Assembly: GCF_012516375.2 (NCBI RefSeq) | Contig: NZ_CP051204.2 | Span: forward strand, 496,001 to 560,000 | DNA from: Chitinophaga oryzae | Lineage (GTDB): Bacteria; Bacteroidota; Bacteroidia; Chitinophagales; Chitinophagaceae | DNA length: 64,000 nt | Reading direction: 5' to 3' | Shown here: one piece after another, positions 1-64,000 of the stretch | Layout of the letters: each line of letters begins with the position of its first letter | How positions within the stretch are numbered: the stretch's first letter is position 1 | Made by a program: the position numbers and the translations under genes | The notes under the pieces: generated by a model | The model's database searches: none | Seen by the model: only the letters and a program-made list of their open reading frames with translations | Told to the model about the DNA's origin: nothing

Positions 1-1
1 T

Positions 2-358
2 GGTATCAAGTACGTGATGCTGCGTTTCTGTGGATGGCTGTTTGGCAACAGCGAGCTGGCCGATGCTTACATCTTCATTTTATACCTGATCAACAAAATT
101 CTGGGGGTGTTGCTGGTGCCGTTTCTCGTGGTGCTGGCCTTCTGTGACGTGGAAATAGCCCGTACTTTCCTCTATATATCGATATTTTTTATAGTATTAT
201 TGGTTGTTTATCGATATATTAGATCTTATTCTTTGGTTAGGCAGTACCTATCCTTCAGTAAATTGCATTTTTTTCTTTACCTTTGCGCATTCGAAGTAGC
301 GCCGGTGCTAATATTAACTAAGGTGCTGCTGAATATCTGGTTAACTGGTAATCCTTGA
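2..358 (+). CDS. DUF4271 domain membrane protein (C-terminal part)
   Basis: The reading frame is open from the left edge of the window, so the N-terminus is missing. The visible 118 residues are strongly hydrophobic, with about three membrane segments (roughly LINKILGVLLVPFLVVLAF, FLYISIFFIVLLVVY and FFLYLCAFEVAPVLILTKV). The ending and the position 36 bases upstream of hemD fit the DUF4271 family of Bacteroidota inner-membrane proteins, whose function is unknown. It is probably co-transcribed with hemD. The family call rests on resemblance and context, not on catalytic residues. Confidence 0.6.
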   Translation, partial: GIKYVMLRFCGWLFGNSELADAYIFILYLINKILGVLLVPFLVVLAFCDVEIARTFLYISIFFIVLLVVYRYIRSYSLVRQYLSFSKLHFFLYLCAFEVAPVLILTKVLLNIWLTGNP

Positions 359-394
359 TTATCGCCTATTGTTAACACAAGAGCATAAAACAGT

Positions 395-1186
395 ATGATT
401 AAAGGCGGGCCAAAAAAAGATTTGCAAGGTAAACAAATTCAGTCAATTCTAATTTCTCAACCTAAGCCTGAAACAGAAAAGTCTCCCTATTTTGATCTGG
501 CAAAAAAGTTCAATGTAAAACTGGACTTTTACCCGTTCATCAGGGTGGAAGGCTTACCCGCTAAGGAGTTTCGGAAGCAGAAAATTGACATCCTGGCTTT
601 TACGGCAGTGATTTTTACAAGTCGTAATGCGGTGGACCACTTCTTCCGGATCTGTGAAGAGATGAAGATTAAAGTATCGCAGGATTGCAAGTACTTTTGT
701 ATTACGGAAGCAGTTGCGTTATACCTGCAGAAGTTTATCCTCTATCGCAAGCGGAAGGTGTTTTACGGAGCTGACGGTTCTACCAAAGGTGTACTGGAAG
801 TGATGAACAAACACCGGGACAATGAGAAATTCCTCTTCCCCAGCTCGGACAGTCAGAAAAAGGACATTGAGGAATGGTTGAAAACGAACAAATGTGAGTA
901 TGCCACAGCCACCCTTTATAAAACCGTTTCCAACGATGTAAAGGAGATCCTGGCGAAGACTACCTACGACATGATCGTGTTCTTCAGTCCTTCCGGCGTG
1001 AAGTCTTTATTTGAGAACGTGCCGGCCTTCGAGCAAAACGGTACGCGTATCGGGGCTTTCGGGCCTACTACTTCAGCGGCGGTCGAAGAAGCGGGATTAA
1101 GACTGGATGTGAAAGCGCCGGCTCCGCAAGCGCCTTCTATGGCAGCTGCACTGGACCAGTACCTCGCAGGTCTCAACAAAAAGTAA
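395..1186 (+). CDS. hemD: Uroporphyrinogen-III synthase (HemD)
   Basis: A 263-residue protein that matches the two-lobed HemD fold, which cyclises and inverts hydroxymethylbilane to uroporphyrinogen III in cytosolic tetrapyrrole synthesis. The family has few invariant residues. Typical landmarks are FTSRNAV (residues 74-80), FFSPSGV (196-202) and the closing AFGPTTSAAVEEAG (221-234). Length is normal. It starts at the first ATG after the DUF4271 stop and is followed by a strong terminator at 1217-1247. No other heme gene is nearby. The first 15 or so residues are poorly conserved in character, so a slightly later start cannot be excluded. Confidence 0.85.
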   Translation: MIKGGPKKDLQGKQIQSILISQPKPETEKSPYFDLAKKFNVKLDFYPFIRVEGLPAKEFRKQKIDILAFTAVIFTSRNAVDHFFRICEEMKIKVSQDCKYFCITEAVALYLQKFILYRKRKVFYGADGSTKGVLEVMNKHRDNEKFLFPSSDSQKKDIEEWLKTNKCEYATATLYKTVSNDVKEILAKTTYDMIVFFSPSGVKSLFENVPAFEQNGTRIGAFGPTTSAAVEEAGLRLDVKAPAPQAPSMAAALDQYLAGLNKK

Positions 1187-1216
1187 GCGAAAACGTATGT
1201 CGCACAGATAATTTAC

Positions 1217-1247
1217 CAGGGATGGCAATAGCCATCCCTGTTTTTTT
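1217..1247 (+). terminator. Rho-independent terminator of hemD
   Basis: A perfect 10-bp stem (1217-1226 with 1231-1240) with a 4-base loop, followed by seven T. It lies 30 bases after the hemD stop on the + strand. Confidence 0.85.
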
Positions 1248-1405
1248 GGCTGCAAAGCGGTCGCAGCAGCTGATTTCCGTTGCTTTCATGAACTCTTCAA
1301 AAAATCTTTTCCCAAACTGGTAAATCTGTCAAAATCTTTTTATTCTTGTAGCCTGTATCGTTGTCAATCAAAACTATTCCAGTTTCAATTATTTAAGCGG
1401 ATTCC

Positions 1406-3451
1406 ATGAATAAACTTGCGGGCGAAACCAGTCCTTATTTACTGCAGCACGCGCATAACCCGGTGGAGTGGTATCCCTGGGGAGAAGAGGCACTGGAGCG
1501 GGCCAGAAAGGAAGACAAGCCTATTCTGGTGAGTATCGGATACGCCGCTTGTCACTGGTGTCATGTGATGGAGCGGGAAAGCTTTGAAGATGCAGCTACT
1601 GCTGCCATCATGAATGAGCATTTCATCAACATCAAGATAGACCGGGAGGAACGGCCGGACCTGGACCACATTTATATGGATGCGGTGCAGGCGATGACCG
1701 GCGCCGGCGGATGGCCGCTGAACGTATTCCTGACACCGGATAAAAAACCGTTCTACGGCGGCACCTATTTCCCGCCGGTAAAGGCTTACAACCGGCCTTC
1801 GTGGAAGGATGTGCTGCTGTCGCTGGCGGATGCTTTCGCCAGTAAACGGGAAGACATAGAAACACAGGCTGATAACCTGACACAGCATATCGACCAGTCG
1901 AGCCAGTTCGGACTGGACGCCGGTGTCAACTTTAATATTCCGCGGGAAGAATTGTTTACCCGCCAGCAGTGTGACACCATCTGTGAAAATATGCTCCGGC
2001 AGGCGGATACTACCTGGGGTGGGTTTGGCCGCGCCCCCAAGTTCCCGCAAACCTTCACGATCGGGTATTTGCTGCGATACCATCATGCGTTTAAACATCC
2101 GGAAGCGTTGCAGCAGGCGTTGCTGTCGCTTGATAAAATGTTGCAGGGCGGCCTGTACGATCAGCTGGGTGGCGGTTTTGCCCGTTACTCGACTGACGAG
2201 AAGTGGCTGGCCCCTCATTTTGAGAAGATGTTGTATGACAATGCTTTGCTGATAGATGTGTTGTGTGATGCCTGGCAACTGACCCGCGGGGAGGCATACG
2301 CACAGACCATAAAGGATACCCTGGCTTTTATTACCCGGGAGATGACCTCGCCGGAGGGTGGTTTTTATGCCGCGCTGGATGCAGACTCTGAAGGCGTGGA
2401 AGGTAAGTTCTATACCTGGAGCAAAGCCGAAATACATCATGTACTGGGTGAACAGGCAGGCCCTTTCTGTGAGTTCTATGATGTAACAGCGCAGGGCAAC
2501 TGGGAAGAGCAGAATATATTATGGATACAGCAGCCGCTGGAGCAGTTTGCCGCGGAAAAAGGGTATGATCCGGCGGTACTGGGCGCCATGCTGAAGGGCT
2601 GTCGCGAAAAGTTGCTGGCGGTGAGGGGCACCCGGATACGCCCGGGATTGGACGACAAGATCCTGCTGGGCTGGAATGCCCTGATGGTGCATGCCTGCTG
2701 CCGGGCTTTCGCCACACTGGGAGATGAAGCTTACCGGCAGATGGCGGTGCGGAATATGGATTTCCTCCTCTCCCATTTCCGGCAAAACGACGGTACCCAG
2801 GCGTTTTATCATACCTGGAAAAACGGGCAGGCCAAGTACCCTGCTTTCCTGGACGATTATGCATGCCTGATACGGGCGCTGATTGCCCTGCAGGAAATTA
2901 CCGGGGATACCCGGTACCTGTACCAGGCGCACGATATCACGGCTTTTGTCAATGATCATTTCGGTGACGGCGGTCATCTTTTCTATTATACTATCGACGG
3001 ACAGGATGATGTGATTGTGCGGAAGAAAGAGGTGTACGACGGCGCAGTGCCCAGCGGTAACGCGCTGATGGCGCAGAACCTTTGGTATCTTTCCGTTGTT
3101 TTTGATAACAAAGACTGGGGAAACAAGGCCGTGGCCGCGTTATCCGGCATCGCCCAGACGGTGACCCGGTATCCGACTTCCTTCGGCGTGTGGGCGAGCC
3201 AGTTATTACAATTTGTAAAAGGTACCCCCGAAATAGCGGTTGTCGGAGAGGATTTCCGCGAACGGATGCAGGAGGCGGGCAACTGGTTTATCCCTTTCCG
3301 GATTTTACTCGGCTCCGGAAAAAATCAGCCGGAAATTCCGCTTTTGCAGGACAGATACCGGGAAAATGAAACATTAGTTTATTTATGCAAGGATTACCAT
3401 TGTATTAAGCCGGTGTTTTATATACAAGAAATTATTAATTTAATAGAATAA
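1406..3451 (+). CDS. Thioredoxin-domain protein of the DUF255/YyaL (SSP411-like) family
   Basis: A 681-residue cytosolic protein beginning [20 protein letters not shown], the signature start of the DUF255 family (bacterial YyaL, human SPATA20). An N-terminal thioredoxin-like domain carries CHWC at residues 49-52. The remainder resembles an (alpha/alpha)6-barrel of the N-acylglucosamine-epimerase type, with motifs such as [21 protein letters not shown] and [12 protein letters not shown]. The family's reaction is not established; a redox or sugar-related role is only inferred from the two folds. Length is as expected. The gene stands alone, with 219 bases upstream and about 200 downstream. Confidence 0.85.
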
Positions 3452-3585
3452 TTATGTAACTTGCCCGTTATAAGGGTAGTTTAGGTAAAATAAATGTTGG
3501 ACCGGTGATATAATAAAATGTTAAAAAATACGTTTAAATTAGTTACCGAACGGACGTATGTGGAATTGAAAAAGTTGTGTAAAAG

Positions 3586-3618
3586 TTGACTACAAATTAA
3601 ATTTTATTATTACATTTG
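3586..3618 (+). promoter_or_regulatory. Promoter of the gldKLMN operon
   Basis: TTG at 3586-3588 and TACATTTG at 3611-3618 match the Bacteroidota primary-sigma pattern (TTTG near -33, TAnnTTTG near -7) with 22 bases between. Transcription would begin near 3625, about 95 bases before the chosen gldK start. Confidence 0.6.
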
Positions 3619-3718
3619 CTATCTTTCATATAAACAAAGCGGGTGAAAAATATGAGAAATGTGTTCCCTTGCATTCAGGCAAAAAGCACCAGGCTGGTTA
3701 ATAGAAAAACATATTCTG

Positions 3719-5002
3719 ATGAAAGCTACCCTTATGAAGCTTAACTATTTAAGAGGTCTGTTGGCAATTCTGCTGGTTTCCCTGCTGGCCAGCTGTGGCG
3801 GTAGTAAAGGCCCCAAAAACGCACAAGGGCAACTGATCGGCGTGAGCCCCAGACCTAAGTACACCCCCCCTGTACCGTACGGAATGGTTTATGTTCCTGC
3901 GGGGACTTTTCACATGGGCCCCAGTGATGAGGACGTGAACTATGCCTACACTGCGCGTAACAAGTCGATCTCTATTTCCGGCTTCTATATGGATGCCACG
4001 GAAATTACGAACAATGAGTACCGCCAGTTCGTGCAATGGGTGCAGGACTCTATCGCCCACATCCTGTTAGGCCATGTTAAACAGGACGACGGACATGACA
4101 TCATCGACTGGAAACAGAAGATCAACTGGAAAGACAAAGCGACAGTGGAAAAACTGGACGCAATGATATACACCGAGGCGGACCGCCTGTACGGCCGTAA
4201 GGACGTAGACGTTGGAAAGCTGGTTTATCACCAGGAAACATTCAACTGGGACAAGGCCAAGCTGAGGGAGAACTTCGGTAAGCCCCGTTCTACCTTCATC
4301 GTGAAGAAAGACGTGCCCATTTATCCGGACACACTGTGCTGGATCAGGGACTTCTCCTACGCGTATAACGAGCCGATGACCCGTATGTACTTCTGGCATC
4401 CGGCGTTCGATAACTATCCGGTAGTAGGCGTTAACTGGCACCAGGCCACCGCTTTCTGCGAATGGAGAAGTAAATTCTGGGAGGACTACCGCAACTCCAA
4501 GAAATTATTCACGGAAGATAAATTCCAGCTGCCTTCTGAAGCACAGTGGGAATATGCAGCTCGTGGCGGCAGAGAACAAACACCTTATCCATGGGGTGGT
4601 TACTACATCCGCAACAAAAAAGGCTGTCTGCTGGCCAACTTTAAACCGGGCCGCGGTAACTATCCGGAAGACGGCGGTTTCTACACCGTACGCGCCGACG
4701 CCTACTGGCCTAACGATTACGGCCTGTATTGCATGGCTGGTAACGTAGCAGAATGGACTGCCGACATCTTCTATGAAAACGCCTACTCATTCACCTCTGA
4801 TATGAACCCTTATCTGAGAATGGACGTGCCGGACGACGCGCCGTTGAAGATGAAACGTAAAGCCATCAGGGGAGGTTCCTGGAAAGATGTGGGATACTTC
4901 CTGCAAACAGGTACCAGAACATATGAATATCAGGATAGCGCCAAATCATATGTAGGTTTCAGATGTACCATCGCATTGAGCAGAAGAGCAAAACACAGAT
5001 AA
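3719..5002 (+). CDS. gldK: Gliding motility / T9SS lipoprotein GldK (PorK)
   Basis: GldK is the outer-membrane lipoprotein that forms the periplasmic ring of the type IX secretion system together with GldN. The start at 3719 gives a classic lipoprotein signal ending LLASC with the lipidated Cys at residue 26; the frame stays open 60 bases further upstream, but that would bury the signal. The body is a formylglycine-generating-enzyme-like (FGE/SUMF) domain: GMVYVPAGTFHMGPSDED, LPSEAQWEYAARGG, GNVAEWTADIFYENAY and the ending RGGSWKD...YVGFRC. The protein is a structural homologue, not thought to be an active sulfatase modifier. First gene of gldKLMN. Confidence 0.93.
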   Translation: MKATLMKLNYLRGLLAILLVSLLASCGGSKGPKNAQGQLIGVSPRPKYTPPVPYGMVYVPAGTFHMGPSDEDVNYAYTARNKSISISGFYMDATEITNNEYRQFVQWVQDSIAHILLGHVKQDDGHDIIDWKQKINWKDKATVEKLDAMIYTEADRLYGRKDVDVGKLVYHQETFNWDKAKLRENFGKPRSTFIVKKDVPIYPDTLCWIRDFSYAYNEPMTRMYFWHPAFDNYPVVGVNWHQATAFCEWRSKFWEDYRNSKKLFTEDKFQLPSEAQWEYAARGGREQTPYPWGGYYIRNKKGCLLANFKPGRGNYPEDGGFYTVRADAYWPNDYGLYCMAGNVAEWTADIFYENAYSFTSDMNPYLRMDVPDDAPLKMKRKAIRGGSWKDVGYFLQTGTRTYEYQDSAKSYVGFRCTIALSRRAKHR

Positions 5003-5123
5003 TTGCTGATCCGTTAAACCAGAAAAGCCTTTATTTATGCACACACTAAGCAAATCACTGAGAAATAACTATTCCATACAGAGATCTTTAACACTTATCA
5101 CTTTAACCAGTAAATTTTAACCT

Positions 5124-5870
5124 ATGGCTATGAATCCTAACAAAGCTAAATGGCTGAACTTTTTCGTATGTATTGCCGCTTCTGTTGTAATTATCGGAGC
5201 GTTATTTAAACTGCAACACTGGCGGGGAGCGGATATCGCTTTGATTTTAGGTCTGAGCACTGAAGCGCTCATCTTCTTTGTATATGCATTCGTTCCCGAC
5301 TCCGGCGCCTCCCATGCTGAAGGCCAGGTAGTTGCCGTTGCCGGCAGCCCTGCTGTTGCCGGTCTCGACAAAATGTTACAGGAAGCAGACATCACGCCTG
5401 CCAATCTGCAACGCCTGAGCGAAAACTTCCAGAAACTGGGCACTACCGTTGATAAAATGAGAGATATCAGCGACGTGGTAGCTGCTACCGGTGACTACAC
5501 CCAGAAAACAAGAGAAGCTGCCGCTGCTATCGGTAATGTGGCCAACGCCTACACTACTGCTGCTTCCGCAGTATCTTCCTTCAATAGCGCCTCTGAGTCT
5601 ACCAGAAGCTTCCACGAACAGATGCAGGGCATGACCAAAAACCTGGCTTCCCTGAATGCTATCTACGAACTGGAGCTGCAGGACACCAACAACCACCTGA
5701 AAGCGATGAACAACTTCTACAGCAACCTGCAGAAAGCTTCTTCCGCTATGAGTGGCAGCATCGACGACGCTAAGAAAACACAAGAGCAGATCAGCATGCT
5801 GGCCAAAAACCTCAGCAACCTCAATACTGTTTATGGTAACATGTTAACTGCCATGAGCGGAAACAGATAA
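5124..5870 (+). CDS. gldL: T9SS motor protein GldL (PorL)
   Basis: GldL is the inner-membrane subunit which, with GldM, forms the proton-motive-force-driven motor of the type IX secretion system. Two membrane helices are visible at about residues 11-30 and 36-56, with the charged residue E48 inside the second; the family's key membrane Glu lies in this helix. A long, Ala/Ser/Gln-rich, probably coiled-coil cytoplasmic tail follows (residues 90-248). It begins 121 bases after gldK and ends 49 bases before gldM. Length of 248 is normal for the family. Confidence 0.92.
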   Translation: MAMNPNKAKWLNFFVCIAASVVIIGALFKLQHWRGADIALILGLSTEALIFFVYAFVPDSGASHAEGQVVAVAGSPAVAGLDKMLQEADITPANLQRLSENFQKLGTTVDKMRDISDVVAATGDYTQKTREAAAAIGNVANAYTTAASAVSSFNSASESTRSFHEQMQGMTKNLASLNAIYELELQDTNNHLKAMNNFYSNLQKASSAMSGSIDDAKKTQEQISMLAKNLSNLNTVYGNMLTAMSGNR

Positions 5871-5919
5871 GGTATCGCTTATAGTTTAATAAACCATTCA
5901 TTAAATCTGCTAAAGAACT

Positions 5920-7461
5920 ATGGCACTACCTAAAGATCCTAGGCAGAAGATGATCAACATCATGTACCTGGTCCTAACGGCCATGCTTGCGTTGAACGTC
6001 TCTGCTGAAATATTGAACGCTTTTAATATCGTAAATAACTCTATCGTTACTTCCAACGGTGCCCTCACTGATAAAAACAACTTTATTTATCAGCAGTTTG
6101 TGGAACAAATGAAAGATAACGCTGAGAAAGTAGCTCCGCTGAAAGCTAAGGCTGAAGAAGTAAAAAAGCTCTCTGCTGAAGCATACAATTACGTGGAGGG
6201 CCTGAAAAATCTCATCATCACGGAAAGCGGTGGTAAAGATGAAAACGGTGAGCTTAAATCGCAATCCGATCTGGATGCTCCTACCCGTGTGATGGAGAAC
6301 ATGAAAAAAGGCCCTGAACTGGAAGCTAAACTGACTGCCCTGCGCAAACAGTTGCTTACTTTCGTTGAACCTAAAGACCAGGCGAAATTTGCAAAAACTT
6401 TACCCCTGAAAATCGAAGTGGGAAAATCCGGAAGCAATGATCATGGTACCGGTCCTAAAACATGGACTACCTATCATTTCAACATGGTGCCTACCATCGC
6501 TGCAGTCACTATCCTGGGTAAATTCCAGAACGATATTAAAAACTCCGAGTCTGCGATCATCGACGACCTGTATCGTCAGATCAACGCAAAAGACTTTAAG
6601 TTTGACAGAATCAGGCCGTTCATCTCCCTGAACTCTAAAAACCTGATGTCAGGCCAGACGCTGACTGCACAAATCGCAGTGGGCGCCTATAGCACCACCG
6701 TAAACCCGACAATTACTGTCAACGGTCAAACGATCACTGCTACTGAAGGCCTGGCTACCTACTCTGTGCCGGTGAGCGGCCTTGGTGAGAAAACCATTTC
6801 CGGTACCATCACCCTGCCTAATCCTGCCGGTGGCGAACCTATCACACAGTCTTTCACTGAAAGCTATAACGTAGGCGCTTCTACTACCTCCATCTCTGCC
6901 GACAAAATGAACGTACTGTACATTGGCCTGCAGAACCCGATCTCCATCTCTGCTGCCGGTGTGCCTGCTGAAGCGGTTTCCGCTTCCATCAACGGTGGCA
7001 CCATTACCAAACGCGGCTCCGGTGAATACACTGTAACTGTTAGCCAGCCTGGTAAAGCGGTGATCAACGTAGTAGCGAACATCGACGGTAAAGTAAAACA
7101 GCTGGGCCAGAAAGAATTCCGTGTAAAACGTGTTCCGGACCCTGTACTGAAAGTAGGATTTAATAAAGGTGGCAGCATGAAAGCCGCTGACTTTAAAGTT
7201 CAGCTCGGCCTCGCTGCTGCACTGGAAGACTTCGAATTCGAAGGCGTGAAATACGACGTAGTAGGTTACCGTATCGGTGTATCTGCCAAAGGCAAAGAAT
7301 ACCAGGAAGGTGAGGCCAACTCCGCTTACTTCCCGAACAGCGTAGCTGCTTCCATCCGCGCACTGCGCCCGGGTGACGAAGTATACTTCGAAAACGTAAA
7401 AGTAAAAGGCCCTGATGGTATTGTACGTACAATGCCCAGCACAATATTCAAATTAAATTAA
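5920..7461 (+). CDS. gldM: T9SS motor/shaft protein GldM (PorM)
   Basis: GldM has a single N-terminal membrane helix (about residues 14-33, starting ALPKDPRQKMINIMYLVLTAM, the family signature) that packs in the GldL ring. The long periplasmic part (to residue 513) forms four stacked beta-rich domains reaching the GldK/GldN ring. The C-terminal part is Ala/Gly/Val/Thr rich and compatible with these domains. It is followed 21 bases later by gldN. Length is typical. Well supported by sequence and by gene order. Confidence 0.95.
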   Translation: MALPKDPRQKMINIMYLVLTAMLALNVSAEILNAFNIVNNSIVTSNGALTDKNNFIYQQFVEQMKDNAEKVAPLKAKAEEVKKLSAEAYNYVEGLKNLIITESGGKDENGELKSQSDLDAPTRVMENMKKGPELEAKLTALRKQLLTFVEPKDQAKFAKTLPLKIEVGKSGSNDHGTGPKTWTTYHFNMVPTIAAVTILGKFQNDIKNSESAIIDDLYRQINAKDFKFDRIRPFISLNSKNLMSGQTLTAQIAVGAYSTTVNPTITVNGQTITATEGLATYSVPVSGLGEKTISGTITLPNPAGGEPITQSFTESYNVGASTTSISADKMNVLYIGLQNPISISAAGVPAEAVSASINGGTITKRGSGEYTVTVSQPGKAVINVVANIDGKVKQLGQKEFRVKRVPDPVLKVGFNKGGSMKAADFKVQLGLAAALEDFEFEGVKYDVVGYRIGVSAKGKEYQEGEANSAYFPNSVAASIRALRPGDEVYFENVKVKGPDGIVRTMPSTIFKLN

Positions 7462-7482
7462 CAGGTCATAAATTACTGAAAT

Positions 7483-8514
7483 ATGCGAGCAGTAATATTT
7501 AACAGAATTGGTTGGTGTACAATGTTGCTGGTAATGCTGGCAACAGCTGCGGAAGCACAGAGACGTGGTGGTACTACCCGCCGCAGAACAGCTACCGAAG
7601 CAACACAGACAGACCCGAATGCGCCGGTGGTAAACCCCGCTACCGGGAATGCTGTAACACCGCCTCCTCCTGCTCCTAACGCCGCGTCCCAACGCCCGGA
7701 CGGTATCACCGCCCCGGTATCAGACACGCCGCGCAAATCACTGCGCGTAGATGGTGTGGTAGAGAGAAACCTCGCAAGAGAACGCGTTCCCATCGTTTAC
7801 GACTACATCCGCGAGGATGACCGTTTCTGGGAAAAACGTGTCTGGCAGGTAATCGATGTCCGGGAGAAAATCAACCTCCCCTTCCAATACAACGTGGAAG
7901 ACGAAAGTGGCATTAACCAACTGTTTATTAATATTCTGCTGAACGCTATCAAGAATAAGGAAGTTGAAGCTTTCAACCCTATCGATGACCGCTTCACCAC
8001 GGTAATGCCCTACGAGGAAATCCAAACCAAGATCGCAGGTGAAGAAAGGACCGTACGCAGTATCGACCCGGTTACCGGCGAAGAAAAAATGGTGACCACC
8101 CGCGATGACTTCGATCCCCGTACTATCAGACAGTACAAGGTGAAAGAAGTATGGGTGTTCGACAAAGAAGCTTCCGCCCTTAAAGTCCGTATCCTCGGTA
8201 TCGCCCCTATGGTGTCCCGCATGAACGAAGATGGCAGCGTCCGCGCTTCTATCCCCCTGTTCTGGGTATATTACCCTGATCTGCGTCCTACCCTGGCCAA
8301 GTACGATGTGTACAACCAGAACAACGACGCATCCACTATCAGCTGGGAAGACCTCTTCGAGATGCGTTTCTTCGGCAGCTATGTGGTGAAGGAAAACAAT
8401 ACCTACAACCGCGAGATCAAGGACTACATTAAAGACGGTGTGATGCGCCTCCTAGAAGGCCAGTCCATCAAAGACCGTATCTTTAATAAAGAACAGGACC
8501 TCTGGCAGTACTAG
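7483..8514 (+). CDS. gldN: T9SS periplasmic ring protein GldN (PorN)
   Basis: GldN partners GldK in the periplasmic ring of the type IX secretion system. The N-terminus has a cleavable signal peptide (hydrophobic segment around residues 9-24, ending AEAQ). A Pro/Ala/Thr-rich linker follows to about residue 80, then the conserved family domain with RIGI-like and VFDKEASALKVRILGIAPM (about residues 223-241) and FFGSYVVKENN near the end. It is the last gene of gldKLMN. Its stop codon is two bases from the palindromic element at 8516-8640, which may end the transcript. Confidence 0.93.
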   Translation: MRAVIFNRIGWCTMLLVMLATAAEAQRRGGTTRRRTATEATQTDPNAPVVNPATGNAVTPPPPAPNAASQRPDGITAPVSDTPRKSLRVDGVVERNLARERVPIVYDYIREDDRFWEKRVWQVIDVREKINLPFQYNVEDESGINQLFINILLNAIKNKEVEAFNPIDDRFTTVMPYEEIQTKIAGEERTVRSIDPVTGEEKMVTTRDDFDPRTIRQYKVKEVWVFDKEASALKVRILGIAPMVSRMNEDGSVRASIPLFWVYYPDLRPTLAKYDVYNQNNDASTISWEDLFEMRFFGSYVVKENNTYNREIKDYIKDGVMRLLEGQSIKDRIFNKEQDLWQY

Positions 8515-8515
8515 A

Positions 8516-8640
8516 CAATTACGAATTACGAAATACGAATTACGAAAAAGAGCGAAGATCAACATCTTCGCTCTTTTTCGTAATTCGTATCTTGTAGTGG
8601 TCTTTTTAAATCGTAATTCGTAATCCGTAATTCGTAATTG
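8516..8640. repeat. MITE-like palindromic element with perfect 15-bp ends
   Basis: The element starts two bases after the gldN stop. Its ends are a perfect 15-bp inverted repeat (8516-8530 with 8626-8640, CAATTACGAATTACG). Inside is a perfect 27-bp hairpin (8533-8559 with 8564-8590, 4-base loop), long enough to act as a transcription terminator. Short ACGAATT units are repeated throughout. Its right end supplies the TTG that starts the following open frame. No transposase gene is inside. Not recognised as a named family. Confidence 0.75.
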
Positions 8641-9213
8641 ATTTTGGAACTTCTGCGTAAAACAGCCTTCAGCATCATGCCCCTGCCGGACAAAGAGTGG
8701 GAAGATCTTTCCGCCTGCTGGACACCGGTCACCTTCAAAAGAAAGGACATGATCACCGTGGCCGGTGAAGTGGAAAAATATATCTACTTCGTGGAAGAAG
8801 GCGTGCAACGGCTGTTCAGCCTGGAAAACGACCGGGAAGTCACCCTCCTGTTCACTTACATCGGCTCGTTCTCCGGAGTGATAGACTCGTTTCAGCTGCA
8901 ACGCCCCTCCCCCTGGTACCTGGAAGCGCTGACGCACAGCCGCATGCTGCGCCTGTCGTGGGCCGACTTTGACCGCCTTACCCGGCAATACCCCCTGCTC
9001 GACAGGTGGGTGCGCCTCGGGTCAGTGGCCGCCCTGGGCGGCATCCTGGAACGGCATAAGGAAATCCTCTCCTACAGTGCGGAACAGAAGTTCCGGACGC
9101 TCCTTACACGCAGTCCGCATGTGCTGCAGCTGATACCGCAGAAATACCTCGCCTCTTATCTCGGTATCGATCCCGCCACCTTCAGCAAACTCCTGAAGTC
9201 AGTAAAATTGTAA
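8638..9213 (+). CDS. Crp/Fnr-family transcription regulator
   Basis: A 191-residue protein with an N-terminal cyclic-nucleotide-binding-type beta-barrel (about residues 20-115; landmarks FKRKDMITVAGEVEKYIYFVEEG and VTLLFTYIGSFSG). A C-terminal segment ends YLASYLGIDPATFSKLLKSVK, resembling a short winged-helix recognition region. Many Chitinophaga Crp-like proteins have this size. No cAMP-binding signature is obvious, so the ligand is unknown. The longest frame uses a TTG start that is the last codon of the palindromic repeat; an ATG at 8677 is the alternative and would lose 13 family-like residues. DNA target unknown. Confidence 0.75.
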   Translation: MILELLRKTAFSIMPLPDKEWEDLSACWTPVTFKRKDMITVAGEVEKYIYFVEEGVQRLFSLENDREVTLLFTYIGSFSGVIDSFQLQRPSPWYLEALTHSRMLRLSWADFDRLTRQYPLLDRWVRLGSVAALGGILERHKEILSYSAEQKFRTLLTRSPHVLQLIPQKYLASYLGIDPATFSKLLKSVKL

Positions 9214-9253
9214 AATCTTGATCTGCGCCAACTTTTTCCGTTGTCAGCCATAG

Positions 9254-9261
9254 TAGTTTTG
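9254..9261 (+). promoter_or_regulatory. -7 promoter element of the DinB-like gene
   Basis: TAGTTTTG matches TAnnTTTG and lies 17 bases before the ATG at 9279. A T-rich stretch at 9233-9237 may serve as the -33 region. Confidence 0.45.
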
Positions 9262-9278
9262 CAGTAAACCTTGTGAAT

Positions 9279-9875
9279 ATGGCCTCAGTTAGCACCAGCT
9301 CGCTTTTAAAGCAACTCCGCTTACAGATTGTAGCAGCGCAGTATAAAGCCGAAGACCATTTCGGCGGCCAGTCTGCAGACGTATTGTCCTATACGCCCCA
9401 ACCGGGCACATGGAGCGCCCTTCAGTGCCTGGAACACCTGAATACTTACGGCCGGTTTTACCTGCCGGCATTGGATAAAGCGATTACAGCAGCGGAAAGA
9501 AATGGCAGCCAGCCCCTGGAGACATTTAAGAGCAGCTGGCTGGGCGCCTGGTTTACCAAACAGATGCAACCCACGCCGGACGGGAAGCTACGTTCCCGTA
9601 TGAAGTCACCCAAAGGGCATCTCCCGGCTGTTCAGCCCGATGCTGCGGGTGTGCTCAGTGAATTTATCCGGCAACAGGAAACCATGGAAGCCCTCATGGA
9701 CAGGGCTGCGAAAATCAACTTGCAAAAAGCGAAGGTGCCCACTTCCCTCTCCGGCTTTATCAAACTGTCTGTGGGCGATACTTTCGGCTTTATGACAGCG
9801 CATATCAACCGGCATGTGCTGCAGGCGGAAAACGTCATCCGCCGTTGCCCGAAACGGGTGGAAAAAGCAGTCTAG
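9279..9875 (+). CDS. DinB-like (DUF664/DinB_2) four-helix protein
   Basis: The protein of 198 residues has the DinB-superfamily pattern: PQPGTWSALQCLEHLNTYGRFY near the N-terminus, with a His (LEHL) in the metal-binding position, and a later TAHINRHVLQAENV giving two more His. In this superfamily three His bind a divalent metal, and members act as thiol-dependent transferases; substrates here are unknown. The start is the ATG at 9279, two codons inside an upstream GTG. The last four bases overlap the 3' end of uvrC on the opposite strand. Confidence 0.75.
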   Translation: MASVSTSSLLKQLRLQIVAAQYKAEDHFGGQSADVLSYTPQPGTWSALQCLEHLNTYGRFYLPALDKAITAAERNGSQPLETFKSSWLGAWFTKQMQPTPDGKLRSRMKSPKGHLPAVQPDAAGVLSEFIRQQETMEALMDRAAKINLQKAKVPTSLSGFIKLSVGDTFGFMTAHINRHVLQAENVIRRCPKRVEKAV

Positions 9876-11683
9876 CTTTGGGCTTTATGGAAATGTTCCC
9901 ATACCAGCCTGGCCTTGGCGCTGCCGATTTCCTGCGTGAGGTCTTCTTCCGAAAGCAGTTTTATTTTGGCGACAGAGCGGAATGTTTTCAGCAGTTGCGT
10001 GGCGGTTTGTTCACCAATTCCCTTGATGGTTTCCAGTTCGTTTTTAAAGGTGCCCTTGCTGCGTTTCTGACGGTGGAAAGTGATACCGAAACGGTGTACC
10101 TCGTCACGGATACGGCGTATCAGCTTCAGGCTCTCGCTGTTGAACGGCAGTTTGATACTTTCTGAGTCACCAGGGAAAAAGATCTCCTCCTCGTTTTTGG
10201 CAAGGCCTACGACGGTCATGCTGCCAATCAGGTCCAGTGCACGGATGCTTTCCATGGCTGATCCCAGCTGCCCTTTACCACCATCGATAATGACGAGCTG
10301 CGGCAACGGCTGCTGTTCTGCCAGCAGGCGGGAGTAACGCCGGTATACGACTTCCTTCATGGAAGCGAAATCGTTGATGCCTTCCACCGTTTTGATATTG
10401 AAATGGCGGTAGTCTTTTTTGGAGGCTACGCCGTCTTTAAACACCACACAGGCGGACACGGGGTAAGCGCCCTGGAAGTTGGAGTTATCGAAACACTCGA
10501 TGTGCTCCGGCAGCAACGGTAGTTCAAGATCGGCCTGCAACTGGTAGAGCACCTGCTTTCGCTCCATATCGCTCTTGCCTTCGAGGTGCAGAATTTTCTT
10601 CCGGTATAGTTCTTCCTTGAAATAATTCACGTTCTTCTCCGACAGTTCCAGGAGTTTCTTTTTATCCCCTCCTTTAGGGACGGTAATGGTAACATCGCTC
10701 TCTGGGTACTCCAGGGGGAAAGGCACTACGATTTCCGGGGTGATGCTTTTAAATACGTCCCGCAGATAGGCGATAGCGTAGCTGAGTACTTCTTCGTCTC
10801 CTTCTTCCAGTTGTTTTTCGAGGGTCACTGTCTTCGTATCGGAGATGGTGCCGTTGAGAATACGCAGATAGTTGACGTAGGCATGGTTGCCGTCGCTGAT
10901 GATGGAGAACACGTCCACGTTGCCCATGCGGGTGTTGACCACCGTGGACTTGGCGGAATAGTCTTCAAGGCTGGCGATTTTCTTGCGCATGATCTCCGCC
11001 TTTTCAAACTCCATGGCGGCGGCGTATTGCTGCATTTGTTCCTTGAACAGGTTGACCACGGGCGACAGGTTGCCTTTTAATACGTTTTTCACCTGCGCCA
11101 GTCCTTCCCGGTAGTCTTCTTCTGTCTGTAATCCTTCGCAGGGGCCTTTGCAGTTGCCGAGGTGGTATTCAAGGCAGACCTTGAATTTCCCTTTTTTGAT
11201 GTTCTGATCGCTGAGGTTGAGGTTACAGGTGCGCAGCGGAATATTGTAGCGGATCACTTCCAGTATTTCCCGGACACGGCCTACGGAGGTAAACGGTCCC
11301 AGGTAATCCGATCCGTCTTTGATCACGTTGCGGGTAAAGAACACCCTCGGGAACGGTTCATGTTTGATGACGATATAAGGATATGTTTTATCGTCTTTCA
11401 GGTTGATGTTGTACCGGGGCTGGAACTGTTTGATCAGGGAGTTCTCCAGCAGAAACGCGTCCTGCTCGGAGTTGACGATGGTAAACTCAATGTGGTGGAT
11501 ATGTTCCACCAGTTTACGGGTTTTGAAGTTATCGTGATACTTGACGAAATAGGAACTCACTCTTTTACGCAGGCTTTTGGCTTTGCCTACATACAGCAGG
11601 GTGCCGTCCTTATCGTAATATTTGTAGATGCCGGGATCAAGTGGTATGGTATGTGATATTTGCTGGAATTCTGCTGCTGTCAT
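9872..11683 (-). CDS. uvrC: Excinuclease ABC subunit UvrC
   Basis: UvrC makes both incisions in nucleotide excision repair after loading by UvrA/UvrB. Domains in order: GIY-YIG nuclease (residues 16-95, with PGIYKYY and LLYVGKAKSLRKR for the 3' cut), a UVR helical hairpin that binds UvrB (about 205-240, QYAAAMEFEKAEIMRKKI), the RNase-H-like 5' nuclease (about 385-530, with ECFDNSNFQG and LVIIDGGKGQLG), and a C-terminal helix-hairpin-helix (IKGIGEQTATQLLKTF). Length of 603 is normal. It follows the upstream lipoprotein gene by only 3 bases, so the two form one transcription unit. Confidence 0.96.
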   Translation of the reverse strand: MTAAEFQQISHTIPLDPGIYKYYDKDGTLLYVGKAKSLRKRVSSYFVKYHDNFKTRKLVEHIHHIEFTIVNSEQDAFLLENSLIKQFQPRYNINLKDDKTYPYIVIKHEPFPRVFFTRNVIKDGSDYLGPFTSVGRVREILEVIRYNIPLRTCNLNLSDQNIKKGKFKVCLEYHLGNCKGPCEGLQTEEDYREGLAQVKNVLKGNLSPVVNLFKEQMQQYAAAMEFEKAEIMRKKIASLEDYSAKSTVVNTRMGNVDVFSIISDGNHAYVNYLRILNGTISDTKTVTLEKQLEEGDEEVLSYAIAYLRDVFKSITPEIVVPFPLEYPESDVTITVPKGGDKKKLLELSEKNVNYFKEELYRKKILHLEGKSDMERKQVLYQLQADLELPLLPEHIECFDNSNFQGAYPVSACVVFKDGVASKKDYRHFNIKTVEGINDFASMKEVVYRRYSRLLAEQQPLPQLVIIDGGKGQLGSAMESIRALDLIGSMTVVGLAKNEEEIFFPGDSESIKLPFNSESLKLIRRIRDEVHRFGITFHRQKRSKGTFKNELETIKGIGEQTATQLLKTFRSVAKIKLLSEEDLTQEIGSAKARLVWEHFHKAQS

Positions 11684-11686
11684 GTG

Positions 11687-12256
11687 TTACATCCTGTTTT
11701 TAGGTGTGACGGTTACATTGACTTCAATCTCCTTGGGTGACAGAAAAGCTATTTTCTGGTAGGTGGCGATACGGATATTTTTGTTTCGCTGGTAAAACAG
11801 GTCCTGCCTGAACTCGTATACCATATTAACCGTATAGCTGTGGATGTTCACCTGTTGTATGGTCCCGTTTTTATCCAGTTCCATGGTGATTTCGGAAGGA
11901 AAGGTTTGTTTGCCTTTTGACTTATAGATCACCGATTTCCTGCCGGAGAAGGGGTCATACAGGCTGGAGGTATCATATTCGTCACGCAGGGAGGGTTTGT
12001 TCAGGTCGATATCGGCGAATGGTTTCAGCAGGTCTCTGATGGCGGTGCTGTCGGTGCCGTTTACATTGGCCGTGTCGCTTACGCCGTTAAGGGTGACTAT
12101 TTTATGCAGACTGAAACCTCCGGTGCGGATATTTTCCCGTTCTCCGTTGAAGTAGGCTGGTAGTGGCTCAAATTTGGCTCCGGCCGTCGTTTTTCCTGTT
12201 GTATTGTTGTCCTGATGGCAGGCTATAAAACCGAATATGGTTAATAGTACCGTCAT
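11687..12256 (-). CDS. Unknown lipoprotein co-transcribed with uvrC
   Basis: Not recognised. The start at 12256 gives a short lipoprotein signal ending FGFIAC with the lipidated Cys at residue 13. A second ATG, 18 bases upstream, would sit at the predicted transcription start. The exported part (about 175 residues) is hydrophilic and beta-rich, with TFPSEITMELDKNGTIQQV and a closing QKIAFLSPKEIEVNVTVTP. There is no visible catalytic motif. It lies 3 bases from uvrC and shares its promoter; a DNA-repair role is not implied, since Bacteroidota often pair unrelated genes this way. Confidence 0.7.
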   Translation of the reverse strand: MTVLLTIFGFIACHQDNNTTGKTTAGAKFEPLPAYFNGERENIRTGGFSLHKIVTLNGVSDTANVNGTDSTAIRDLLKPFADIDLNKPSLRDEYDTSSLYDPFSGRKSVIYKSKGKQTFPSEITMELDKNGTIQQVNIHSYTVNMVYEFRQDLFYQRNKNIRIATYQKIAFLSPKEIEVNVTVTPKNRM

Positions 12257-12278
12257 GTAGCGGTAATGTCTCATACGG

Positions 12279-12286
12279 CAAAATTA
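12279..12286 (-). promoter_or_regulatory. -7 promoter element of the lipoprotein-uvrC operon
   Basis: On the minus strand 12286-12279 reads TAATTTTG, matching TAnnTTTG. It implies transcription from about 12272, which argues for translation from the ATG at 12256 rather than 12274. Confidence 0.45.
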
Positions 12287-12456
12287 GTACTTAAATACGG
12301 GTCAGAAAAAATGCGCCGTAAAAACGGCGCATCGATGCATGAGCAAATCTGTCGAGAGCACTAAAAATATGAATATCAGTCTGTCGGACTGAGAAAATAT
12401 CAGAATGGTGATAGTTAAACGGGGGGGATAAATAAAAAGTTACACGCGTTGAAAAT

Positions 12457-12625
12457 ATTTTTTCACGCAAAGGCGTTTTTTCACGCAAAGACGCTAAGCA
12501 GCAAAGACGCTAAGTTTTTTTAAGATAAATAAGAAAACAAAGGGCGATTATCAAATTCTGATAATCGCCCTTTGTTCTCTTATTATTTTCTTAGCGTCTT
12601 TGCTGCTTAGCGCCTTTGCGTGAAA
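12457..12625. repeat. Composite palindromic element of the CGCAAAG type
   Basis: A nested inverted repeat in the 380-base gap between the uvrC operon and gpmI. The outer arms TTTTTCACGC (12477-12486) and GCGTGAAAAA (12616-12625) enclose a perfect 23-bp pair (12492-12514 with 12590-12612, CGCTAAGCAGCAAAGACGCT...) and a perfect 17-bp inner hairpin (12537-12553 with 12559-12575). An extra TTTTTTCACGCAAAGGCG unit lies in tandem on the left (12458-12475). It could terminate gpmI transcription, which enters from the other side. The rest of the gap (12287-12456) shows no gene. Confidence 0.75.
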
Positions 12626-12642
12626 AAGCGAGCCTGCGAGCG

Positions 12643-14166
12643 CTATACGAGTACGGTGCCGGTCATTTCCTTCGGAGCGGCCAGTCCCATGAAATGCAGG
12701 ATGGTGGGGGCGATGTCGCCGAGTTTGCCATCTTTCACTTTACCCTGGAAGTCGTTGCTGATAATGAAGAAAGGAACGAGGTTGAGGGTATGGGCGGTGT
12801 TGGGGGTGCCGTCTTCGTTGATCATATAATCGGCGTTGCCGTGGTCTGCGGTCAGGAATACGGTGTAGTTGCTGGCCAGAGCGGCGGTTACTACCCGGTT
12901 GACGCAGTGGTCTACGGTTTCCACCGCTTTTATGGCAGCGGAGAATACGCCGGTATGGCCTACCATGTCCGCATTGGCGAAGTTGAGGGCGATAAAATCG
13001 GCGGATTTTTCCTGCAGTACGGGAACGATGGCGTCTGTTACTTCATTGGCGCTCATTTCCGGTTTCAGGTCGTAGGTGGCCACTTTGGGTGATGGTATCA
13101 TGATCCTGCGTTCGCCTTCAAATTCTTTCTCCCGTCCGCCGGAGAAGAAGAAGGAAACGTGCGGGTATTTTTCGGTTTCTGCGATACGTACCTGCGTATA
13201 GCCGTCTTTAGCGAGTACTTCGCCGAGGGTCATGTTCAGGTTATCGTTTTCGAAGATGACGTGTACGTTTTTATAGGTTTTATCGTATTCCGTCATGGTG
13301 GTGTAGTATACCTGCAGCGGCTTCATCCCGAAATCAGGGAAAGCTTCCTGTGTGAGCACCTGGGTGATTTCGCGGCAGCGGTCCGTACGGAAGTTGAAAC
13401 ACAGTACAGCGTCGCCATCCTGGATGGTGGCCAGGGGGGCGCCGGCTTCGTCCTGAACGATGATCGGTTTGATGAATTCGTCGGTTACGCCTTCTGCGTA
13501 GGAGGCTTTAATAGCGGTGAGCAGGTCGTGGGTACCGGTACCGGTGCCGTGGACCAGCGCATCGTAGGCCAGTTTTACGCGTTCCCAGCGTTTATCTCTG
13601 TCCATGGCATAATAGCGGCCGATGACAGAGGCTATTTTGCCGGTTGACTGCTGCAGGTGGGCCTGCAGGTCTTCCAGGAAGCCCAGTCCGCTTTTCGGGT
13701 CGGTATCGCGGCCGTCGGTAAAGGCGTGGATATATACTTTTTCCAGCCCTTGTGCTTTGGCGATGGTGGTCAGTGTTTTCAGGTGTTCGATATGCGAGTG
13801 TACGCCACCGTTACTTACCAGTCCGATCAGGTGGAGGGCTTTGTTGTTGTTCCTGGCGTGCGCCAGGGTGTCCAGCAGAACGGAATTGGCTGCCAGTTCT
13901 CCGTCGCGGGCCGCTACGTTGATCCGTTGCAGTTCCTGGTATACGATCCTGCCGGCGCCAATGTTGAGGTGACCTACTTCGGAGTTACCCATCTGGCCCT
14001 CCGGTAAACCTACAGCTTCGCCGCAGGTAACGAGATTGCTGTGGGGGTATTTGTTATATAGGCTGCTAACAAAGGGAGTCTGTGCTTGTGCAATGGCGTC
14101 AGCGGTAGGCACTTTACCTTCGCCCCATCCATCCATAATTACGAGAATGGCTCTTTTCTTTTCCAT
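12643..14166 (-). CDS. gpmI: 2,3-bisphosphoglycerate-independent phosphoglycerate mutase
   Basis: GpmI interconverts 3- and 2-phosphoglycerate in glycolysis through a phosphoserine intermediate and two Mn2+ ions. The 507-residue protein has the metal-site Asp in VIMDGWGEG (D12), the catalytic Ser in GNSEVGHLNIGAGR (S62), SNGGVHSHIEHL, and the C-terminal metal ligands in NFANADMVGHTG and LTADHGNADYM. It starts at an ATG at 14166, about 90 bases downstream of a -7 box at 14264-14257. It is the only glycolysis gene in the window. Confidence 0.97.
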   Translation of the reverse strand: MEKKRAILVIMDGWGEGKVPTADAIAQAQTPFVSSLYNKYPHSNLVTCGEAVGLPEGQMGNSEVGHLNIGAGRIVYQELQRINVAARDGELAANSVLLDTLAHARNNNKALHLIGLVSNGGVHSHIEHLKTLTTIAKAQGLEKVYIHAFTDGRDTDPKSGLGFLEDLQAHLQQSTGKIASVIGRYYAMDRDKRWERVKLAYDALVHGTGTGTHDLLTAIKASYAEGVTDEFIKPIIVQDEAGAPLATIQDGDAVLCFNFRTDRCREITQVLTQEAFPDFGMKPLQVYYTTMTEYDKTYKNVHVIFENDNLNMTLGEVLAKDGYTQVRIAETEKYPHVSFFFSGGREKEFEGERRIMIPSPKVATYDLKPEMSANEVTDAIVPVLQEKSADFIALNFANADMVGHTGVFSAAIKAVETVDHCVNRVVTAALASNYTVFLTADHGNADYMINEDGTPNTAHTLNLVPFFIISNDFQGKVKDGKLGDIAPTILHFMGLAAPKEMTGTVLV

Positions 14167-14256
14167 ATCCTGTCTGGTTAAGGTTAATGTTTTATTGATT
14201 TCAACTCGGGAGGTGAAAGTACTTATAATGCAGCTGAATACTTTCTAAATATTTTA

Positions 14257-14264
14257 CAAAAATA
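14257..14264 (-). promoter_or_regulatory. Possible -7 promoter element of gpmI
   Basis: On the minus strand 14264-14257 reads TATTTTTG, matching TAnnTTTG; no clear -33 box is seen. It would give a leader of about 85 bases. The gap 14167-14474 otherwise holds the facing promoter for the DUF4783 gene. Confidence 0.35.
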
Positions 14265-14392
14265 AGGCTAATCCAAAAATTACGAATGCCAGGGTTGGTC
14301 ATCTCGCATTTTGATAATCAGTTATTCAAATTAATTTGCATATTATTTTTATCTTATTATTTACGTATTCATTGCTACCACGATGGTGTGAT

Positions 14393-14426
14393 TTTGTTGA
14401 AATACAACGTGTTTGGCATAGTTTTC
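14393..14426 (+). promoter_or_regulatory. Promoter of the DUF4783 gene
   Basis: TTTG at 14393-14396 and TAGTTTTC at 14419-14426 (one mismatch to TAnnTTTG) are 22 bases apart. The predicted start near 14433 lies about 42 bases before the ATG. Confidence 0.45.
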
Positions 14427-14474
14427 GCATTTAATTTGTGTTGATTAAGTTACTTTCTAATAAAAAAACTGACA

Positions 14475-14885
14475 ATGAAGAAGCTATTGATTGTGCTGAT
14501 GGTGTTGTTGGGAGGAATTATTTCAGCATTTGCGCTGTCGGCACGTTCAGAGGAGATGCTGGTAGCCGGACCGTTTGAAGATGTGGTAAGTGCTATCAAG
14601 CAAGGCGATGTAAACAGCTTATCCCGTTACCTGGACAACAATGTCGAAATTAATATCAGTGGTAAAGCGAATGCTTACAGTAAAGCACAGGCAGAGATCA
14701 TCCTGAAGGATTTCTTCTCCAAAAACCAGGTGAAATCCTTCGAACTGGTACACCAGGGAGGCGAAGCCTCTAAGTTCGGTATCGGTAATCTGAGCACCAG
14801 CGGAGGGAATTATCGCCTTTCGTTCTTCCTGCAGAAAAAGGGAGGGTCTATGGTCCTCAACGAGCTAAGATTTGAGAATAAGTAA
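14475..14885 (+). CDS. DUF4783 domain exported protein
   Basis: The 136-residue protein has an N-terminal signal peptide (MKKLLIVLMVLLGGIISAFA). The mature part is a small alpha+beta domain of the SnoaL/NTF2-like kind, with AIKQGDVNSLSRYLDNNVEI and a closing RLSFFLQKKGGSMVLNELRFEN. It resembles the DUF4783 family of Bacteroidota, whose role is unknown. It has its own promoter and a strong terminator at 14918-14948, so it is not co-transcribed with nadC, although the two often neighbour each other. Confidence 0.75.
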   Translation: MKKLLIVLMVLLGGIISAFALSARSEEMLVAGPFEDVVSAIKQGDVNSLSRYLDNNVEINISGKANAYSKAQAEIILKDFFSKNQVKSFELVHQGGEASKFGIGNLSTSGGNYRLSFFLQKKGGSMVLNELRFENK

Positions 14886-14917
14886 ATTGACCACATAAAT
14901 TAATTGAAAAGGCCTGG

Positions 14918-14948
14918 GTGCCCCGCTATTAATTGCGGGGCACTTTTT
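14918..14948 (+). terminator. Terminator of the DUF4783 gene
   Basis: A perfect 9-bp GC-rich stem (14918-14926 with 14935-14943, GTGCCCCGC), an 8-base AT loop, then five T. Confidence 0.85.
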
Positions 14949-14956
14949 ATTTTTGT

Positions 14957-15131
14957 CTCGCAAAGGATACAAAGAGAGCAAAGGAGGCAAAGTGAGCGAA
15001 AGAGAAAGAAACGATCCACTGCCTTTATTCTTTACGCACTTTACTCACTTAAGTAGCTTTGCGGGCTTAAATAGGCTCCACTGTCTTTATTCTTTGCGTA
15101 CTTTGCTCACTTAAGTAGCTTTGCGAGACTA
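14957..15131. repeat. CGCAAAG-type repeat with a 55-bp direct duplication
   Basis: Two 55-bp near-identical direct copies (15015-15069 and 15077-15131, starting TCCACTG and containing CACTTAAGTAGCTTTGCG) lie 62 bases apart. The left part (14957-15005) holds CGCAAAG, GCAAAG and GTGAGCGAAAG units that are roughly the reverse complement of the copies, so the whole can fold into a long imperfect hairpin. The right copy ends 13 bases before the nadC ATG, so the nadC leader comes from the repeat. Confidence 0.7.
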
Positions 15132-15143
15132 AATTATGCACCT

Positions 15144-15995
15144 ATGTTAGATGAAGCAGCGCTGAACGCGTTTATCAGAAGCGCCCTGGCAGAAGATATC
15201 GGGAATGGCGACCACTCCACGCTGGCCTGTATTCCGCCTACGGCCAAAGGAAAGGCGGTATTGAAGATAAAGGAAAACGGCATCCTCGCCGGCATGGAGG
15301 TGGCGGCCGCCATCTTTAAATGGCTGGACATGCACGCGGTATTCACCCCGTTCAAAAAAGACGGTGATGCCATGGCTGCCGGTGAAACTGCTTTCGAAAT
15401 CGAAGCCGCAGTACATACCCTGCTGATGGGAGAACGACTGGTGCTCAACTGTATGCAGCGGATGAGCGGCATCGCTACCCTTACCCACCAATACGTGGAA
15501 CTGCTGAAGGGATATCATACCCGTATCCTCGATACCCGCAAAACCACGCCCAACTTCCGCATGCTGGAAAAAGAAGCTGTTCGTATAGGCGGTGGCGTTA
15601 ATCACCGCATGGGCCTGTATGACATGGTGATGCTGAAAGACAACCACATCGATTTTGCCGGCGGTATCACCGCGGCAGTCAATAAAACCGTGGCGTACCT
15701 GGCAGAGCGGAAACTGCCGCTGAAAATAGAAGTCGAAACCCGCAACCTCGATGATGTAAAAGAAGTGCTGGCAGTAGGACAGGTAGATCGGATCATGCTG
15801 GACAACTTCACGCCCGAACAAATTACCGCCGCTTTGGCGTTAATTAACGGGAAAGTGGAAACAGAAGCTTCCGGCGGCATCAACCTCAGCACCATCCAGG
15901 CGTATGCTGCTACCGGCGTGGATTTTATCTCTGTAGGCGCCATTATTCATCATGCTGTAAGCCTGGATTTGAGTCTGAAAGCGATTATATCTTAA
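15144..15995 (+). CDS. nadC: Nicotinate-nucleotide pyrophosphorylase (carboxylating)
   Basis: NadC turns quinolinate and PRPP into nicotinate mononucleotide, CO2 and PPi in de novo NAD synthesis. The 283-residue protein carries the type II phosphoribosyltransferase signatures: AEDIGNGDHST, LNCMQRMSGIATLT, the active-site DTRKTTPNFRMLEKEAVRIG, NHRMGLYDMVMLKDNHI, and the phosphate loop EASGGINL...TGVDFISVG. Length is usual. It is the first of three closely spaced genes (10 bases to the lipid kinase, 18 more to the SUI1 gene). No nadA or nadB is in view. Confidence 0.96.
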   Translation: MLDEAALNAFIRSALAEDIGNGDHSTLACIPPTAKGKAVLKIKENGILAGMEVAAAIFKWLDMHAVFTPFKKDGDAMAAGETAFEIEAAVHTLLMGERLVLNCMQRMSGIATLTHQYVELLKGYHTRILDTRKTTPNFRMLEKEAVRIGGGVNHRMGLYDMVMLKDNHIDFAGGITAAVNKTVAYLAERKLPLKIEVETRNLDDVKEVLAVGQVDRIMLDNFTPEQITAALALINGKVETEASGGINLSTIQAYAATGVDFISVGAIIHHAVSLDLSLKAIIS

Positions 15996-16005
15996 AACAG
16001 TTCTT

Positions 16006-16887
16006 TTGAAGAAGATACTTTTTATCATTAACCGCAAAGCGGGCACAGATCGTGAGAAGCGACTGGAGGGGGCCATCAGCAGACATTTCCCGGCAAATCA
16101 GTTTGAGGTGAGCATCACCCATCTGGCTTACCTGGGGCATGGCGCCGACCTGGCCCGGGAGGCAGTGAAAAACGGCGTGGATACTGTTGTGGCCGTAGGT
16201 GGTGACGGATCTATCAATGAAATAGCACAGGGCCTGGTAGACAGTAATACTGCTATGGCCATCCTGCCGCTGGGCAGCGGCAATGGGCTCGCCCGTGCCC
16301 TCAAAATACCGCTCGACGTGGATAAGGCGCTGCGGCTCATCGTGAACAATAAACAACGCCCCATTGACGTGGGGTATGCCAATGAACATTTGTTCCTCAG
16401 CAACGCCGGCGTTGGCTTCGATGCGCTCATTGCGGAACAGTTCAAACATACAAAGAAAAGAGGGCTGGCTGGTTATGCCAAACTGGTGCTCAAAAGCTTC
16501 AGCAGCTACAACCCGGAAGCCTACCACATCAGTATAGATGGCCGCCTGCTGGATGAAAAAGCATTCCTGTTGACGGTAGCCAACGGCAACCAGTTTGGAT
16601 ACGAGTTTAAACTGGCGCCGGGCGCCAGCGTCTTCGACGGACAGCTGGACCTCTGCATCATGCCGCCCGTACGCTTCTATCATCTGCTGCCTGTCAGCTT
16701 CCATTCCCTGATGGGGAACATCGATAAAACACGTTATCTTAAACATTTCACCGGAAAGGAAATCACGATCCGCAGCAATTCCCTGCAGTACCTGCAGGTA
16801 GATGGCGATGCTGTTCCGATCAACGGTGACGGATCGGTGCGGTTGTCTGTAAAACCCGCCGCCATCAAGGTGATCGTGAATGAATAA
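16006..16887 (+). CDS. Diacylglycerol/lipid kinase family protein (YegS/BmrU-like)
   Basis: The 293-residue protein belongs to the DAGK catalytic-domain family, which phosphorylates lipid hydroxyls with ATP. Motifs seen are the first strand FIINRKAGT (residues 7-14), the nucleotide-binding GGDGSINEIAQG (65-76) and PLGSGNGLARALK (88-100), plus a C-terminal beta-sandwich ending YLQVDGDAVPINGDG. The start is a TTG at 16006, giving MKKILFIINRKAG, the natural N-terminus; no ATG is available before the first conserved strand. Its lipid substrate cannot be read from sequence. It is in an operon with nadC and the SUI1-like gene. Confidence 0.88.
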   Translation: MKKILFIINRKAGTDREKRLEGAISRHFPANQFEVSITHLAYLGHGADLAREAVKNGVDTVVAVGGDGSINEIAQGLVDSNTAMAILPLGSGNGLARALKIPLDVDKALRLIVNNKQRPIDVGYANEHLFLSNAGVGFDALIAEQFKHTKKRGLAGYAKLVLKSFSSYNPEAYHISIDGRLLDEKAFLLTVANGNQFGYEFKLAPGASVFDGQLDLCIMPPVRFYHLLPVSFHSLMGNIDKTRYLKHFTGKEITIRSNSLQYLQVDGDAVPINGDGSVRLSVKPAAIKVIVNE

Positions 16888-16905
16888 CCGTTAAACTTTT
16901 ATGCA

Positions 16906-17244
16906 ATGACAAAGAAAAAAAATAGCTCCGGCAACGGGATCGTATACTCTACCGATCCTAATTTTTCTTTTGAACCGGAACATACCGAAGAACAGGAAAC
17001 CCTCTCCCCTGCTCAGCAACAGCTGAGAGTGAAACTGGATACCAAACAACGCGCCGGTAAGGTAGTGACCCTGGTAGATGGTTTTATCGGAAAAGACGAA
17101 GATGTGGAGAAACTGGGGAAAGACCTGAAAACAAAATGCGGTACCGGCGGTAGCGTAAAAGACGGCCAGATATTGATCCAGGGCGATTATAAAGAGAAAG
17201 TGATCAAGTGGTTGCAGGACTGGGGGTATAAAAAGACCAAATAA
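16906..17244 (+). CDS. SUI1/eIF1-family translation factor (YciH-like)
   Basis: The 112-residue protein has a charged N-terminal third and a C-terminal SUI1 domain (about residues 35-110). The domain shows the family pattern VKLDTKQRAGKVVTLVDGF, LGKDLKTKCGTGGSVKDGQILIQGDYK and a final KVIKWLQDWGY. Bacterial homologues such as YciH act at the 30S initiation step and influence start-site fidelity. It is the last gene of the nadC operon and is followed by the inverted repeat at 17263-17327. Confidence 0.9.
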   Translation: MTKKKNSSGNGIVYSTDPNFSFEPEHTEEQETLSPAQQQLRVKLDTKQRAGKVVTLVDGFIGKDEDVEKLGKDLKTKCGTGGSVKDGQILIQGDYKEKVIKWLQDWGYKKTK

Positions 17245-17262
17245 AGCAGTTTGAAATTTTCT

Positions 17263-17327
17263 GATTTACGATTTTTTGATTTTGAGAAAGTTGCCCGACA
17301 TTTCCCAAAATCAAAAAATCGTAAATC
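17263..17327. terminator. Perfect 22-bp hairpin between convergent genes
   Basis: Arms 17263-17284 and 17306-17327 (GATTTACGATTTTTTGATTT...) are perfectly complementary with a 21-base loop. It separates the SUI1 gene from the convergent aldo/keto reductase gene and probably ends transcription from both sides. The AT-rich repeating style is akin to the element at 8516-8640. Confidence 0.65.
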
Positions 17328-17344
17328 AAAAAATCTTTAAATGA

Positions 17345-18337
17345 CTAGCGGTTTACCAGTTTCAGTGCGCCCTCACTGTACCTGGACCCGGCCACAACGC
17401 CGTCTTTCAGGATGGCATTTATTTTTTCCAGATCAGCGCTGTTCAGCTGAACATCTGCGGCAGCAGCATTTTCCTGTAAATATTTCCTGCGTTTGGTGCC
17501 GGGTATCGGTACGATGTCTTCTCCCTGGGCCAGCAGCCATGCGAGAGAGAGCTGTGCAGAGGTGATCCCCTTCTCTTTCGCAAAGTTTTCCAAAGCAGTT
17601 ACGGTTTGCAGGTTCTGTTCAAAATTGCCTTGCTGGAAGCGGGGCAGTGTTCTGCGGAAGTCATTTGCTCCCAGTGTGGAGGCGTCTGTAATAGCGCCGG
17701 TGGCCATGCCTCTTCCCAGGGGGCTGTAGGCTACCAGGGAAATACCCAGTTCACGGGTGGTCTTCAGGATTTCTCCTTCCACGTCCCTGGTAAACAGGGA
17801 ATATTCACTTTGTAATGCGGCGATCGGATGTACGGCATATGCTTTTCTGATGGAAGCGGCGCTGGCTTCAGAAAGGCCGAGGTAGCGTACTTTACCGGCT
17901 TTTACCAGGTCAGCCATGGCGCCTACGGTTTCTTCGATCGGTACGTTTTCATCCACCCGGTGTGCGTAGTAGAGATCGATCACATCCACTTTCAGTCTTT
18001 TCAGGCTGTCTTCCACGGCCTGCTTCAGGTGTTTCGGAGAGCCGTCGAAATAGGTAGAGCCATCTTCCCTGTATCTGAAGCCGAATTTGGTAGCGAGGAA
18101 TACTTTATCTCTTTTGGTAGCCAGTATTTTAGAGAGCAGGATTTCATTGGCGCCCTGCCCGTACATATCTGCGGTATCCCAGAAATTGATGCCGAGGTCC
18201 AGCGCCAGTTCCAGTGTTTTCAGAGACTCTTCTTCGTTGAAATCCCCTTCATGGCCATAGGCAAATGACATGCCCATGCAACCCAGTCCAATCGCTGATA
18301 TTGATTCACCTGTTTTTCCAAGTTTTCTGTACTGCAT
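17345..18337 (-). CDS. Aldo/keto reductase
   Basis: The 330-residue TIM-barrel oxidoreductase begins with the family's KLGKTGESISAIGLGCMGMS. The catalytic tetrad is visible: D54 in NFWDTADMYG, Y59 in the same motif, K84 in VFLATKFGF and H126 in DLYYAHRVD. The C-terminal NADPH-binding part includes IVPIPGTKRRKYLQENAAA. It resembles the AKR13-type stress and xenobiotic reductases; the substrate is unknown. The divergent-order neighbour just upstream is an AraC regulator on the same strand, 89 bases away, which may control it. Confidence 0.93.
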   Translation of the reverse strand: MQYRKLGKTGESISAIGLGCMGMSFAYGHEGDFNEEESLKTLELALDLGINFWDTADMYGQGANEILLSKILATKRDKVFLATKFGFRYREDGSTYFDGSPKHLKQAVEDSLKRLKVDVIDLYYAHRVDENVPIEETVGAMADLVKAGKVRYLGLSEASAASIRKAYAVHPIAALQSEYSLFTRDVEGEILKTTRELGISLVAYSPLGRGMATGAITDASTLGANDFRRTLPRFQQGNFEQNLQTVTALENFAKEKGITSAQLSLAWLLAQGEDIVPIPGTKRRKYLQENAAAADVQLNSADLEKINAILKDGVVAGSRYSEGALKLVNR

Positions 18338-18358
18338 ATAGTTAAATTTTTATGATGT

Positions 18359-18388
18359 CAAAATTAACTGGCGGTATGGGGACAGCAA
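18359..18388 (-). promoter_or_regulatory. Promoter of the aldo/keto reductase gene
   Basis: On the minus strand, TTG at 18388-18386 and TAATTTTG at 18366-18359 are separated by 19 bases. The -7 box ends 21 bases before the ATG. Confidence 0.55.
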
Positions 18389-18426
18389 TTGTAGCAGGCA
18401 AAGTATTAATTGTAAAAATCAAAGTA

Positions 18427-19317
18427 TTACTGCAGCCGGTAGATATGGGGCGACTGCCCGCTGTGGTTTTTGAAGAAATGGGTGAAGTTGCCCGGATCTT
18501 CAAAACCGAGGCACCAGGCTATTTCGGATATCTGCCAGTCGGTGTGTATCAACAGCAGCCTGGCTTCCAGCAACAGGCGCATACGGATATGTTCGCTCAC
18601 GGTGCGTCCGGTCGATTGTTTTACACATGCATTCAGATGGTTGGGATGTGTATTTAGCTGAACGGCGAACTCCTTCGCGGTTTTCAGTTTCACCTGATGA
18701 TGATTGTATTCGATGGGAAACTGTTTTTCCAGCATATCCGTGAAGCGGTGCGCGAGCGCCTGCGCCGCAGTTTGTGTTCTTTGCGGCGTATGGGCCTCCG
18801 TTGCCAGCCGTTTGCCTTCCAGCATCAGTAACCGCAGGTAAATCAGAATGGCCTCCTGTTTAAATGCGGCATTCTCCTGGTATTCTTTCAGTAATTGCCG
18901 GAAAATGGACTGCAGGTAATCGCACTGCTGCTGGTTGAGCTTAAATACAGCTTTTGCGCCCTGCTGCAGCAACGGGTGATGGAGCAGGTCTTCATGCGGT
19001 GAATGTACGGAGTCGAACAACAGGTCGGTAAAGAGGCAGAAATAGCCTTCCTGTTCTTCTGACGAAGCTCTCCATGTTTTGATCTCATGCGGATTCAGGA
19101 ACAGCAATGTGGGACCATCTATCTCATAGCGGTCTTCCCCCATGGTAAATATCCCTTTGCCTTTGCTGAAAAAGCTGATCTTATAATAATCCCTTCTGCT
19201 GGCGATCACTTCGTCCACGCAGGGATACTCTGCCCGGTCATGTACAGCAAAGCTGCCTTTTAGCGGCGCTTTGGGTATCATATGCGGGGAGTACAGTTTT
19301 TCGGTGAAGTCCTCCAT
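18427..19317 (-). CDS. AraC-family transcription regulator
   Basis: An N-terminal cupin-like sensing domain (YKISFFSKGKGIFTMGEDRYEI, GPTLLFLNPHEIKTW) is followed by a C-terminal AraC double helix-turn-helix over about the last 100 residues, with KTAKEFAVQLNTHPNHLNACVKQ and ISEIAWCLGFEDPGNFTHFFKNHSG. The frame is open to 19362, but a TACATTTG -7 box covers 19367-19360. Starts at 19362 (TTG) or 19356 (ATG) would therefore lie at or above the transcription start, so the ATG at 19317 (MEDFTEKLY) is preferred. The aldo/keto reductase gene next to it is a plausible target. Confidence 0.85.
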   Translation of the reverse strand: MEDFTEKLYSPHMIPKAPLKGSFAVHDRAEYPCVDEVIASRRDYYKISFFSKGKGIFTMGEDRYEIDGPTLLFLNPHEIKTWRASSEEQEGYFCLFTDLLFDSVHSPHEDLLHHPLLQQGAKAVFKLNQQQCDYLQSIFRQLLKEYQENAAFKQEAILIYLRLLMLEGKRLATEAHTPQRTQTAAQALAHRFTDMLEKQFPIEYNHHQVKLKTAKEFAVQLNTHPNHLNACVKQSTGRTVSEHIRMRLLLEARLLLIHTDWQISEIAWCLGFEDPGNFTHFFKNHSGQSPHIYRLQ

Positions 19318-19359
19318 TCTTTGGAGCTGAATGGCGGGGGTTTTTTGAATAGGCATTAC

Positions 19360-19367
19360 CAAATGTA
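19360..19367 (-). promoter_or_regulatory. -7 promoter element of the AraC-type gene
   Basis: On the minus strand 19367-19360 reads TACATTTG. No good -33 box is visible. It overlaps the upstream-most possible start codons and decides the start chosen for the gene. Confidence 0.4.
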
Positions 19368-19632
19368 ACGGTTTCCCGATAAATTTTTTAACGTAAGGCG
19401 GGAGGGCAATGTTAAGTTTTTATACAGGCTGATAGCTTCAAACCCTTTGCAGTATTGTACGGAGTTGTTAAATGCAACTATGATGCAAATTCATTTTTGA
19501 TTTATTTCCGAAAATTTCACAATTTGTTAACGCCTTTATCAACCAAAATCTTGTTATCATCGATGCCTTGATGATCCCTTGTACAGAGCGTCCTGCCTGC
19601 AATGTGGATAAGCAAGATACTAAAAGTTACCT

Positions 19633-19677
19633 GCGGAATGACTGTGCTTTTTTAAGGCAGTTTTCCGCTTTTTTTTT
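19633..19677 (+). terminator. Orphan terminator-like hairpin upstream of the glycosyltransferase
   Basis: Stem GCGGAA-GACTG (19633-19644) pairs with CAGT-TTCCGC (19658-19668) with one mismatch, followed by nine T. No + strand gene lies upstream within the 411-base gap, so it would end a short untranslated RNA, or attenuate the glycosyltransferase transcript 50 bases before its ATG. The rest of 19368-19632 shows no gene; a short ATCATC/GATGAT inverted repeat sits near 19558-19575. Confidence 0.5.
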
Positions 19678-19728
19678 GCTGACAACATCATACAAATCCC
19701 TGTCATTGATCAATCAAAATCATATTCC

Positions 19729-21282
19729 ATGGAGCTGAGCCAGCGTCGTACTTCCCTGTTATTGCTCTTGTTGTTTCTGGTATTCAAAATGGCGTTTCAG
19801 TATTCGGTGGTGAATCCGGCCTTTGAGCTGCATCGCGATGAGTATCTGCATCTGGACATGGGATATCATCTGGCGGCGGGATATCTGTCGGTGCCTCCTT
19901 TTACGGCGTTCAACTCCCTGCTGATCAGGTGGCTGGGCGGCGGTGAGTGGTGGGTACGTTTTTTCCCGGCGTTGTACGGTGCGCTGACCATGGTGGTGAT
20001 ATGGCGCATGGTGCGTTTCCTGGGCGGCGGGCTGTATGCGCAGGCGCTGGCACTGTCGCTGTTCATTTGTTCCGCTTTTTCCCGATTGAACGTGCTTTAT
20101 CAGCCTAACGCTTTCGACGTGCTGGTATGGGCGTCGTTATGCTGGCTGATGATGCGTTATCTGCAAAGCCAGCAGGGAAAATGGCTGTTGTGGGCGGGCG
20201 TAGTGGCGGGGATCGGAGTGCTTAATAAATACACCGTGGTGGTGTTGCTGGCCGGATGGCTGGGGGCTTTGCTGCTATCGTCACACCGGCGTATTTTCCG
20301 GGACAAGGCGCTTTATCTGGGAGCGCTGATCGCGCTGGCGTTGGCGGCGCCTAACCTGATATGGCAGATACAGCAGGGGTTTCCGGTGCTGCACCATATG
20401 AAAGAACTGGCGGACACGCAACTGGTGCATGTGAACCGGATGGACTTTGCGGCGGACCAGTTTATTTTTTTCCTGGGCGGCGCCTTTCTCATAGTGGCGG
20501 CGTTCACAGGTTTGTTTTTTTACTGGCCCTACCGGTTATACCGTGTTGTTTTGCTGATGTACGTGCTGGTGATATTGCTGTTGATTTATATGCGGGCCAA
20601 GAGTTATTACGCGCTGGGGCTTTACCCGGTATTGATAGCCTTTGGCTGTGCTTACTGGGAGCGTGTTTTCCGGAACGGCTGGAGCCGTTATCTGCGCATA
20701 CTATGGCTGGCCATAGTAGTCCTGCCTTTTGTATATCTGCTCAATGTAATTTTCCCGGTGATGAGTCCCGCGCAGATACGGGAGAAGTCCGGCAAGTTTG
20801 CCGCCCTGGGCATGTTGCGATGGGAAGACGGGAAAAATCATGCGTTGCCACAGGACTTCGCAGATATGCTGGGGTGGCGGGAAACCGCGCAGCTGGCGAT
20901 GCAGGCATGGCTGCGCGTGCCGGAGCATGACAGGAAAAACACGCTGGTCCTTTGCGAAAACTATGGCGAGGCAGGAGCGCTCAACTATTATAACCGCGGC
21001 CGGATGCCGGCAGCGGTATCTTTCAATGCAGATTACGTGTACTGGTTTCCGCCGCTGGACTCCCTGCATTACATCGTGCTGGTAGGCGAAGCGCCTTCCG
21101 AAGCCCATCGCCCGCTGATCGGGCGGATAGAGAAGGTGGGCTCGCTGGAAGACCCGCTGGCCCGGGAGTATGGCGCGCCGGTATACCTGCTGTCGGGACT
21201 GTCGCCCGAAGTGCCGGCACTGCTGCGTAAAGCGGTGCAGGAACGGCAGCGGAGCTATCACTGGAAGCAGGGAAGGCAGTGA
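19729..21282 (+). CDS. Membrane glycosyltransferase of the GT39/ArnT-like (PMT_2) family
   Basis: The 517-residue protein is predicted to cross the membrane about ten times in its first 350 residues and to end in a soluble region of about 150 residues. Near the first periplasmic loop is FELHRDEYLHLDMGYHLAAGYLSVPPF, which matches the acidic DE-type active-site loop of polyprenyl-phosphate-sugar transferases such as ArnT and PMT. NVLYQPNAFDVLVWA is the second conserved region. It probably moves a sugar from a lipid carrier to an exported acceptor; donor and acceptor are unknown. It stands alone, convergent with birA. Confidence 0.8.
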   Translation: MELSQRRTSLLLLLLFLVFKMAFQYSVVNPAFELHRDEYLHLDMGYHLAAGYLSVPPFTAFNSLLIRWLGGGEWWVRFFPALYGALTMVVIWRMVRFLGGGLYAQALALSLFICSAFSRLNVLYQPNAFDVLVWASLCWLMMRYLQSQQGKWLLWAGVVAGIGVLNKYTVVVLLAGWLGALLLSSHRRIFRDKALYLGALIALALAAPNLIWQIQQGFPVLHHMKELADTQLVHVNRMDFAADQFIFFLGGAFLIVAAFTGLFFYWPYRLYRVVLLMYVLVILLLIYMRAKSYYALGLYPVLIAFGCAYWERVFRNGWSRYLRILWLAIVVLPFVYLLNVIFPVMSPAQIREKSGKFAALGMLRWEDGKNHALPQDFADMLGWRETAQLAMQAWLRVPEHDRKNTLVLCENYGEAGALNYYNRGRMPAAVSFNADYVYWFPPLDSLHYIVLVGEAPSEAHRPLIGRIEKVGSLEDPLAREYGAPVYLLSGLSPEVPALLRKAVQERQRSYHWKQGRQ

Positions 21283-21484
21283 TGGCGGGATGGCGCATCA
21301 GACGTTTCTATGCCGGCGGCCGCATCGCAGGCTGACCGGGTTTCTGTTTGTAAATAACACCACGTTTATGCGGCTGATCGTTGCGGGACCGCTTACCTCC
21401 TGGTGGCGCTGCCGGGCGCCGTTCCGGTAGCTGAAATTCAGCAGGTGATCTGCGGCTGTCGCCGGAACTTTTACCCCGCGGCCG

Positions 21485-22225
21485 TTAGCTCAGCACAAAC
21501 TCTACTTCGCCGAAGCCCAGCCGGAGGACCTCCCCTTCTCTTTCGAGGCAGAGGTGCCCGTCGGGCAGCACGTTGCGGATAATGCCCTGGAAAACGACCC
21601 CGTCTTTACGGTACAGGCCGGGTTGCTGCCAGCGGAACAGTTTGGCGGTATATTCTGCCAATAATGTATCGAGAGCGGACATCTGCAGTGTCCGGATGCG
21701 GGCATCGAGGCAGCGGCAGAGTTCCTGCGCCAGGGTGGCGGCGTCCCAGTTTTTGCCGGTGATCTGCTTCAGCGACACGGCGTTGGGCAGGTGCTCCGGA
21801 AATTTCCCCTGGTTCAGGTTGAGTCCGATGCCGATAATGGCATAATGCCACATATTACCCCTCAAAACGTTCTCTATCAGGATGCCTCCTGCCTTTCTGT
21901 CACGCCAGTAAATATCATTGGGCCATTTGATGGCTGTTTCATCGCCGGCATAGGCAGAGAAGAAATCGTGTGTGCCGAGGGCTACTGCCATGCTTAGCAT
22001 AAACTGGCGGGAAAGCGGCAACATGGCTGGTTGCAGCGCTATGGAGAGGGCTATGATATCACCGGCCCGGGCTACCCATTGTTTGCCGCGGGTCCCTTTT
22101 CCTGCCGTTTGGTTGCTGGTAAACCAGGCTGTACCGGATGTCACCTGGCCCGAATTTACCCGCTCCATGGCATAGTTATTGGTGCTGTCAATTTCGTCTA
22201 ATATATAAAACGGGTGTCCTACCAC
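21485..22225 (-). CDS. birA: Biotin-[acetyl-CoA-carboxylase] ligase
   Basis: BirA activates biotin with ATP and attaches it to the biotin carboxyl carrier protein. The 246-residue protein has the ligase core: LDEIDSTNNYAMERV, the biotinyl-AMP loop TAGKGTRGKQWVA, KWPNDIYWRDRKAGGILIEN, GIGLNLNQ, and a small C-terminal SH3-like domain (FQGIIRNVLPDGHLCLEREG). It has no N-terminal DNA-binding domain, so it is the monofunctional type that does not repress biotin genes. It is convergent with the glycosyltransferase gene; the 200-base gap between them shows nothing clear. Confidence 0.93.
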   Translation of the reverse strand: MVGHPFYILDEIDSTNNYAMERVNSGQVTSGTAWFTSNQTAGKGTRGKQWVARAGDIIALSIALQPAMLPLSRQFMLSMAVALGTHDFFSAYAGDETAIKWPNDIYWRDRKAGGILIENVLRGNMWHYAIIGIGLNLNQGKFPEHLPNAVSLKQITGKNWDAATLAQELCRCLDARIRTLQMSALDTLLAEYTAKLFRWQQPGLYRKDGVVFQGIIRNVLPDGHLCLEREGEVLRLGFGEVEFVLS

Positions 22226-22339
22226 ATGAACCTTTTTTAGTCTTAAAACAGCCGGAAAAGTAATTCATTTTATTATTTTCTTAACATTTGTAGGCCCTTG
22301 AGCATGATATTTCTGCACGTTATATTAGTGCTTGTTTAG

Positions 22340-22347
22340 TAACTTTG
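22340..22347 (+). promoter_or_regulatory. -7 promoter element of the rsfS-ftsH operon
   Basis: TAACTTTG matches TAnnTTTG and lies 36 bases before the TTG start of rsfS; a weak TTTC at 22310-22313 may be the -33 box. Confidence 0.5.
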
Positions 22348-22383
22348 ACAATTAAAGTTTATTTTTAACAAAAACGAGATTTA

Positions 22384-22788
22384 TTGGCACCCTTAACCGT
22401 TCTGAGCACGAGGAAAAAGGCCCAAACGCGCCTGACCAGAGAAAGTGAAATTTTTACCACCATCATAAAAGCCATACAGGAAAAGAAGGGGGAAAATATC
22501 GTATCCCTGGATCTACGCCAGATTCCTGAAGCTGTGGCCGATTTCTTTGTAATATGTGAAGCCAATTCCAATACCCAGGTAAGAGCTATCGCCGATTTTG
22601 TTGCACACGAAGTGGAGCTGAAAGTAGGTGAAGCCCCTTATAAACACGAGGGCTTTACTGCTCAACAGTGGATACTGGTGGACTATGTAAACATTGTTGT
22701 ACATATATTCCAGCCGGAAACAAGGAAGTTCTATAATCTCGAAGAAATGTGGAGTGACGCCGACAGGATGGACCACAACGATGACTGA
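22384..22788 (+). CDS. rsfS: Ribosome silencing factor RsfS
   Basis: RsfS binds ribosomal protein uL14 and blocks joining of the subunits when nutrients run short. The 134-residue protein carries the family core (residues 18-120) with IVSLDLRQIPEAVADFFVICEANSNTQVRAIADFV, KHEGFTAQQWILVDYVNIVVHIFQPETRKFYNLEEMWSDA. The frame begins with a TTG at 22384; no ATG precedes the conserved core, which supports this unusual start. It has its own promoter and is followed 77 bases later by ftsH. Confidence 0.93.
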   Translation: MAPLTVLSTRKKAQTRLTRESEIFTTIIKAIQEKKGENIVSLDLRQIPEAVADFFVICEANSNTQVRAIADFVAHEVELKVGEAPYKHEGFTAQQWILVDYVNIVVHIFQPETRKFYNLEEMWSDADRMDHNDD

Positions 22789-22865
22789 ACAAAACAGTCG
22801 TGAAAGTATTAATTATTATATAAATATTCTGATTGTAATAAACATCCGTAAAGGAGCGTAAGATT

Positions 22866-24899
22866 ATGGAAAAAGGAGGCAATAACTTCAACAAGGGTTC
22901 AGAGAAATCTCCAAAGAAAGGACCGAAGTTCAATATATACTGGGTATATGCCTTTATAGGCATCGCCCTGCTCGCAATGAACTTCCTTCCGGACTTCAGA
23001 CCCTCTACCAAAGAGATCAGCTTCCAGGAGTTTCAGGTAAGTTATTTGAAACCTGGGGACGTAGATAAATTGGTTGTCGTAAACAAGAAATATGTAGAAG
23101 TCTACATAAAACAGGACAGTCTTAAACTGCCAAAATTCACGGAAGTGGCCAGAAGCCGTTTTGGCGGCGGCCTGAATCCGGGTCCTCACTACCGTTTCTC
23201 TATTGGTAGTGAAGAGAGCTTCAAAAAAGATATCGACAAAGCCCAGGAAGGCATACCGATGGAAAGCCAGGTGAAAATCTCCTATGACGAGCGTCAAAGC
23301 TGGTTTGAACCCATCTTCCAGCTGCTGCTGCCGATCATCCTGATTATTGGCCTGTGGGTATTGCTGATGCGCAAAATGGGCGGCCCTGCCGGCGGTAGCG
23401 GTGGCCCGGGCGGTATCTTCAATATCGGCAAGTCCAAAGCTACCCTGTTCGATAAAGGCACCCGCGTAAACATCACGTTCAACGATGTGGCCGGTCTCGA
23501 CGAAGCGAAAGTGGAAGTGATGGAAATCGTGGACTTCCTCAAAAATCCGAAAAAATACACCGCCCTGGGTGGTAAAATACCGAAAGGCGCCCTGCTGGTA
23601 GGTCCTCCGGGTACCGGTAAAACCCTGCTGGCGAAAGCGATGGCAGGCGAAGCACAGGTTCCTTTCTTCTCCATGTCCGGTTCTGATTTCGTGGAACTGT
23701 TCGTAGGGGTAGGCGCCAGCCGTGTACGCGACCTGTTCAAACAAGCCCGCGAAAAAGCGCCCTGTATCATCTTCATCGATGAAATTGATGCGATCGGCCG
23801 TGCCCGGGGTAAAAATGTCATGATGAGCAACGACGAAAGGGAAAACACCCTCAACCAGCTGCTCGTGGAAATGGACGGTTTCGGTACCGACAGCGGTATC
23901 ATCATCCTCGCGGCCACTAACCGCCCGGATGTGCTGGACAGCGCCCTGCTGCGCCCCGGCCGTTTTGACCGTCAGATCTCTATCGACAAACCAGACCTGG
24001 CCGGAAGAGAAACCATTTTCGAAGTACACCTGAAGCCCATCAAAACATCCCCTAACCTGGATGTGAAGAAACTGGCCTCCATGACGCCCGGTTTTGCCGG
24101 CGCCGATATCGCCAACGTATGTAACGAAGCGGCCCTGATCGCCGCCCGTAAAGGCAAAACACAGGTGGAAATGGAAGACTTTAACGATGCCATCGACCGT
24201 GTGATCGGTGGTCTCGAAAAGAAAAACAAAATCATCTCCCCCGAAGAAAAAGAAGTCATCGCTTATCACGAAGCAGGACATGCTATCTGCGGATGGTACC
24301 TCGAACACGCTAACCCGCTGGTGAAAGTGACTATCGTACCCCGCGGCGTGGCTGCGCTCGGATACGCTCAATATCTGCCAAAAGAACAATACCTGTACAA
24401 TACCGAACAACTGCTCGACGATATCTGCATGACCCTTGGCGGCCGTGCCGTGGAAGAGCTGGTATTCGGTAAAATATCCACCGGCGCGCAAAACGACCTG
24501 CAGGTAATTACCCGCATGGCCTACGCTATGGTGACCGTATACGGTATGAACGATAAAATAGGCAACGTGTCTTTCTATGACCCGAACAGCGACCAGTCTT
24601 TCACCAAACCGTACTCCGAGGAAACATCCCGGCTGATCGACGAAGAGGTGAGAAAACTGATCGACGCGGCTTATGTGCGGACTAAAAACCTCCTGACCGA
24701 AAGAATGGAACAGGTGAAAACCCTTGCAAAGGAACTGCTGGAAAAAGAAGTTTTATACCAGTCCGACCTGGAAAGACTGATCGGCAAACGTCCTTATGAT
24801 GTGCCGAGAGAACATCACCTGGGTAAAGAAGGCATGACGACTGACGGTGTACATCCGACAGACATCATCAACCCTTCTCCTTCACCTGCTAATGCATAA
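22866..24899 (+). CDS. ftsH: ATP-dependent zinc metalloprotease FtsH
   Basis: FtsH is a hexameric inner-membrane AAA+ protease that extracts and degrades membrane and short-lived soluble proteins. Two membrane helices (about residues 24-42 and 148-168) flank a periplasmic domain. The AAA module has Walker A GPPGTGKT (246-253), Walker B IIFIDEID (301-308) and the second region of homology [20 protein letters not shown] (350-369). The zinc protease site is HEAGH (468-472). Length of 677 is normal for Bacteroidota. The N-terminal 20 residues are Lys/Gly rich. It lies 8 bases from the LUD-domain gene. Confidence 0.97.
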
Positions 24900-24907
24900 T
24901 TTTTGAT

Positions 24908-25543
24908 ATGAAGATTTCTCCTGCCAAGGAAAATATTCTGAAGAGAGTACGGAATGCGTTAAGCCAGCCAGTACAGTTGCCCTTCCCCAATTCGGAGGGC
25001 AACTCCACTGTTTTTAAGACAGACAACGAAGGACTGGAGCTGAGATTTGCGGAAGAATTTACAAGGTTACAGGGGAAATTTGTTTTCTGTACCAGCAAAG
25101 CAGAACTGATCGAAAACCTGCGATTGCTGTCTGATAATAAGGAATGGCGGAATGTTTACTGCCAGACGCCTTCCCTGCAGAAGCTGATAGGCAAAAATGA
25201 TCTGCCTACCTTAAACCAGGGGAATATTCACGAGGCAGATGCCGCTATTACGGACTGTGAATACCTGATAGCCCGCACCGGTACAGTGGTGCTCAGCGCC
25301 GCTCAGCCCAGCGGAAGAGTAGTGCCGGTATATGCACCTGTTCACATTATGGTGGCTTATACCCACCAGCTGGTGTTTGACCTGAAAGATGCTTTCAACA
25401 GGCTGAAAGACAAATACGGTAACGACCTGCCTTCTGCAATATCCTTTGCTACAGGTCCCAGCCGTACGGCAGACATCGAAAAAACACTGGTTGTGGGCAT
25501 CCACGGACCGAAAGAAGTATACGTATTTTTAGTAGACGAATAA
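24908..25543 (+). CDS. LUD-domain protein (LutC/YkgG family)
   Basis: The 211-residue protein has the LUD fold of LutC-type proteins, some of which take part in lactate oxidation with LutA and LutB. Landmarks are DCEYLIARTGTVVLSAAQPSGRVVPVYAPVHIMVA and the ending ISFATGPSRTADIEKTLVVGIHGPKEVYVFLVD, in which GPSRTADIE is characteristic. There is no lutA or lutB here; instead it directly follows ftsH, a linkage common in Bacteroidota. Its role in this setting is unknown. Confidence 0.88.
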   Translation: MKISPAKENILKRVRNALSQPVQLPFPNSEGNSTVFKTDNEGLELRFAEEFTRLQGKFVFCTSKAELIENLRLLSDNKEWRNVYCQTPSLQKLIGKNDLPTLNQGNIHEADAAITDCEYLIARTGTVVLSAAQPSGRVVPVYAPVHIMVAYTHQLVFDLKDAFNRLKDKYGNDLPSAISFATGPSRTADIEKTLVVGIHGPKEVYVFLVDE

Positions 25544-25554
25544 ATCATCAGCAG

Positions 25555-25619
25555 TAGCCTTCCGCTTACAGGTTTTAACAGAACATCCCGTTCTCTTAAA
25601 AACCATATGCGGAAGGCTA
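25555..25619 (+). ncRNA. Nested hairpin in the lpxH leader
   Basis: Three coaxial helices: 25555-25565 with 25609-25619 (11 bp, TAGCCTTCCGC), 25571-25576 with 25599-25604 (6 bp) and 25580-25584 with 25590-25594 (5 bp). The structure ends one base before the first lpxH ATG and has no T-run, so it is unlikely to be an ordinary terminator. It may control lpxH translation or processing of the ftsH-LUD transcript. Confidence 0.5.
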
Positions 25620-25620
25620 T

Positions 25621-26466
25621 ATGTTTGAGGATAACGCATATTGTCAGATGGAAATTCCTTTACCAGCCAATAAGAAAATATATTTTGCTTCCGACTTTCA
25701 TCTCGGAGCGCCCAACATGACCGTCAGCCGGGAGCGGGAAAAGCTCATCGTGCAATGGCTGGAGATGGTGGAAAAAGATGCTGCGCATATCTTCCTGGTA
25801 GGGGACCTTTTCGATTTCTGGTTTGAATATAAACATGTGATCCCTAAAGGATATACCCGGCTGCTGGGCAAACTGGCAGCCCTTACCGACAAAGGCATCG
25901 GTATATCCGTATTCATCGGTAACCATGACATGTGGATGGACGGCTACTTTGAAGAGGAGCTGAACATCCCGGTTTATTACGAGCCGCAGGTGTTTACCAT
26001 CAGCGGTAAAAAATTCTATATTGGCCATGGCGACGGGCTCGGTCCGGGCGATCATGGTTATAAATTCCTCAAAAAAATATTCCGTAACCCGGTATGCCGC
26101 TGGTTGTTTTCCTGCATTCATCCGGTAATGGGCATCTCGCTGGCCAACTATTTCAGCCGTAAAAGCCGCGCTGCTACCGGTCAGGAGCTGGAACATTTCC
26201 TGGGAGAAGACCAGGAGTGGCTGGCTATTTACAGCCGTGAGGTGTTGCAGCGGGAACACTTCGACTATTTTATTTTCGGCCACCGCCATCTGCCGCTGGA
26301 CCTGCGGGTGGGGCCCGACAGCCGGTACATCAATCTGGGTGAATGGCTGAATTATACTTCCTACGCCGTTTTCGACGGCGCTACCGCTACGCTGGAATTC
26401 TTTACAGAAGCGGGGGCCGCACTGGCGCAATCAGGCGTCAAGGATCTCGTGCAGGATCGGCGGTGA
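25621..26466 (+). CDS. lpxH: UDP-2,3-diacylglucosamine diphosphatase (LpxH-type)
   Basis: A calcineurin-like metallophosphoesterase that would hydrolyse UDP-2,3-diacylglucosamine to lipid X in lipid A synthesis. Metal-ligand motifs appear in order: FASDFHLGA (residues 22-30), GDLFDFWFE (61-69), GNHDMW (100-105), GHGDGLG (135-141) and FGHRHLP near residue 219. The Bacteroidota enzymes of this type have about 250-280 residues. An ATG at 25648 (MEIPLPANKK) is an alternative start nearer the usual N-terminus. The 3' end overlaps convergent recO by 36 bases. Confidence 0.9.
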   Translation: MFEDNAYCQMEIPLPANKKIYFASDFHLGAPNMTVSREREKLIVQWLEMVEKDAAHIFLVGDLFDFWFEYKHVIPKGYTRLLGKLAALTDKGIGISVFIGNHDMWMDGYFEEELNIPVYYEPQVFTISGKKFYIGHGDGLGPGDHGYKFLKKIFRNPVCRWLFSCIHPVMGISLANYFSRKSRAATGQELEHFLGEDQEWLAIYSREVLQREHFDYFIFGHRHLPLDLRVGPDSRYINLGEWLNYTSYAVFDGATATLEFFTEAGAALAQSGVKDLVQDRR

Positions 26467-27168
26467 GTGGAGTTCCGTGAAATCCGGCATATGCAGCCGG
26501 AGGAAGTCCAGGTATGCGTATAATAGTTTTCTTCTTTTTTCTTTTGTCATGTGGATGGATGCCAGCTGCTGTACTTCGCTGCACTGGAACAGCCGGTCGG
26601 TGAGCTCACTGTATTCGGGGTCCAGGTGATCGGTATGATGTGGCGGCAGGTCCGAAAACGTTCCCTCCTGCAAGTCGAGGTAAGGGGTATATTCCGAAAA
26701 ATGACCGTTGAGCCGGAAGCCCAGGAATGCCGCCAGTTTCAGCGTGTAATACAGCGGCAGGTTAGCGATGACCGCCGTGGGCGAACCGTCCAGCAGCTGC
26801 AATGTATTTTCCGTAAAATAGTACAGGTCCAGATGTTGCTCCGGTTGCTTCAGGCTTTTCTGCAGCAACTCTATCAGATAGAGGGCAATAGTGTTTTTCA
26901 CCACGTTGTAGTGCAGGGAGGTATAGATATAACCCAGCTTGAATTCAGAGATACGCTGCAGGTTTTTGATCTCGTGATGATATACCACCAGTTCAAGGAT
27001 ATTACCGGGTTGGAGCAGGTTGCCTTTGGCAGCTTTGGGTTTGGACGACCGCACGCCGTTCACGATATAGGACTGAAGGCCGAACAATTCCGTGAAGATG
27101 CCTACGATCACGCTCGTGTCGCCATATTTCACCGTACGTAATACTATGCCGCGTGTTTTGTGAAGCAA
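26431..27168 (-). CDS. recO: DNA repair protein RecO
   Basis: RecO loads RecA with RecR at single-strand gaps. The N-terminal OB fold is clear (HKTRGIVLRTVKYGDTSVIVGIFTELFG, SYIVNGVR), followed by a helical domain. The frame is open to a TTG at 27222, but a TACATTTG -7 box covers 27227-27220, so translation most likely starts at the TTG at 27168, giving MLHKTRGIVL, the family's normal N-terminus (about 245 residues). No ATG is available between. The C-terminus overlaps lpxH by 36 bases, which could couple their expression by antisense. Confidence 0.9.
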   Translation of the reverse strand: MLHKTRGIVLRTVKYGDTSVIVGIFTELFGLQSYIVNGVRSSKPKAAKGNLLQPGNILELVVYHHEIKNLQRISEFKLGYIYTSLHYNVVKNTIALYLIELLQKSLKQPEQHLDLYYFTENTLQLLDGSPTAVIANLPLYYTLKLAAFLGFRLNGHFSEYTPYLDLQEGTFSDLPPHHTDHLDPEYSELTDRLFQCSEVQQLASIHMTKEKRRKLLYAYLDFLRLHMPDFTELHSPPILHEILDA

Positions 27169-27219
27169 CTGTCTGTGTTTTAAGGATGCCGCAGGAATAA
27201 AGTTGCAATTTAGGGCAAA

Positions 27220-27227
27220 CAAATGTA
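27220..27227 (-). promoter_or_regulatory. -7 promoter element of recO
   Basis: On the minus strand 27227-27220 reads TACATTTG. It covers the upstream-most TTG of the recO frame and supports the later start. Confidence 0.45.
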
Positions 27228-27303
27228 ATTCATCTGCCGGCGGCGGGTTAGCTAATGGGGATTTTAACTACCTTTACGCCATTTAACAAATTGAAAAATC
27301 CTT

Positions 27304-29715
27304 ATGTGGCAACGCTTAGCCGGCTTTGTGCTAAAATTCCGATTACCGCTCCTACTCCTGTTACTGGTCGCCACCGGCGTAATGGCCTATTTTGCCTCCA
27401 AGGTGCAGATGTCTTACGACTACGTAGCGACCATACCGCATGATAACCCTAAATTCCTGGAATACCAGGAGTTTAAGAAGAAGTTTGGCGGTGATGGCAA
27501 TATGCTGGTGCTGGGCGTACAGACCGATAAATTTTTCCAGGCTGATTTTTTCCGGGATTACCTGCAGCTGAACCATGACCTGAAAAAAATCAATGCTGTA
27601 GAGAATATCCTGAGCGTGCCGCTGGCCATCAACCTGGTAAAGAATGACAGTACCCAGAAGCTGGAGGCCGGCCTGCTGTTTAAGGACAGTAGTTATACAC
27701 AACCGCAGATTGACAGTCTGGCGGGTGTTTTCAGGACTTTGCTGTTTTATAGGGGATTGCTTTACAATCCCGATTCGAAGGCCTATATGATGGCCATATA
27801 CGTGAATAAAGACGTTTTTAACTCTCCGAAGCGTACGGCCGTTGTAGCGGAAATCACCAAACTGGCCAAAGCTTTCGAAGACAAGCATCATACAGAAGTG
27901 CACCTGAGCGGGCTTCCGCTGATCCGTACGGTCATGGCCGTTAAAGTAGCGGATGAGCTGAAACTTTTTCTGAAGATCTCTTTCCTGCTGACGGGGCTGA
28001 TCCTGTTTTTATTTTTCCGCTCCTTTGGCGCCGTGCTGATGTCGATGGTGGTGGTAGCCATTGGCGTAGTCTGGTCGGTGGCCACGATCGTGCTGATGGG
28101 CTACAAGATCACGTTACTGACGGGATTGATTCCTTCCCTGATTGTGGTGATCGGTATTCCCAACTGCGTTTATTTCCTCAGCAAGTACCATACAGAATAT
28201 GCGCGTCACGGCAACAAGACCAAGGCGCTGGTGCGGATGATCCAGCGGATGGGCATTGTAACCCTGTTTACCAACCTGACCGCCGCCATTGGATTTGGGG
28301 TGTTCTGTTTTACCAACAGCGCTATTCTCAAAGAGTTTGGTGTGGTAGCGGGGCTGAACATCATGTTCATCTTCCTGATCTCTTTTATTTTCCTGCCGTC
28401 TGTATTGAGTTTCCTGCCACCGCCGAAAACCAAGCATATCAACTACCTGGAGAACGGTTTCCTGGGCAAAGTGCTGGATTTCCTGACCACGCTGGTGTTT
28501 AAGTACCGCAAGCCGGTATATTTCGTTACTGCGGCGTTGGTGATTGCGGCGCTGGTGGGCATGGGCCGGCTGAAGTCTGTGGGATATATGCTGGATGATA
28601 TTCCGAAGACCGACAAGCTGTATACCGACCTGAAGTTTTTTGAGCAGAATTTTAAAGGGGTGATGCCGCTGGAGATAGCGGTGGACACCAAACGCAAGAA
28701 CGGCGTCGTAAATCTGCAGACGCTTAACAAGCTGGACGAGCTGACGAAGCTGATAGCGGAGCAGCCTGATTTTGCACGGCCTTTGTCCGTTGTGGAAGGT
28801 ATCAAGTTTGCGAAACAGGCGTATTATAACGGGGACAGTTCCAACTACGCGGTGCCCAACTCGTTTGACCTGGGCTTCCTGGCGCCTTATCTCCGGATGA
28901 AATCGGCCAATACGGCCAGTGGGTCGGCGACTACCTTTTCCAGGCTGGTGGCTTCCTTTATGGACAGTACCAAGCAGGTGGCGCGCGTGAGTGTGAATAT
29001 GAAAGATGTGGGGTCGCAGCGGCTGCCGGTGCTGATGGATTCACTGGAGCCGAAGGTGACAGCGATTTTCGACACGGCCCATTACAAGGTGACCTTCACC
29101 GGTACCAGCGTTATCTTTCAGGAAGGTACGCGTTTCATTATCAACGGGTTGACAGAGAGTATCCTGTTGGCCTTTGTGTTGATCATGGTATGTATGCTTT
29201 ACCTGTTCCGTTCCTGGCGGATGCTGATCATTTCGCTGATCCCGAATATTATTCCGCTGGTGGTGACCGCGGGTGTAATGGGCTGGGTTGGCGTGGCGTT
29301 AAAACCTTCCACCGTATTGGTGTTCAGTGTGGCCCTGGGTATAGCCATCGACGTTACTATCCGTTTCCTGGTGAATTTCAAGCAGGAGTTGCCGCGGCAT
29401 AACCTGGATATATCCGCTACCGTGAAGCAGACGATTCATGAAACGGGGCTGAGTATTATTTATACCTCGATGATCCTGTTTGCCGGGTTTATGATTTTCA
29501 GTTTCTCCGAATTCGGGGGTACTAAGGCATTGGGGTGGCTGACGTCTCTGACGCTGGTGGTAGCAATGATCACCAACCTGACGATCCTGCCGGCTTTGTT
29601 GTTGTGGATGGAAAAAGCGTTGTTAAAGAAGGCGCGAAAGAAGGAATTGTGGAAACCGCTGGATGAGGAGGAGGACATTGAGATGTCCAAACTGGGAGTA
29701 GACGATACGGAATAA
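27304..29715 (+). CDS. MMPL/RND-superfamily membrane transporter
   Basis: The 803-residue protein has the RND layout: one membrane helix near the start, a large periplasmic loop (about residues 40-225), five more helices (about 228-375), then the same pattern repeated (helix about 405-425, loop to about 635, five helices to about 780). FFRSFGAVLMSMVVVAIGVVWS and ALGIAIDVTIRFLVNFKQ match the MMPL / sterol-sensing-like class rather than the AcrB drug pumps. Cargo may be a lipid or hopanoid-like molecule, but this is inference. No membrane-fusion or outer-membrane partner is adjacent. A weak -7 box (TACCTTTA) lies at 27269. Confidence 0.85.
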   Translation: MWQRLAGFVLKFRLPLLLLLLVATGVMAYFASKVQMSYDYVATIPHDNPKFLEYQEFKKKFGGDGNMLVLGVQTDKFFQADFFRDYLQLNHDLKKINAVENILSVPLAINLVKNDSTQKLEAGLLFKDSSYTQPQIDSLAGVFRTLLFYRGLLYNPDSKAYMMAIYVNKDVFNSPKRTAVVAEITKLAKAFEDKHHTEVHLSGLPLIRTVMAVKVADELKLFLKISFLLTGLILFLFFRSFGAVLMSMVVVAIGVVWSVATIVLMGYKITLLTGLIPSLIVVIGIPNCVYFLSKYHTEYARHGNKTKALVRMIQRMGIVTLFTNLTAAIGFGVFCFTNSAILKEFGVVAGLNIMFIFLISFIFLPSVLSFLPPPKTKHINYLENGFLGKVLDFLTTLVFKYRKPVYFVTAALVIAALVGMGRLKSVGYMLDDIPKTDKLYTDLKFFEQNFKGVMPLEIAVDTKRKNGVVNLQTLNKLDELTKLIAEQPDFARPLSVVEGIKFAKQAYYNGDSSNYAVPNSFDLGFLAPYLRMKSANTASGSATTFSRLVASFMDSTKQVARVSVNMKDVGSQRLPVLMDSLEPKVTAIFDTAHYKVTFTGTSVIFQEGTRFIINGLTESILLAFVLIMVCMLYLFRSWRMLIISLIPNIIPLVVTAGVMGWVGVALKPSTVLVFSVALGIAIDVTIRFLVNFKQELPRHNLDISATVKQTIHETGLSIIYTSMILFAGFMIFSFSEFGGTKALGWLTSLTLVVAMITNLTILPALLLWMEKALLKKARKKELWKPLDEEEDIEMSKLGVDDTE

Positions 29716-29733
29716 TTTTTTTTAATATAAAGT

Positions 29734-29790
29734 GCAAAGCAGCAGGGGGCAGGGTTTATAAAGCTGGCGTCCCTGCTGCTTTGCGCTTTT
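29734..29790 (+). terminator. Terminator of the MMPL transporter gene
   Basis: Perfect 14-bp arms 29734-29747 and 29771-29784 (GCAAAGCAGCAGGG) enclose a 23-base loop, followed by GCTTTTTGCGC. Confidence 0.75.
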
Positions 29791-29958
29791 TGCGCTCTAT
29801 GCTAAACAAATTCTTTTATTTAGCTAAAATGGACAAAAAAAGGCCTTAAAATAATCTAGTGGGCAGCATTCAAATACCCTTATCGCCGCTTGTATAAAAG
29901 CTGTGTATATACCGGATAAAAAATAAGAGGTTTATAATGCCATTCTAACCACTAGTTC

Positions 29959-30663
29959 ATGAAAAACAAGTACTTAAAAGGTGCTCATTTATCTGAGCGC
30001 AAGTTTAAGGAGATCCTGCGGCTGTTCGCCGATGATCTCACTGCGACGCAGATCGCGGATATCAGCGGAGTAAGCAGAGTAACGATTAACAGTTACCTGA
30101 AAAAGCTTAGAAACCAGATAGCCCGTTTTTGCGAGGCGCAGCATCCAGTGCCGGTTCCGGTCGTAGCCTACGACAACCGGCAGGTTGAGACCCATACAGA
30201 CCACGACAGCGACACGCTGGTGGCTGTCAAATCCGAAGTAGACCGTCTTGTCAAGCCGGTTATTTTTGGTATCTGCAGAATTGCTGACCGGTTACACACC
30301 GAAATTTTACCTGATGTAAGCAGACCTATGATCCATGCCGCCACGCGCGGCCGTTCCGTGCTGGAAACGCTGGATACCACAGAGCGTTTGCGTCGGTTTA
30401 ACGGGGTAGTGGACCTCGGCCAGTACCGTTTGTACAGGTTGGGTAATTCAACGACAGATACCGTTAACGGCGGTCCGTTAATGGATGATGTAGATGCATT
30501 CTGGGGGCTTACCAAGCACCGCCTGGCCAAGTTCAAGGGATTGAACCGGAATACGGCTTACCTGCATCTGAAAGAATGTGAATACAGGTTCAATCATCGT
30601 AATGAAGACCTGTACAGTGTGTTGCTGGAATTGTTAAAAAACTACCCGCTCACCCTGTCTTGA
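29959..30663 (+). CDS. Intact but catalytically degenerate IS1595-type transposase (possibly domesticated)
   Basis: The 234-residue protein begins KNKYLKGAHLSERKFKEIL, has a helix-turn-helix at about residues 28-50 (LTATQIADISGVSRVTINSYL), and ends with the IS1595/ISXO2-family block AFWGLTKHRLAKFKGL (180-195) and LHLKECEYRFNHRNEDLY (202-219). The active-site parts are lost. Where the family has a DES-YFG motif with a basic RGRG loop there is only DTLVAVKSEVDRLVKPVIFG. The DGW motif before the NGLV-like strand is replaced by DTTERLRRFNGVV. The last acidic position (usually ENFWG) reads VDAFWG. The frame is nonetheless uninterrupted. No family-type terminal repeats flank it. A DNA-binding role is inferred. 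Confidence 0.75.
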   Translation: MKNKYLKGAHLSERKFKEILRLFADDLTATQIADISGVSRVTINSYLKKLRNQIARFCEAQHPVPVPVVAYDNRQVETHTDHDSDTLVAVKSEVDRLVKPVIFGICRIADRLHTEILPDVSRPMIHAATRGRSVLETLDTTERLRRFNGVVDLGQYRLYRLGNSTTDTVNGGPLMDDVDAFWGLTKHRLAKFKGLNRNTAYLHLKECEYRFNHRNEDLYSVLLELLKNYPLTLS

Positions 30664-31150
30664 TAACTTATTTTGTCCCATCAACCGGTGGGACAACATT
30701 TATTTCGATTTAGATTTTGTTTGATAAAGTGCAAGTGGTAATCTTGCCGCTTGTTTATTTTCATATATATACACATTTTTTTAAACCATAATAAGTTAAC
30801 ATGGTGTTAAAAAAATGTTATCCGATTGTTATCGCCAACTTTTCCAGCTTAATTTTTTGTTAATAAAAACTATATTTACAGCTGGTTGAAAATTTGTTAA
30901 GGAAACTGCTTATGGGAAAGAAGTTGACTACTTCTTTGTGCGATTTATTGAATAAATCGCAAGAGAAATAGTCGATTTTTATGAATATGTTACTGTATCA
31001 CACGTAATCACACCTGCTGGCTTTAGTTCTCCACGCATTTATATCAACTTTTATTTTTTACGACACGGAAACCAAATGAATTGAGGCGAAAGGCCTTGAT
31101 ATAGATTAGTATTTTTTGAAGGTTAAAAACTAGGAAACAAAATCATGCTT
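30664..31150 (+). promoter_or_regulatory. Leader region of the first susC gene with two perfect hairpins
   Basis: This 487-base gap starts with a terminator-like hairpin (30673-30680 with 30689-30696, TTGTCCCA) for the transposase-like gene. A possible -7 box TATATTTA lies at 30871-30878. Two adjacent perfect inverted repeats follow: AAAGAAGT (30917-30924 with 30930-30937) and GCGATTTAT (30940-30948 with 30952-30960). They could be operator sites or leader RNA helices. The rest, to the ATG at 31151, is AT-rich and holds no gene. Confidence 0.5.
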
Positions 31151-34100
31151 ATGAGGAAAGTATTATTTCTCCTCCTGGCCGTGCTATGCGTGGTCGGCCA
31201 GGCTTTTGCGCAAAGTCGCAACGTAACGGGGAAAGTTACCGACGGGAAAGACGGATCTCCTATACCTGGCGCAACCATCCAGGTAAAAGGTACCACCAGA
31301 GGTACTGCCACCACCCCCGACGGCACATTCAGCCTGCAGGTATCTGCAAACGATGTATTAGTAGTTTCATTTGTTGGCTATGAAAAGAAAGAAGTGCCGG
31401 TAGGCGAAGCCGCCGCACTTAAAATTTCACTGTCTGCCGACTCCAAAAACCTGGACGAAGTAGTAGTAACCGGCTACACCCTGGAGAAAAAAGTAAACTC
31501 CACCATCGCCGCTTCTACTATCACCGGCGCCAAGGTGAACAACATCTCCCTGCCTGATGTAAACCAGATGCTGCAGGGTAATGCGCCTGGTATCTCCGTG
31601 TCTACCAACTCCGGCCAGCCCGGCTCCAAAACGGAAGTAAGGATCCGCGGTATCGGTTCTATCTCCGCCAGCAACAGCCCGCTGTATGTACTGGACGGTA
31701 TCATTATGTCCTCCGGTGATTTTACGCAGAATACACCTTCCCAGGACATTCTTTCCAACCTGAACCCTGCCGACATCGAAAACATTACCATCCTGAAAGA
31801 CGCATCTGCTACTGCGCTCTACGGTTCCCGCGGTTCCAACGGCGTGGTGGTGATCACTACCAAAACCGGTAAAAAAGGCCAGAGCAGAATCAACTTCAAC
31901 GGTAAATTCGGTTTCCAGAACCTCGCTAAGAGCATCCCGATGATGAATGCTACCGAGTTGCTCGCGTATCAGCGCGAAGGGCTGAGAAATGCCGTTAATG
32001 CTGATGGCAGCAGAAAATACTCCGACGCGAACATTCTGAAATACCGCCCCGATCACCTGGCTGACTACAATACAGACTGGATGGACTTGGCTTTCCGCAC
32101 CGGTAAAACCCAGGCTTATGGCGTTAATGCCGGCGGTGGTAACGAAAAAACCACTTTCTATGCCTCCGGCGACTACTTTAAGCAGGATGGTATCCTGATT
32201 GGTAGCGGTTTTAGCCGTTACTCCGGCCGTTTGAACGTAGATCATAAATTCAACGATAAATTCGACCTGAGCGTAAAAATGAGCGGTACCTATACCGATC
32301 AGCTGAGCGCTGGTGCAGGTAACAGCTACTCTTCTCCGCTGATGGGCGCTCTCACACAGGTTCCCTGGATTCCGGCGAAAGATGAGAATGGCAACCCTTA
32401 CATCGGTTATGTAGGCGGCCAGCCTGGTTCTCCTACCTGGTCCGGTGTTGCTGACATCCCGGATGCGTGGCGTCCAACCCTGCAGGGGGGTAACTTCCTG
32501 CACACTGTTGCCAATAACTACCGCAAAAACAACAATACCCAGACTATCTTCAACGCAGCGCTGGGTTACAATATCATCGAAGGCCTGCGTTTTGTTGTAA
32601 AAGGTAACGCAGAGCTCACTGGCATCCGTGAAAAACAATGGACCGCCCCGAACTCCTACGATGGCCGTAACTATGGTGGTTACCTGTACAACGTAAACTC
32701 CAACATGGCGCTGTACACTACCCAACAATTGCTGACTTATAACTTCAGCATCAACAAAGACCATAGCTTCCGCCTGCTGGCCGGTAACGAATATTCTTAC
32801 CAGAACAGGTCTTACACGATCGCTGCGAAAAACGGTTTCCCCGGCAACCAGCTGCAGGTGCCGGATGTGGGCGCCAACCTGTTTGACGGCGGTGGTAATG
32901 AAAGATCTTACGCATTCCAGGGCCTCATCGGTAAAGCGGACTACGATTACAAATCCAAGTATTTCCTGAGCGCCAGCTTCAGAAGAGACGGTTCTTCCCG
33001 TTTCCCTAAAGACGCCCGCTATGGTAACTTCTACTCTGTGGGTGCTGCATGGCGTATTACAGAAGAAGAATTTGCCAAAAACATTTCCTGGTTGAACGAC
33101 CTGAAACTGCGTTCCAGCTATGGTGTAATGGGTAACGCAGAAGGACTGGGTTTATATCCCGACTATCCTTTCCGCGGCCTGTACAGCCTCTCCGGTGCTT
33201 ATCTCGGCGAAACAGCTGCATTTGCCAACCAGCCTGGTAACCCTAACCTGAGCTGGGAAAAACAAAACCTGTTCGACATCGGACTGGACTTCAGCGTGCT
33301 GAATCGTCGTGTATACGGTAGCGTTGGATTCTACGACAAACGCTCCTCTGCACTGCTGATGGAACTGCCACTGTCTATGACCACCGGTTTTGAAACGATC
33401 AACATGAACGTTGGTAAAATGCTGAACCAGGGTTTTGAAATCACCATTGGCGGTGTTCCGGTGGCGACTAAAAACTTCACGTGGACTTCTGACCTGAACT
33501 TCGCTACACTGCGCAACAGAGTACTGGACCTGGGCGGTCAGCAGGCTATTCCTTCCGGTACCAGACAGCGTATCGAAGTGGGCCACACTTTTGGTTCTTG
33601 GTATATGCCGGTATGGTATGGTGTAGATCCTCAGACAGGCGCACCACTGTGGGTAGGCAACGACGGCAAACCTACTACCAGCTATACAGAAGCGCAGAAC
33701 AACAGGCAATATGTAGGTCAGGCACTGCCTAAGATCACCGGCGGCTGGACCAACAAAATCAACTACAAGGAGTTTGACCTGTCTATGCTGATCACTTTCA
33801 GCTCCGGCAACAAGGCTTACAACTCCAACCGTGCTAACCTGGAAAGCGATGGCGCTAACTCCCGCAACCAGGCAAAAGACGCGCTGGACCACTGGCAGAA
33901 ACCTGGTGACGTGTCAGACAGACCTAAAGTAGTATTTGGTGGCAGCGGTGCAAACCAGTCTTCTACCCGTTACCTGGAAGATGTGTCTTACGCCAGAATC
34001 AGGAACCTGACCCTGGGTTATACACTGCCTAAAAAACTGCTGGGTAATATGAAGCTGCAATCACTGCGTGTATATGCACAGGCAGAAAACCTGTACACGC

Positions 34101-34252
34101 TGACCAGCTACAAAGGATGGGACCCGGATATCAACACTAACCCGCTTCCTCCAACCAGTACAGCTTCTACGGCTACTACCAACGCCGGTACTGATTTCTA
34201 TCGTTATCCTACTTCACGTGTGTTCACATTTGGTATCAGTGTAGGATTGTAA
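31151..34252 (+). CDS. SusC/RagA-type TonB-linked outer-membrane protein (cassette 1)
   Basis: A 1033-residue TonB-dependent transporter of the SusC class. It has a signal peptide (to about residue 20, FAQ), a CarboxypepD_reg-like beta-sandwich (NVTGKVTDGKDGSPIPGATIQVKGTTRGT), a plug domain with ALYGSRGSNGVVVITTK, and a 22-strand barrel ending in an aromatic-rich strand (FTFGISVGL). The substrate cannot be read. ATG at 31151 is chosen over 31145 because all four susC genes here share the context GCTTATG. It is paired with the SusD gene 36 bases downstream. Confidence 0.95.
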   Translation: MRKVLFLLLAVLCVVGQAFAQSRNVTGKVTDGKDGSPIPGATIQVKGTTRGTATTPDGTFSLQVSANDVLVVSFVGYEKKEVPVGEAAALKISLSADSKNLDEVVVTGYTLEKKVNSTIAASTITGAKVNNISLPDVNQMLQGNAPGISVSTNSGQPGSKTEVRIRGIGSISASNSPLYVLDGIIMSSGDFTQNTPSQDILSNLNPADIENITILKDASATALYGSRGSNGVVVITTKTGKKGQSRINFNGKFGFQNLAKSIPMMNATELLAYQREGLRNAVNADGSRKYSDANILKYRPDHLADYNTDWMDLAFRTGKTQAYGVNAGGGNEKTTFYASGDYFKQDGILIGSGFSRYSGRLNVDHKFNDKFDLSVKMSGTYTDQLSAGAGNSYSSPLMGALTQVPWIPAKDENGNPYIGYVGGQPGSPTWSGVADIPDAWRPTLQGGNFLHTVANNYRKNNNTQTIFNAALGYNIIEGLRFVVKGNAELTGIREKQWTAPNSYDGRNYGGYLYNVNSNMALYTTQQLLTYNFSINKDHSFRLLAGNEYSYQNRSYTIAAKNGFPGNQLQVPDVGANLFDGGGNERSYAFQGLIGKADYDYKSKYFLSASFRRDGSSRFPKDARYGNFYSVGAAWRITEEEFAKNISWLNDLKLRSSYGVMGNAEGLGLYPDYPFRGLYSLSGAYLGETAAFANQPGNPNLSWEKQNLFDIGLDFSVLNRRVYGSVGFYDKRSSALLMELPLSMTTGFETINMNVGKMLNQGFEITIGGVPVATKNFTWTSDLNFATLRNRVLDLGGQQAIPSGTRQRIEVGHTFGSWYMPVWYGVDPQTGAPLWVGNDGKPTTSYTEAQNNRQYVGQALPKITGGWTNKINYKEFDLSMLITFSSGNKAYNSNRANLESDGANSRNQAKDALDHWQKPGDVSDRPKVVFGGSGANQSSTRYLEDVSYARIRNLTLGYTLPKKLLGNMKLQSLRVYAQAENLYTLTSYKGWDPDINTNPLPPTSTASTATTNAGTDFYRYPTSRVFTFGISVGL

Positions 34253-34288
34253 TTGAAGAAGTTGCTTAACAAAAACCTTGGTTAAATT

Positions 34289-35740
34289 ATGAAATATCCA
34301 AAACTTAATATACTCGCATTAACAGCCGCTGTTGCGTTTTCCGCTTGTAACTCCAAGCTGGACCTTGCTCCTGCTGATGCGCTGGATAATGAATCCGCCG
34401 TTACCGAAGGCAACGCCCGTATCCTGGCCAACGGCCTGTATGAGCGTGCGCAGGAACTGGAATATTATGGCCGCGATTTCACTGTGGTGAATGATGTTAC
34501 CGGTGGCGACGTGAAAATCACTGCTGCCAACTCCAACCGTTTCGTAGTAGAGTTCCAGTATATCTTCGGACCGCTTTCCGCTTCACAAAGTAAAACCTGG
34601 CTGAACGCTTATCGTGTTGCCAACCAGGCGAGCGTAATGATCGACAAGCTGCCTGAAACGGCGATTACCAAACCGTACAAAGGAGAAGCTCACTTTATGC
34701 GTGCGCTGGCTCATTTTGACCTGGTAAGAAGATATACGCGCCCTTACTCCCAGATGCTGGATAAAGCTACCACCGCCAATACCGGTATTCCGCTGGCGAT
34801 GAAAGCAGTAGATAATCCTGCTACTCACAAGCCTTCCCGTGCTACGCTGAAAGAGACCTATGATGCAATCATCAGCGATCTGAAAGCCGCCAAGGAACTG
34901 GCTCCTGATGCGGGCGCCAAGTCTGAAGCCGTTTTCCGCGGTTCCAAAGACGCTGCATCTGCCCTGCTGACCCGCGCTTACCTGTACATGGGAGACTCCA
35001 CTAAGCCGGCAGATCCTAACTGGCAGAATGTAATCGACGAAGCCACGCCGCTGATCAACAAATTCCAGCTGTGGAGCGACGCCAATTACCTTGCTAACTA
35101 CACCACCAATGCCGCTACCTCTGAAGATATCTTTAGTCTGCGTTTCCTGCAACCGGAAAATAGAGGCGCTGATAACTTCGGTAACATTTACCTGCCTAAC
35201 GACGGTAGTTCCACCAGCGGTTATGGCGACATCCGTCTGAATGAAAACTTCATGGCGCTGCTCGACCCGGCCGATTACCGTAACAGCGCTGTAAAAGTGT
35301 TCTCCGGTAACAACTACATGATGAAATGGGTAGGCAACGGTTTGGGCCTGACAGGTATGACCAACGTAAAAGTGCTGCGTGTGAGTGAGGTGCTGTTGAA
35401 CCGCGCCGAAGCTTATATGCGTAAAGGTGATCTGCAGCTGGCACTGAACGATATCAACAGCCTGCGCCAGCATCGTGGCCTGGCTGCTGTTACAGCGGCT
35501 GATAAAGCTTCTGTAAGAGCAGAGCTGTTAAAACAGCGCAGACTCGAACTGGTAGGTGAAGGCTTTGCCGCTACCGACCTGTTCAGGCTGGGAGGCGTAC
35601 GTCACATCGCTGACAAAGACGCACTGCTGCCGCAAACAAAAGATATTCAACCTACTGATGCGCGCGTAGCTTTCCCTATTCCGCAGGTAGAAATTGATGC
35701 TAACCCGAACATCGTACAGAACCCGGGTTATAACAAATAA
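34289..35740 (+). CDS. SusD/RagB-type surface lipoprotein (cassette 1)
   Basis: The 483-residue lipoprotein forms the lid of the SusC transporter at the cell surface and helps to capture the ligand. The signal ends FSACNS with the lipidated Cys at residue 19. TPR-like helices carry GEAHFMRALAHFDLVRRYTRPYS and the C-terminal family block VLLNRAEAYMRKGD...INSLRQHRG, LLKQRRLELVGEGFAATDLFRLG. It belongs to the classic SusD/RagB branch. A strong terminator follows, so cassette 1 is a two-gene unit. Confidence 0.94.
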   Translation: MKYPKLNILALTAAVAFSACNSKLDLAPADALDNESAVTEGNARILANGLYERAQELEYYGRDFTVVNDVTGGDVKITAANSNRFVVEFQYIFGPLSASQSKTWLNAYRVANQASVMIDKLPETAITKPYKGEAHFMRALAHFDLVRRYTRPYSQMLDKATTANTGIPLAMKAVDNPATHKPSRATLKETYDAIISDLKAAKELAPDAGAKSEAVFRGSKDAASALLTRAYLYMGDSTKPADPNWQNVIDEATPLINKFQLWSDANYLANYTTNAATSEDIFSLRFLQPENRGADNFGNIYLPNDGSSTSGYGDIRLNENFMALLDPADYRNSAVKVFSGNNYMMKWVGNGLGLTGMTNVKVLRVSEVLLNRAEAYMRKGDLQLALNDINSLRQHRGLAAVTAADKASVRAELLKQRRLELVGEGFAATDLFRLGGVRHIADKDALLPQTKDIQPTDARVAFPIPQVEIDANPNIVQNPGYNK

Positions 35741-35762
35741 TTACAGCATTCGCTGTTACGAA

Positions 35763-35793
35763 AGGGGCGCCATTTGCGGCGCCCCTTTTTTTT
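35763..35793 (+). terminator. Terminator of SusCD cassette 1
   Basis: Perfect 9-bp stem AGGGGCGCC (35763-35771 with 35778-35786), 6-base loop and a run of eight T. Confidence 0.9.
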
Positions 35794-36104
35794 ATTAGTC
35801 AGGTTGGGTGTCCTTACTATCTGTCCCTCCTTGCCATCTCCATCTGTAAAAAATTTCTTTTATGCAGATTTCTTCTTATTTGCTTAAAAAAAATGTATTT
35901 CCCCTCTCCGCCTTTCTCAACATTTCCAAATGTCTCCCTGTTATTTAGTTGTTATTTAACGAATATTTATAACCATTCATATAGCAAAATATCCGAACTC
36001 GTGTGATATTATTTTAACCGATACTGATGATATTTGATCTTTTTTTGTCGTAATTTAATCGGGTTAACTTCTTTTTTTATTTAGTCAATCAAAACAAGTC
36101 GCTT
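35794..36104 (+). promoter_or_regulatory. Leader region of SusCD cassette 2
   Basis: AT-rich, with no gene. No convincing TAnnTTTG box was found; GATATTTG near 36027 is the nearest. It ends in TCGCTTATG, the start context shared by the four susC genes. Confidence 0.35.
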
Positions 36105-39100
36105 ATGAAAAAAGAGCTACTACTATGGCTGTTCGTGTGCAGCAGCGTTCTCAGCGCAGTAGCCCAGACACGAACGATCAGCGGAAAAGTTACGGATGCA
36201 AAAGACGGCTCTGCCCTTCCCGGGGTTACAGTAGTGATTAAAGGCACTACCAAGGGTGTTTTCACATCAGGTGACGGTACTTACAAGCTGAATAACGTGA
36301 CCAGTGGCACCACACTCGTTTTTTCCTTCGTAGGTTATCTGACGAAGGAAGTTTCCGTTGGGCCGGGAAATGAAGTTGACGTAGCCCTGGATGCAGATAA
36401 AAAACAATTGGGAGAAGTGGTGGTGACGGCCGTGGGATTGAAGCGTAACGAGGCTTCGCTGGGTTACTCGGTATCCACCGTGAAGCCGGACCAGCTGGTG
36501 CAGAAATCGGAACCGGACATGCTGAAAGGCCTGCAGGGCAAGGTGGCCGGCGTCGATATCCGGACTTCGCAGGGTACGCCCGGAGCCGCTACCCGCATCA
36601 ATATCCGCGGTAATACTTCTTTCTATGGCAGCAACCAGCCATTGATTGTAGTAGATGGGATCCCTTACAATAATGACCAGGTAACCACTTCCAGTCAAAC
36701 GTCCGGCGGCGGTGCTTATTCCAGCGGTCTTTCATCTCTTGATCCCAATGATATTGCTTCCATGACGGTATTGAAAGGCGCAGCGGCAGCGGCGCTCTAT
36801 GGATCAAGGGCCTCCAACGGCGCGATCATCATTACCACCAAATCCGGCAGCGCCAATATGGGCAAACGGAAAACAGAAGTAACCTACTCTACTTCCCTTT
36901 CTATGGAAAACGTAGCTAACCTGCCGAAGTACCAGAATGAATTTGGTGCGGGCAGCCGCTTTGTTTACTCCAATGCCAACGGGTCCTGGGGACCAAAGTT
37001 TGGTACGCTGGACTCTATCCCTGCCTGGCCTGATTACCTGGCCGCTTTCCCGGAACTGTTTCCCGCTTCCGGCAAAGTCGCGTACCGGCCCGTTCCCAAT
37101 AACGTGAAGGACCTGTTCCGTACCGGTTTCATTACAGAAAACTCTATCGGGGTTAATGGCGGCAATGAAAAATCTGCCCTCAGCGCCACCGCGTCTTACC
37201 TCAGCCAGGACGGTTATGTGCCTCACTCCTTCTTCAACAGGGGAAACCTCTCTATCGGCGGTGTAACGCGGCTGACCAACGGCCTTACCGTTAACGGCAA
37301 CTTCAGCTACAGCACCAGCAACCAGGGAGGCAGCATTTTTGGTGAGAACCAGGTTTCCGGCGCCACTTCCTCTTTCGCCCGTAACCTCTTCCTGGCCAGA
37401 AACTGGAATATCACCGGGCTGCCTTTTGAAGATGTGGAAGGCAATCCGGTATCTACCAACAAACAGCAGTATGACAACCCCCTCTGGGCGTTTAAACATA
37501 ACACGATCAGTACTGCTACGGACCGGTATGTGGCGGGTTTGAAACTTAATTACGAAGTACTGCCGTGGTTCAACCTCAGCTACCAGATCGGGGTGAACCA
37601 GAATTCCTTCCTTCGCAGAGAAGTGGTGGAAATAGGCTCCAGGGGTGCGGAAGGCGCCGGCCAGATCGTGCAGCAGAACTACCGTTTTACTGAAATAGAA
37701 TCTAACCTCATCGGTACGTTTACGCCTAAACTGAAAAACGAAGATTTCGGACTGAAACTGCTGGCAGGACATAACGTCAACCAGCGTACGACCAAATCAC
37801 AAATCAATACAGGCAAGGCGATCATCGTTCCCGGTATATACACCATGCTGAATACCAAAACGGTGATCCCGACAGAGGATATTTTTGTACAGCGCAGGCT
37901 GTGGGGTGTTTTCGCAGAGGTGGACTTCGACTACAAAAAATGGTTGTTCCTGATACTCACAGGCAGGAACGACTGGTCTTCCACACTGCCCTCCAATAAC
38001 CGAAGCTACTTTTATCCCAGCGTGGCCGCTTCTTTCATCTTCACCGATGCGCTGAAGATGAACAGCAAAGTGCTGACCTTTGGTAAACTGCGTGCCAGCT
38101 GGGCCAAGGTGGGCAGGGATGCTGACCCCTATCAGCTGGCCAACATCTTCAGGATTAATCCTACTTTCCTCGGACAACCCGGCGTTATGCAGGACCCGGC
38201 AGCAGGTAATCCCAATCTGAAGCCCGAGTTTACACAGGACTTTGAAGTAGGTACCAACCTTGAGTTCTTTGATCGGAGAATAACGCTGGATTTCGCCTGG
38301 TACAGCAGGTTGTCCACCAACCAGATTGCACCGCTGACCCTGCCGCCCTCTTCCGGTTTCGGACAGGTGATAGATAACTACGGTAAGCTGACCAACAAGG
38401 GGATTGAAATCGATCTGAACGTGATGCCTGTTCGCAATGAAAACCTGACCTGGAACATACACGGTATTTTTACGAGGAACAGAAGCATTGTGAAGGAGCT
38501 GAAACCCGGCGTTATAAGGCTGCCGCTGGCAGGTGTGCTGGATGAGATGTCTCCCTATCTCGAAGCCGGTAAACCTTATGGTTACCTGCGCGGCACCGCC
38601 AACGTAAGGGACGCTGATGGCAGCCTCCTGATAGATCCCACTAACGGGTACCTGATCCGCGATCCCAACCAGCGGATGGTGGGTGATCCCAATCCCGACT
38701 TCAAGGCGGGTTTAGGTACCACCCTGAACTATAAAGGGTTTTTCCTGAACGCGCTGTTTGACCTGACAAGAGGGGGCGACATCTACGCGGTAACTGTCAG
38801 CTCCCTGCTGGGACGCGGCGTTACCAAAGACACCCGTGCAGAAGCGCGTGAAAATGTATATGTTATCCCCGGTTATTATGGTGATGTGAACTCCGGAGCG
38901 CCTTTGCTGGATGATAAAGGCAACAGGATTCCTAACCAGACTGCCATTAGTCTTTTCGAAATGTTCTTCGGTGAAACTTTTGCCATCAACTCTGCGACAG
39001 AATGGAACGTGTATGACGCTACCGTCTATACCTTCCGTGAGCTGACCCTGGGATACGACTTCCCTAAGAAATGGTTCAGTAAAACGCCGATCGGGGCGCT

Positions 39101-39272
39101 CACGCTTACACTGACAGGCAGGAACCTCTGGTACTATGCGCCGAACGTTCCCAAGTATACCCGGTTTAATCCTGAAGTAGGCAGCTTTGGTTCTACCAAT
39201 GTGCAGGGTATAGAATTGTCCGGTGCTCCTACTACCAGACGTTATGGCGTGAACCTGAAAGTGACGTTCTAG
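36105..39272 (+). CDS. SusC/RagA-type TonB-linked outer-membrane protein (cassette 2)
   Basis: A 1055-residue SusC-class transporter: signal peptide (to about residue 20, VAQ), CarboxypepD_reg-like domain (TISGKVTDAKDGSALPGVTVVIKG), plug with LVVVDGIPYNN-like and ALYGSRASNGAIIITTKSG segments, then the barrel. The N-terminal 100 residues are very like those of cassettes 3 and 4, while the plug and barrel differ, suggesting duplication followed by change of substrate. It is followed by a SusD-like_2 gene after 23 bases. Confidence 0.95.
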   Translation: MKKELLLWLFVCSSVLSAVAQTRTISGKVTDAKDGSALPGVTVVIKGTTKGVFTSGDGTYKLNNVTSGTTLVFSFVGYLTKEVSVGPGNEVDVALDADKKQLGEVVVTAVGLKRNEASLGYSVSTVKPDQLVQKSEPDMLKGLQGKVAGVDIRTSQGTPGAATRINIRGNTSFYGSNQPLIVVDGIPYNNDQVTTSSQTSGGGAYSSGLSSLDPNDIASMTVLKGAAAAALYGSRASNGAIIITTKSGSANMGKRKTEVTYSTSLSMENVANLPKYQNEFGAGSRFVYSNANGSWGPKFGTLDSIPAWPDYLAAFPELFPASGKVAYRPVPNNVKDLFRTGFITENSIGVNGGNEKSALSATASYLSQDGYVPHSFFNRGNLSIGGVTRLTNGLTVNGNFSYSTSNQGGSIFGENQVSGATSSFARNLFLARNWNITGLPFEDVEGNPVSTNKQQYDNPLWAFKHNTISTATDRYVAGLKLNYEVLPWFNLSYQIGVNQNSFLRREVVEIGSRGAEGAGQIVQQNYRFTEIESNLIGTFTPKLKNEDFGLKLLAGHNVNQRTTKSQINTGKAIIVPGIYTMLNTKTVIPTEDIFVQRRLWGVFAEVDFDYKKWLFLILTGRNDWSSTLPSNNRSYFYPSVAASFIFTDALKMNSKVLTFGKLRASWAKVGRDADPYQLANIFRINPTFLGQPGVMQDPAAGNPNLKPEFTQDFEVGTNLEFFDRRITLDFAWYSRLSTNQIAPLTLPPSSGFGQVIDNYGKLTNKGIEIDLNVMPVRNENLTWNIHGIFTRNRSIVKELKPGVIRLPLAGVLDEMSPYLEAGKPYGYLRGTANVRDADGSLLIDPTNGYLIRDPNQRMVGDPNPDFKAGLGTTLNYKGFFLNALFDLTRGGDIYAVTVSSLLGRGVTKDTRAEARENVYVIPGYYGDVNSGAPLLDDKGNRIPNQTAISLFEMFFGETFAINSATEWNVYDATVYTFRELTLGYDFPKKWFSKTPIGALTLTLTGRNLWYYAPNVPKYTRFNPEVGSFGSTNVQGIELSGAPTTRRYGVNLKVTF

Positions 39273-39295
39273 TTTATCACGAAAAAAATGAACCG

Positions 39296-41014
39296 ATGAA
39301 AAAACTAAGCAGAATAATTTTGGTGACCCTCGTTATGATAACGGGATGTACAAAAGGGTTCCTGGATATTAATACTGATCCCAACAATCCTACCAAGGTG
39401 TCGTTGAAGCAATTGCTACCGGCAGCGGAACAGGGGTTGGCATTTTCTATGGGTTTTACCAATGATGCACGCGGGGCCAGGGGGCTTACTGAGGTGTTAT
39501 CGGTATATGTGCATCAGATAGTGGTGCGGGAAAGCCAGGACCAATACGGAGCTACGGGCTCGCAGTTTGATATTAACGGCGCCTGGTCTGGTTTCTACAG
39601 CGCGCAGCCGGTAAGCGGACTTCCGGACTATATTGGTGTGCTGGAGAACGTGGAAGTGCTGATTAAACAAGCTACGGCGGGAGGCTATCGTCATTATGCC
39701 GGCATCGGGAAGCTGCTGAAGGCATATGGCATCAGCCAGTTTGTAGATGCGTTTGCAGATATCCCATTTTCTGAAGCGAATAAATTCGGGACTGATGGGC
39801 TGCGCTATCCGAAGTTTGATAAAGGTGCTGACATCTATCCGCAGCTTTTCAAATTGATTGATGATGCCATCGCCGATCTGGGAAGCGATGATGGTCCGCT
39901 GGAACCTGGGGGAGATGATATTTTTTATGGAGGAAATCTCGCCCGGTGGACGGCCATGGCCAAGAGCCTGAAGTTGAAGTTGTACAACCAGGTACGCCTG
40001 GTACAGGATGTGTCGGGTCCTGTAAACCAGCTGGTGAGCGCAGGAGGCTTAATCAGTAATACCGGGCAGGGATTTATGCTGCGGTATGGCTCGCAGGTAG
40101 CACCGGACGACAGAAACCCGGGATTCAGTGAGTATTATGCCACCCAAAAATCGCACTATATCAGCCCCTGGTTCTACGAAATCATGAAGGGCTATAACCC
40201 ACGGATATTTACCGGCATCAGGGATCCCCGGATACCCTACTACTTCTTCAATCAGAATACGAAACTCGGAGGCTCGCAGGCGCCGACAGAGTACCGTGAT
40301 TCCGGTTTTGTTTCCATTTATTTTGGCTCGACAGGCACCAACAGGAACTCATCTCAGGACAACAGCATGACGGTATTTGGCCTTTACCCGGTAGGTGGCA
40401 AGTATGATAACGGTAGCGCGGGAACGGTAACGGCCGCCAGCGGTACCGGCGCTGCGCCCCTGAGATTACTTACTTATGCAGATGTACTGTTTATACAGGC
40501 AGAGCTGATCAATGCAGGCGTGCTTGCAGGAGATGCCCGCCAGAAATTGTCTGCCGCCATTGATGAATCTTTCAAGCAGGTGGACTTTGTAGCAAACCTG
40601 GCGAAAGGATCCCAGACAGTACCTACTATTGTTGGGCCGGATGCCACCGCGTATCGCGACAAAATACTGGCCGTTTATGATGCCAGAGCTACGGCAAAGG
40701 AAAAACTGGAAGTGATCATTACACAGAAATGGATACAGTCTTTCGGTTTTAGCGGCGACGCCTATACGGATTACCGGCGTACTGGTTTCCCGGTATTATT
40801 CAATCCCAATGATCCCACGATGGCTCCCGGGCGTCAGGCGCAGCCACCGATATTCGGTAATCCTACCTTGCCGCCGCCACAGGGAAAAGTGCCGGTAGCG
40901 CTGGGTAGAAATTACCCGTTGTCATTGCCGTGGCCAACCAACGAAATCGAAGTGAATCCGAATGCGCCCTCTCAAAAACTGCCGGACGTAACACCGGTGT
41001 TCTGGGATAAATAA
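39296..41014 (+). CDS. SusD-like_2 family surface lipoprotein (cassette 2)
   Basis: The 572-residue lipoprotein has its signal ending ITGC with the lipidated Cys at residue 18, followed by the family's FLDINTDPNNPTKVS. Features of the SusD-like_2 branch (distinct from classic SusD/RagB) are YGISQFVDAFADIPFSEA, NLARWTAMAKSLKLKLYNQVR, LTYADVLFIQAELINAG and KWIQSFGFSGDAYTDYRRTGFP. It is probably the ligand-capturing lid of the cassette 2 transporter. Somewhat longer than the usual 480-530 residues. Confidence 0.92.
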   Translation: MKKLSRIILVTLVMITGCTKGFLDINTDPNNPTKVSLKQLLPAAEQGLAFSMGFTNDARGARGLTEVLSVYVHQIVVRESQDQYGATGSQFDINGAWSGFYSAQPVSGLPDYIGVLENVEVLIKQATAGGYRHYAGIGKLLKAYGISQFVDAFADIPFSEANKFGTDGLRYPKFDKGADIYPQLFKLIDDAIADLGSDDGPLEPGGDDIFYGGNLARWTAMAKSLKLKLYNQVRLVQDVSGPVNQLVSAGGLISNTGQGFMLRYGSQVAPDDRNPGFSEYYATQKSHYISPWFYEIMKGYNPRIFTGIRDPRIPYYFFNQNTKLGGSQAPTEYRDSGFVSIYFGSTGTNRNSSQDNSMTVFGLYPVGGKYDNGSAGTVTAASGTGAAPLRLLTYADVLFIQAELINAGVLAGDARQKLSAAIDESFKQVDFVANLAKGSQTVPTIVGPDATAYRDKILAVYDARATAKEKLEVIITQKWIQSFGFSGDAYTDYRRTGFPVLFNPNDPTMAPGRQAQPPIFGNPTLPPPQGKVPVALGRNYPLSLPWPTNEIEVNPNAPSQKLPDVTPVFWDK

Positions 41015-41045
41015 CCTTCTCATTCATGTGCACAAAAAAGTAAGT

Positions 41046-41942
41046 ATGAAGAATAAGATCATCTATATAGTCATGTTGGCGGTTGGAATAACGGTTTTTT
41101 ATGCATGCCGGAAGAATGACAACCCCAAACTACCGGATGGCGTTTCAAAGCGCCAGGTGCCGCAGCTCACGCAGGACAATACCAAGGACCTGCTGATCCA
41201 GTCAGATAACCTGCCTGACTTTAAAACAGCGTTTAACGTAGCGTTGTATTTCCCTACAGGAGAACAACCCAGGACCACCGATGTAGTGGTGGCGATGAAC
41301 GGCAAATACAATAATGTGAAGGTAGCGCAGGGCGGCATCACGTCTTTGCCGACAGTAGTATCCCTCACCGGCACGCAGCTGATGCAGCTGTTCGGGCTTT
41401 CTGCCAACGCACTTACGCCGGGGGACTACTTCGAAGTGACGACCAACTTCACCATGAACGACGGAACGCAGATACATGGTTTCGGCGATACCGTTACGTT
41501 ATCCAATGGTTCCAAACAGTACATCCCTCCTTACGGTGCAGACGTGCTGGGGGCCGCCGGGCTGATCCGGCTGCTGACCTATACGAAAGTATGCCCGTTG
41601 GCCGTAAAAACATACCTGGGAGGTATGACCGTGGATGATCCCGGGGTAACAGAAGTAACGTATCCGGTAACGGTGTCTGTTAATGCAGATAGCACCGTGT
41701 TTACCTTTACCGGTTGGGCGGATATGCCAGGAGTGGCCATGAAGGCCAATTTCAGCCGACCAGGCTATCAGTTCACCATCCCCAAGCAGAAAATCGCGGA
41801 CCTCTTTCAGGGGTACCATAACCTGACTGTGTCCGGTACCGGAACGATCAACCCCTGCGATACCACTATTATATTCAACGTGACAACGGAAGTGGACGAG
41901 GGTAGTTTTGGAAATAATGAGACTATTTTGTCCAAGCCCTGA
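41046..41942 (+). CDS. Unknown lipoprotein accessory to SusCD cassette 2
   Basis: Not recognised. The 298-residue lipoprotein starts MKNKIIYIVMLAV and has a signal ending FYACRK (lipidated Cys near residue 20). The body is beta-rich, with Gly/Thr/Asp-rich segments resembling Ig-like or glycan-binding folds of surface lipoproteins in polysaccharide utilisation loci. It lies 31 bases after the SusD-like gene and before a terminator hairpin, so it belongs to cassette 2. It has no visible catalytic motif. A ligand-binding role at the cell surface is inferred from context only. A GTG at 41028 is a less likely start. Confidence 0.65.
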   Translation: MKNKIIYIVMLAVGITVFYACRKNDNPKLPDGVSKRQVPQLTQDNTKDLLIQSDNLPDFKTAFNVALYFPTGEQPRTTDVVVAMNGKYNNVKVAQGGITSLPTVVSLTGTQLMQLFGLSANALTPGDYFEVTTNFTMNDGTQIHGFGDTVTLSNGSKQYIPPYGADVLGAAGLIRLLTYTKVCPLAVKTYLGGMTVDDPGVTEVTYPVTVSVNADSTVFTFTGWADMPGVAMKANFSRPGYQFTIPKQKIADLFQGYHNLTVSGTGTINPCDTTIIFNVTTEVDEGSFGNNETILSKP

Positions 41943-41964
41943 CGGGCCGGAAAGAACCATTTTG

Positions 41965-41998
41965 AAAGACGCGTCATCCGCAAGGGTGGCGCGTCTTT
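41965..41998 (+). terminator. Terminator-like hairpin after cassette 2
   Basis: A 15-bp stem (41965-41979 with 41984-41998, AAAGACGCG outer arm, with G-U pairs inside) and a GCAA tetraloop; only a short T tract is included. Confidence 0.6.
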
Positions 41999-42360
41999 GC
42001 TTGGTGAAAGGGGGAATTAACTTATCAAGAATTATTTAGCGGCAGACTGATTTTTTAAAAGTATTACCTTAGCATAGTAGAAAATATTTTTTTGTTTTTA
42101 TATCTTGTGTCTGTTTTTAAACAAAAATTAACATTTTTAAAAATCAAAATCTGAATTTTTGTGACGTTGTAACCCGTTATGTTACTGCTTTGCTTATGTA
42201 GATGTTTTAGAATCCTATGCTGTGAAAATAGTCATCAACCTGATGCCGGACTAACTATTCAACAGTATTCCCCGCGTAATTCCCGAAAAAGCTAAGCGAA
42301 CATTCATTCAACGACCCAGTGTTTTAGGTTAACTGAAATAAAATCAAATCTAAATTGCTT
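41999..42360 (+). promoter_or_regulatory. Leader region of SusCD cassette 3
   Basis: An AT-rich gap of about 360 bases without a gene. TACCTTAG near 42064 is a weak -7 candidate. It ends in ATTGCTTATG, the shared susC start context. Confidence 0.35.
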
Positions 42361-45300
42361 ATGAAAAGAGGATTACTCTTGTGGCTTCTCATGGCCATTG
42401 GCGTCTTGCAGGCGGTTGCCCAGACGCGAACGATTACAGGCAGGGTGACCGACTCCAAAGACGGTACCAGATTGCAAGGGGTAACTGTCACCGTAAAAGG
42501 TTCCAACAAAGGTACTGTTACCGGTCCTGAAGGTAACTATAAGCTGGAAGTACCTTCCGATGCATCCATCGTATTTACTTTTATGGGTTATGAATCCAAG
42601 ACCTTCCCCGCGAACAAAAACGTTTTGGATGTTCAGCTGGTGCTGGACAACAAACAACTGGGCGAAGTGGTGGTGACCGCGCTTGGTGTGACCCGTGAGA
42701 AAAAAGCGCTGGGTTATGCTGTGGGTACGGTGAAATCCGAAGAGCTGGTACGGGCTGCTAACCCGAACCTGGCCACTGCCATCCAGGGTAAAGTATCCGG
42801 TGTGGAAGTAAGAGCTTCCAGCGGTATGCCTGGTGCATCTGCCCAGATCTATATCCGCGGCGCCCGTTTCTTTGACGGTAACAACGCTCCGCTGTATGTA
42901 GTGGACGGTATGCCGGTAAACAGTAATCCTGACTTCGCGGTAGGTGGTTTGGGTGTAACCGGTACTGACTTCGCCGGCCGTTCTATCGATATCGATCCGA
43001 ACGACATCGAATCTATCGACATCCTGAAAGGCCAGGCGGCTTCCTCCCTGTATGGTATGCGTGCAGCGAACGGTGTGGTAATGATCACTACCAAAAGCGG
43101 TAAAAGCAACAAGGCAGGAAAACCGGTGATCAACGTGTCTTCCAACTATCAATGGGACCAGATCTCCAGACTGCCTGATCTGCAGCAGAAATATGCACAG
43201 GGTTCTTATGGCAACTATTCAAATTTTGGTTCCAGCTCCTGGGGTCCTGAAATCGGCTCTCTGCCTGATAACCCGGACTTTGGTGGCAACGTAGGCAACG
43301 ATTTTAACAATGGTACGCCTACAGCAGAATCCAAAGGTAAATTCTGGAGCCCGCAGGCGGGTAAATGGTTAACGCCGCAGGCGCACAACAACCCTAAAGA
43401 CTTCTTCCGTACCGGCTACACTTCCAACACTTCCCTGAACATGTCTCAGGCTGGTTCATGGGGTAACTATGCTTTTGGTTTCGGTAATACTTCCCAGAAA
43501 GGTATTGTTCCCAGCACTGGTATGAGCCGTTTTAATGCTAAATTCAATGGTACTTTTAACGTTAGCTCCAAAATAAAAGTGGGAACCAGCTTCAACCTGT
43601 CTAATACAGATATCGACAGGCTGCCTACTGGTAACAACAGTATCCTGTTCCAGATTTATGGTGCACCTCCGAGCTACAGCATGAAGGATATACCTTTCCA
43701 TGAAGCGAACAACGAGTACAAACAAATCTCTTATCGTGCCGGTAACTTCGATAACCCGTACTGGTCTAACACCTACAACAGCTTTAATGAAAAAACCAAA
43801 AGGTTCTTCGGTAATGCTTTTGTGTTGTATGAACCGATCAAAGACCTGAGCATCAAATACCAGTTGGGTACCGATATTTACAATACCAACATGGACGAGT
43901 ACTATGAGTTAGGATCTGCTGCTACCGGTGGTTCTACTGCTTCGGGTACTGTTCCCTCAGTCGGAGTGCCTAAAGGAGGTTCCATTCTTAACAGAGCTTT
44001 CACCAACCGTTCCTTCAACTCTTTGCTGAACATTGCCTATAACAGGCAGCTGAGCACTGACTTTAAGCTGACAGCGATGGTGGGTAGCGAATTGAACGAT
44101 AACTATACCCGTCTGATTACCGGTGATGGTACTGGTCTCGTTGTTCCAGGTTATAAAAACATGGACAACGCGATGAATCAGATCAGCACACAATCTCAAT
44201 ACCGGAACAGGCAAGTTGGTTTTTATGGCAACGTGGGTCTGGACTGGAGAAGAATGTTGTACCTGAACGTGTCGGCCCGTAACGAATACGTATCTACCAT
44301 GCCTTCCGGCAAACGCTCTTTCTTCTATCCTTCCGGTTCACTGGCATGGGTAGTGAGCGAGCTGCCTTCCCTGCAGGACAAAGACATCTTTGCTAAAGTA
44401 CGCGCTTCCATTGCACAAGTGGGTACCGCGGGAACTTACCTGCTGCCGGTGTATAAAAAGCATACTTCCTCCAGCGGCTTCCTGGATGATGGTATCGTGT
44501 TTCCGTTTAATAACCTGGTGGGCTTCCGTCCGAATTCCACCCTGTATGATTCTGATTTCAAACCACAAAACACCAGATCATACGAGTTCGGTGCTGAACT
44601 GGGTTTCCTGAAAAACAGAATCAGCCTGGAATATTCTTATACTTCACAGAACACCATCGACCAGATCTTTGCAGTGCCCCTGGCCGGGTCTACCGGTTTT
44701 GCACAGGTATACCAGAATGGTGGCGAAATGTCTGCCAAAGTGCATGAGATTACACTGAAAACCACGCCGGTTAAAACCAACAATTTTGAGTGGAACCTGA
44801 ATGTGAACTATACTAAAGTTATTACTGAGGTAGTGAAACTGGCTGATGGTGTAGACAACATCTTCCTGGGTGGTTTTACTGATCCGCAGGTGCGTGCAGC
44901 CATTGGATATTCTTATCCTTCTATTTACGGTACCACCTTCGCTCGCAACAACGAAGGCAAAATGATGCTGGATGATGATGGATTCCCTATCGGAGGCACT
45001 GATGGTGTTATCGGTAGCGTTACGCCGAAGTTCATTATGGACTACTCCACTACCCTGCGTTATAAATTTATCCACCTGAGCGCATTGTTACAGTGGAAAA
45101 ATGGCGGTCAGATGTATTCCGGCGCCAACAGGCTGATTGACCTGTATGGTACTTCCAAAAGAACGGAAAGCCGTGCCACCGACGAGATCAAGTATGAAGG
45201 TGTAAAAGCATCTACAGTTAAACCTGATGGTAGCGGCGGAGAACCTAATGATAAGGTAATTAAAGGCGCTGAAGCGCTGCAGGACCTGTACAATGTACTG

Positions 45301-45576
45301 GGTACCATTTCCGAAGCCAATATATATGGTACTTCTTACCTGAAATTAAGAGAGGTTTCCGTAGGTGTTGACCTGCCCCGCAGCATCCTGGACCGTTTGA
45401 AAGTATTTAAAGCAGCCAGCCTGAACGTATCTGCACGTAACATTTTGCTGTGGACAGAGTTGCCTAACTTCGATCCGGAGTCTTCTCAGGGTAACGGTAA
45501 CATGCAGGGCGGTTTCGACTATATGTCCCTGCCTCAGACACGTAGCGTTGGTGTTGGTCTTAACCTGACTTTCTAA
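42361..45576 (+). CDS. SusC/RagA-type TonB-linked outer-membrane protein (cassette 3)
   Basis: A 1071-residue SusC-class transporter. The start at the ATG (not the TTG six bases before) gives the signal peptide MKRGLLLWLLMAIGVLQAVA. The CarboxypepD_reg-like domain (TITGRVTDSKDGTRLQGVTVTVKG) and plug (LYVVDGMPVNSNPDF, SLYGMRAANGVVMITTKSG) lead into the barrel, ending SVGVGLNLTF. It is followed 19 bases later by its SusD-like_2 partner. Substrate unknown. Confidence 0.95.
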   Translation: MKRGLLLWLLMAIGVLQAVAQTRTITGRVTDSKDGTRLQGVTVTVKGSNKGTVTGPEGNYKLEVPSDASIVFTFMGYESKTFPANKNVLDVQLVLDNKQLGEVVVTALGVTREKKALGYAVGTVKSEELVRAANPNLATAIQGKVSGVEVRASSGMPGASAQIYIRGARFFDGNNAPLYVVDGMPVNSNPDFAVGGLGVTGTDFAGRSIDIDPNDIESIDILKGQAASSLYGMRAANGVVMITTKSGKSNKAGKPVINVSSNYQWDQISRLPDLQQKYAQGSYGNYSNFGSSSWGPEIGSLPDNPDFGGNVGNDFNNGTPTAESKGKFWSPQAGKWLTPQAHNNPKDFFRTGYTSNTSLNMSQAGSWGNYAFGFGNTSQKGIVPSTGMSRFNAKFNGTFNVSSKIKVGTSFNLSNTDIDRLPTGNNSILFQIYGAPPSYSMKDIPFHEANNEYKQISYRAGNFDNPYWSNTYNSFNEKTKRFFGNAFVLYEPIKDLSIKYQLGTDIYNTNMDEYYELGSAATGGSTASGTVPSVGVPKGGSILNRAFTNRSFNSLLNIAYNRQLSTDFKLTAMVGSELNDNYTRLITGDGTGLVVPGYKNMDNAMNQISTQSQYRNRQVGFYGNVGLDWRRMLYLNVSARNEYVSTMPSGKRSFFYPSGSLAWVVSELPSLQDKDIFAKVRASIAQVGTAGTYLLPVYKKHTSSSGFLDDGIVFPFNNLVGFRPNSTLYDSDFKPQNTRSYEFGAELGFLKNRISLEYSYTSQNTIDQIFAVPLAGSTGFAQVYQNGGEMSAKVHEITLKTTPVKTNNFEWNLNVNYTKVITEVVKLADGVDNIFLGGFTDPQVRAAIGYSYPSIYGTTFARNNEGKMMLDDDGFPIGGTDGVIGSVTPKFIMDYSTTLRYKFIHLSALLQWKNGGQMYSGANRLIDLYGTSKRTESRATDEIKYEGVKASTVKPDGSGGEPNDKVIKGAEALQDLYNVLGTISEANIYGTSYLKLREVSVGVDLPRSILDRLKVFKAASLNVSARNILLWTELPNFDPESSQGNGNMQGGFDYMSLPQTRSVGVGLNLTF

Positions 45577-45595
45577 TTTTTAAAGCACATTGATT

Positions 45596-47029
45596 ATGAA
45601 ACATTGGAGATATATAATGGTGCCGTTGGTCGCGTTGTCCTTTACAGCTTGTACGGACAAGATCATGGATGATATTAATAAGAACCGGAACGATGCAGAG
45701 AATGTATTAGCAGCAAACGAATTGCCTACTGTTACTACAGAGACATCCTTTGGTACCACCGGTACGGATATGGCCTGGTATGCATCTGTATTTGTAGAAC
45801 TGAATACAGGTACCCACGGCCAGATGAGAGATGCAGACATGCGTGTGGGCGTGACCGCATCTTCCCTGATGAATAACAGCTGGAACGCGGTTTATGATAA
45901 TATGATGATCCTGCAGGACATTATTAAAAAATGCTCCCCGGGTGGTTCTGAACCTGAAAATACAGCTACTCTTGGCATCGGGCAGGTGCTGATGGCTTAC
46001 AATCTGGCAATTGTGACAGATATGTGGGGGCAGGCGCCTTTTAACGAAGCACTGAAAGGTTTGGATAACCGTCATCCGAAATATGATAAACAACAGGACA
46101 TTTATACTAAGGTGATCATTCCTTACCTGGACGCTGCCATTGCTAATTTTGCCAAACCGGTGGACCAGGGTATTATCAATAAAATTAAGCAGAACGACCT
46201 TATTCACGAAGGGAAGATGGACAGATGGGTTAAAGCTGCGTGGAGCCTTAAAATGCGGTATTATCTTCACCTGACAGGCGTGATGCCCGATGCTGCAGAC
46301 AAAGCGCTGGCCTGCCTGCCTAAGGGTATCGATAAGGCAGAGAATGCATTTGTTTTCAACAAGTACCAGCCTACCGCAACCGGAGAGAACCCTTGGTTTC
46401 AGCACCTGTGGGACAGAAACGGACTGTCTACCAGCAAGACCTTGTATGATCTGATGAACCTGCGTAACGATCCCCGCATGAAGACCTATTTCGATACACT
46501 GAAAGGAGGTGTTATTGTGCCGGCTCCTAACGGTACCGCGTTGGAAAGCCAGGGAACACGCTACTCAACATCGAAACTCTCCCAGAACAATACAGCGCCT
46601 ACTCCGCTGATGAGCTATCATGAGGTGAAGTTTATCGAGGCAGAACTGCTCGCTAAAAAAGGTCAGGACTTCAGGCCCGCTTTACAGGCAGCTGTGGAAG
46701 CCAGCTTTGCCTACCATGGTGTAGCTGGAGGAACAGATTATTATACCAACAAAGTCGTTCCTTTACTGGGTACCACACAGGCCGCAAACCTGAAAGAGAT
46801 CCTGACTCAGAAGTACATCGCGTTCTATGAAGCTGAGGCAATTGAAGCTTACAACGATTACCGCAGAACAAGGATCCCGACATTGAACAATCCGAATAAC
46901 ACCAACGCTGCTTATGGTTTTGTGGAAAGATTCCCTTACCCTACCAGCGAAACGTCCAACAACGGCGCCAATGTTCCTACTGTAAATATCTTTAAGAACA
47001 AAATCTGGTGGGCCGGCGGCACAGAATAA
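45596..47029 (+). CDS. SusD-like_2 family surface lipoprotein (cassette 3)
   Basis: The 477-residue lipoprotein has its signal ending SFTAC with the lipidated Cys near residue 18, then TDKIMDDINKNRNDAENV. Features are QVLMAYNLAIVTDMWGQAPFNEAL, MDRWVKAAWSLKMRYYLHLTG, MSYHEVKFIEAELLAKKGQDF and KYIAFYEAEAIEAYNDYRRTRIP, matching the SusD-like_2 branch, as in cassette 2. It starts at the ATG at 45596; the frame opens at a TTG two codons earlier. A strong terminator follows. Confidence 0.92.
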   Translation: MKHWRYIMVPLVALSFTACTDKIMDDINKNRNDAENVLAANELPTVTTETSFGTTGTDMAWYASVFVELNTGTHGQMRDADMRVGVTASSLMNNSWNAVYDNMMILQDIIKKCSPGGSEPENTATLGIGQVLMAYNLAIVTDMWGQAPFNEALKGLDNRHPKYDKQQDIYTKVIIPYLDAAIANFAKPVDQGIINKIKQNDLIHEGKMDRWVKAAWSLKMRYYLHLTGVMPDAADKALACLPKGIDKAENAFVFNKYQPTATGENPWFQHLWDRNGLSTSKTLYDLMNLRNDPRMKTYFDTLKGGVIVPAPNGTALESQGTRYSTSKLSQNNTAPTPLMSYHEVKFIEAELLAKKGQDFRPALQAAVEASFAYHGVAGGTDYYTNKVVPLLGTTQAANLKEILTQKYIAFYEAEAIEAYNDYRRTRIPTLNNPNNTNAAYGFVERFPYPTSETSNNGANVPTVNIFKNKIWWAGGTE

Positions 47030-47054
47030 TCAACCGCTTTTTCAGATAACCGGG

Positions 47055-47087
47055 AAAAGGCTGTCCATTTCGGACAGCCTTTTCTTT
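47055..47087 (+). terminator. Terminator of SusCD cassette 3
   Basis: A perfect 12-bp stem (47055-47066 with 47072-47083, AAAAGGCTGTCC), a 5-base loop, then CTTTT. Confidence 0.85.
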
Positions 47088-47145
47088 TGCCCCTTCCCTC
47101 CCTGAACTAACACGAACGTGCTACTTGTTTACTGGTAGCTTTTAC

Positions 47146-47602
47146 TATATTTGGCCCCTGATCGTGAATAATGATCATGTGGACCAGAATCTGAGAGGTG
47201 TAATTGAAATCTAAATCGGTAATAAAAATTGGTTTTCGGTATATGCTTATGAGAAAACGCCTGACCAGCCTTTTCTTCACTTTTCCTGTTGACATAAACG
47301 CGCCAACACCGCTGTAGTATTAAGTTTTTCTTGGTATTTGCATAGAGGGTAAATTAAAATATATCGTCGTAGGTGTGACGGATATCATGTCAACTAAAAA
47401 TTGGTTTTGCTTATTTAATCTGAATTAAATTTTCTACGGAAAAATTTTCCGGCTAGTCGTTTTGTTGTTATTAAAACGCAGCTATCGCTGCGTATAGGAT
47501 TTCGTTTGCCTGAATGTTTTTTTATAAGTGCATTGGTGCTTATCGGCACCTCCATGCCTGAACTTTTTGTTATCAGTTACATTTCTCAAATCAAAATCGC
47601 TT
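47146..47602 (+). promoter_or_regulatory. Promoter and 450-base leader of SusCD cassette 4
   Basis: TATATTTG at 47146-47153 matches TAnnTTTG, with TTG at 47125-47127 upstream. A TGATC...GATCA inverted repeat lies just downstream (about 47160-47178). No gene is seen up to the ATG at 47603, so the predicted 5' untranslated leader is unusually long. It ends in ATCGCTTATG. Confidence 0.5.
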
Positions 47603-50600
47603 ATGAAGAAAGGATTGCTTCTCTGGCTGTTTGTGGCTCTCAGCGCGTTACAGGCGCTGGCGCAAACACGAACAATCTCCGGTAAAGTGACCGATGCAAA
47701 GGATGGCGCGCCTTTGCCGGGTGTTACCGTACGAATTGTTAGTAGTACTAACGGCACCGTTACAAATGCTACCGGTGAATTCCAATTGAAAGTAGAAGGA
47801 AAAGTTGCTGCGCTGGAACTTTCTTTTGTGGGCTATGCTACCCAGCAGGTGAGCATTGCCGGTAAAAACAATGTAGATGTAAAACTGGCAAGGGATGAAA
47901 AAGGCCTGAGTGAAGTAGTCGTAGTAGGTTATGGAACCGTGGAAAGGAAAAACCTTACCGCTGCGGTGTCCAGCATTAAAGGCACTGCACTGACCAACCA
48001 GGCCAATTCCAGCGTAGACCGCCAGCTGGCAGGCCAGGTGGCAGGCGTACAGGTAGCGGTGCCCAGCGGCATCCTCGGCCAGGCCGCCCGCGTGCGCATC
48101 CGCGGTACCAACTCACTGACCAGCAGCGCTGATCCGCTGTATGTGATCGACGGTGTGCCTTATATCACCGGCAACCAGAGCGGCGTTACCCCTAACAACC
48201 CGCTGGGGGATATCAATCCCAATGACATTGAAAGCATGGAAGTGCTGAAAGATGGCGCCGCAACAGCTATCTACGGTTCCCGTGCCGCCAATGGCGTGAT
48301 CCTTATCACCACCAAGAGAGGTAAACTCGGAAGATCCAGGATCACCTACGATAACTGGTTTGCCGCTGCAACGCCTTCCAAACGTTTCGATTTGCTGAAT
48401 GCTGATGAATTTGTGACCATCGCTAACGAAAAATATGCAAACGTAGGCAAAGCTGCCGTAGCTTTCCCCACTCCTAACCCGGCTGGTGGCAACTATAATA
48501 CCGACTGGCAGAAGATCGTTACCCGTACCGGCTTCCAGCATAACCATGCCCTGTCTCTCAGCGGCGCCAATGAGCAAACCAACTATTACGTTTCCATGGG
48601 TTACACTGAGCTGAATGGTATTGCCGTAGGTAACAGCCAGCGTAAATACCAGGCGCGTTTCAAACTGGAACAAAAGGCGCTGGACGTGATCACCGTAGGT
48701 ATCAATGCCAATGTGTCCCATATCACCAACAACGGTCTTAATAACAGCACCTCCGGCCTTTCCGGTAACATTACCAACGCACTGCGTGCATTGCCTAACG
48801 TACCGGCCAAATGGAACGACGGCACCTACAACCTCAGCGCCGATAAACAGGTACTGGGCAGCGGCGCCAACACAGAAAAAATCACCGACAACTATACCAA
48901 TATCCTGTACGTAATAGATAACAACATCTATCGTAACCAGAACCTGAACGTGACCGGTAACGCATTTGCCAATGTACAGATCATCAAAGGACTGGATGTG
49001 CGGACACAGATCGGCATCAACGCGCTGAATGGTGAAGACTTCCAATACTGGAACCCCGTTCACGGAGATGGCCGTAACTCAAAAGGTATCGTATTCCAGC
49101 AGGCTATTCCCAGCTTCCGGTACAACTGGGTAAATACCATCACCTATAATAAACAACTGGGCAGCCATAACATCAACGCGGTAGCGGGCCTCGAGTACCA
49201 GAAAACCAGAGAGCGCAGCTTCTCTGCCAACGGTACCAACCTTACCAGTGCTTTCTTCGGACAGAACAACGTGATCACTAACGGCGCCGGCACCCAAACA
49301 ATCGGTGGCGATATCATCGAACGCGCTTTCCAGTCTTACTTCGTAAGGGCTACCTATGCTTACCTGGACCGCTACATCGTATCCGGTACCTTCCGTCGCG
49401 ATGCCATCTCTTCCCTGCCTCCGGGCAATCAGAACGCTGATCTGCCGGGTGTTTCCGTAGGATGGAGACTGTCACAGGAAAATTTCTTCCGCAATTCCGA
49501 CGCACTGCGCTTTATCAGCAACCTGAAAATCAGAGGTGGCTATGCGAAAGTAGGTAACGTGGAAATCGGGTCTTACCCTTATGCCGGTACTTACAAAACA
49601 GTGCTGTACGGTAATGACCTGGCACTGGCTTACAATCAGCTGTACAACCCTGAACTGTCTTTCGAAACCAGCAAAAAAACCAACATCGGCCTGGACCTGG
49701 GACTGCTGAAAGACAGGATCAACATCACTGCCGAGTACTTCAAAAATGACATCGATGGTATGGTGCTGGCGGCTCCTACGCCTCCTTCCCTGGGTATCCC
49801 CGGCGCCGGTAAACCCAATGTTATCAACCGTAACATCGGTAAAATGTATAACAAAGGCTTTGAGTTCTCTGTGAACAGTACCAATATTCAGCGCGAGGAC
49901 TTTACCTGGAGCACCGGTTTTAATATCTCCTTTGTGAAAAACGAAGTGACCGGACTGGTAAACAACGCCGATATGGTGTACGCCTATAACATCACCAGAG
50001 TAGGAGAATCCGTGGGTAGCTTCTATGGTTATGAATCAGTTGGTGTAAATCCGGCTAACGGTAACCCGCTGTGGCGGAAGGCTAATGGAACTATCGTACA
50101 GGGTGATTTCAAATCCAGCGCCTATTACGCTTATGATCCGTCCAAGCCGGAAGATATGAGCAAGAAAGCAGAAGCATTAACGGCGACGGATAAACGCGTT
50201 TTGGGCAGATCAACGCCTACTTATTATGGTGGTTTGACCAACACCTTTACCTACAAGGGTTTTGACCTGAACATCTTCCTGTCTTTCGCCGGTGGCAACA
50301 AAGTGTATAACATTACCCGCCAGGAAGCACTGAACAACCAGAAGTTCCAGAATGCCGGTAAAGAACTGCTCAACAGATGGACTACGCCAGGACAGGTAAC
50401 GGATGTGCCTAAACTGTATCAGGGTTCTGACAACTTCGTGTTACAGAATGGCAACGTATCCAGCCGCTTCCTTGAAGATGGTAAATTTATCCGTGCTCAG
50501 AACATTGGCCTGGGCTATACCGTGCCAAAGCGTATCGTGGAAAGCATCCGTCTGAGCAATATCCGGGTGTTTGCTCAGGTGCAGAATGCCTTTGTGATCA

Positions 50601-50731
50601 CCAGCTATTCCGGTATGGACCCGGAACTGAACGCCTACAGCGGTACCCGTGTGAATACTGAGCCGGGATTGGATTTTAACACAAACCCGATGCCGCGTAC
50701 CTACACTATCGGTATTAATGTTGGACTGTAA
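47603..50731 (+). CDS. SusC/RagA-type TonB-linked outer-membrane protein (cassette 4)
   Basis: A SusC-class transporter of 1042 residues from the ATG at 47603; the frame is open 75 bases further but has no signal peptide there. Signal peptide MKKGLLLWLFVALSALQALA, CarboxypepD_reg-like domain (TISGKVTDAKDGAPLPGVTVRIV), a plug with VGYGTVERKNLTAAVSSIKG, LYVIDGVPYITG and AIYGSRAANGVILITTKRG, and a barrel ending YTIGINVGL. The N-terminus is nearly identical to cassette 2. The SusD gene follows 11 bases later. Confidence 0.95.
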   Translation: MKKGLLLWLFVALSALQALAQTRTISGKVTDAKDGAPLPGVTVRIVSSTNGTVTNATGEFQLKVEGKVAALELSFVGYATQQVSIAGKNNVDVKLARDEKGLSEVVVVGYGTVERKNLTAAVSSIKGTALTNQANSSVDRQLAGQVAGVQVAVPSGILGQAARVRIRGTNSLTSSADPLYVIDGVPYITGNQSGVTPNNPLGDINPNDIESMEVLKDGAATAIYGSRAANGVILITTKRGKLGRSRITYDNWFAAATPSKRFDLLNADEFVTIANEKYANVGKAAVAFPTPNPAGGNYNTDWQKIVTRTGFQHNHALSLSGANEQTNYYVSMGYTELNGIAVGNSQRKYQARFKLEQKALDVITVGINANVSHITNNGLNNSTSGLSGNITNALRALPNVPAKWNDGTYNLSADKQVLGSGANTEKITDNYTNILYVIDNNIYRNQNLNVTGNAFANVQIIKGLDVRTQIGINALNGEDFQYWNPVHGDGRNSKGIVFQQAIPSFRYNWVNTITYNKQLGSHNINAVAGLEYQKTRERSFSANGTNLTSAFFGQNNVITNGAGTQTIGGDIIERAFQSYFVRATYAYLDRYIVSGTFRRDAISSLPPGNQNADLPGVSVGWRLSQENFFRNSDALRFISNLKIRGGYAKVGNVEIGSYPYAGTYKTVLYGNDLALAYNQLYNPELSFETSKKTNIGLDLGLLKDRINITAEYFKNDIDGMVLAAPTPPSLGIPGAGKPNVINRNIGKMYNKGFEFSVNSTNIQREDFTWSTGFNISFVKNEVTGLVNNADMVYAYNITRVGESVGSFYGYESVGVNPANGNPLWRKANGTIVQGDFKSSAYYAYDPSKPEDMSKKAEALTATDKRVLGRSTPTYYGGLTNTFTYKGFDLNIFLSFAGGNKVYNITRQEALNNQKFQNAGKELLNRWTTPGQVTDVPKLYQGSDNFVLQNGNVSSRFLEDGKFIRAQNIGLGYTVPKRIVESIRLSNIRVFAQVQNAFVITSYSGMDPELNAYSGTRVNTEPGLDFNTNPMPRTYTIGINVGL

Positions 50732-50742
50732 AATTTAGCATC

Positions 50743-52368
50743 ATGACAAAGAAATTCAGATATCAATATAACGGAAACATTACCAGGGTTGTAGCGGGAG
50801 TGCTGCTGATAGCAGCCGGTTTGTCTTCCTGCAGCAAGTTCACAGAACTCACTCCTAAGAACCAGTTGGCGGACAATACTGTTTTTAAGGATTCTGCGCA
50901 GGTGGAGCTTGCATTGAACGGCGTGTATAACGCTGCTGCCATCGGTAGCTACAACGATAGCTATACCGCCGGCCGGGGTTATCCTTTCGGCGCTGCTTCC
51001 ATTGAGCAGGGCGAGATGAGAGGGGAAGATATGATCAACCTCGAAGGGTTTTATGAGATCACCTATAAAGCCCAGTATTCCCCCACGTCTGCCAACAACG
51101 TCAATATGTGGGTGAACCTGTATGCGCTGATCAACCAGGCAAATACCTTCATTGAAGGGGCGCAGGCTGCTGCAACAACGGGAATTATCTCTTCCGGCAA
51201 GGCGCTGCAGCTGGAGTCCGAAGCACGCTTCCTGCGCGCTTTGGCCCATCATGAACTGCTGATCCACTTCTGCAGGCCTTATGCTTCCAAAAATGGCGGT
51301 GAAGTGGGGATCCCCTACCGTACCATTGCGATGAACTCGGTTTCAAAAATAGACGAAGCGCTGAAAGTAGGCAGAGGCACGGTCGCAGAAGCATACGACA
51401 AATTGCTGGCCGACCTGGATTTCGCAGAAGCTAACCTGAACGGTAGTACGAAATTCGGGTATAACCACGCTACAAAAGGAGCGGTTATTGCTCTCAAAAT
51501 GAGAGTTAAGCTGCACAAAGGCGATTATACCGGTGTTATTGCAGAAGGTACCAAACTGGGTACTGCTGCTGCCGGAACGTCTTTCAACAGCCCGGTCAAC
51601 GGATATGCACTGGCTGCCAGTCCCGACGAACCATTCACCAAGAACGATAAAAACAGCGAGTCCGTTTTCTCTATTGCGAACAGTGCATTGGCCAATGGAG
51701 ACACCAACGGCGCCCTGCCTTCCATGTTCCTGCCCTCCACCAGCGGTGGCCGCGGCCTGGTAGCTACCAGTCCTAACCTGTACAATGCTGCGTTCTGGGC
51801 GGAAGACGACCTGCGGAGATCATTGCTGCAGATCAAACAAACGACTACCAAAGACGGCAAGCCGGTGGATAACTACTACTTCAGCTATAAATACCGCGAT
51901 GGGCTCAATAAGTCCGACTGGGCGCCTATTATCCGTTATGCGGAGGTGCTGCTGAATGCTGCGGAAGCGTATGCCCGTACTGGTAATACCGCTCAGGCTT
52001 TTGCCCTGTACAATGCGGTACGTAACAGGTCCCTGCCTGCTGCCAGTCCAAACAGGATCACCACGCCTCCGGCAGATATGATGCTGGCCATCCTGAACGA
52101 GCGTCGTGTTGAATTTGCCGGCGAAGGACGCCGCTGGCCGGATATCCACCGCCTGGCGCTGGATCCGGTATATTCTGCGAAAGGTATTCCTGCCAAGGTG
52201 CTGAAGAGTGATCTTAAAACAGATGGCAGTGATTACAATGTGGTCACTAAACCAGTGGTAAAACCCAGCTATAACGCGATCTCCTATACGGACTTCCGTT
52301 TTATCTGGCCTGTTCCATCCACTGAAACTGCTTCCAATCCTAATCTGAAGCAGAATCCTGAATACTAG
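50743..52368 (+). CDS. SusD/RagB-type surface lipoprotein (cassette 4)
   Basis: The 541-residue lipoprotein has a rather long signal ending LSSC (lipidated Cys about residue 30) and the classic SusD/RagB pattern: FTELTPKNQLADNTVFKDSAQVELALNGVYNAA, LQLESEARFLRALAHHELLIHFCRPY, RYAEVLLNAAEAYARTGN, ILNERRVEFAGEGRRWPDIHRLAL and a closing FIWPVPSTET...NPNLKQNPEY. It forms a two-gene unit with the cassette 4 susC, ended by a strong terminator. Confidence 0.95.
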   Translation: MTKKFRYQYNGNITRVVAGVLLIAAGLSSCSKFTELTPKNQLADNTVFKDSAQVELALNGVYNAAAIGSYNDSYTAGRGYPFGAASIEQGEMRGEDMINLEGFYEITYKAQYSPTSANNVNMWVNLYALINQANTFIEGAQAAATTGIISSGKALQLESEARFLRALAHHELLIHFCRPYASKNGGEVGIPYRTIAMNSVSKIDEALKVGRGTVAEAYDKLLADLDFAEANLNGSTKFGYNHATKGAVIALKMRVKLHKGDYTGVIAEGTKLGTAAAGTSFNSPVNGYALAASPDEPFTKNDKNSESVFSIANSALANGDTNGALPSMFLPSTSGGRGLVATSPNLYNAAFWAEDDLRRSLLQIKQTTTKDGKPVDNYYFSYKYRDGLNKSDWAPIIRYAEVLLNAAEAYARTGNTAQAFALYNAVRNRSLPAASPNRITTPPADMMLAILNERRVEFAGEGRRWPDIHRLALDPVYSAKGIPAKVLKSDLKTDGSDYNVVTKPVVKPSYNAISYTDFRFIWPVPSTETASNPNLKQNPEY

Positions 52369-52419
52369 CAAATTCTCCATAGCAATAGATGATGAGTAAC
52401 ATATATTCAGTTAACATTT

Positions 52420-52447
52420 GTCCCGGGATTCCTCCCGGGACTTTTTT
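52420..52447 (+). terminator. Terminator of SusCD cassette 4
   Basis: A perfect 9-bp stem GTCCCGGGA (52420-52428 with 52433-52441), a 4-base loop and six T. Confidence 0.9.
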
Positions 52448-52575
52448 ATAAGCTAGATAACTAACCTTGTTTTTGATCTTTGATCATCTTCCTGGTTATT
52501 GTATCTTTATAAAGATTGTATTGTTAATTCTTTTGTACTGAATTGTTTTTCCCTAACTCAAAAAACCGAATTGTT

Positions 52576-53583
52576 ATGAAGACTCTGATGGCCGCTGTGG
52601 CCTGTTGTTTATTAGCCTGCATCCTTTTCTTCGCCTGCCAGAAAAGCAAAAATGACGATATGCCCGCTAAAGAAGACATTTCCGCCAATGTATTGGCTAA
52701 AATATCTGCGCTCGGCTTTAGTAAAAAAGGTGTGATAAAAGTGAAGGACGGTTATATCGTCGAAGGTGATATTTTTCTCACAGAAAAAGATCTTGACAGA
52801 AAAAATGAAGGACTGAAATTACATATTGCCGAGACAGAACACTACAGGACCAATGCGTTGGTAAATGTAGGGGGGCTGGGCGGCGCCGGCACCCGTGAAA
52901 TCACTATTTCGGCGGCCAACATGCCTGCCGATTATATTGCGGCTGTAGACGCAGCTATTGCAAGGTATAATGACCTGCATTTAAAATTACATTTTTCCAG
53001 GGTGCAGAGTAACGCCACTATCTCCGTCATAGCAGCTGTCTTACCGGATAAAGTGCTCGGTAATTCAGGTTATCCGGACGGTAGCGGAAATCCGGCCAAT
53101 ACCATCCGGATGAATGTGGGATATATCGGTAGTGATTATACGGTTGGATTCCTGACAGGTATTATTGCGCATGAAATTGGGCATTGTATCGGTTTCCGGC
53201 ATACGGACTATACCGATATCAGTTTTAGCTGTTATGGAGATCCCAATCAACCGGAAGACCCGGGCAGCGTTGGCTCCGTACAAATCCCGGGAACGCCTGC
53301 CGGGCCGGATCAAAACAGCTGGATGCTGGCCTGTGTAGGTCGCTACGATGCCCGTCCTTTTACAACCAATGATGCTACGGCCCTCAATTACCTGTATGGA
53401 TGCGGTTCCGAAGGTACCAAGGTAGTCAATGGCATTTGCGAAGTAGGCACCAAAAAGATAGTTAGCGCTATCAAGCAGGGTAATACCTACAGGTGTACCT
53501 ATGTGTATATTTTTAGTGATGGTTCTCAAAGTGTCAACTACGTTCATACCAGCACATCTCCTTGTCCGATAGATCCTGTATGA
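52576..53583 (+). CDS. M57-type (HEIGH) zinc metalloprotease lipoprotein
   Basis: The 335-residue lipoprotein has its signal ending FFAC (lipidated Cys about residue 21). A metzincin-like zinc site HEIGHCIGFRH spans residues 199-209, with three His ligands and the catalytic Glu; this fits the dual-action HEIGH peptidase family M57. The ATG at 52576 is used rather than a TTG 33 bases upstream. The C-terminal 60 residues carry paired Cys. It would act in the periplasm or at the cell surface. It has no T9SS sorting domain. It sits alone between the SusCD array and a bidirectional terminator; a link to peptide uptake is speculation. Confidence 0.85.
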   Translation: MKTLMAAVACCLLACILFFACQKSKNDDMPAKEDISANVLAKISALGFSKKGVIKVKDGYIVEGDIFLTEKDLDRKNEGLKLHIAETEHYRTNALVNVGGLGGAGTREITISAANMPADYIAAVDAAIARYNDLHLKLHFSRVQSNATISVIAAVLPDKVLGNSGYPDGSGNPANTIRMNVGYIGSDYTVGFLTGIIAHEIGHCIGFRHTDYTDISFSCYGDPNQPEDPGSVGSVQIPGTPAGPDQNSWMLACVGRYDARPFTTNDATALNYLYGCGSEGTKVVNGICEVGTKKIVSAIKQGNTYRCTYVYIFSDGSQSVNYVHTSTSPCPIDPV

Positions 53584-53614
53584 GCTGTTAAAAGCAAATT
53601 GTTTCCGTAAGAAT

Positions 53615-53660
53615 ATAAACACGCTGGCCGGCTTGATATCAAGCCGGCCAGCGTGTTTAT
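53615..53660. terminator. 46-bp perfect palindrome, bidirectional terminator
   Basis: 53615-53637 is the exact reverse complement of 53638-53660 (arm begins ATAAACACGCTGGCC; centre GAT/ATC), with no spacer. It lies between two convergent genes and would end both transcripts. Confidence 0.85.
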
Positions 53661-53678
53661 AAATATATCGGGAAAATA

Positions 53679-54842
53679 TTACTTCAGTACTTCCTGCAGT
53701 TTGGCAGTCAGTGCGTCGCCTCTGAGGTCGCTGGCGATCACTTTACCTTGCGGGTCCAGGAGGAAGTTGGTAGGAATGGCATTGATGCCATACAGCGGCA
53801 CTACGGAAGAGTCCCAGAATTTCAGGTCGCTGACATGGTTCCAGGTGAGGCCGTCTTTAGCGATAGCGGCCAGCCACTGATCTTTGGTTTTATCCAGAGA
53901 CACGCCAAGCACTGTAAAGTTTTTGCCTTTGAACTGCTGGAAAGCTTTCACTACGTTTGGATTTTCCTCACGGCAGGGACCACACCAGCTGGCCCAGAAA
54001 TCGAGCAGTACATATTTACCGCGCAGGGATTTCAGGCTGATCATTTTTCCGTTAGGGTCAGGGAGCGTGAAGTCAGGGGCTTCCATGCCTACTTTAACGG
54101 CTGTTGAGGCTTCGTCATCGCCACCAGCTGCATCACCGGCGCTTAACTGGTTATTTTTCTCCAGTTCAGCGATTTTATCGGTCATGCTTTTCACCAGTGT
54201 ATTTTTGGGAAAGCGGGTCGTTAAACCGGCGATCGCCTGTTTGTGTGCGATAATTTCTTCCGGGCTTCTCACCTGGCTGATAGCGAATACGGCGTTGGCC
54301 GGGTTTTTTGTTTTTTCGGCAAATGCGAAGAAGTCCTGTTCAAATTCTTTTTCTTTTTTCTGGATGGCTTCCAGTTGCGGCTGGAGCACGCTGTCTGCTA
54401 CTTTGGCGTTATGGAGGCTGTCTACCTTGCGCATTTCTTCTGTCAGGGCGATAGACTGTTTGCTGACGTTCTGCAGGAACTGCTGCAGTTCAGCCGTTGC
54501 CTCGGAGCCTGTAATCTTCATGGTTTCGAGGTCGTTGACATCGCCTGTCAGTTTCATATCGCCTGCGTCGAGCGCCAGCAGAACGAATTTGCCATTATCA
54601 AAACGGATGCGGTAGAGGCCTTGTTCGGGCACCATACCTTTCAGGGTAAATTTACCGCTGGCATCTTTTACATTGGTGGAGTCCACCACTTTCAGGTTTT
54701 CCAGCGTCAGTTCTTCCAGTACTACAGGTCCGAGGGGAAGATTGCTGAATTGTCCCTCGATTTTAAATTCTCCTTTTTCCTGCTGTCCGGCACATCCGGC
54801 CAGGAAAGCTGCTACGGACATCCACAATAAGTATTTTTTCAT
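53679..54842 (-). CDS. TlpA-like thiol-disulfide oxidoreductase lipoprotein with DUF4369 domain
   Basis: The 387-residue lipoprotein has its signal ending LAGC (Cys 17). Then comes a DUF4369-type domain (about 25-120: FKIEGQFSNLPLGPVVLEEL), a long helical spacer (about 115-235) and a C-terminal AhpC/TSA-thioredoxin domain with MEAPDFTLPDPNGK and the active site WCGPC (286-290). These proteins reduce or re-form disulfides of exported proteins in Bacteroidota. Redox partners are not visible nearby. It is convergent with the M57 protease gene. Confidence 0.92.
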   Translation of the reverse strand: MKKYLLWMSVAAFLAGCAGQQEKGEFKIEGQFSNLPLGPVVLEELTLENLKVVDSTNVKDASGKFTLKGMVPEQGLYRIRFDNGKFVLLALDAGDMKLTGDVNDLETMKITGSEATAELQQFLQNVSKQSIALTEEMRKVDSLHNAKVADSVLQPQLEAIQKKEKEFEQDFFAFAEKTKNPANAVFAISQVRSPEEIIAHKQAIAGLTTRFPKNTLVKSMTDKIAELEKNNQLSAGDAAGGDDEASTAVKVGMEAPDFTLPDPNGKMISLKSLRGKYVLLDFWASWCGPCREENPNVVKAFQQFKGKNFTVLGVSLDKTKDQWLAAIAKDGLTWNHVSDLKFWDSSVVPLYGINAIPTNFLLDPQGKVIASDLRGDALTAKLQEVLK

Positions 54843-54908
54843 GCTACTATTTTTTATCGTTTTCTGAGCCTTTCAACTGTCAATATTAGCTAAATATCTT
54901 CAAAGCGG

Positions 54909-56360
54909 CTATCCTTTCAGTTTTTCGGCCAGCAGTTCGTTGGTGAGCCGGGGATCAGCCTTGCCTTTGGACAGTTTCATCACTTCTCCTACAAACAGCG
55001 ACATCAGGCCTTTTTTGCCACTGCGGAAAGCAGCTACCTTATCGGGGTATTTGGCGAGCACCTCATCAATGATGGGGCTGATGTTGTCGGCGTTGGTGTC
55101 CTGCAGGAGGTTGAGCCGTGTGGCGATGGCCAGCGGGTCTTCGGTGGTGGCGGTAATCATCTCCGGCAATATCTTCGAGGAGGCGATGGAGAAGCTTACC
55201 TTTCCGCTGTCGGTGAGATGGATCAGCGCTGCCAGGGCTGCAGGGGGCACCGGGAACCGGGAGATATCTTCCGAATGTTCGTTGAGCCATGATTTAACGG
55301 GGCCCAGCATCCAGTTGGCGGCTGCTTTATATTGCGTGGTAACGGCGGTCAGGCTCTCGAAGTAGTCTGAAGTGCCTTTATCGTCGCAGATCACGCGGGC
55401 GTCGTATTCCGGCAGGCCGTAGACGGTGGTGTATTTAAGGATCAGTTCTTCCGGCAGTGCGGGCAGCGTGGCCCTGATGGCGGCAATAAACTCATCGGTG
55501 AGATGGAACGGCGCCAGGTCAGGTTCGGGGAAGTAACGGTAGTCGTTGGCTTCCTCTTTGGAGCGCAGGGAGAAGGAGTTGCCGGTGGCTGCGTCGAAGC
55601 TGCGGGTTTCCTGTACCAGGGTGCCGCCGGCTTCCAGCAGGTCTATCTGCCTTTTTACTTCGTTATCGATGGCCCGCTTTACGTTGCGGATGGAGTTCAT
55701 ATTTTTCACTTCCACCTTGGTGCCCAAGGTGGTAACGCCTTTGAGGCGCACGGAGATATTGGCGTCGCAGCGCATGCTGCCTTCTTCCATATTACCGTCG
55801 CATACGCCGAGATAACGTACCAGCCGCCGCAGTTCGGTCAGATAAGCATAAGCTTCATCGCTGGTATGCATGTCCGGTTCGCTCACGATTTCCACGAGCG
55901 GCACGCCGGCGCGGTTATAATCCACGTAGCTGTTGGCCGGGTCCTGGTCGTGCAGCAGCTTGCCTGCGTCTTCTTCCAGGTGAATACGGTTAAGTTGTAT
56001 CTGCCGGCTGCCGGCATCGGTCACCACCGGTACATAACCTCCCTTGCAAATGGGGGCGGTGTGCTGGGATACCTGGTAACCTTTGGGCAGGTCAGGATAG
56101 AAGTAGTTCTTACGGGCGAAATAATTATCTTTTTCTATTTCACAATGGCAGGCGAGGCCCAGTTTGATGGCATATTCGGCTGCCTTGCGGTTCATCCGGG
56201 GCAGCGTGCCGGGATGGGCCAGGGAGATGGCGCTGATATGGGTATTGGGCGCCCCGCCGAAGGCCGCGCTGTCACTGCAGAACAGTTTGCTCTCGGTAAG
56301 CAGCTGGGCATGTACTTCCAGCCCTATCACTGTCTCATATTTGCTATAGATATCGCTCAT
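54909..56360 (-). CDS. gatB: Asp-tRNA(Asn)/Glu-tRNA(Gln) amidotransferase subunit B
   Basis: GatB phosphorylates mischarged Glu-tRNA(Gln) or Asp-tRNA(Asn) and, with GatA and GatC, amidates it. The 483-residue protein has the family start ETVIGLEVHAQLLTESKLFC, LAHPGTLPRMNRKAAEYAIKLGLAC, the kinase core RKNYFYPDLPKGYQVSQ, RIHLEEDAGKL...YNRAGVPLVEIVSEPD, and the C-terminal YqeY-like tail (GLMSLFVGEVMKLSKGKADPRL) that contacts tRNA. gatA and gatC are not here. A -7 box lies at 56386-56379. Confidence 0.97.
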   Translation of the reverse strand: MSDIYSKYETVIGLEVHAQLLTESKLFCSDSAAFGGAPNTHISAISLAHPGTLPRMNRKAAEYAIKLGLACHCEIEKDNYFARKNYFYPDLPKGYQVSQHTAPICKGGYVPVVTDAGSRQIQLNRIHLEEDAGKLLHDQDPANSYVDYNRAGVPLVEIVSEPDMHTSDEAYAYLTELRRLVRYLGVCDGNMEEGSMRCDANISVRLKGVTTLGTKVEVKNMNSIRNVKRAIDNEVKRQIDLLEAGGTLVQETRSFDAATGNSFSLRSKEEANDYRYFPEPDLAPFHLTDEFIAAIRATLPALPEELILKYTTVYGLPEYDARVICDDKGTSDYFESLTAVTTQYKAAANWMLGPVKSWLNEHSEDISRFPVPPAALAALIHLTDSGKVSFSIASSKILPEMITATTEDPLAIATRLNLLQDTNADNISPIIDEVLAKYPDKVAAFRSGKKGLMSLFVGEVMKLSKGKADPRLTNELLAEKLKG

Positions 56361-56378
56361 AATCCGTACTGATTATCG

Positions 56379-56386
56379 CAAATATA
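56379..56386 (-). promoter_or_regulatory. -7 promoter element of gatB
   Basis: On the minus strand 56386-56379 reads TATATTTG, matching TAnnTTTG, 18 bases before the ATG. Confidence 0.5.
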
Positions 56387-56467
56387 TTCAAATAATGCTG
56401 GGTTTCCGACCTATTTCATGCCCGGAAATGCCTAACTTGAGACAGATAAAGGTTAAATTTTTACCCT

Positions 56468-57850
56468 ATGATCAGCAATGCCCAGATCAGTCAGCTGTAC
56501 AATGCCCAGCACGACTATTTCGATTCCGGAGTGACCCGCCCCTATGCCTTCAGAAAAGCGATGCTGCAAAAGCTGAAAAAAGCCATTCAGCGCTATGAGC
56601 CCCGTATTCTCGAAGCACTGAAACGGGACCTCCATAAACATCCGCTGGAAGCCTACAGCAGCGAAGTCGGATTCCTGTATGAGGAAATCGCCTACATAGC
56701 GGCCAACCTGAAACAGTGGATGGAACCGGAGGTGGTGACTTCCCCCTTTGTCACTTATCCCAGCAGCAGCCGGGTGTATCGCGAGCCGCTGGGGCTGACG
56801 CTGATCATAGCGCCCTGGAATTACCCTTTTATGCTGCAGCTCAGCCCGCTGGTAGGGGCTATCGCCGGTGGCAACTGCGCCATCCTGAAGCCTTCCGAAC
56901 TGGCGCCGCATACCGCGACAGTCATTACGGAACTGATCAAAGAAACCTTTGATCCTGCCTATATCAGCGTGGTAGAAGGAGACGGCAGCACCGTTATCCC
57001 CGCCCTGATGGCTTTCCGGTTCGACCATGTGTTTTTTACCGGCAGCATCCCTGTGGGCAAAAAGATCATGGAAATGGCCGTGCCGCACCTTACCCCGGTG
57101 ACGCTGGAGCTGGGTGGAAAATCACCCTGTGTGGTGGACGAAAAAGTGAATGTGAAGGTGGCGGCTAAACGAATCGTCTGGTCCAAGTTCTGGAATGCCG
57201 GACAAACCTGTGTGGCGCCGGACTACCTGCTGGTACATCATAAAATAAAAGAGCCGCTGTTGGCCGCCCTGAAAGAGGCCATTGAGGAGTTCTTCGGCGA
57301 AAATCCTGCCGCCAGCCACGACTATGCCCGCATGATCAATATCCGCCGTTTCGATGCGGTAGCTGCCTATCTGAAAAGAGGACGGGTGCTGCATGGCGGC
57401 CAGACTGACCGTGACAAGCGGTATATAGCCCCTACCCTGCTGGAAGGGGTGGAATGGGACGATCCGGTGATGCAGGAAGAAATCTTCGGCCCGGTGTTGC
57501 CGGTGCTCACTTTTGAGACACTGCCGCAGGCAATACAGGCGATTAAGAAAAACCCCTATCCGTTGGCGTTATATGTCTTCACCAAAAGCAAAAAAACAGA
57601 GAAAGCGTTAATAGAACAGGTACGCTTTGGCGGCGGCTGCGTGAACAATGCGCTGGTACACCTTACCAATCCGGAACTGCCTTTCGGCGGAGCGGGATAC
57701 AGTGGTATGGGGCAGTACCACGGCCGTTATAGTTTTGACACGTTCACCCATGCCAAGGGGATGCTGAAAACCGCTACCTGGCTGGATGTGCCGGTGAAAT
57801 ATCCGCCGTTTAAAAATAAACTCGGGCTGCTGAAAAAGATCATGAAATAA
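56468..57850 (+). CDS. Aldehyde dehydrogenase (class 3-like)
   Basis: The NAD(P)-dependent enzyme oxidises aldehydes to acids. At 460 residues it has the shorter length of class 3 fatty-aldehyde-type enzymes. Landmarks are APWNYPF (115-121), KPSE (141-144), VTLELGGKSPCVVD with general base E214, NAGQTCVAPDY with nucleophile C248, and the C-terminal EEIFGPVLPVLTF and LPFGGAGYSGMGQYHG. Its substrate is probably a medium- or long-chain aldehyde, inferred from class. It stands alone, divergent from gatB. Confidence 0.94.
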   Translation: MISNAQISQLYNAQHDYFDSGVTRPYAFRKAMLQKLKKAIQRYEPRILEALKRDLHKHPLEAYSSEVGFLYEEIAYIAANLKQWMEPEVVTSPFVTYPSSSRVYREPLGLTLIIAPWNYPFMLQLSPLVGAIAGGNCAILKPSELAPHTATVITELIKETFDPAYISVVEGDGSTVIPALMAFRFDHVFFTGSIPVGKKIMEMAVPHLTPVTLELGGKSPCVVDEKVNVKVAAKRIVWSKFWNAGQTCVAPDYLLVHHKIKEPLLAALKEAIEEFFGENPAASHDYARMINIRRFDAVAAYLKRGRVLHGGQTDRDKRYIAPTLLEGVEWDDPVMQEEIFGPVLPVLTFETLPQAIQAIKKNPYPLALYVFTKSKKTEKALIEQVRFGGGCVNNALVHLTNPELPFGGAGYSGMGQYHGRYSFDTFTHAKGMLKTATWLDVPVKYPPFKNKLGLLKKIMK

Positions 57851-57868
57851 TACGGAAAAACGAAGAGA

Positions 57869-57886
57869 CTGACCTGTGATGGTCAG
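57869..57886 (-). terminator. Possible terminator of the double-PDZ gene
   Basis: A 6-bp stem CTGACC/GGTCAG (57869-57874 with 57881-57886) and 6-base loop, followed on the minus strand by TCTCTTCGTTTTT. Weak. Confidence 0.35.
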
Positions 57887-57931
57887 CCTCCCCGCCTGTA
57901 TAATTAAACCCAAAAGAAAAAAGTACTTATT

Positions 57932-58939
57932 TTAAAGATCTGCGGTATGCAGTTTCTTTGGAATTTTAATGCTGATGGTCTGTGTCTGACCATTTCGTTT
58001 AACCGTAGCTGTTATTGTTCCCTTGTTGCGGTTGTCACGGTAAATTTCTGCCACGTCGTGGGCTGATTTTACGGGGTTGCCGGCCATTTCCGTGATCAGG
58101 TCGTTGATTTTGAAGCCGGCTTTTTCAGCAGGAGACCCTGGTGTCATATTGATCACCTGTGCAGCATCGCCGTCATCGGTGTCTTGTACCTGTATGCCCA
58201 GTTTTACGCCGTCATCCGCTCTTTCAAAACCGCCGAAGCCCTGTCTGCCGCGGGGCATGGGGAAAGCGAACATCTCGCCTCTTTTGCGGGGCATGTTAAA
58301 AATGCCGCCAAAGGCGTCTTCCTTTCTTTCATCCAGCGTAACGGTGGCTTTATTTTGTTTGTTATTGCGTGTATACGATACTGTTATTTTATCGCCGGGT
58401 TTGAAACGGCCGATGGTTTCAAACAGCTCTTTCGGTTCGTTGATGGTTTCATCATTGATTTTTGTGATGGCGTCGCCCACTTTAAGGCCCGCTTTCTCCG
58501 CAGGGCTGCCGGGAGCCACGGATTTTACGGTAGCGCCCACCGCGGTGGTTTTTTCGGTGATAACGCCCAGCACGGCTTTGTTGCCGGAGACAGGCATTTC
58601 TTCTCCTTCGTCGTCTCCGTCACTGTTAAAGAGCTGGATTTCTCCGCGGGAAGGGCCGCCGAAGCTGAAGTTATTGCCATTCATCGGCGTGATCTTGCGG
58701 CGGAAAACAGAGATGTCCGGATTATTGTACTGGTCCAGCTTATTGCCGTCTACCAGGATGTCGCCGTCTTTGATTTCCACGGTTACTTTACCGCCTTTGT
58801 TGCTTTTGTTTTTAATGACGATTTCATCATACTCGCCCATTTTATCTTTGGAGGATGCACCCGGACTTTGTGCGGCGGCCACACTCACGGCGAGGCAACC
58901 AAAGCCTGCGAGGGTAAAATTTCTGAGTACGTTTTTCAT
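57932..58939 (-). CDS. Exported protein with two PDZ domains
   Basis: The 335-residue protein has a signal peptide (MKNVLRNFTLAGFGCLAVSVAAAQ), a linker rich in Asp/Lys, then two PDZ domains: one at about residues 125-205 (AVLGVITE...PGSPAEKAGLKVGDAITKIND) and another at about 243-325 (VKLGIQVQD...PGSPAEKAGFKINDLITEMAGN). There is no trypsin-like protease domain, so it is not a DegP/HtrA enzyme. It may be a periplasmic adaptor; partners are unknown. A -7 box TAATTTTG lies at 58972-58965. Confidence 0.88.
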   Translation of the reverse strand: MKNVLRNFTLAGFGCLAVSVAAAQSPGASSKDKMGEYDEIVIKNKSNKGGKVTVEIKDGDILVDGNKLDQYNNPDISVFRRKITPMNGNNFSFGGPSRGEIQLFNSDGDDEGEEMPVSGNKAVLGVITEKTTAVGATVKSVAPGSPAEKAGLKVGDAITKINDETINEPKELFETIGRFKPGDKITVSYTRNNKQNKATVTLDERKEDAFGGIFNMPRKRGEMFAFPMPRGRQGFGGFERADDGVKLGIQVQDTDDGDAAQVINMTPGSPAEKAGFKINDLITEMAGNPVKSAHDVAEIYRDNRNKGTITATVKRNGQTQTISIKIPKKLHTADL

Positions 58940-58964
58940 ATGTCAGTTTGATTTTTGAGTGTTA

Positions 58965-58972
58965 CAAAATTA
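58965..58972 (-). promoter_or_regulatory. -7 promoter element of the double-PDZ gene
   Basis: On the minus strand 58972-58965 reads TAATTTTG, 25 bases before the ATG; no clear -33 box. Confidence 0.45.
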
Positions 58973-59104
58973 ACAGGGGTAAGAGGTAAGAAAAAGTTAA
59001 AACTGCCTGCCAGGTGACGACGGTCACCAGATGAATTGTTAAAATTTTTTCCTCTGGCTTCAGCCGGGGGTAACAGCGCAGAAGGCTAAGGTATCAAATA
59101 AAGA

Positions 59105-59130
59105 AAGCCGGCTCTTTTGGGCCGGCTTTC
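59105..59130 (-). terminator. Terminator of alaS
   Basis: A 9-bp stem AAAGCCGGC/GCCGGCTTT (59105-59113 with 59122-59130), 8-base loop, then a T-rich tail TCTTTATTT in the minus direction, 22 bases after the alaS stop. Confidence 0.75.
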
Positions 59131-59152
59131 CTGGTTAATATGAAAAATGAAT

Positions 59153-61774
59153 TTATCCGAGGAGTGCTTTCACTGCGGCAATTACCTGGTCCAGTTTGTC
59201 TGTTTCCTGGCCGCCTGCGGTGGCAAAGGACTTCTGACCGCCGCCGCCGCCTTTGATCAGGGGAGCTACTTTTTCTTTGATGATTTTCGGCGCTTCCCAT
59301 CCTTTGGCTGTCACCAGCTCCTCTGCGATGCTGAGGGCAACGCTGGCTTTACCGCCGATGTTGGCGGCAAACAGCAGTACATGGCCGGGGATGTCGTTTT
59401 TCAGCTGGAGGGCCAGTTGTTTAAGGCCTTCCGCATTGCTGACGTTCACCACCAGTCCAAGGAAATTGACGCCGTTAATGTTCTCTGCCTTGTCACGCAG
59501 GCCGGCAGCGAGCTGGCGCACTTTTTCCAGTTCCAGGGCTTCCACTTGTTTTTCGAGGGAAGATTTGTCCTGCACCAGTGTTTCCACTGTTTTCACCAGT
59601 TCTTTGGGATTTTTCAGGGCGTTTTTGATTGCTTTGAGTTGTTGCAGCTGTTCGTTTACGAAAGCTTCTGCCTGCGCGCCGGTAACGGCTTCCACGCGGC
59701 GTACGCCGGCAGCTACTGCTCCTTCAGACACAAACTTGAACAGGCCGAGTTCTCCGGTGGTAGCCACATGGGTACCGCCGCAGAGCTCTACGCTGTAGGC
59801 AGGGTCCATGATCACTACCCGTACCACATCGCCGTATTTCTCGCCAAAGAGTGCCATGGCGCCCAGTTGCAGCGCTTCTTCCTTCGGCAGTTCCTTGATC
59901 ACTACCGGGATGTTCTGACGAATTTTTTCGTTAACGATCGCTTCAATCTGTGCCATTTCTTCATCGGTTACTTTGGCGAAGTGGGAGAAGTCGAAACGCA
60001 GCGCTTCAGCGTTCACCAGCGAGCCTTTCTGTGCCACGTGTGTTCCCAGCACCTGGCGCAGTGCGGCGTGCAGCAGGTGGGTAGCAGAGTGGTGGCGCGC
60101 GGTGTTATGGCGCTTATCTTTCGTTACTGTTGCTTTTACTTTCGCAGCGGGATTGGCTGGCAGTTTATCGGCAAAGTGGATGATCAGGTTGTTTTCTTTT
60201 TTAGTGTCGGTTACGTGTATGGCCTCGTCGCCGAAGTGGAGTACGCCCGTATCGCCTACCTGTCCGCCGCTTTCAGCGTAGAAAGGGGTCTGGCCCAGTA
60301 CCAGCTGGAACTGCTCTTTTCCCTTGGCTTTTACGGTGCGGTATTTCAGTAGTTTGGTGTTGCTTTCCAGTTGCTCGTAACCGATGAATACGGAATCCGG
60401 CGTTTCGTCCAGGACTACCCAGTCGCCGGCATCGATGGCGGTAGCGGCGCGGGAGCGGTCTTTCTGCTGCTGCATCGCGGCTTTGAAGCCTGGCTCGTCT
60501 ACGGAGAAACCGTTTTCGGAGGCGATAAGGGTGGTAAGGTCGTACGGGAAACCGTAGGTATCGTATAATTCAAAGGCGGTCTGGCCGTCCACTACTTTGG
60601 CGGCTGCCTGCTGTTGCATAAAGTCTTCGATCCGGCGGATACCGCTTTCGAGGGTACGCAGGAAGTTGTTCTCTTCTTCAAATACCACTTTCTTCACGAA
60701 GTCCACCTGTTGTTGCAGTTCGGGGAATACGTGGGAGAACTGGGCGGCCAGTACCGGCACGAGGTCGTGCAGGAGCGGTTTTTTCACATCGAGGAAAGAG
60801 AAATAGTAACGTACGGCCCTGCGCAGGATGCGGCGGATCACGTAACCGGCGCCGGTGTTGGACGGCAGCTGGCCATCGGCGATGGTGAAGGAGATGGCGC
60901 GGATGTGGTCGGCGATAACGCGGAAAGCCACGTCTTTGCGGGTGTCGGCGCCTTCGTACTTTTTGCCGGTGAGCTGTTCGGTGGTATGGATGGTGCCCAT
61001 GAACACGTCGGTGTCGTAGTTGGAGGTTTTACCCTGCAGTACGCGTACCAGGCGTTCGAAGCCCATGCCGGTGTCCACGTGTTTGGCTGGCAGTGGTTCG
61101 AGGGATTTGTCCTTCAGGCGGTTGAACTGCATGAATACGTTGTTCCAGATTTCGATTACCTGCGGATGGTCTGCGTTGACCAGCGTTTTACCGTCTATGG
61201 CCTGTCTTTCGTTGTCAGGACGGCAGTCTACGTGTATTTCGGAGCAGGGGCCGCATGGACCCGTGTCGCCCATTTCCCAGAAATTGTCTTTTTTGTTGCC
61301 CAGCAGGATACGGTCTTCTGAAATATGTTCTTTCCAGAAGTTAAAAGCTTCCTCGTCTTTAGGCAGGTTTTCGCTCGCATCTCCTTCAAAAACAGTGACA
61401 TAGAGTTTGTCTTTCGGGATTTTGTACACTTCTGTCAGCAGCTCCCAGCTCCAGGCGATGGCTTCTTTCTTAAAATAGTCGCCAAAGCTCCAGTTACCCA
61501 GCATTTCGAACATGGTGTGATGATAGGTGTCGATACCTACTTCTTCCAGGTCGTTATGTTTGCCGCTTACCCGGAGACATTTCTGCGTGTCCGCCACCCG
61601 TGGGTGGGCCGGCGTTTTGTTGCCCAGAAAGTAGTCTTTAAACTGGTTCATGCCCGCGTTGGTGAACATCAGGGTGGGATCGTTTTTGATCACGATAGGG
61701 GCAGAAGGAACGATCTGGTGTCCTTTCGACGCAAAAAAATCCAGGAATTGCTGTCTTATCTCAGATGCTGTCAT
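59153..61774 (-). CDS. alaS: Alanyl-tRNA synthetase
   Basis: AlaS charges tRNA(Ala) and edits mischarged Ser and Gly. The 873-residue protein has the class II core (VPSAPIVIKNDPTLMFTNAGMNQFKDYFLG and GMGFERLVRVLQG), an editing domain with zinc ligands in HHSATHLLHAALRQVLG and CGGTHVATTGELG, and a C-Ala domain rich in Gly/Ala near the end (GGKASVALSIAEEL, KGGGGGQKSFATAGG). Length and domain order are normal. It is ended by the hairpin at 59105-59130. It is divergent from the interrupted M23 gene. Confidence 0.97.
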   Translation of the reverse strand: MTASEIRQQFLDFFASKGHQIVPSAPIVIKNDPTLMFTNAGMNQFKDYFLGNKTPAHPRVADTQKCLRVSGKHNDLEEVGIDTYHHTMFEMLGNWSFGDYFKKEAIAWSWELLTEVYKIPKDKLYVTVFEGDASENLPKDEEAFNFWKEHISEDRILLGNKKDNFWEMGDTGPCGPCSEIHVDCRPDNERQAIDGKTLVNADHPQVIEIWNNVFMQFNRLKDKSLEPLPAKHVDTGMGFERLVRVLQGKTSNYDTDVFMGTIHTTEQLTGKKYEGADTRKDVAFRVIADHIRAISFTIADGQLPSNTGAGYVIRRILRRAVRYYFSFLDVKKPLLHDLVPVLAAQFSHVFPELQQQVDFVKKVVFEEENNFLRTLESGIRRIEDFMQQQAAAKVVDGQTAFELYDTYGFPYDLTTLIASENGFSVDEPGFKAAMQQQKDRSRAATAIDAGDWVVLDETPDSVFIGYEQLESNTKLLKYRTVKAKGKEQFQLVLGQTPFYAESGGQVGDTGVLHFGDEAIHVTDTKKENNLIIHFADKLPANPAAKVKATVTKDKRHNTARHHSATHLLHAALRQVLGTHVAQKGSLVNAEALRFDFSHFAKVTDEEMAQIEAIVNEKIRQNIPVVIKELPKEEALQLGAMALFGEKYGDVVRVVIMDPAYSVELCGGTHVATTGELGLFKFVSEGAVAAGVRRVEAVTGAQAEAFVNEQLQQLKAIKNALKNPKELVKTVETLVQDKSSLEKQVEALELEKVRQLAAGLRDKAENINGVNFLGLVVNVSNAEGLKQLALQLKNDIPGHVLLFAANIGGKASVALSIAEELVTAKGWEAPKIIKEKVAPLIKGGGGGQKSFATAGGQETDKLDQVIAAVKALLG

Positions 61775-62125
61775 AAATATGGATGCGAGTTAATATGTAT
61801 TTTTATTGCCATGTAAATGGGAAAAATGGACGTTTTTATGTTGTTTATCAAGCCATTATAAAGTAGTTAGAAAATTGACATTCAAAAGGTTGATGTTTTA
61901 ATCTAATTACATTAGGTTTGTGCGCCTTATTTTCCGACGGTTTACAGGGAGTGCAAAAATATTGAAACCTGTATGATTATTCAAAACAGGTTGTGTTACC
62001 CGGCAAAAAAGTTAATGTGGACAGAAAATAACGCAAAAACGGCCATCCGCTTGTTTGGACCTCATGAAATAAAACTGCTGAAACAGCGTTCACAGCTGTA
62101 AGCCAGCGTAAAGTACACCCGGTGC
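61775..62125. other. Intergenic region between alaS and the M23 gene
   Basis: 351 bases with no gene. It holds the + strand promoter at 61890-61920 and an AACCTGT/ACAGGTT hairpin (61966-61972 with 61986-61992) in the predicted 200-base leader of the M23 gene. No alaS promoter could be picked out. Confidence 0.5.
61890..61920 (+). promoter_or_regulatory. Promoter of the M23 peptidase gene
   Basis: TTG at 61890-61892 and TAGGTTTG at 61913-61920, 20 bases apart, match the Bacteroidota pattern. Confidence 0.55.
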
Positions 62126-63096
62126 ATGAAGAAGGTTAAATATTTTTACAACACCCAAACATTAAAATATGAGAAGCTCGTAGTATCCCTGCGGGTGAAG
62201 ATCCTGAGGATACTCGGGTTTGTGTCTGCTGCCATTGTTACCGGGGCGATCTTTCTGTCTGTGGCTTACCGGGTGGTGGATTCCCCAAGGAAAAGTCGCT
62301 GCGCCGCGACCTGGAGGGGATGAAGGAAAAATATGAAGCCATGCAGGGGCGTATGAAGGAAATGAGGGGAAAGCTGGCGGAACTGGAAGAACGTGACAAT
62401 GAAATTTACCGGGTGATATTTGAGGCCTCTCCCATCCCCGACAGCGCACGGGAGGGCAAAATCAACCGTGATGAGGAGGCTGCCCAGCTGCAATCCTTTG
62501 CCAGCAGTGAAATCATCGCTTCTACCGGCATCCTGCTGAAAGAACTGACCAACCGTATCAAAACACAGGAAAAATCCTACGAGGAAATCGATAACCTGGT
62601 AAAAAACAAACAACAGATGCTGGCATCCATCCCGGCCATACAGCCGGTGGCCAACAAAGACCTGAAGCACATCGCCTCCGGTTTCGGATACCGCATCGAC
62701 CCAATCTATAAAACCATGAAGTATCACGCGGGGCTTGACTTTGCAGCGCCCAGCGGCACTCCTATCTACGCAACCGGCGACGGCACGGTGGAAGAGGCCA
62801 GCCTGAGCGACGTGGGCTACGGCAACCACGTGATCGTAAGGCATGGATATGGGTATAAAACATTATATGGCCACATGCTCCGCATGAAGGTGAAGACCGG
62901 CCAGGCCGTTAAACGCGGCGACGTACTGGGCTGGGTAGGCAGCACCGGTAAATCCACCGGCCCCCACTGCCACTATGAAGTCATTAAAAACGGAGAAAAA
63001 GTTGACCCGGTGTACTTCTTCTTTAATGACCTCACCCCCGAACAATTTGACCGCATGCTGAAGATGGCCCGGTCCGGCAACCAGTCGTTCGACTAA
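62126..63096 (+). pseudogene. M23 metallopeptidase gene split by a one-base frameshift
   Basis: The first 53 codons encode KKVKYFYNTQTLKYEKL, a membrane anchor (about residues 27-48) and VVDSP, then run out of frame into a stop at 62321. From 62287 the +1-shifted frame reads KEKSLRRDLEGMKEKYE, exactly the continuation expected for this family of anchored M23 peptidases, and goes on to 63096. Adding one C to the CCCC at 62283-62286 would restore a single protein of about 323 residues. It is either a real recent mutation in a homopolymer or a sequencing error. Confidence 0.8.
62320..63096 (+). CDS. M23 peptidase domain frame (C-terminal part of the split gene)
   Basis: The 258-residue open frame holds a coiled-coil region (about residues 1-110) and a LytM/M23 zinc endopeptidase domain that would cut peptidoglycan cross-links. 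Zinc ligands are visible as H136 and D140 in YHAGLDFA, and HCH at 216-218 in GPHCHYEV, with GYGNHVIVRHG and YGHM in between. All ligands are present, so the domain is of the active type. Alone it lacks the membrane anchor encoded upstream, and would be cytosolic if translated from the ATG at 62320. Confidence 0.75.
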   Translation: MKEKYEAMQGRMKEMRGKLAELEERDNEIYRVIFEASPIPDSAREGKINRDEEAAQLQSFASSEIIASTGILLKELTNRIKTQEKSYEEIDNLVKNKQQMLASIPAIQPVANKDLKHIASGFGYRIDPIYKTMKYHAGLDFAAPSGTPIYATGDGTVEEASLSDVGYGNHVIVRHGYGYKTLYGHMLRMKVKTGQAVKRGDVLGWVGSTGKSTGPHCHYEVIKNGEKVDPVYFFFNDLTPEQFDRMLKMARSGNQSFD

Positions 63097-63236
63097 TGCC
63101 CGGTGCCGTTAGTGCTTAGGTTTTAATGCGTTGTAACAGGTAAATGATATTTTTCCGGAGGATAAAAGCGGTAAGCTTGCTATGAAAAGCTTAACTTCAT
63201 TCCCGTAAAGAATATTTTTCACCGTTTTTTACCGTT

Positions 63237-63743
63237 ATGCAACAGTTAGACCTCTTTTCCACACCTGGAACTCCCCACCCGGTACCGGAGACTGCGGGAG
63301 GTGCTGTAAAAGCAAAAGTGAAGAAGGCCATAGCTGTACCCAGACAGCCTGGTAAAAAGCGGGGACGTAAATCATTGAAAGAGGTATCGGAAGACCCAGA
63401 CTTGATTATGGAGTTGGACAAATTAGTGCTGGATAAGCAATATTATTCAATCAGTGAGGTAGCTGCCATGTTTCGGGTAAATACGTCGCTGATACGCTAT
63501 TGGGAAAATGAATTCGATATTCTTCAACCCAAAAAGAACAGGAAGGGGGACCGGCTGTTCCGTCAGGAAGACATCCAGCACCTCAAACTGATCTACCATC
63601 TGCTGCGGGAAAGAAAATATACCATCGAAGGGGCTAAGCAAAAACTAAAGGAAGATCTCAAGCTGGCAGCCCGAAATTTCGAAATGGTACAGGCTTTGCT
63701 AAAAGTACGTGGCTTTTTAACCGAACTGAAAGATCAATTATAA
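63237..63743 (+). CDS. MerR-family transcription regulator
   Basis: The 168-residue protein has a disordered, basic N-terminus with an AT-hook-like PGKKRGRKS (38-46), then a MerR winged helix (about 69-138): YYSISEVAAMFRVNTSLIRYWENEFDIL, KGDRLFRQEDIQHLKLIYHLLRERKYTIEGAKQKL. No Cys or other effector-binding region follows, so it is of the small, ligand-independent kind. Linkage just after an M23 peptidase gene is common in Chitinophagaceae. Targets are unknown. Confidence 0.9.
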   Translation: MQQLDLFSTPGTPHPVPETAGGAVKAKVKKAIAVPRQPGKKRGRKSLKEVSEDPDLIMELDKLVLDKQYYSISEVAAMFRVNTSLIRYWENEFDILQPKKNRKGDRLFRQEDIQHLKLIYHLLRERKYTIEGAKQKLKEDLKLAARNFEMVQALLKVRGFLTELKDQL

Positions 63744-63747
63744 AAAC

Positions 63748-64000
63748 ATGTTTATGCGCTTGAAAACATTACTACTGGGAGGCGGCCTGCTTTTTTCTAC
63801 AATGGCCTGGGCACAGAATGGAAACGATAAAGTGATCAAAGGCAAAATTGAAATGAAAACCCTGATGCAGGACCAGTCTACCGATTGGTTTTATAAAGGG
63901 GTGAACAGCTATCAGCCCAACGATAATATGCTCAATTACATTAAATCCAACCGTACCAATTATAACCTGGTGGTGGTAATGGGCACCTGGGACGAAACCA
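63748..64000 (+). CDS. Exported thioredoxin-like protein (N-terminal part)
   Basis: The gene starts 4 bases after the MerR stop (ATG at 63748 or 63754) and runs off the window. A signal peptide ends about MAWAQ. The mature part (VIKGKIEMKTLMQDQSTDWFYKG, NYNLVVVMGTWDET) resembles thioredoxin-fold exported proteins of Bacteroidota, in which the last motif normally reads GTWC. Here Cys is absent and the Trp is followed by DET. Only 84 residues are visible, so the family is tentative. Confidence 0.5.
   Translation, partial: MFMRLKTLLLGGGLLFSTMAWAQNGNDKVIKGKIEMKTLMQDQSTDWFYKGVNSYQPNDNMLNYIKSNRTNYNLVVVMGTWDET

Follow-up and report, generated by a model that had tools for sequence, protein, structure and literature searches.

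A catalytically dead IS1595-type transposase, probably domesticated, is retained throughout the genus Chitinophaga

Introduction

To our knowledge, clear cases in which a bacterial DDE transposase has been turned into a host gene seem few. The TldR proteins originated from the transposon protein TnpB. They are RNA-guided transcription factors (PMC13418256); they are alike to the case described here in that a transposon nuclease was turned into a transcription regulator, and unlike it in that they are RNA-guided and belong to an unrelated protein family. The Merlin transposase of Perkinsela, which is preserved but inactive, comes from a eukaryotic relative of IS1595, and its domestication was offered as a possibility (PMC8101967). 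It too is a retained transposase of the superfamily with a proposed domestication; the host is a eukaryote, however, and the domestication is not reported to have been traced genus-wide. Ner/SfsB is a mobile-element DNA-binding protein that was adopted as a host transcription factor, although it is a relative of phage repressors rather than of DDE transposases (PMC8987985). The titles and abstract openings that we surveyed, in a collection with few subscription papers, contain no domesticated bacterial IS1595 transposase and nothing on the sRNA-like element described below.

Here we analyse a gene in a 64,000-nucleotide stretch of the Chitinophaga oryzae genome (hereafter the window, meaning the whole stretch). 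Its product resembles the IS1595 transposases (NF033547, PF12762) in length, in its N-terminal helix-turn-helix (HTH) and in a C-terminal FWG...KF.G..T.YLH.KE.EFR block. It differs from them in that the protein is dead, lacking the D-D-E triad, in that no terminal inverted repeat (TIR) was recognised by the scans described below, and in that the gene occupies one syntenic place per genome.

Results

A complete gene descended from IS1595

The features of the locus are the following.

27304..29715, plus strand: gene for an MMPL-family transporter, the upstream neighbour in 20/20 Chitinophaga loci examined
29843..29958, plus strand: conserved upstream block AATAATCTAGTGG...CATTCA...CCGCTTGTATAAAA...GAGGTTTATAATGCCATTCTAAC, a candidate promoter/operator
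29959..30663, plus strand: gene for the dead, probably domesticated IS1595-type transposase, 234 aa, ATG to TGA
Parts of its protein: HTH, residues 1-60; low-confidence linker, about 67-97; remnant core, about 99-176; C-terminal helices, 177-234
30707..30725, plus strand: conserved 19-mer GATTTAGATTTTGTTTGAT behind the gene (genus consensus GATTTAGATTTTGGTTGAT; one base differs in the window)
30731..30754, plus strand: terminator-like hairpin that follows the 19-mer; of its 10 pairs, 4 show compensatory changes
31145..34252, plus strand: SusC (TonB-dependent receptor) gene in the slot behind the gene, the downstream neighbour

An earlier note, made from the letters of the window, had described a complete frame at 29959-30663, and the frame is indeed there. 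The IS1595 model NF033547 aligns with residues 10-214 (E 1.7e-13) at 50.9 bits, where the curated cut-off is 75, and PF12762 (DDE_Tnp_IS1595) gave no match in this protein at E up to 1. Pfam reports HTH-type families only: HTH_23 scored above its cut-off, and the GerE model fell slightly short (22.2 bits versus a cut-off of 23.5). P0095, an active-type relative, is 44% identical to the window protein. In the organism's own 8.36 Mb genome (G000) a protein search found a single copy of the gene, and a search with PF12762 found zero transposases. We do not count the protein as a member of the active IS1595 family, since a test for the triad found it absent (the protein moreover scores below or is missing from both curated models and has one copy in its genome); descent from IS1595 stands. 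Identity as a LuxR/GerE-type regulator was likewise rejected, since GerE is under its cut-off, no sensory or receiver domain is reported, and the structural likeness covers about 40 HTH residues. Database names of orthologues vary among IS1595 family transposase, LuxR-type regulator and hypothetical protein, and the gene could therefore be lost when mobile elements are filtered out.

The AlphaFold2 model of the window protein (mean pLDDT 75.6, pTM 0.75) has a confident HTH bundle, a core of four short strands and, at the C-terminus, three helices, with residues 67-97 at low confidence. Foldseek returned nothing for this protein at E <= 0.001; partial matches over about 40 residues were LuxR/GerE-type HTH domains. 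The predicted structure of an active relative was too poor for comparison (mean pLDDT 54.9).

Loss of the catalytic centre

The replacement of three acidic active-site regions, as the earlier note had it, was confirmed by alignment with P0095. The VEVDESYFG of P0095 is gone, and the corresponding place lies in a variable linker; HSDGW has become TTERL (D to E) and NGIEGFWG has become DDVDAFWG (E to D), such that the window protein carries Y, E and D at the three catalytic columns. Among the best 120 of 812 relatives, the triad was found in 0/119 (the remaining one is the active-type P0095 itself), as compared with 120/120 of the active-type relatives listed (120 of 8000 scored, with P0095 as query and included).

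We then considered 160 dead copies, drawn from 118 listed proteins and from 42 loci, the window among them; the two sets overlap in part, and most copies are from Chitinophaga. The column of the first catalytic aspartate (D1) holds an acid in 0% of these copies, and the second and third positions hold one in 71% and 95%, mostly through changes of D to E and of E to D. Within residues 61-98 no column reached an acid in at least 80% of the 160 copies (top values 65% and 55%), and D1 therefore has no conserved substitute there. A relocation of the catalytic acids was rejected: no alternative placement of the three was found, and no conserved acid takes over from D1. Acids at positions 18, 25, 176, 177 and 217 occur in 96-100% of dead versus 0-43% of active copies. 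Isolated triad losses are found also among active-type relatives (5/92 in one set), and L137 carries D-D-K.

Distribution and descent

Orthologues are far from confined to this strain. The gene is present in 79/79 Chitinophaga genomes, at one place in each (76/76 when only good-quality genomes are counted), and 77 of the 79 give an uninterrupted full-length match, which argues that the open frame is not due to chance. The exceptions are G064 (65% complete, two TGA codons) and G027, where the match is split in two. In an even sample of 294 genomes of the family, 67 had a match, 43 of them strong (E <= 1.4e-43; spread over 14 genera by our tally) and 24 weaker; since 227 had none, the function is not required family-wide. 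The 21 copies at loci of 20 non-Chitinophaga genomes all lack the triad, and copy number outside Chitinophaga sometimes exceeds one (two in G116, two in L094).

In a quick tree of 61 rows, which contains several long branches, a single branch (SH-aLRT 92) separates the 41 dead Chitinophagaceae rows from all others; among these 41, Chitinophaga and the other genera make up two sub-groups. In the other genera the gene lies immediately behind an E1-dehydrogenase gene in 13/20 loci. The history may have been one inactivation followed by relocation, or two descents from a single dead element.

Of 395 genomes of the class, 18 had a match. Three matching genomes of genus g239, which belongs to another family (L134-L136), have a dead copy that the tree places on its active side, and its 16 nearest database relatives (P0240-P0255) all lack D-D-E. 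Together these are a second, separately placed dead IS1595-like lineage in another family of the class. A gene that we take to be acyl-CoA carboxylase-like adjoins the dead copy in all three g239 genomes.

Purifying selection on the protein

We estimated dN/dS by the Nei-Gojobori method for 30 Chitinophaga orthologues. From the 123/435 pairs with dS of 0.1-1.2, pairs that are not independent of one another, the median was 0.072 overall, and by part of the protein 0.020 (residues 1-60), 0.222 (61-98), 0.066 (99-176) and 0.036 (177-234). For ten loci the median was 0.075 for the dead gene and 0.054, 0.060 and 0.067 for the neighbouring MMPL gene and for two further neighbours, presumably RecO and LpxH-like, respectively. 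A value near 1 was thus not found; the median of 0.07 is like that of the three neighbours. The gene was therefore retained vertically, under purifying selection, once catalysis had been lost, as expected of a domesticated transposase.

The upstream block and the search for element ends

Approximately 115 bp 5' of the ATG are conserved across 21 aligned Chitinophaga loci, with 38 invariant columns in 20 sequences (the ATG accounting for three), and parts of the block can be made out in further genera, in which the gene sits elsewhere. RNA folding predicted no pairs in the block, and a structured RNA leader was rejected on that ground. With up to 3 mismatches allowed, the motif of the block matched the own genome once. 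Because of this lack of RNA structure and the single genomic occurrence, the block is likely a promoter/operator; because it is found once, no regulon is visible. Behind the MMPL gene lies an inverted repeat at 29729-29789 (AGCAGCAGGG...CCCTGCTGCT), probably the terminator of that gene, for which Rfam gave a sub-threshold microRNA match only.

TIR-like pairs were found in 50/50 active loci examined (80 had been fetched), and 48 were used to build a matrix. Applied to the 160 bp upstream of the window gene, the matrix gave no significant match: 86/100 shuffles scored as high with its long form and 67/100 with its short form. Most of the 41 copies scanned were within the shuffles, and for L075 and L084 0/100 shuffles scored as high with the short matrix. 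Single-TIR matches up- and downstream of the window gene were within simple shuffles (48 to 200 of 200 as high). A recurring ACTAG core is only suggestive as a hint of a remnant of the element's ends.

A SusC neighbour of changing identity

Four SusC/SusD pairs follow the gene in the same direction, as had been claimed. A same-strand SusC-like gene comes next in 79/79 Chitinophaga genomes, a count made up of 20/20 loci (in L071 the SusC frame is broken), 58/58 further genomes (by tblastn, for SusC only) and the window. The idea of a conserved SusCD context held as to the constant SusC neighbour in Chitinophaga; it is limited in that the occupant lineages differ and that only 4/21 copies outside the genus have SusC next to them. 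With at least 150 Plug-domain genes in the own genome (150/217 candidates scored), the chance of SusC adjacency is a few percent, with the number of genes assumed. Note that one inherited ancestral arrangement would also explain the constant neighbour.

The SusCs in the slot belong to several lineages. In a quick tree of 38 rows (one broken-SusC locus was omitted, and long branches were warned of), at least 6 changes of the slot label fall on starred branches. The slot SusCs of other loci are from 90% down to about 26% identical to that of the window, as compared with 66-99% for the MMPL neighbour. The slot at 31145-52368 (loci L059-L078) is a turnover slot, occupied by SusC lineages that differ between species. 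A terminator-like hairpin stands between the dead gene and susC. Six of the 17/21 copies outside Chitinophaga that have no SusC next to them were covered by a Pfam scan, and their neighbours were unrelated transporters, regulators or enzymes; because downstream neighbours vary in this way, no common target is implied. It is plausible that the dead gene regulates SusCD in Chitinophaga, but not generally, and the putative binding of its protein to the susC leaders would not be required by these data. In L094 (genus g8), two dead copies (2953-3504 and 9347-9994) flank a SusC/SusD pair.

A 3' element shared with an sRNA-like gene

The 19-mer, with one variable base allowed, lies behind the gene in 18/20 loci, 51/58 further genomes and the window (70/79 in all), and is absent behind the gene in 20/20 loci of other genera. 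The hairpin was aligned from 18 sequences that had been picked for holding the 19-mer. The exact 19-mer occurs in 79/79 Chitinophaga genomes, 71 of which contain two or more by our own count, and the reversed pattern occurs 0 times. Of the 31 loci of the 19-mer that are listed, 18 are free-standing elements whose ends look like a promoter and a terminator, 12 are behind the dead gene and one (L130) is neither. One such locus of the own genome (L099; C1:1185519-1185626, minus strand) is a free-standing sRNA-like gene with the exact 19-mer before a terminator-like hairpin; it has no match in Rfam.

Of these free-standing elements 17 were aligned, and a covariance model was made. Under strict filters it matched 4/195 sampled genomes of the family, all Chitinophaga, and had no match in any other of the 101 genera in that sample. 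In the own genome the model has a weaker second match, at 39 bits, which falls behind the dead gene; that stretch was unmatched in the other three matching genomes. Complementarity to the putative sRNA was found at 18 places in the own genome (at most 2 mismatches, copies of the element included) versus 9 control matches.

Discussion

We consider it the best explanation, with a probability of roughly 0.65, that an IS1595-type transposase has been domesticated here, catalytically dead and retained as a putative HTH DNA-binding transcription regulator. The claim that the open frame reflects selection for another job is supported. In the history that distribution, tree, synteny and dN/dS support, a copy lost its DDE centre and became a retained host gene at an early point in the line leading to Chitinophaga and its relatives among the Chitinophagaceae; the strand with the first catalytic aspartate appears to have been lost, and the N-terminal HTH and the C-terminal helical block, both retained, are the parts under strongest constraint. 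The protein, which would no longer be able to cut DNA, is most likely a sequence-specific DNA-binding transcription regulator; the own genome has no PF12762 transposase for it to repress. It would probably regulate its own gene through the conserved block 5' of the ATG, and its targets in Chitinophaga may include the neighbouring SusCD locus.

The gene might instead be domesticated in an architectural capacity, its product being a nucleoid-associated or site-marking protein that, for example, organises the SusCD slot and is not a classical transcription factor. Presence in 79/79 members of the genus and the strong constraint on the HTH and C-terminal helices would suit such a protein, as would a slot whose SusC label changes at least 6 times while the gene and its upstream neighbour stay, and an upstream motif without a further copy. 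Given, however, that 17/21 copies outside Chitinophaga have no SusC neighbour and that the conserved upstream block looks promoter-proximal, we think this rather unlikely. We are similarly doubtful of a bolder proposal, that the dead transposase is a dedicated regulator or organiser of the exchangeable SusCD slot, with regulator and leader fixed while cassettes alternate, and that its mRNA also yields a 3'-UTR sRNA sharing its seed with the free-standing, genus-specific sRNA. Were selection mainly for the 3' sRNA-like element and the protein secondary, one could account for the 19-mer and hairpin conserved behind the gene and for the 19-mer in the separate sRNA-like gene of the genus. But the 19-mer is missing behind the gene in 9/79 Chitinophaga genomes and in 20/20 loci of other genera, where the protein is kept, and dN/dS shows selection on the protein, making this account highly improbable.

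A still-mobile IS1595 copy, or one that died so recently that its frame is merely still open, has next to no probability. Residual similarity extends across most of the length and several orthologues carry the database name IS1595 family transposase; active or recently dead status is nevertheless contradicted by one place each in 79/79 genomes, synteny in 20/20 loci, loss of the triad in 119 relatives and a dN/dS of 0.07, and no PF12762 transposase is present in the genome. Nor does a nuclease or integrase with an alternative active site, built from D152, E206 and E208 or from the D176/D177/D179 cluster, seem at all probable to us. Positions 152, 206 and 208 are acids in 97-100% of the 160 dead copies, but they are so in all 120 active copies too, where they stand equally invariant beside the real triad. 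In the cluster, 97% of the dead copies have an acid at 176, 96% at 177 and 95% at 179, where active copies have E at 179 but an acid at 176 or 177 in 0%; against any such site, D1 has no conserved acid replacement, and the model is of low confidence there.

The putative regulator descended from IS1595 occurs throughout the genus and in several further genera, and abundant active relatives are available. The loss of catalysis and the gain of a new role should therefore be traceable residue by residue. Moreover, the constant presence of a SusC neighbour whose identity changes makes the hypothesis of a regulator tied to this slot directly testable.
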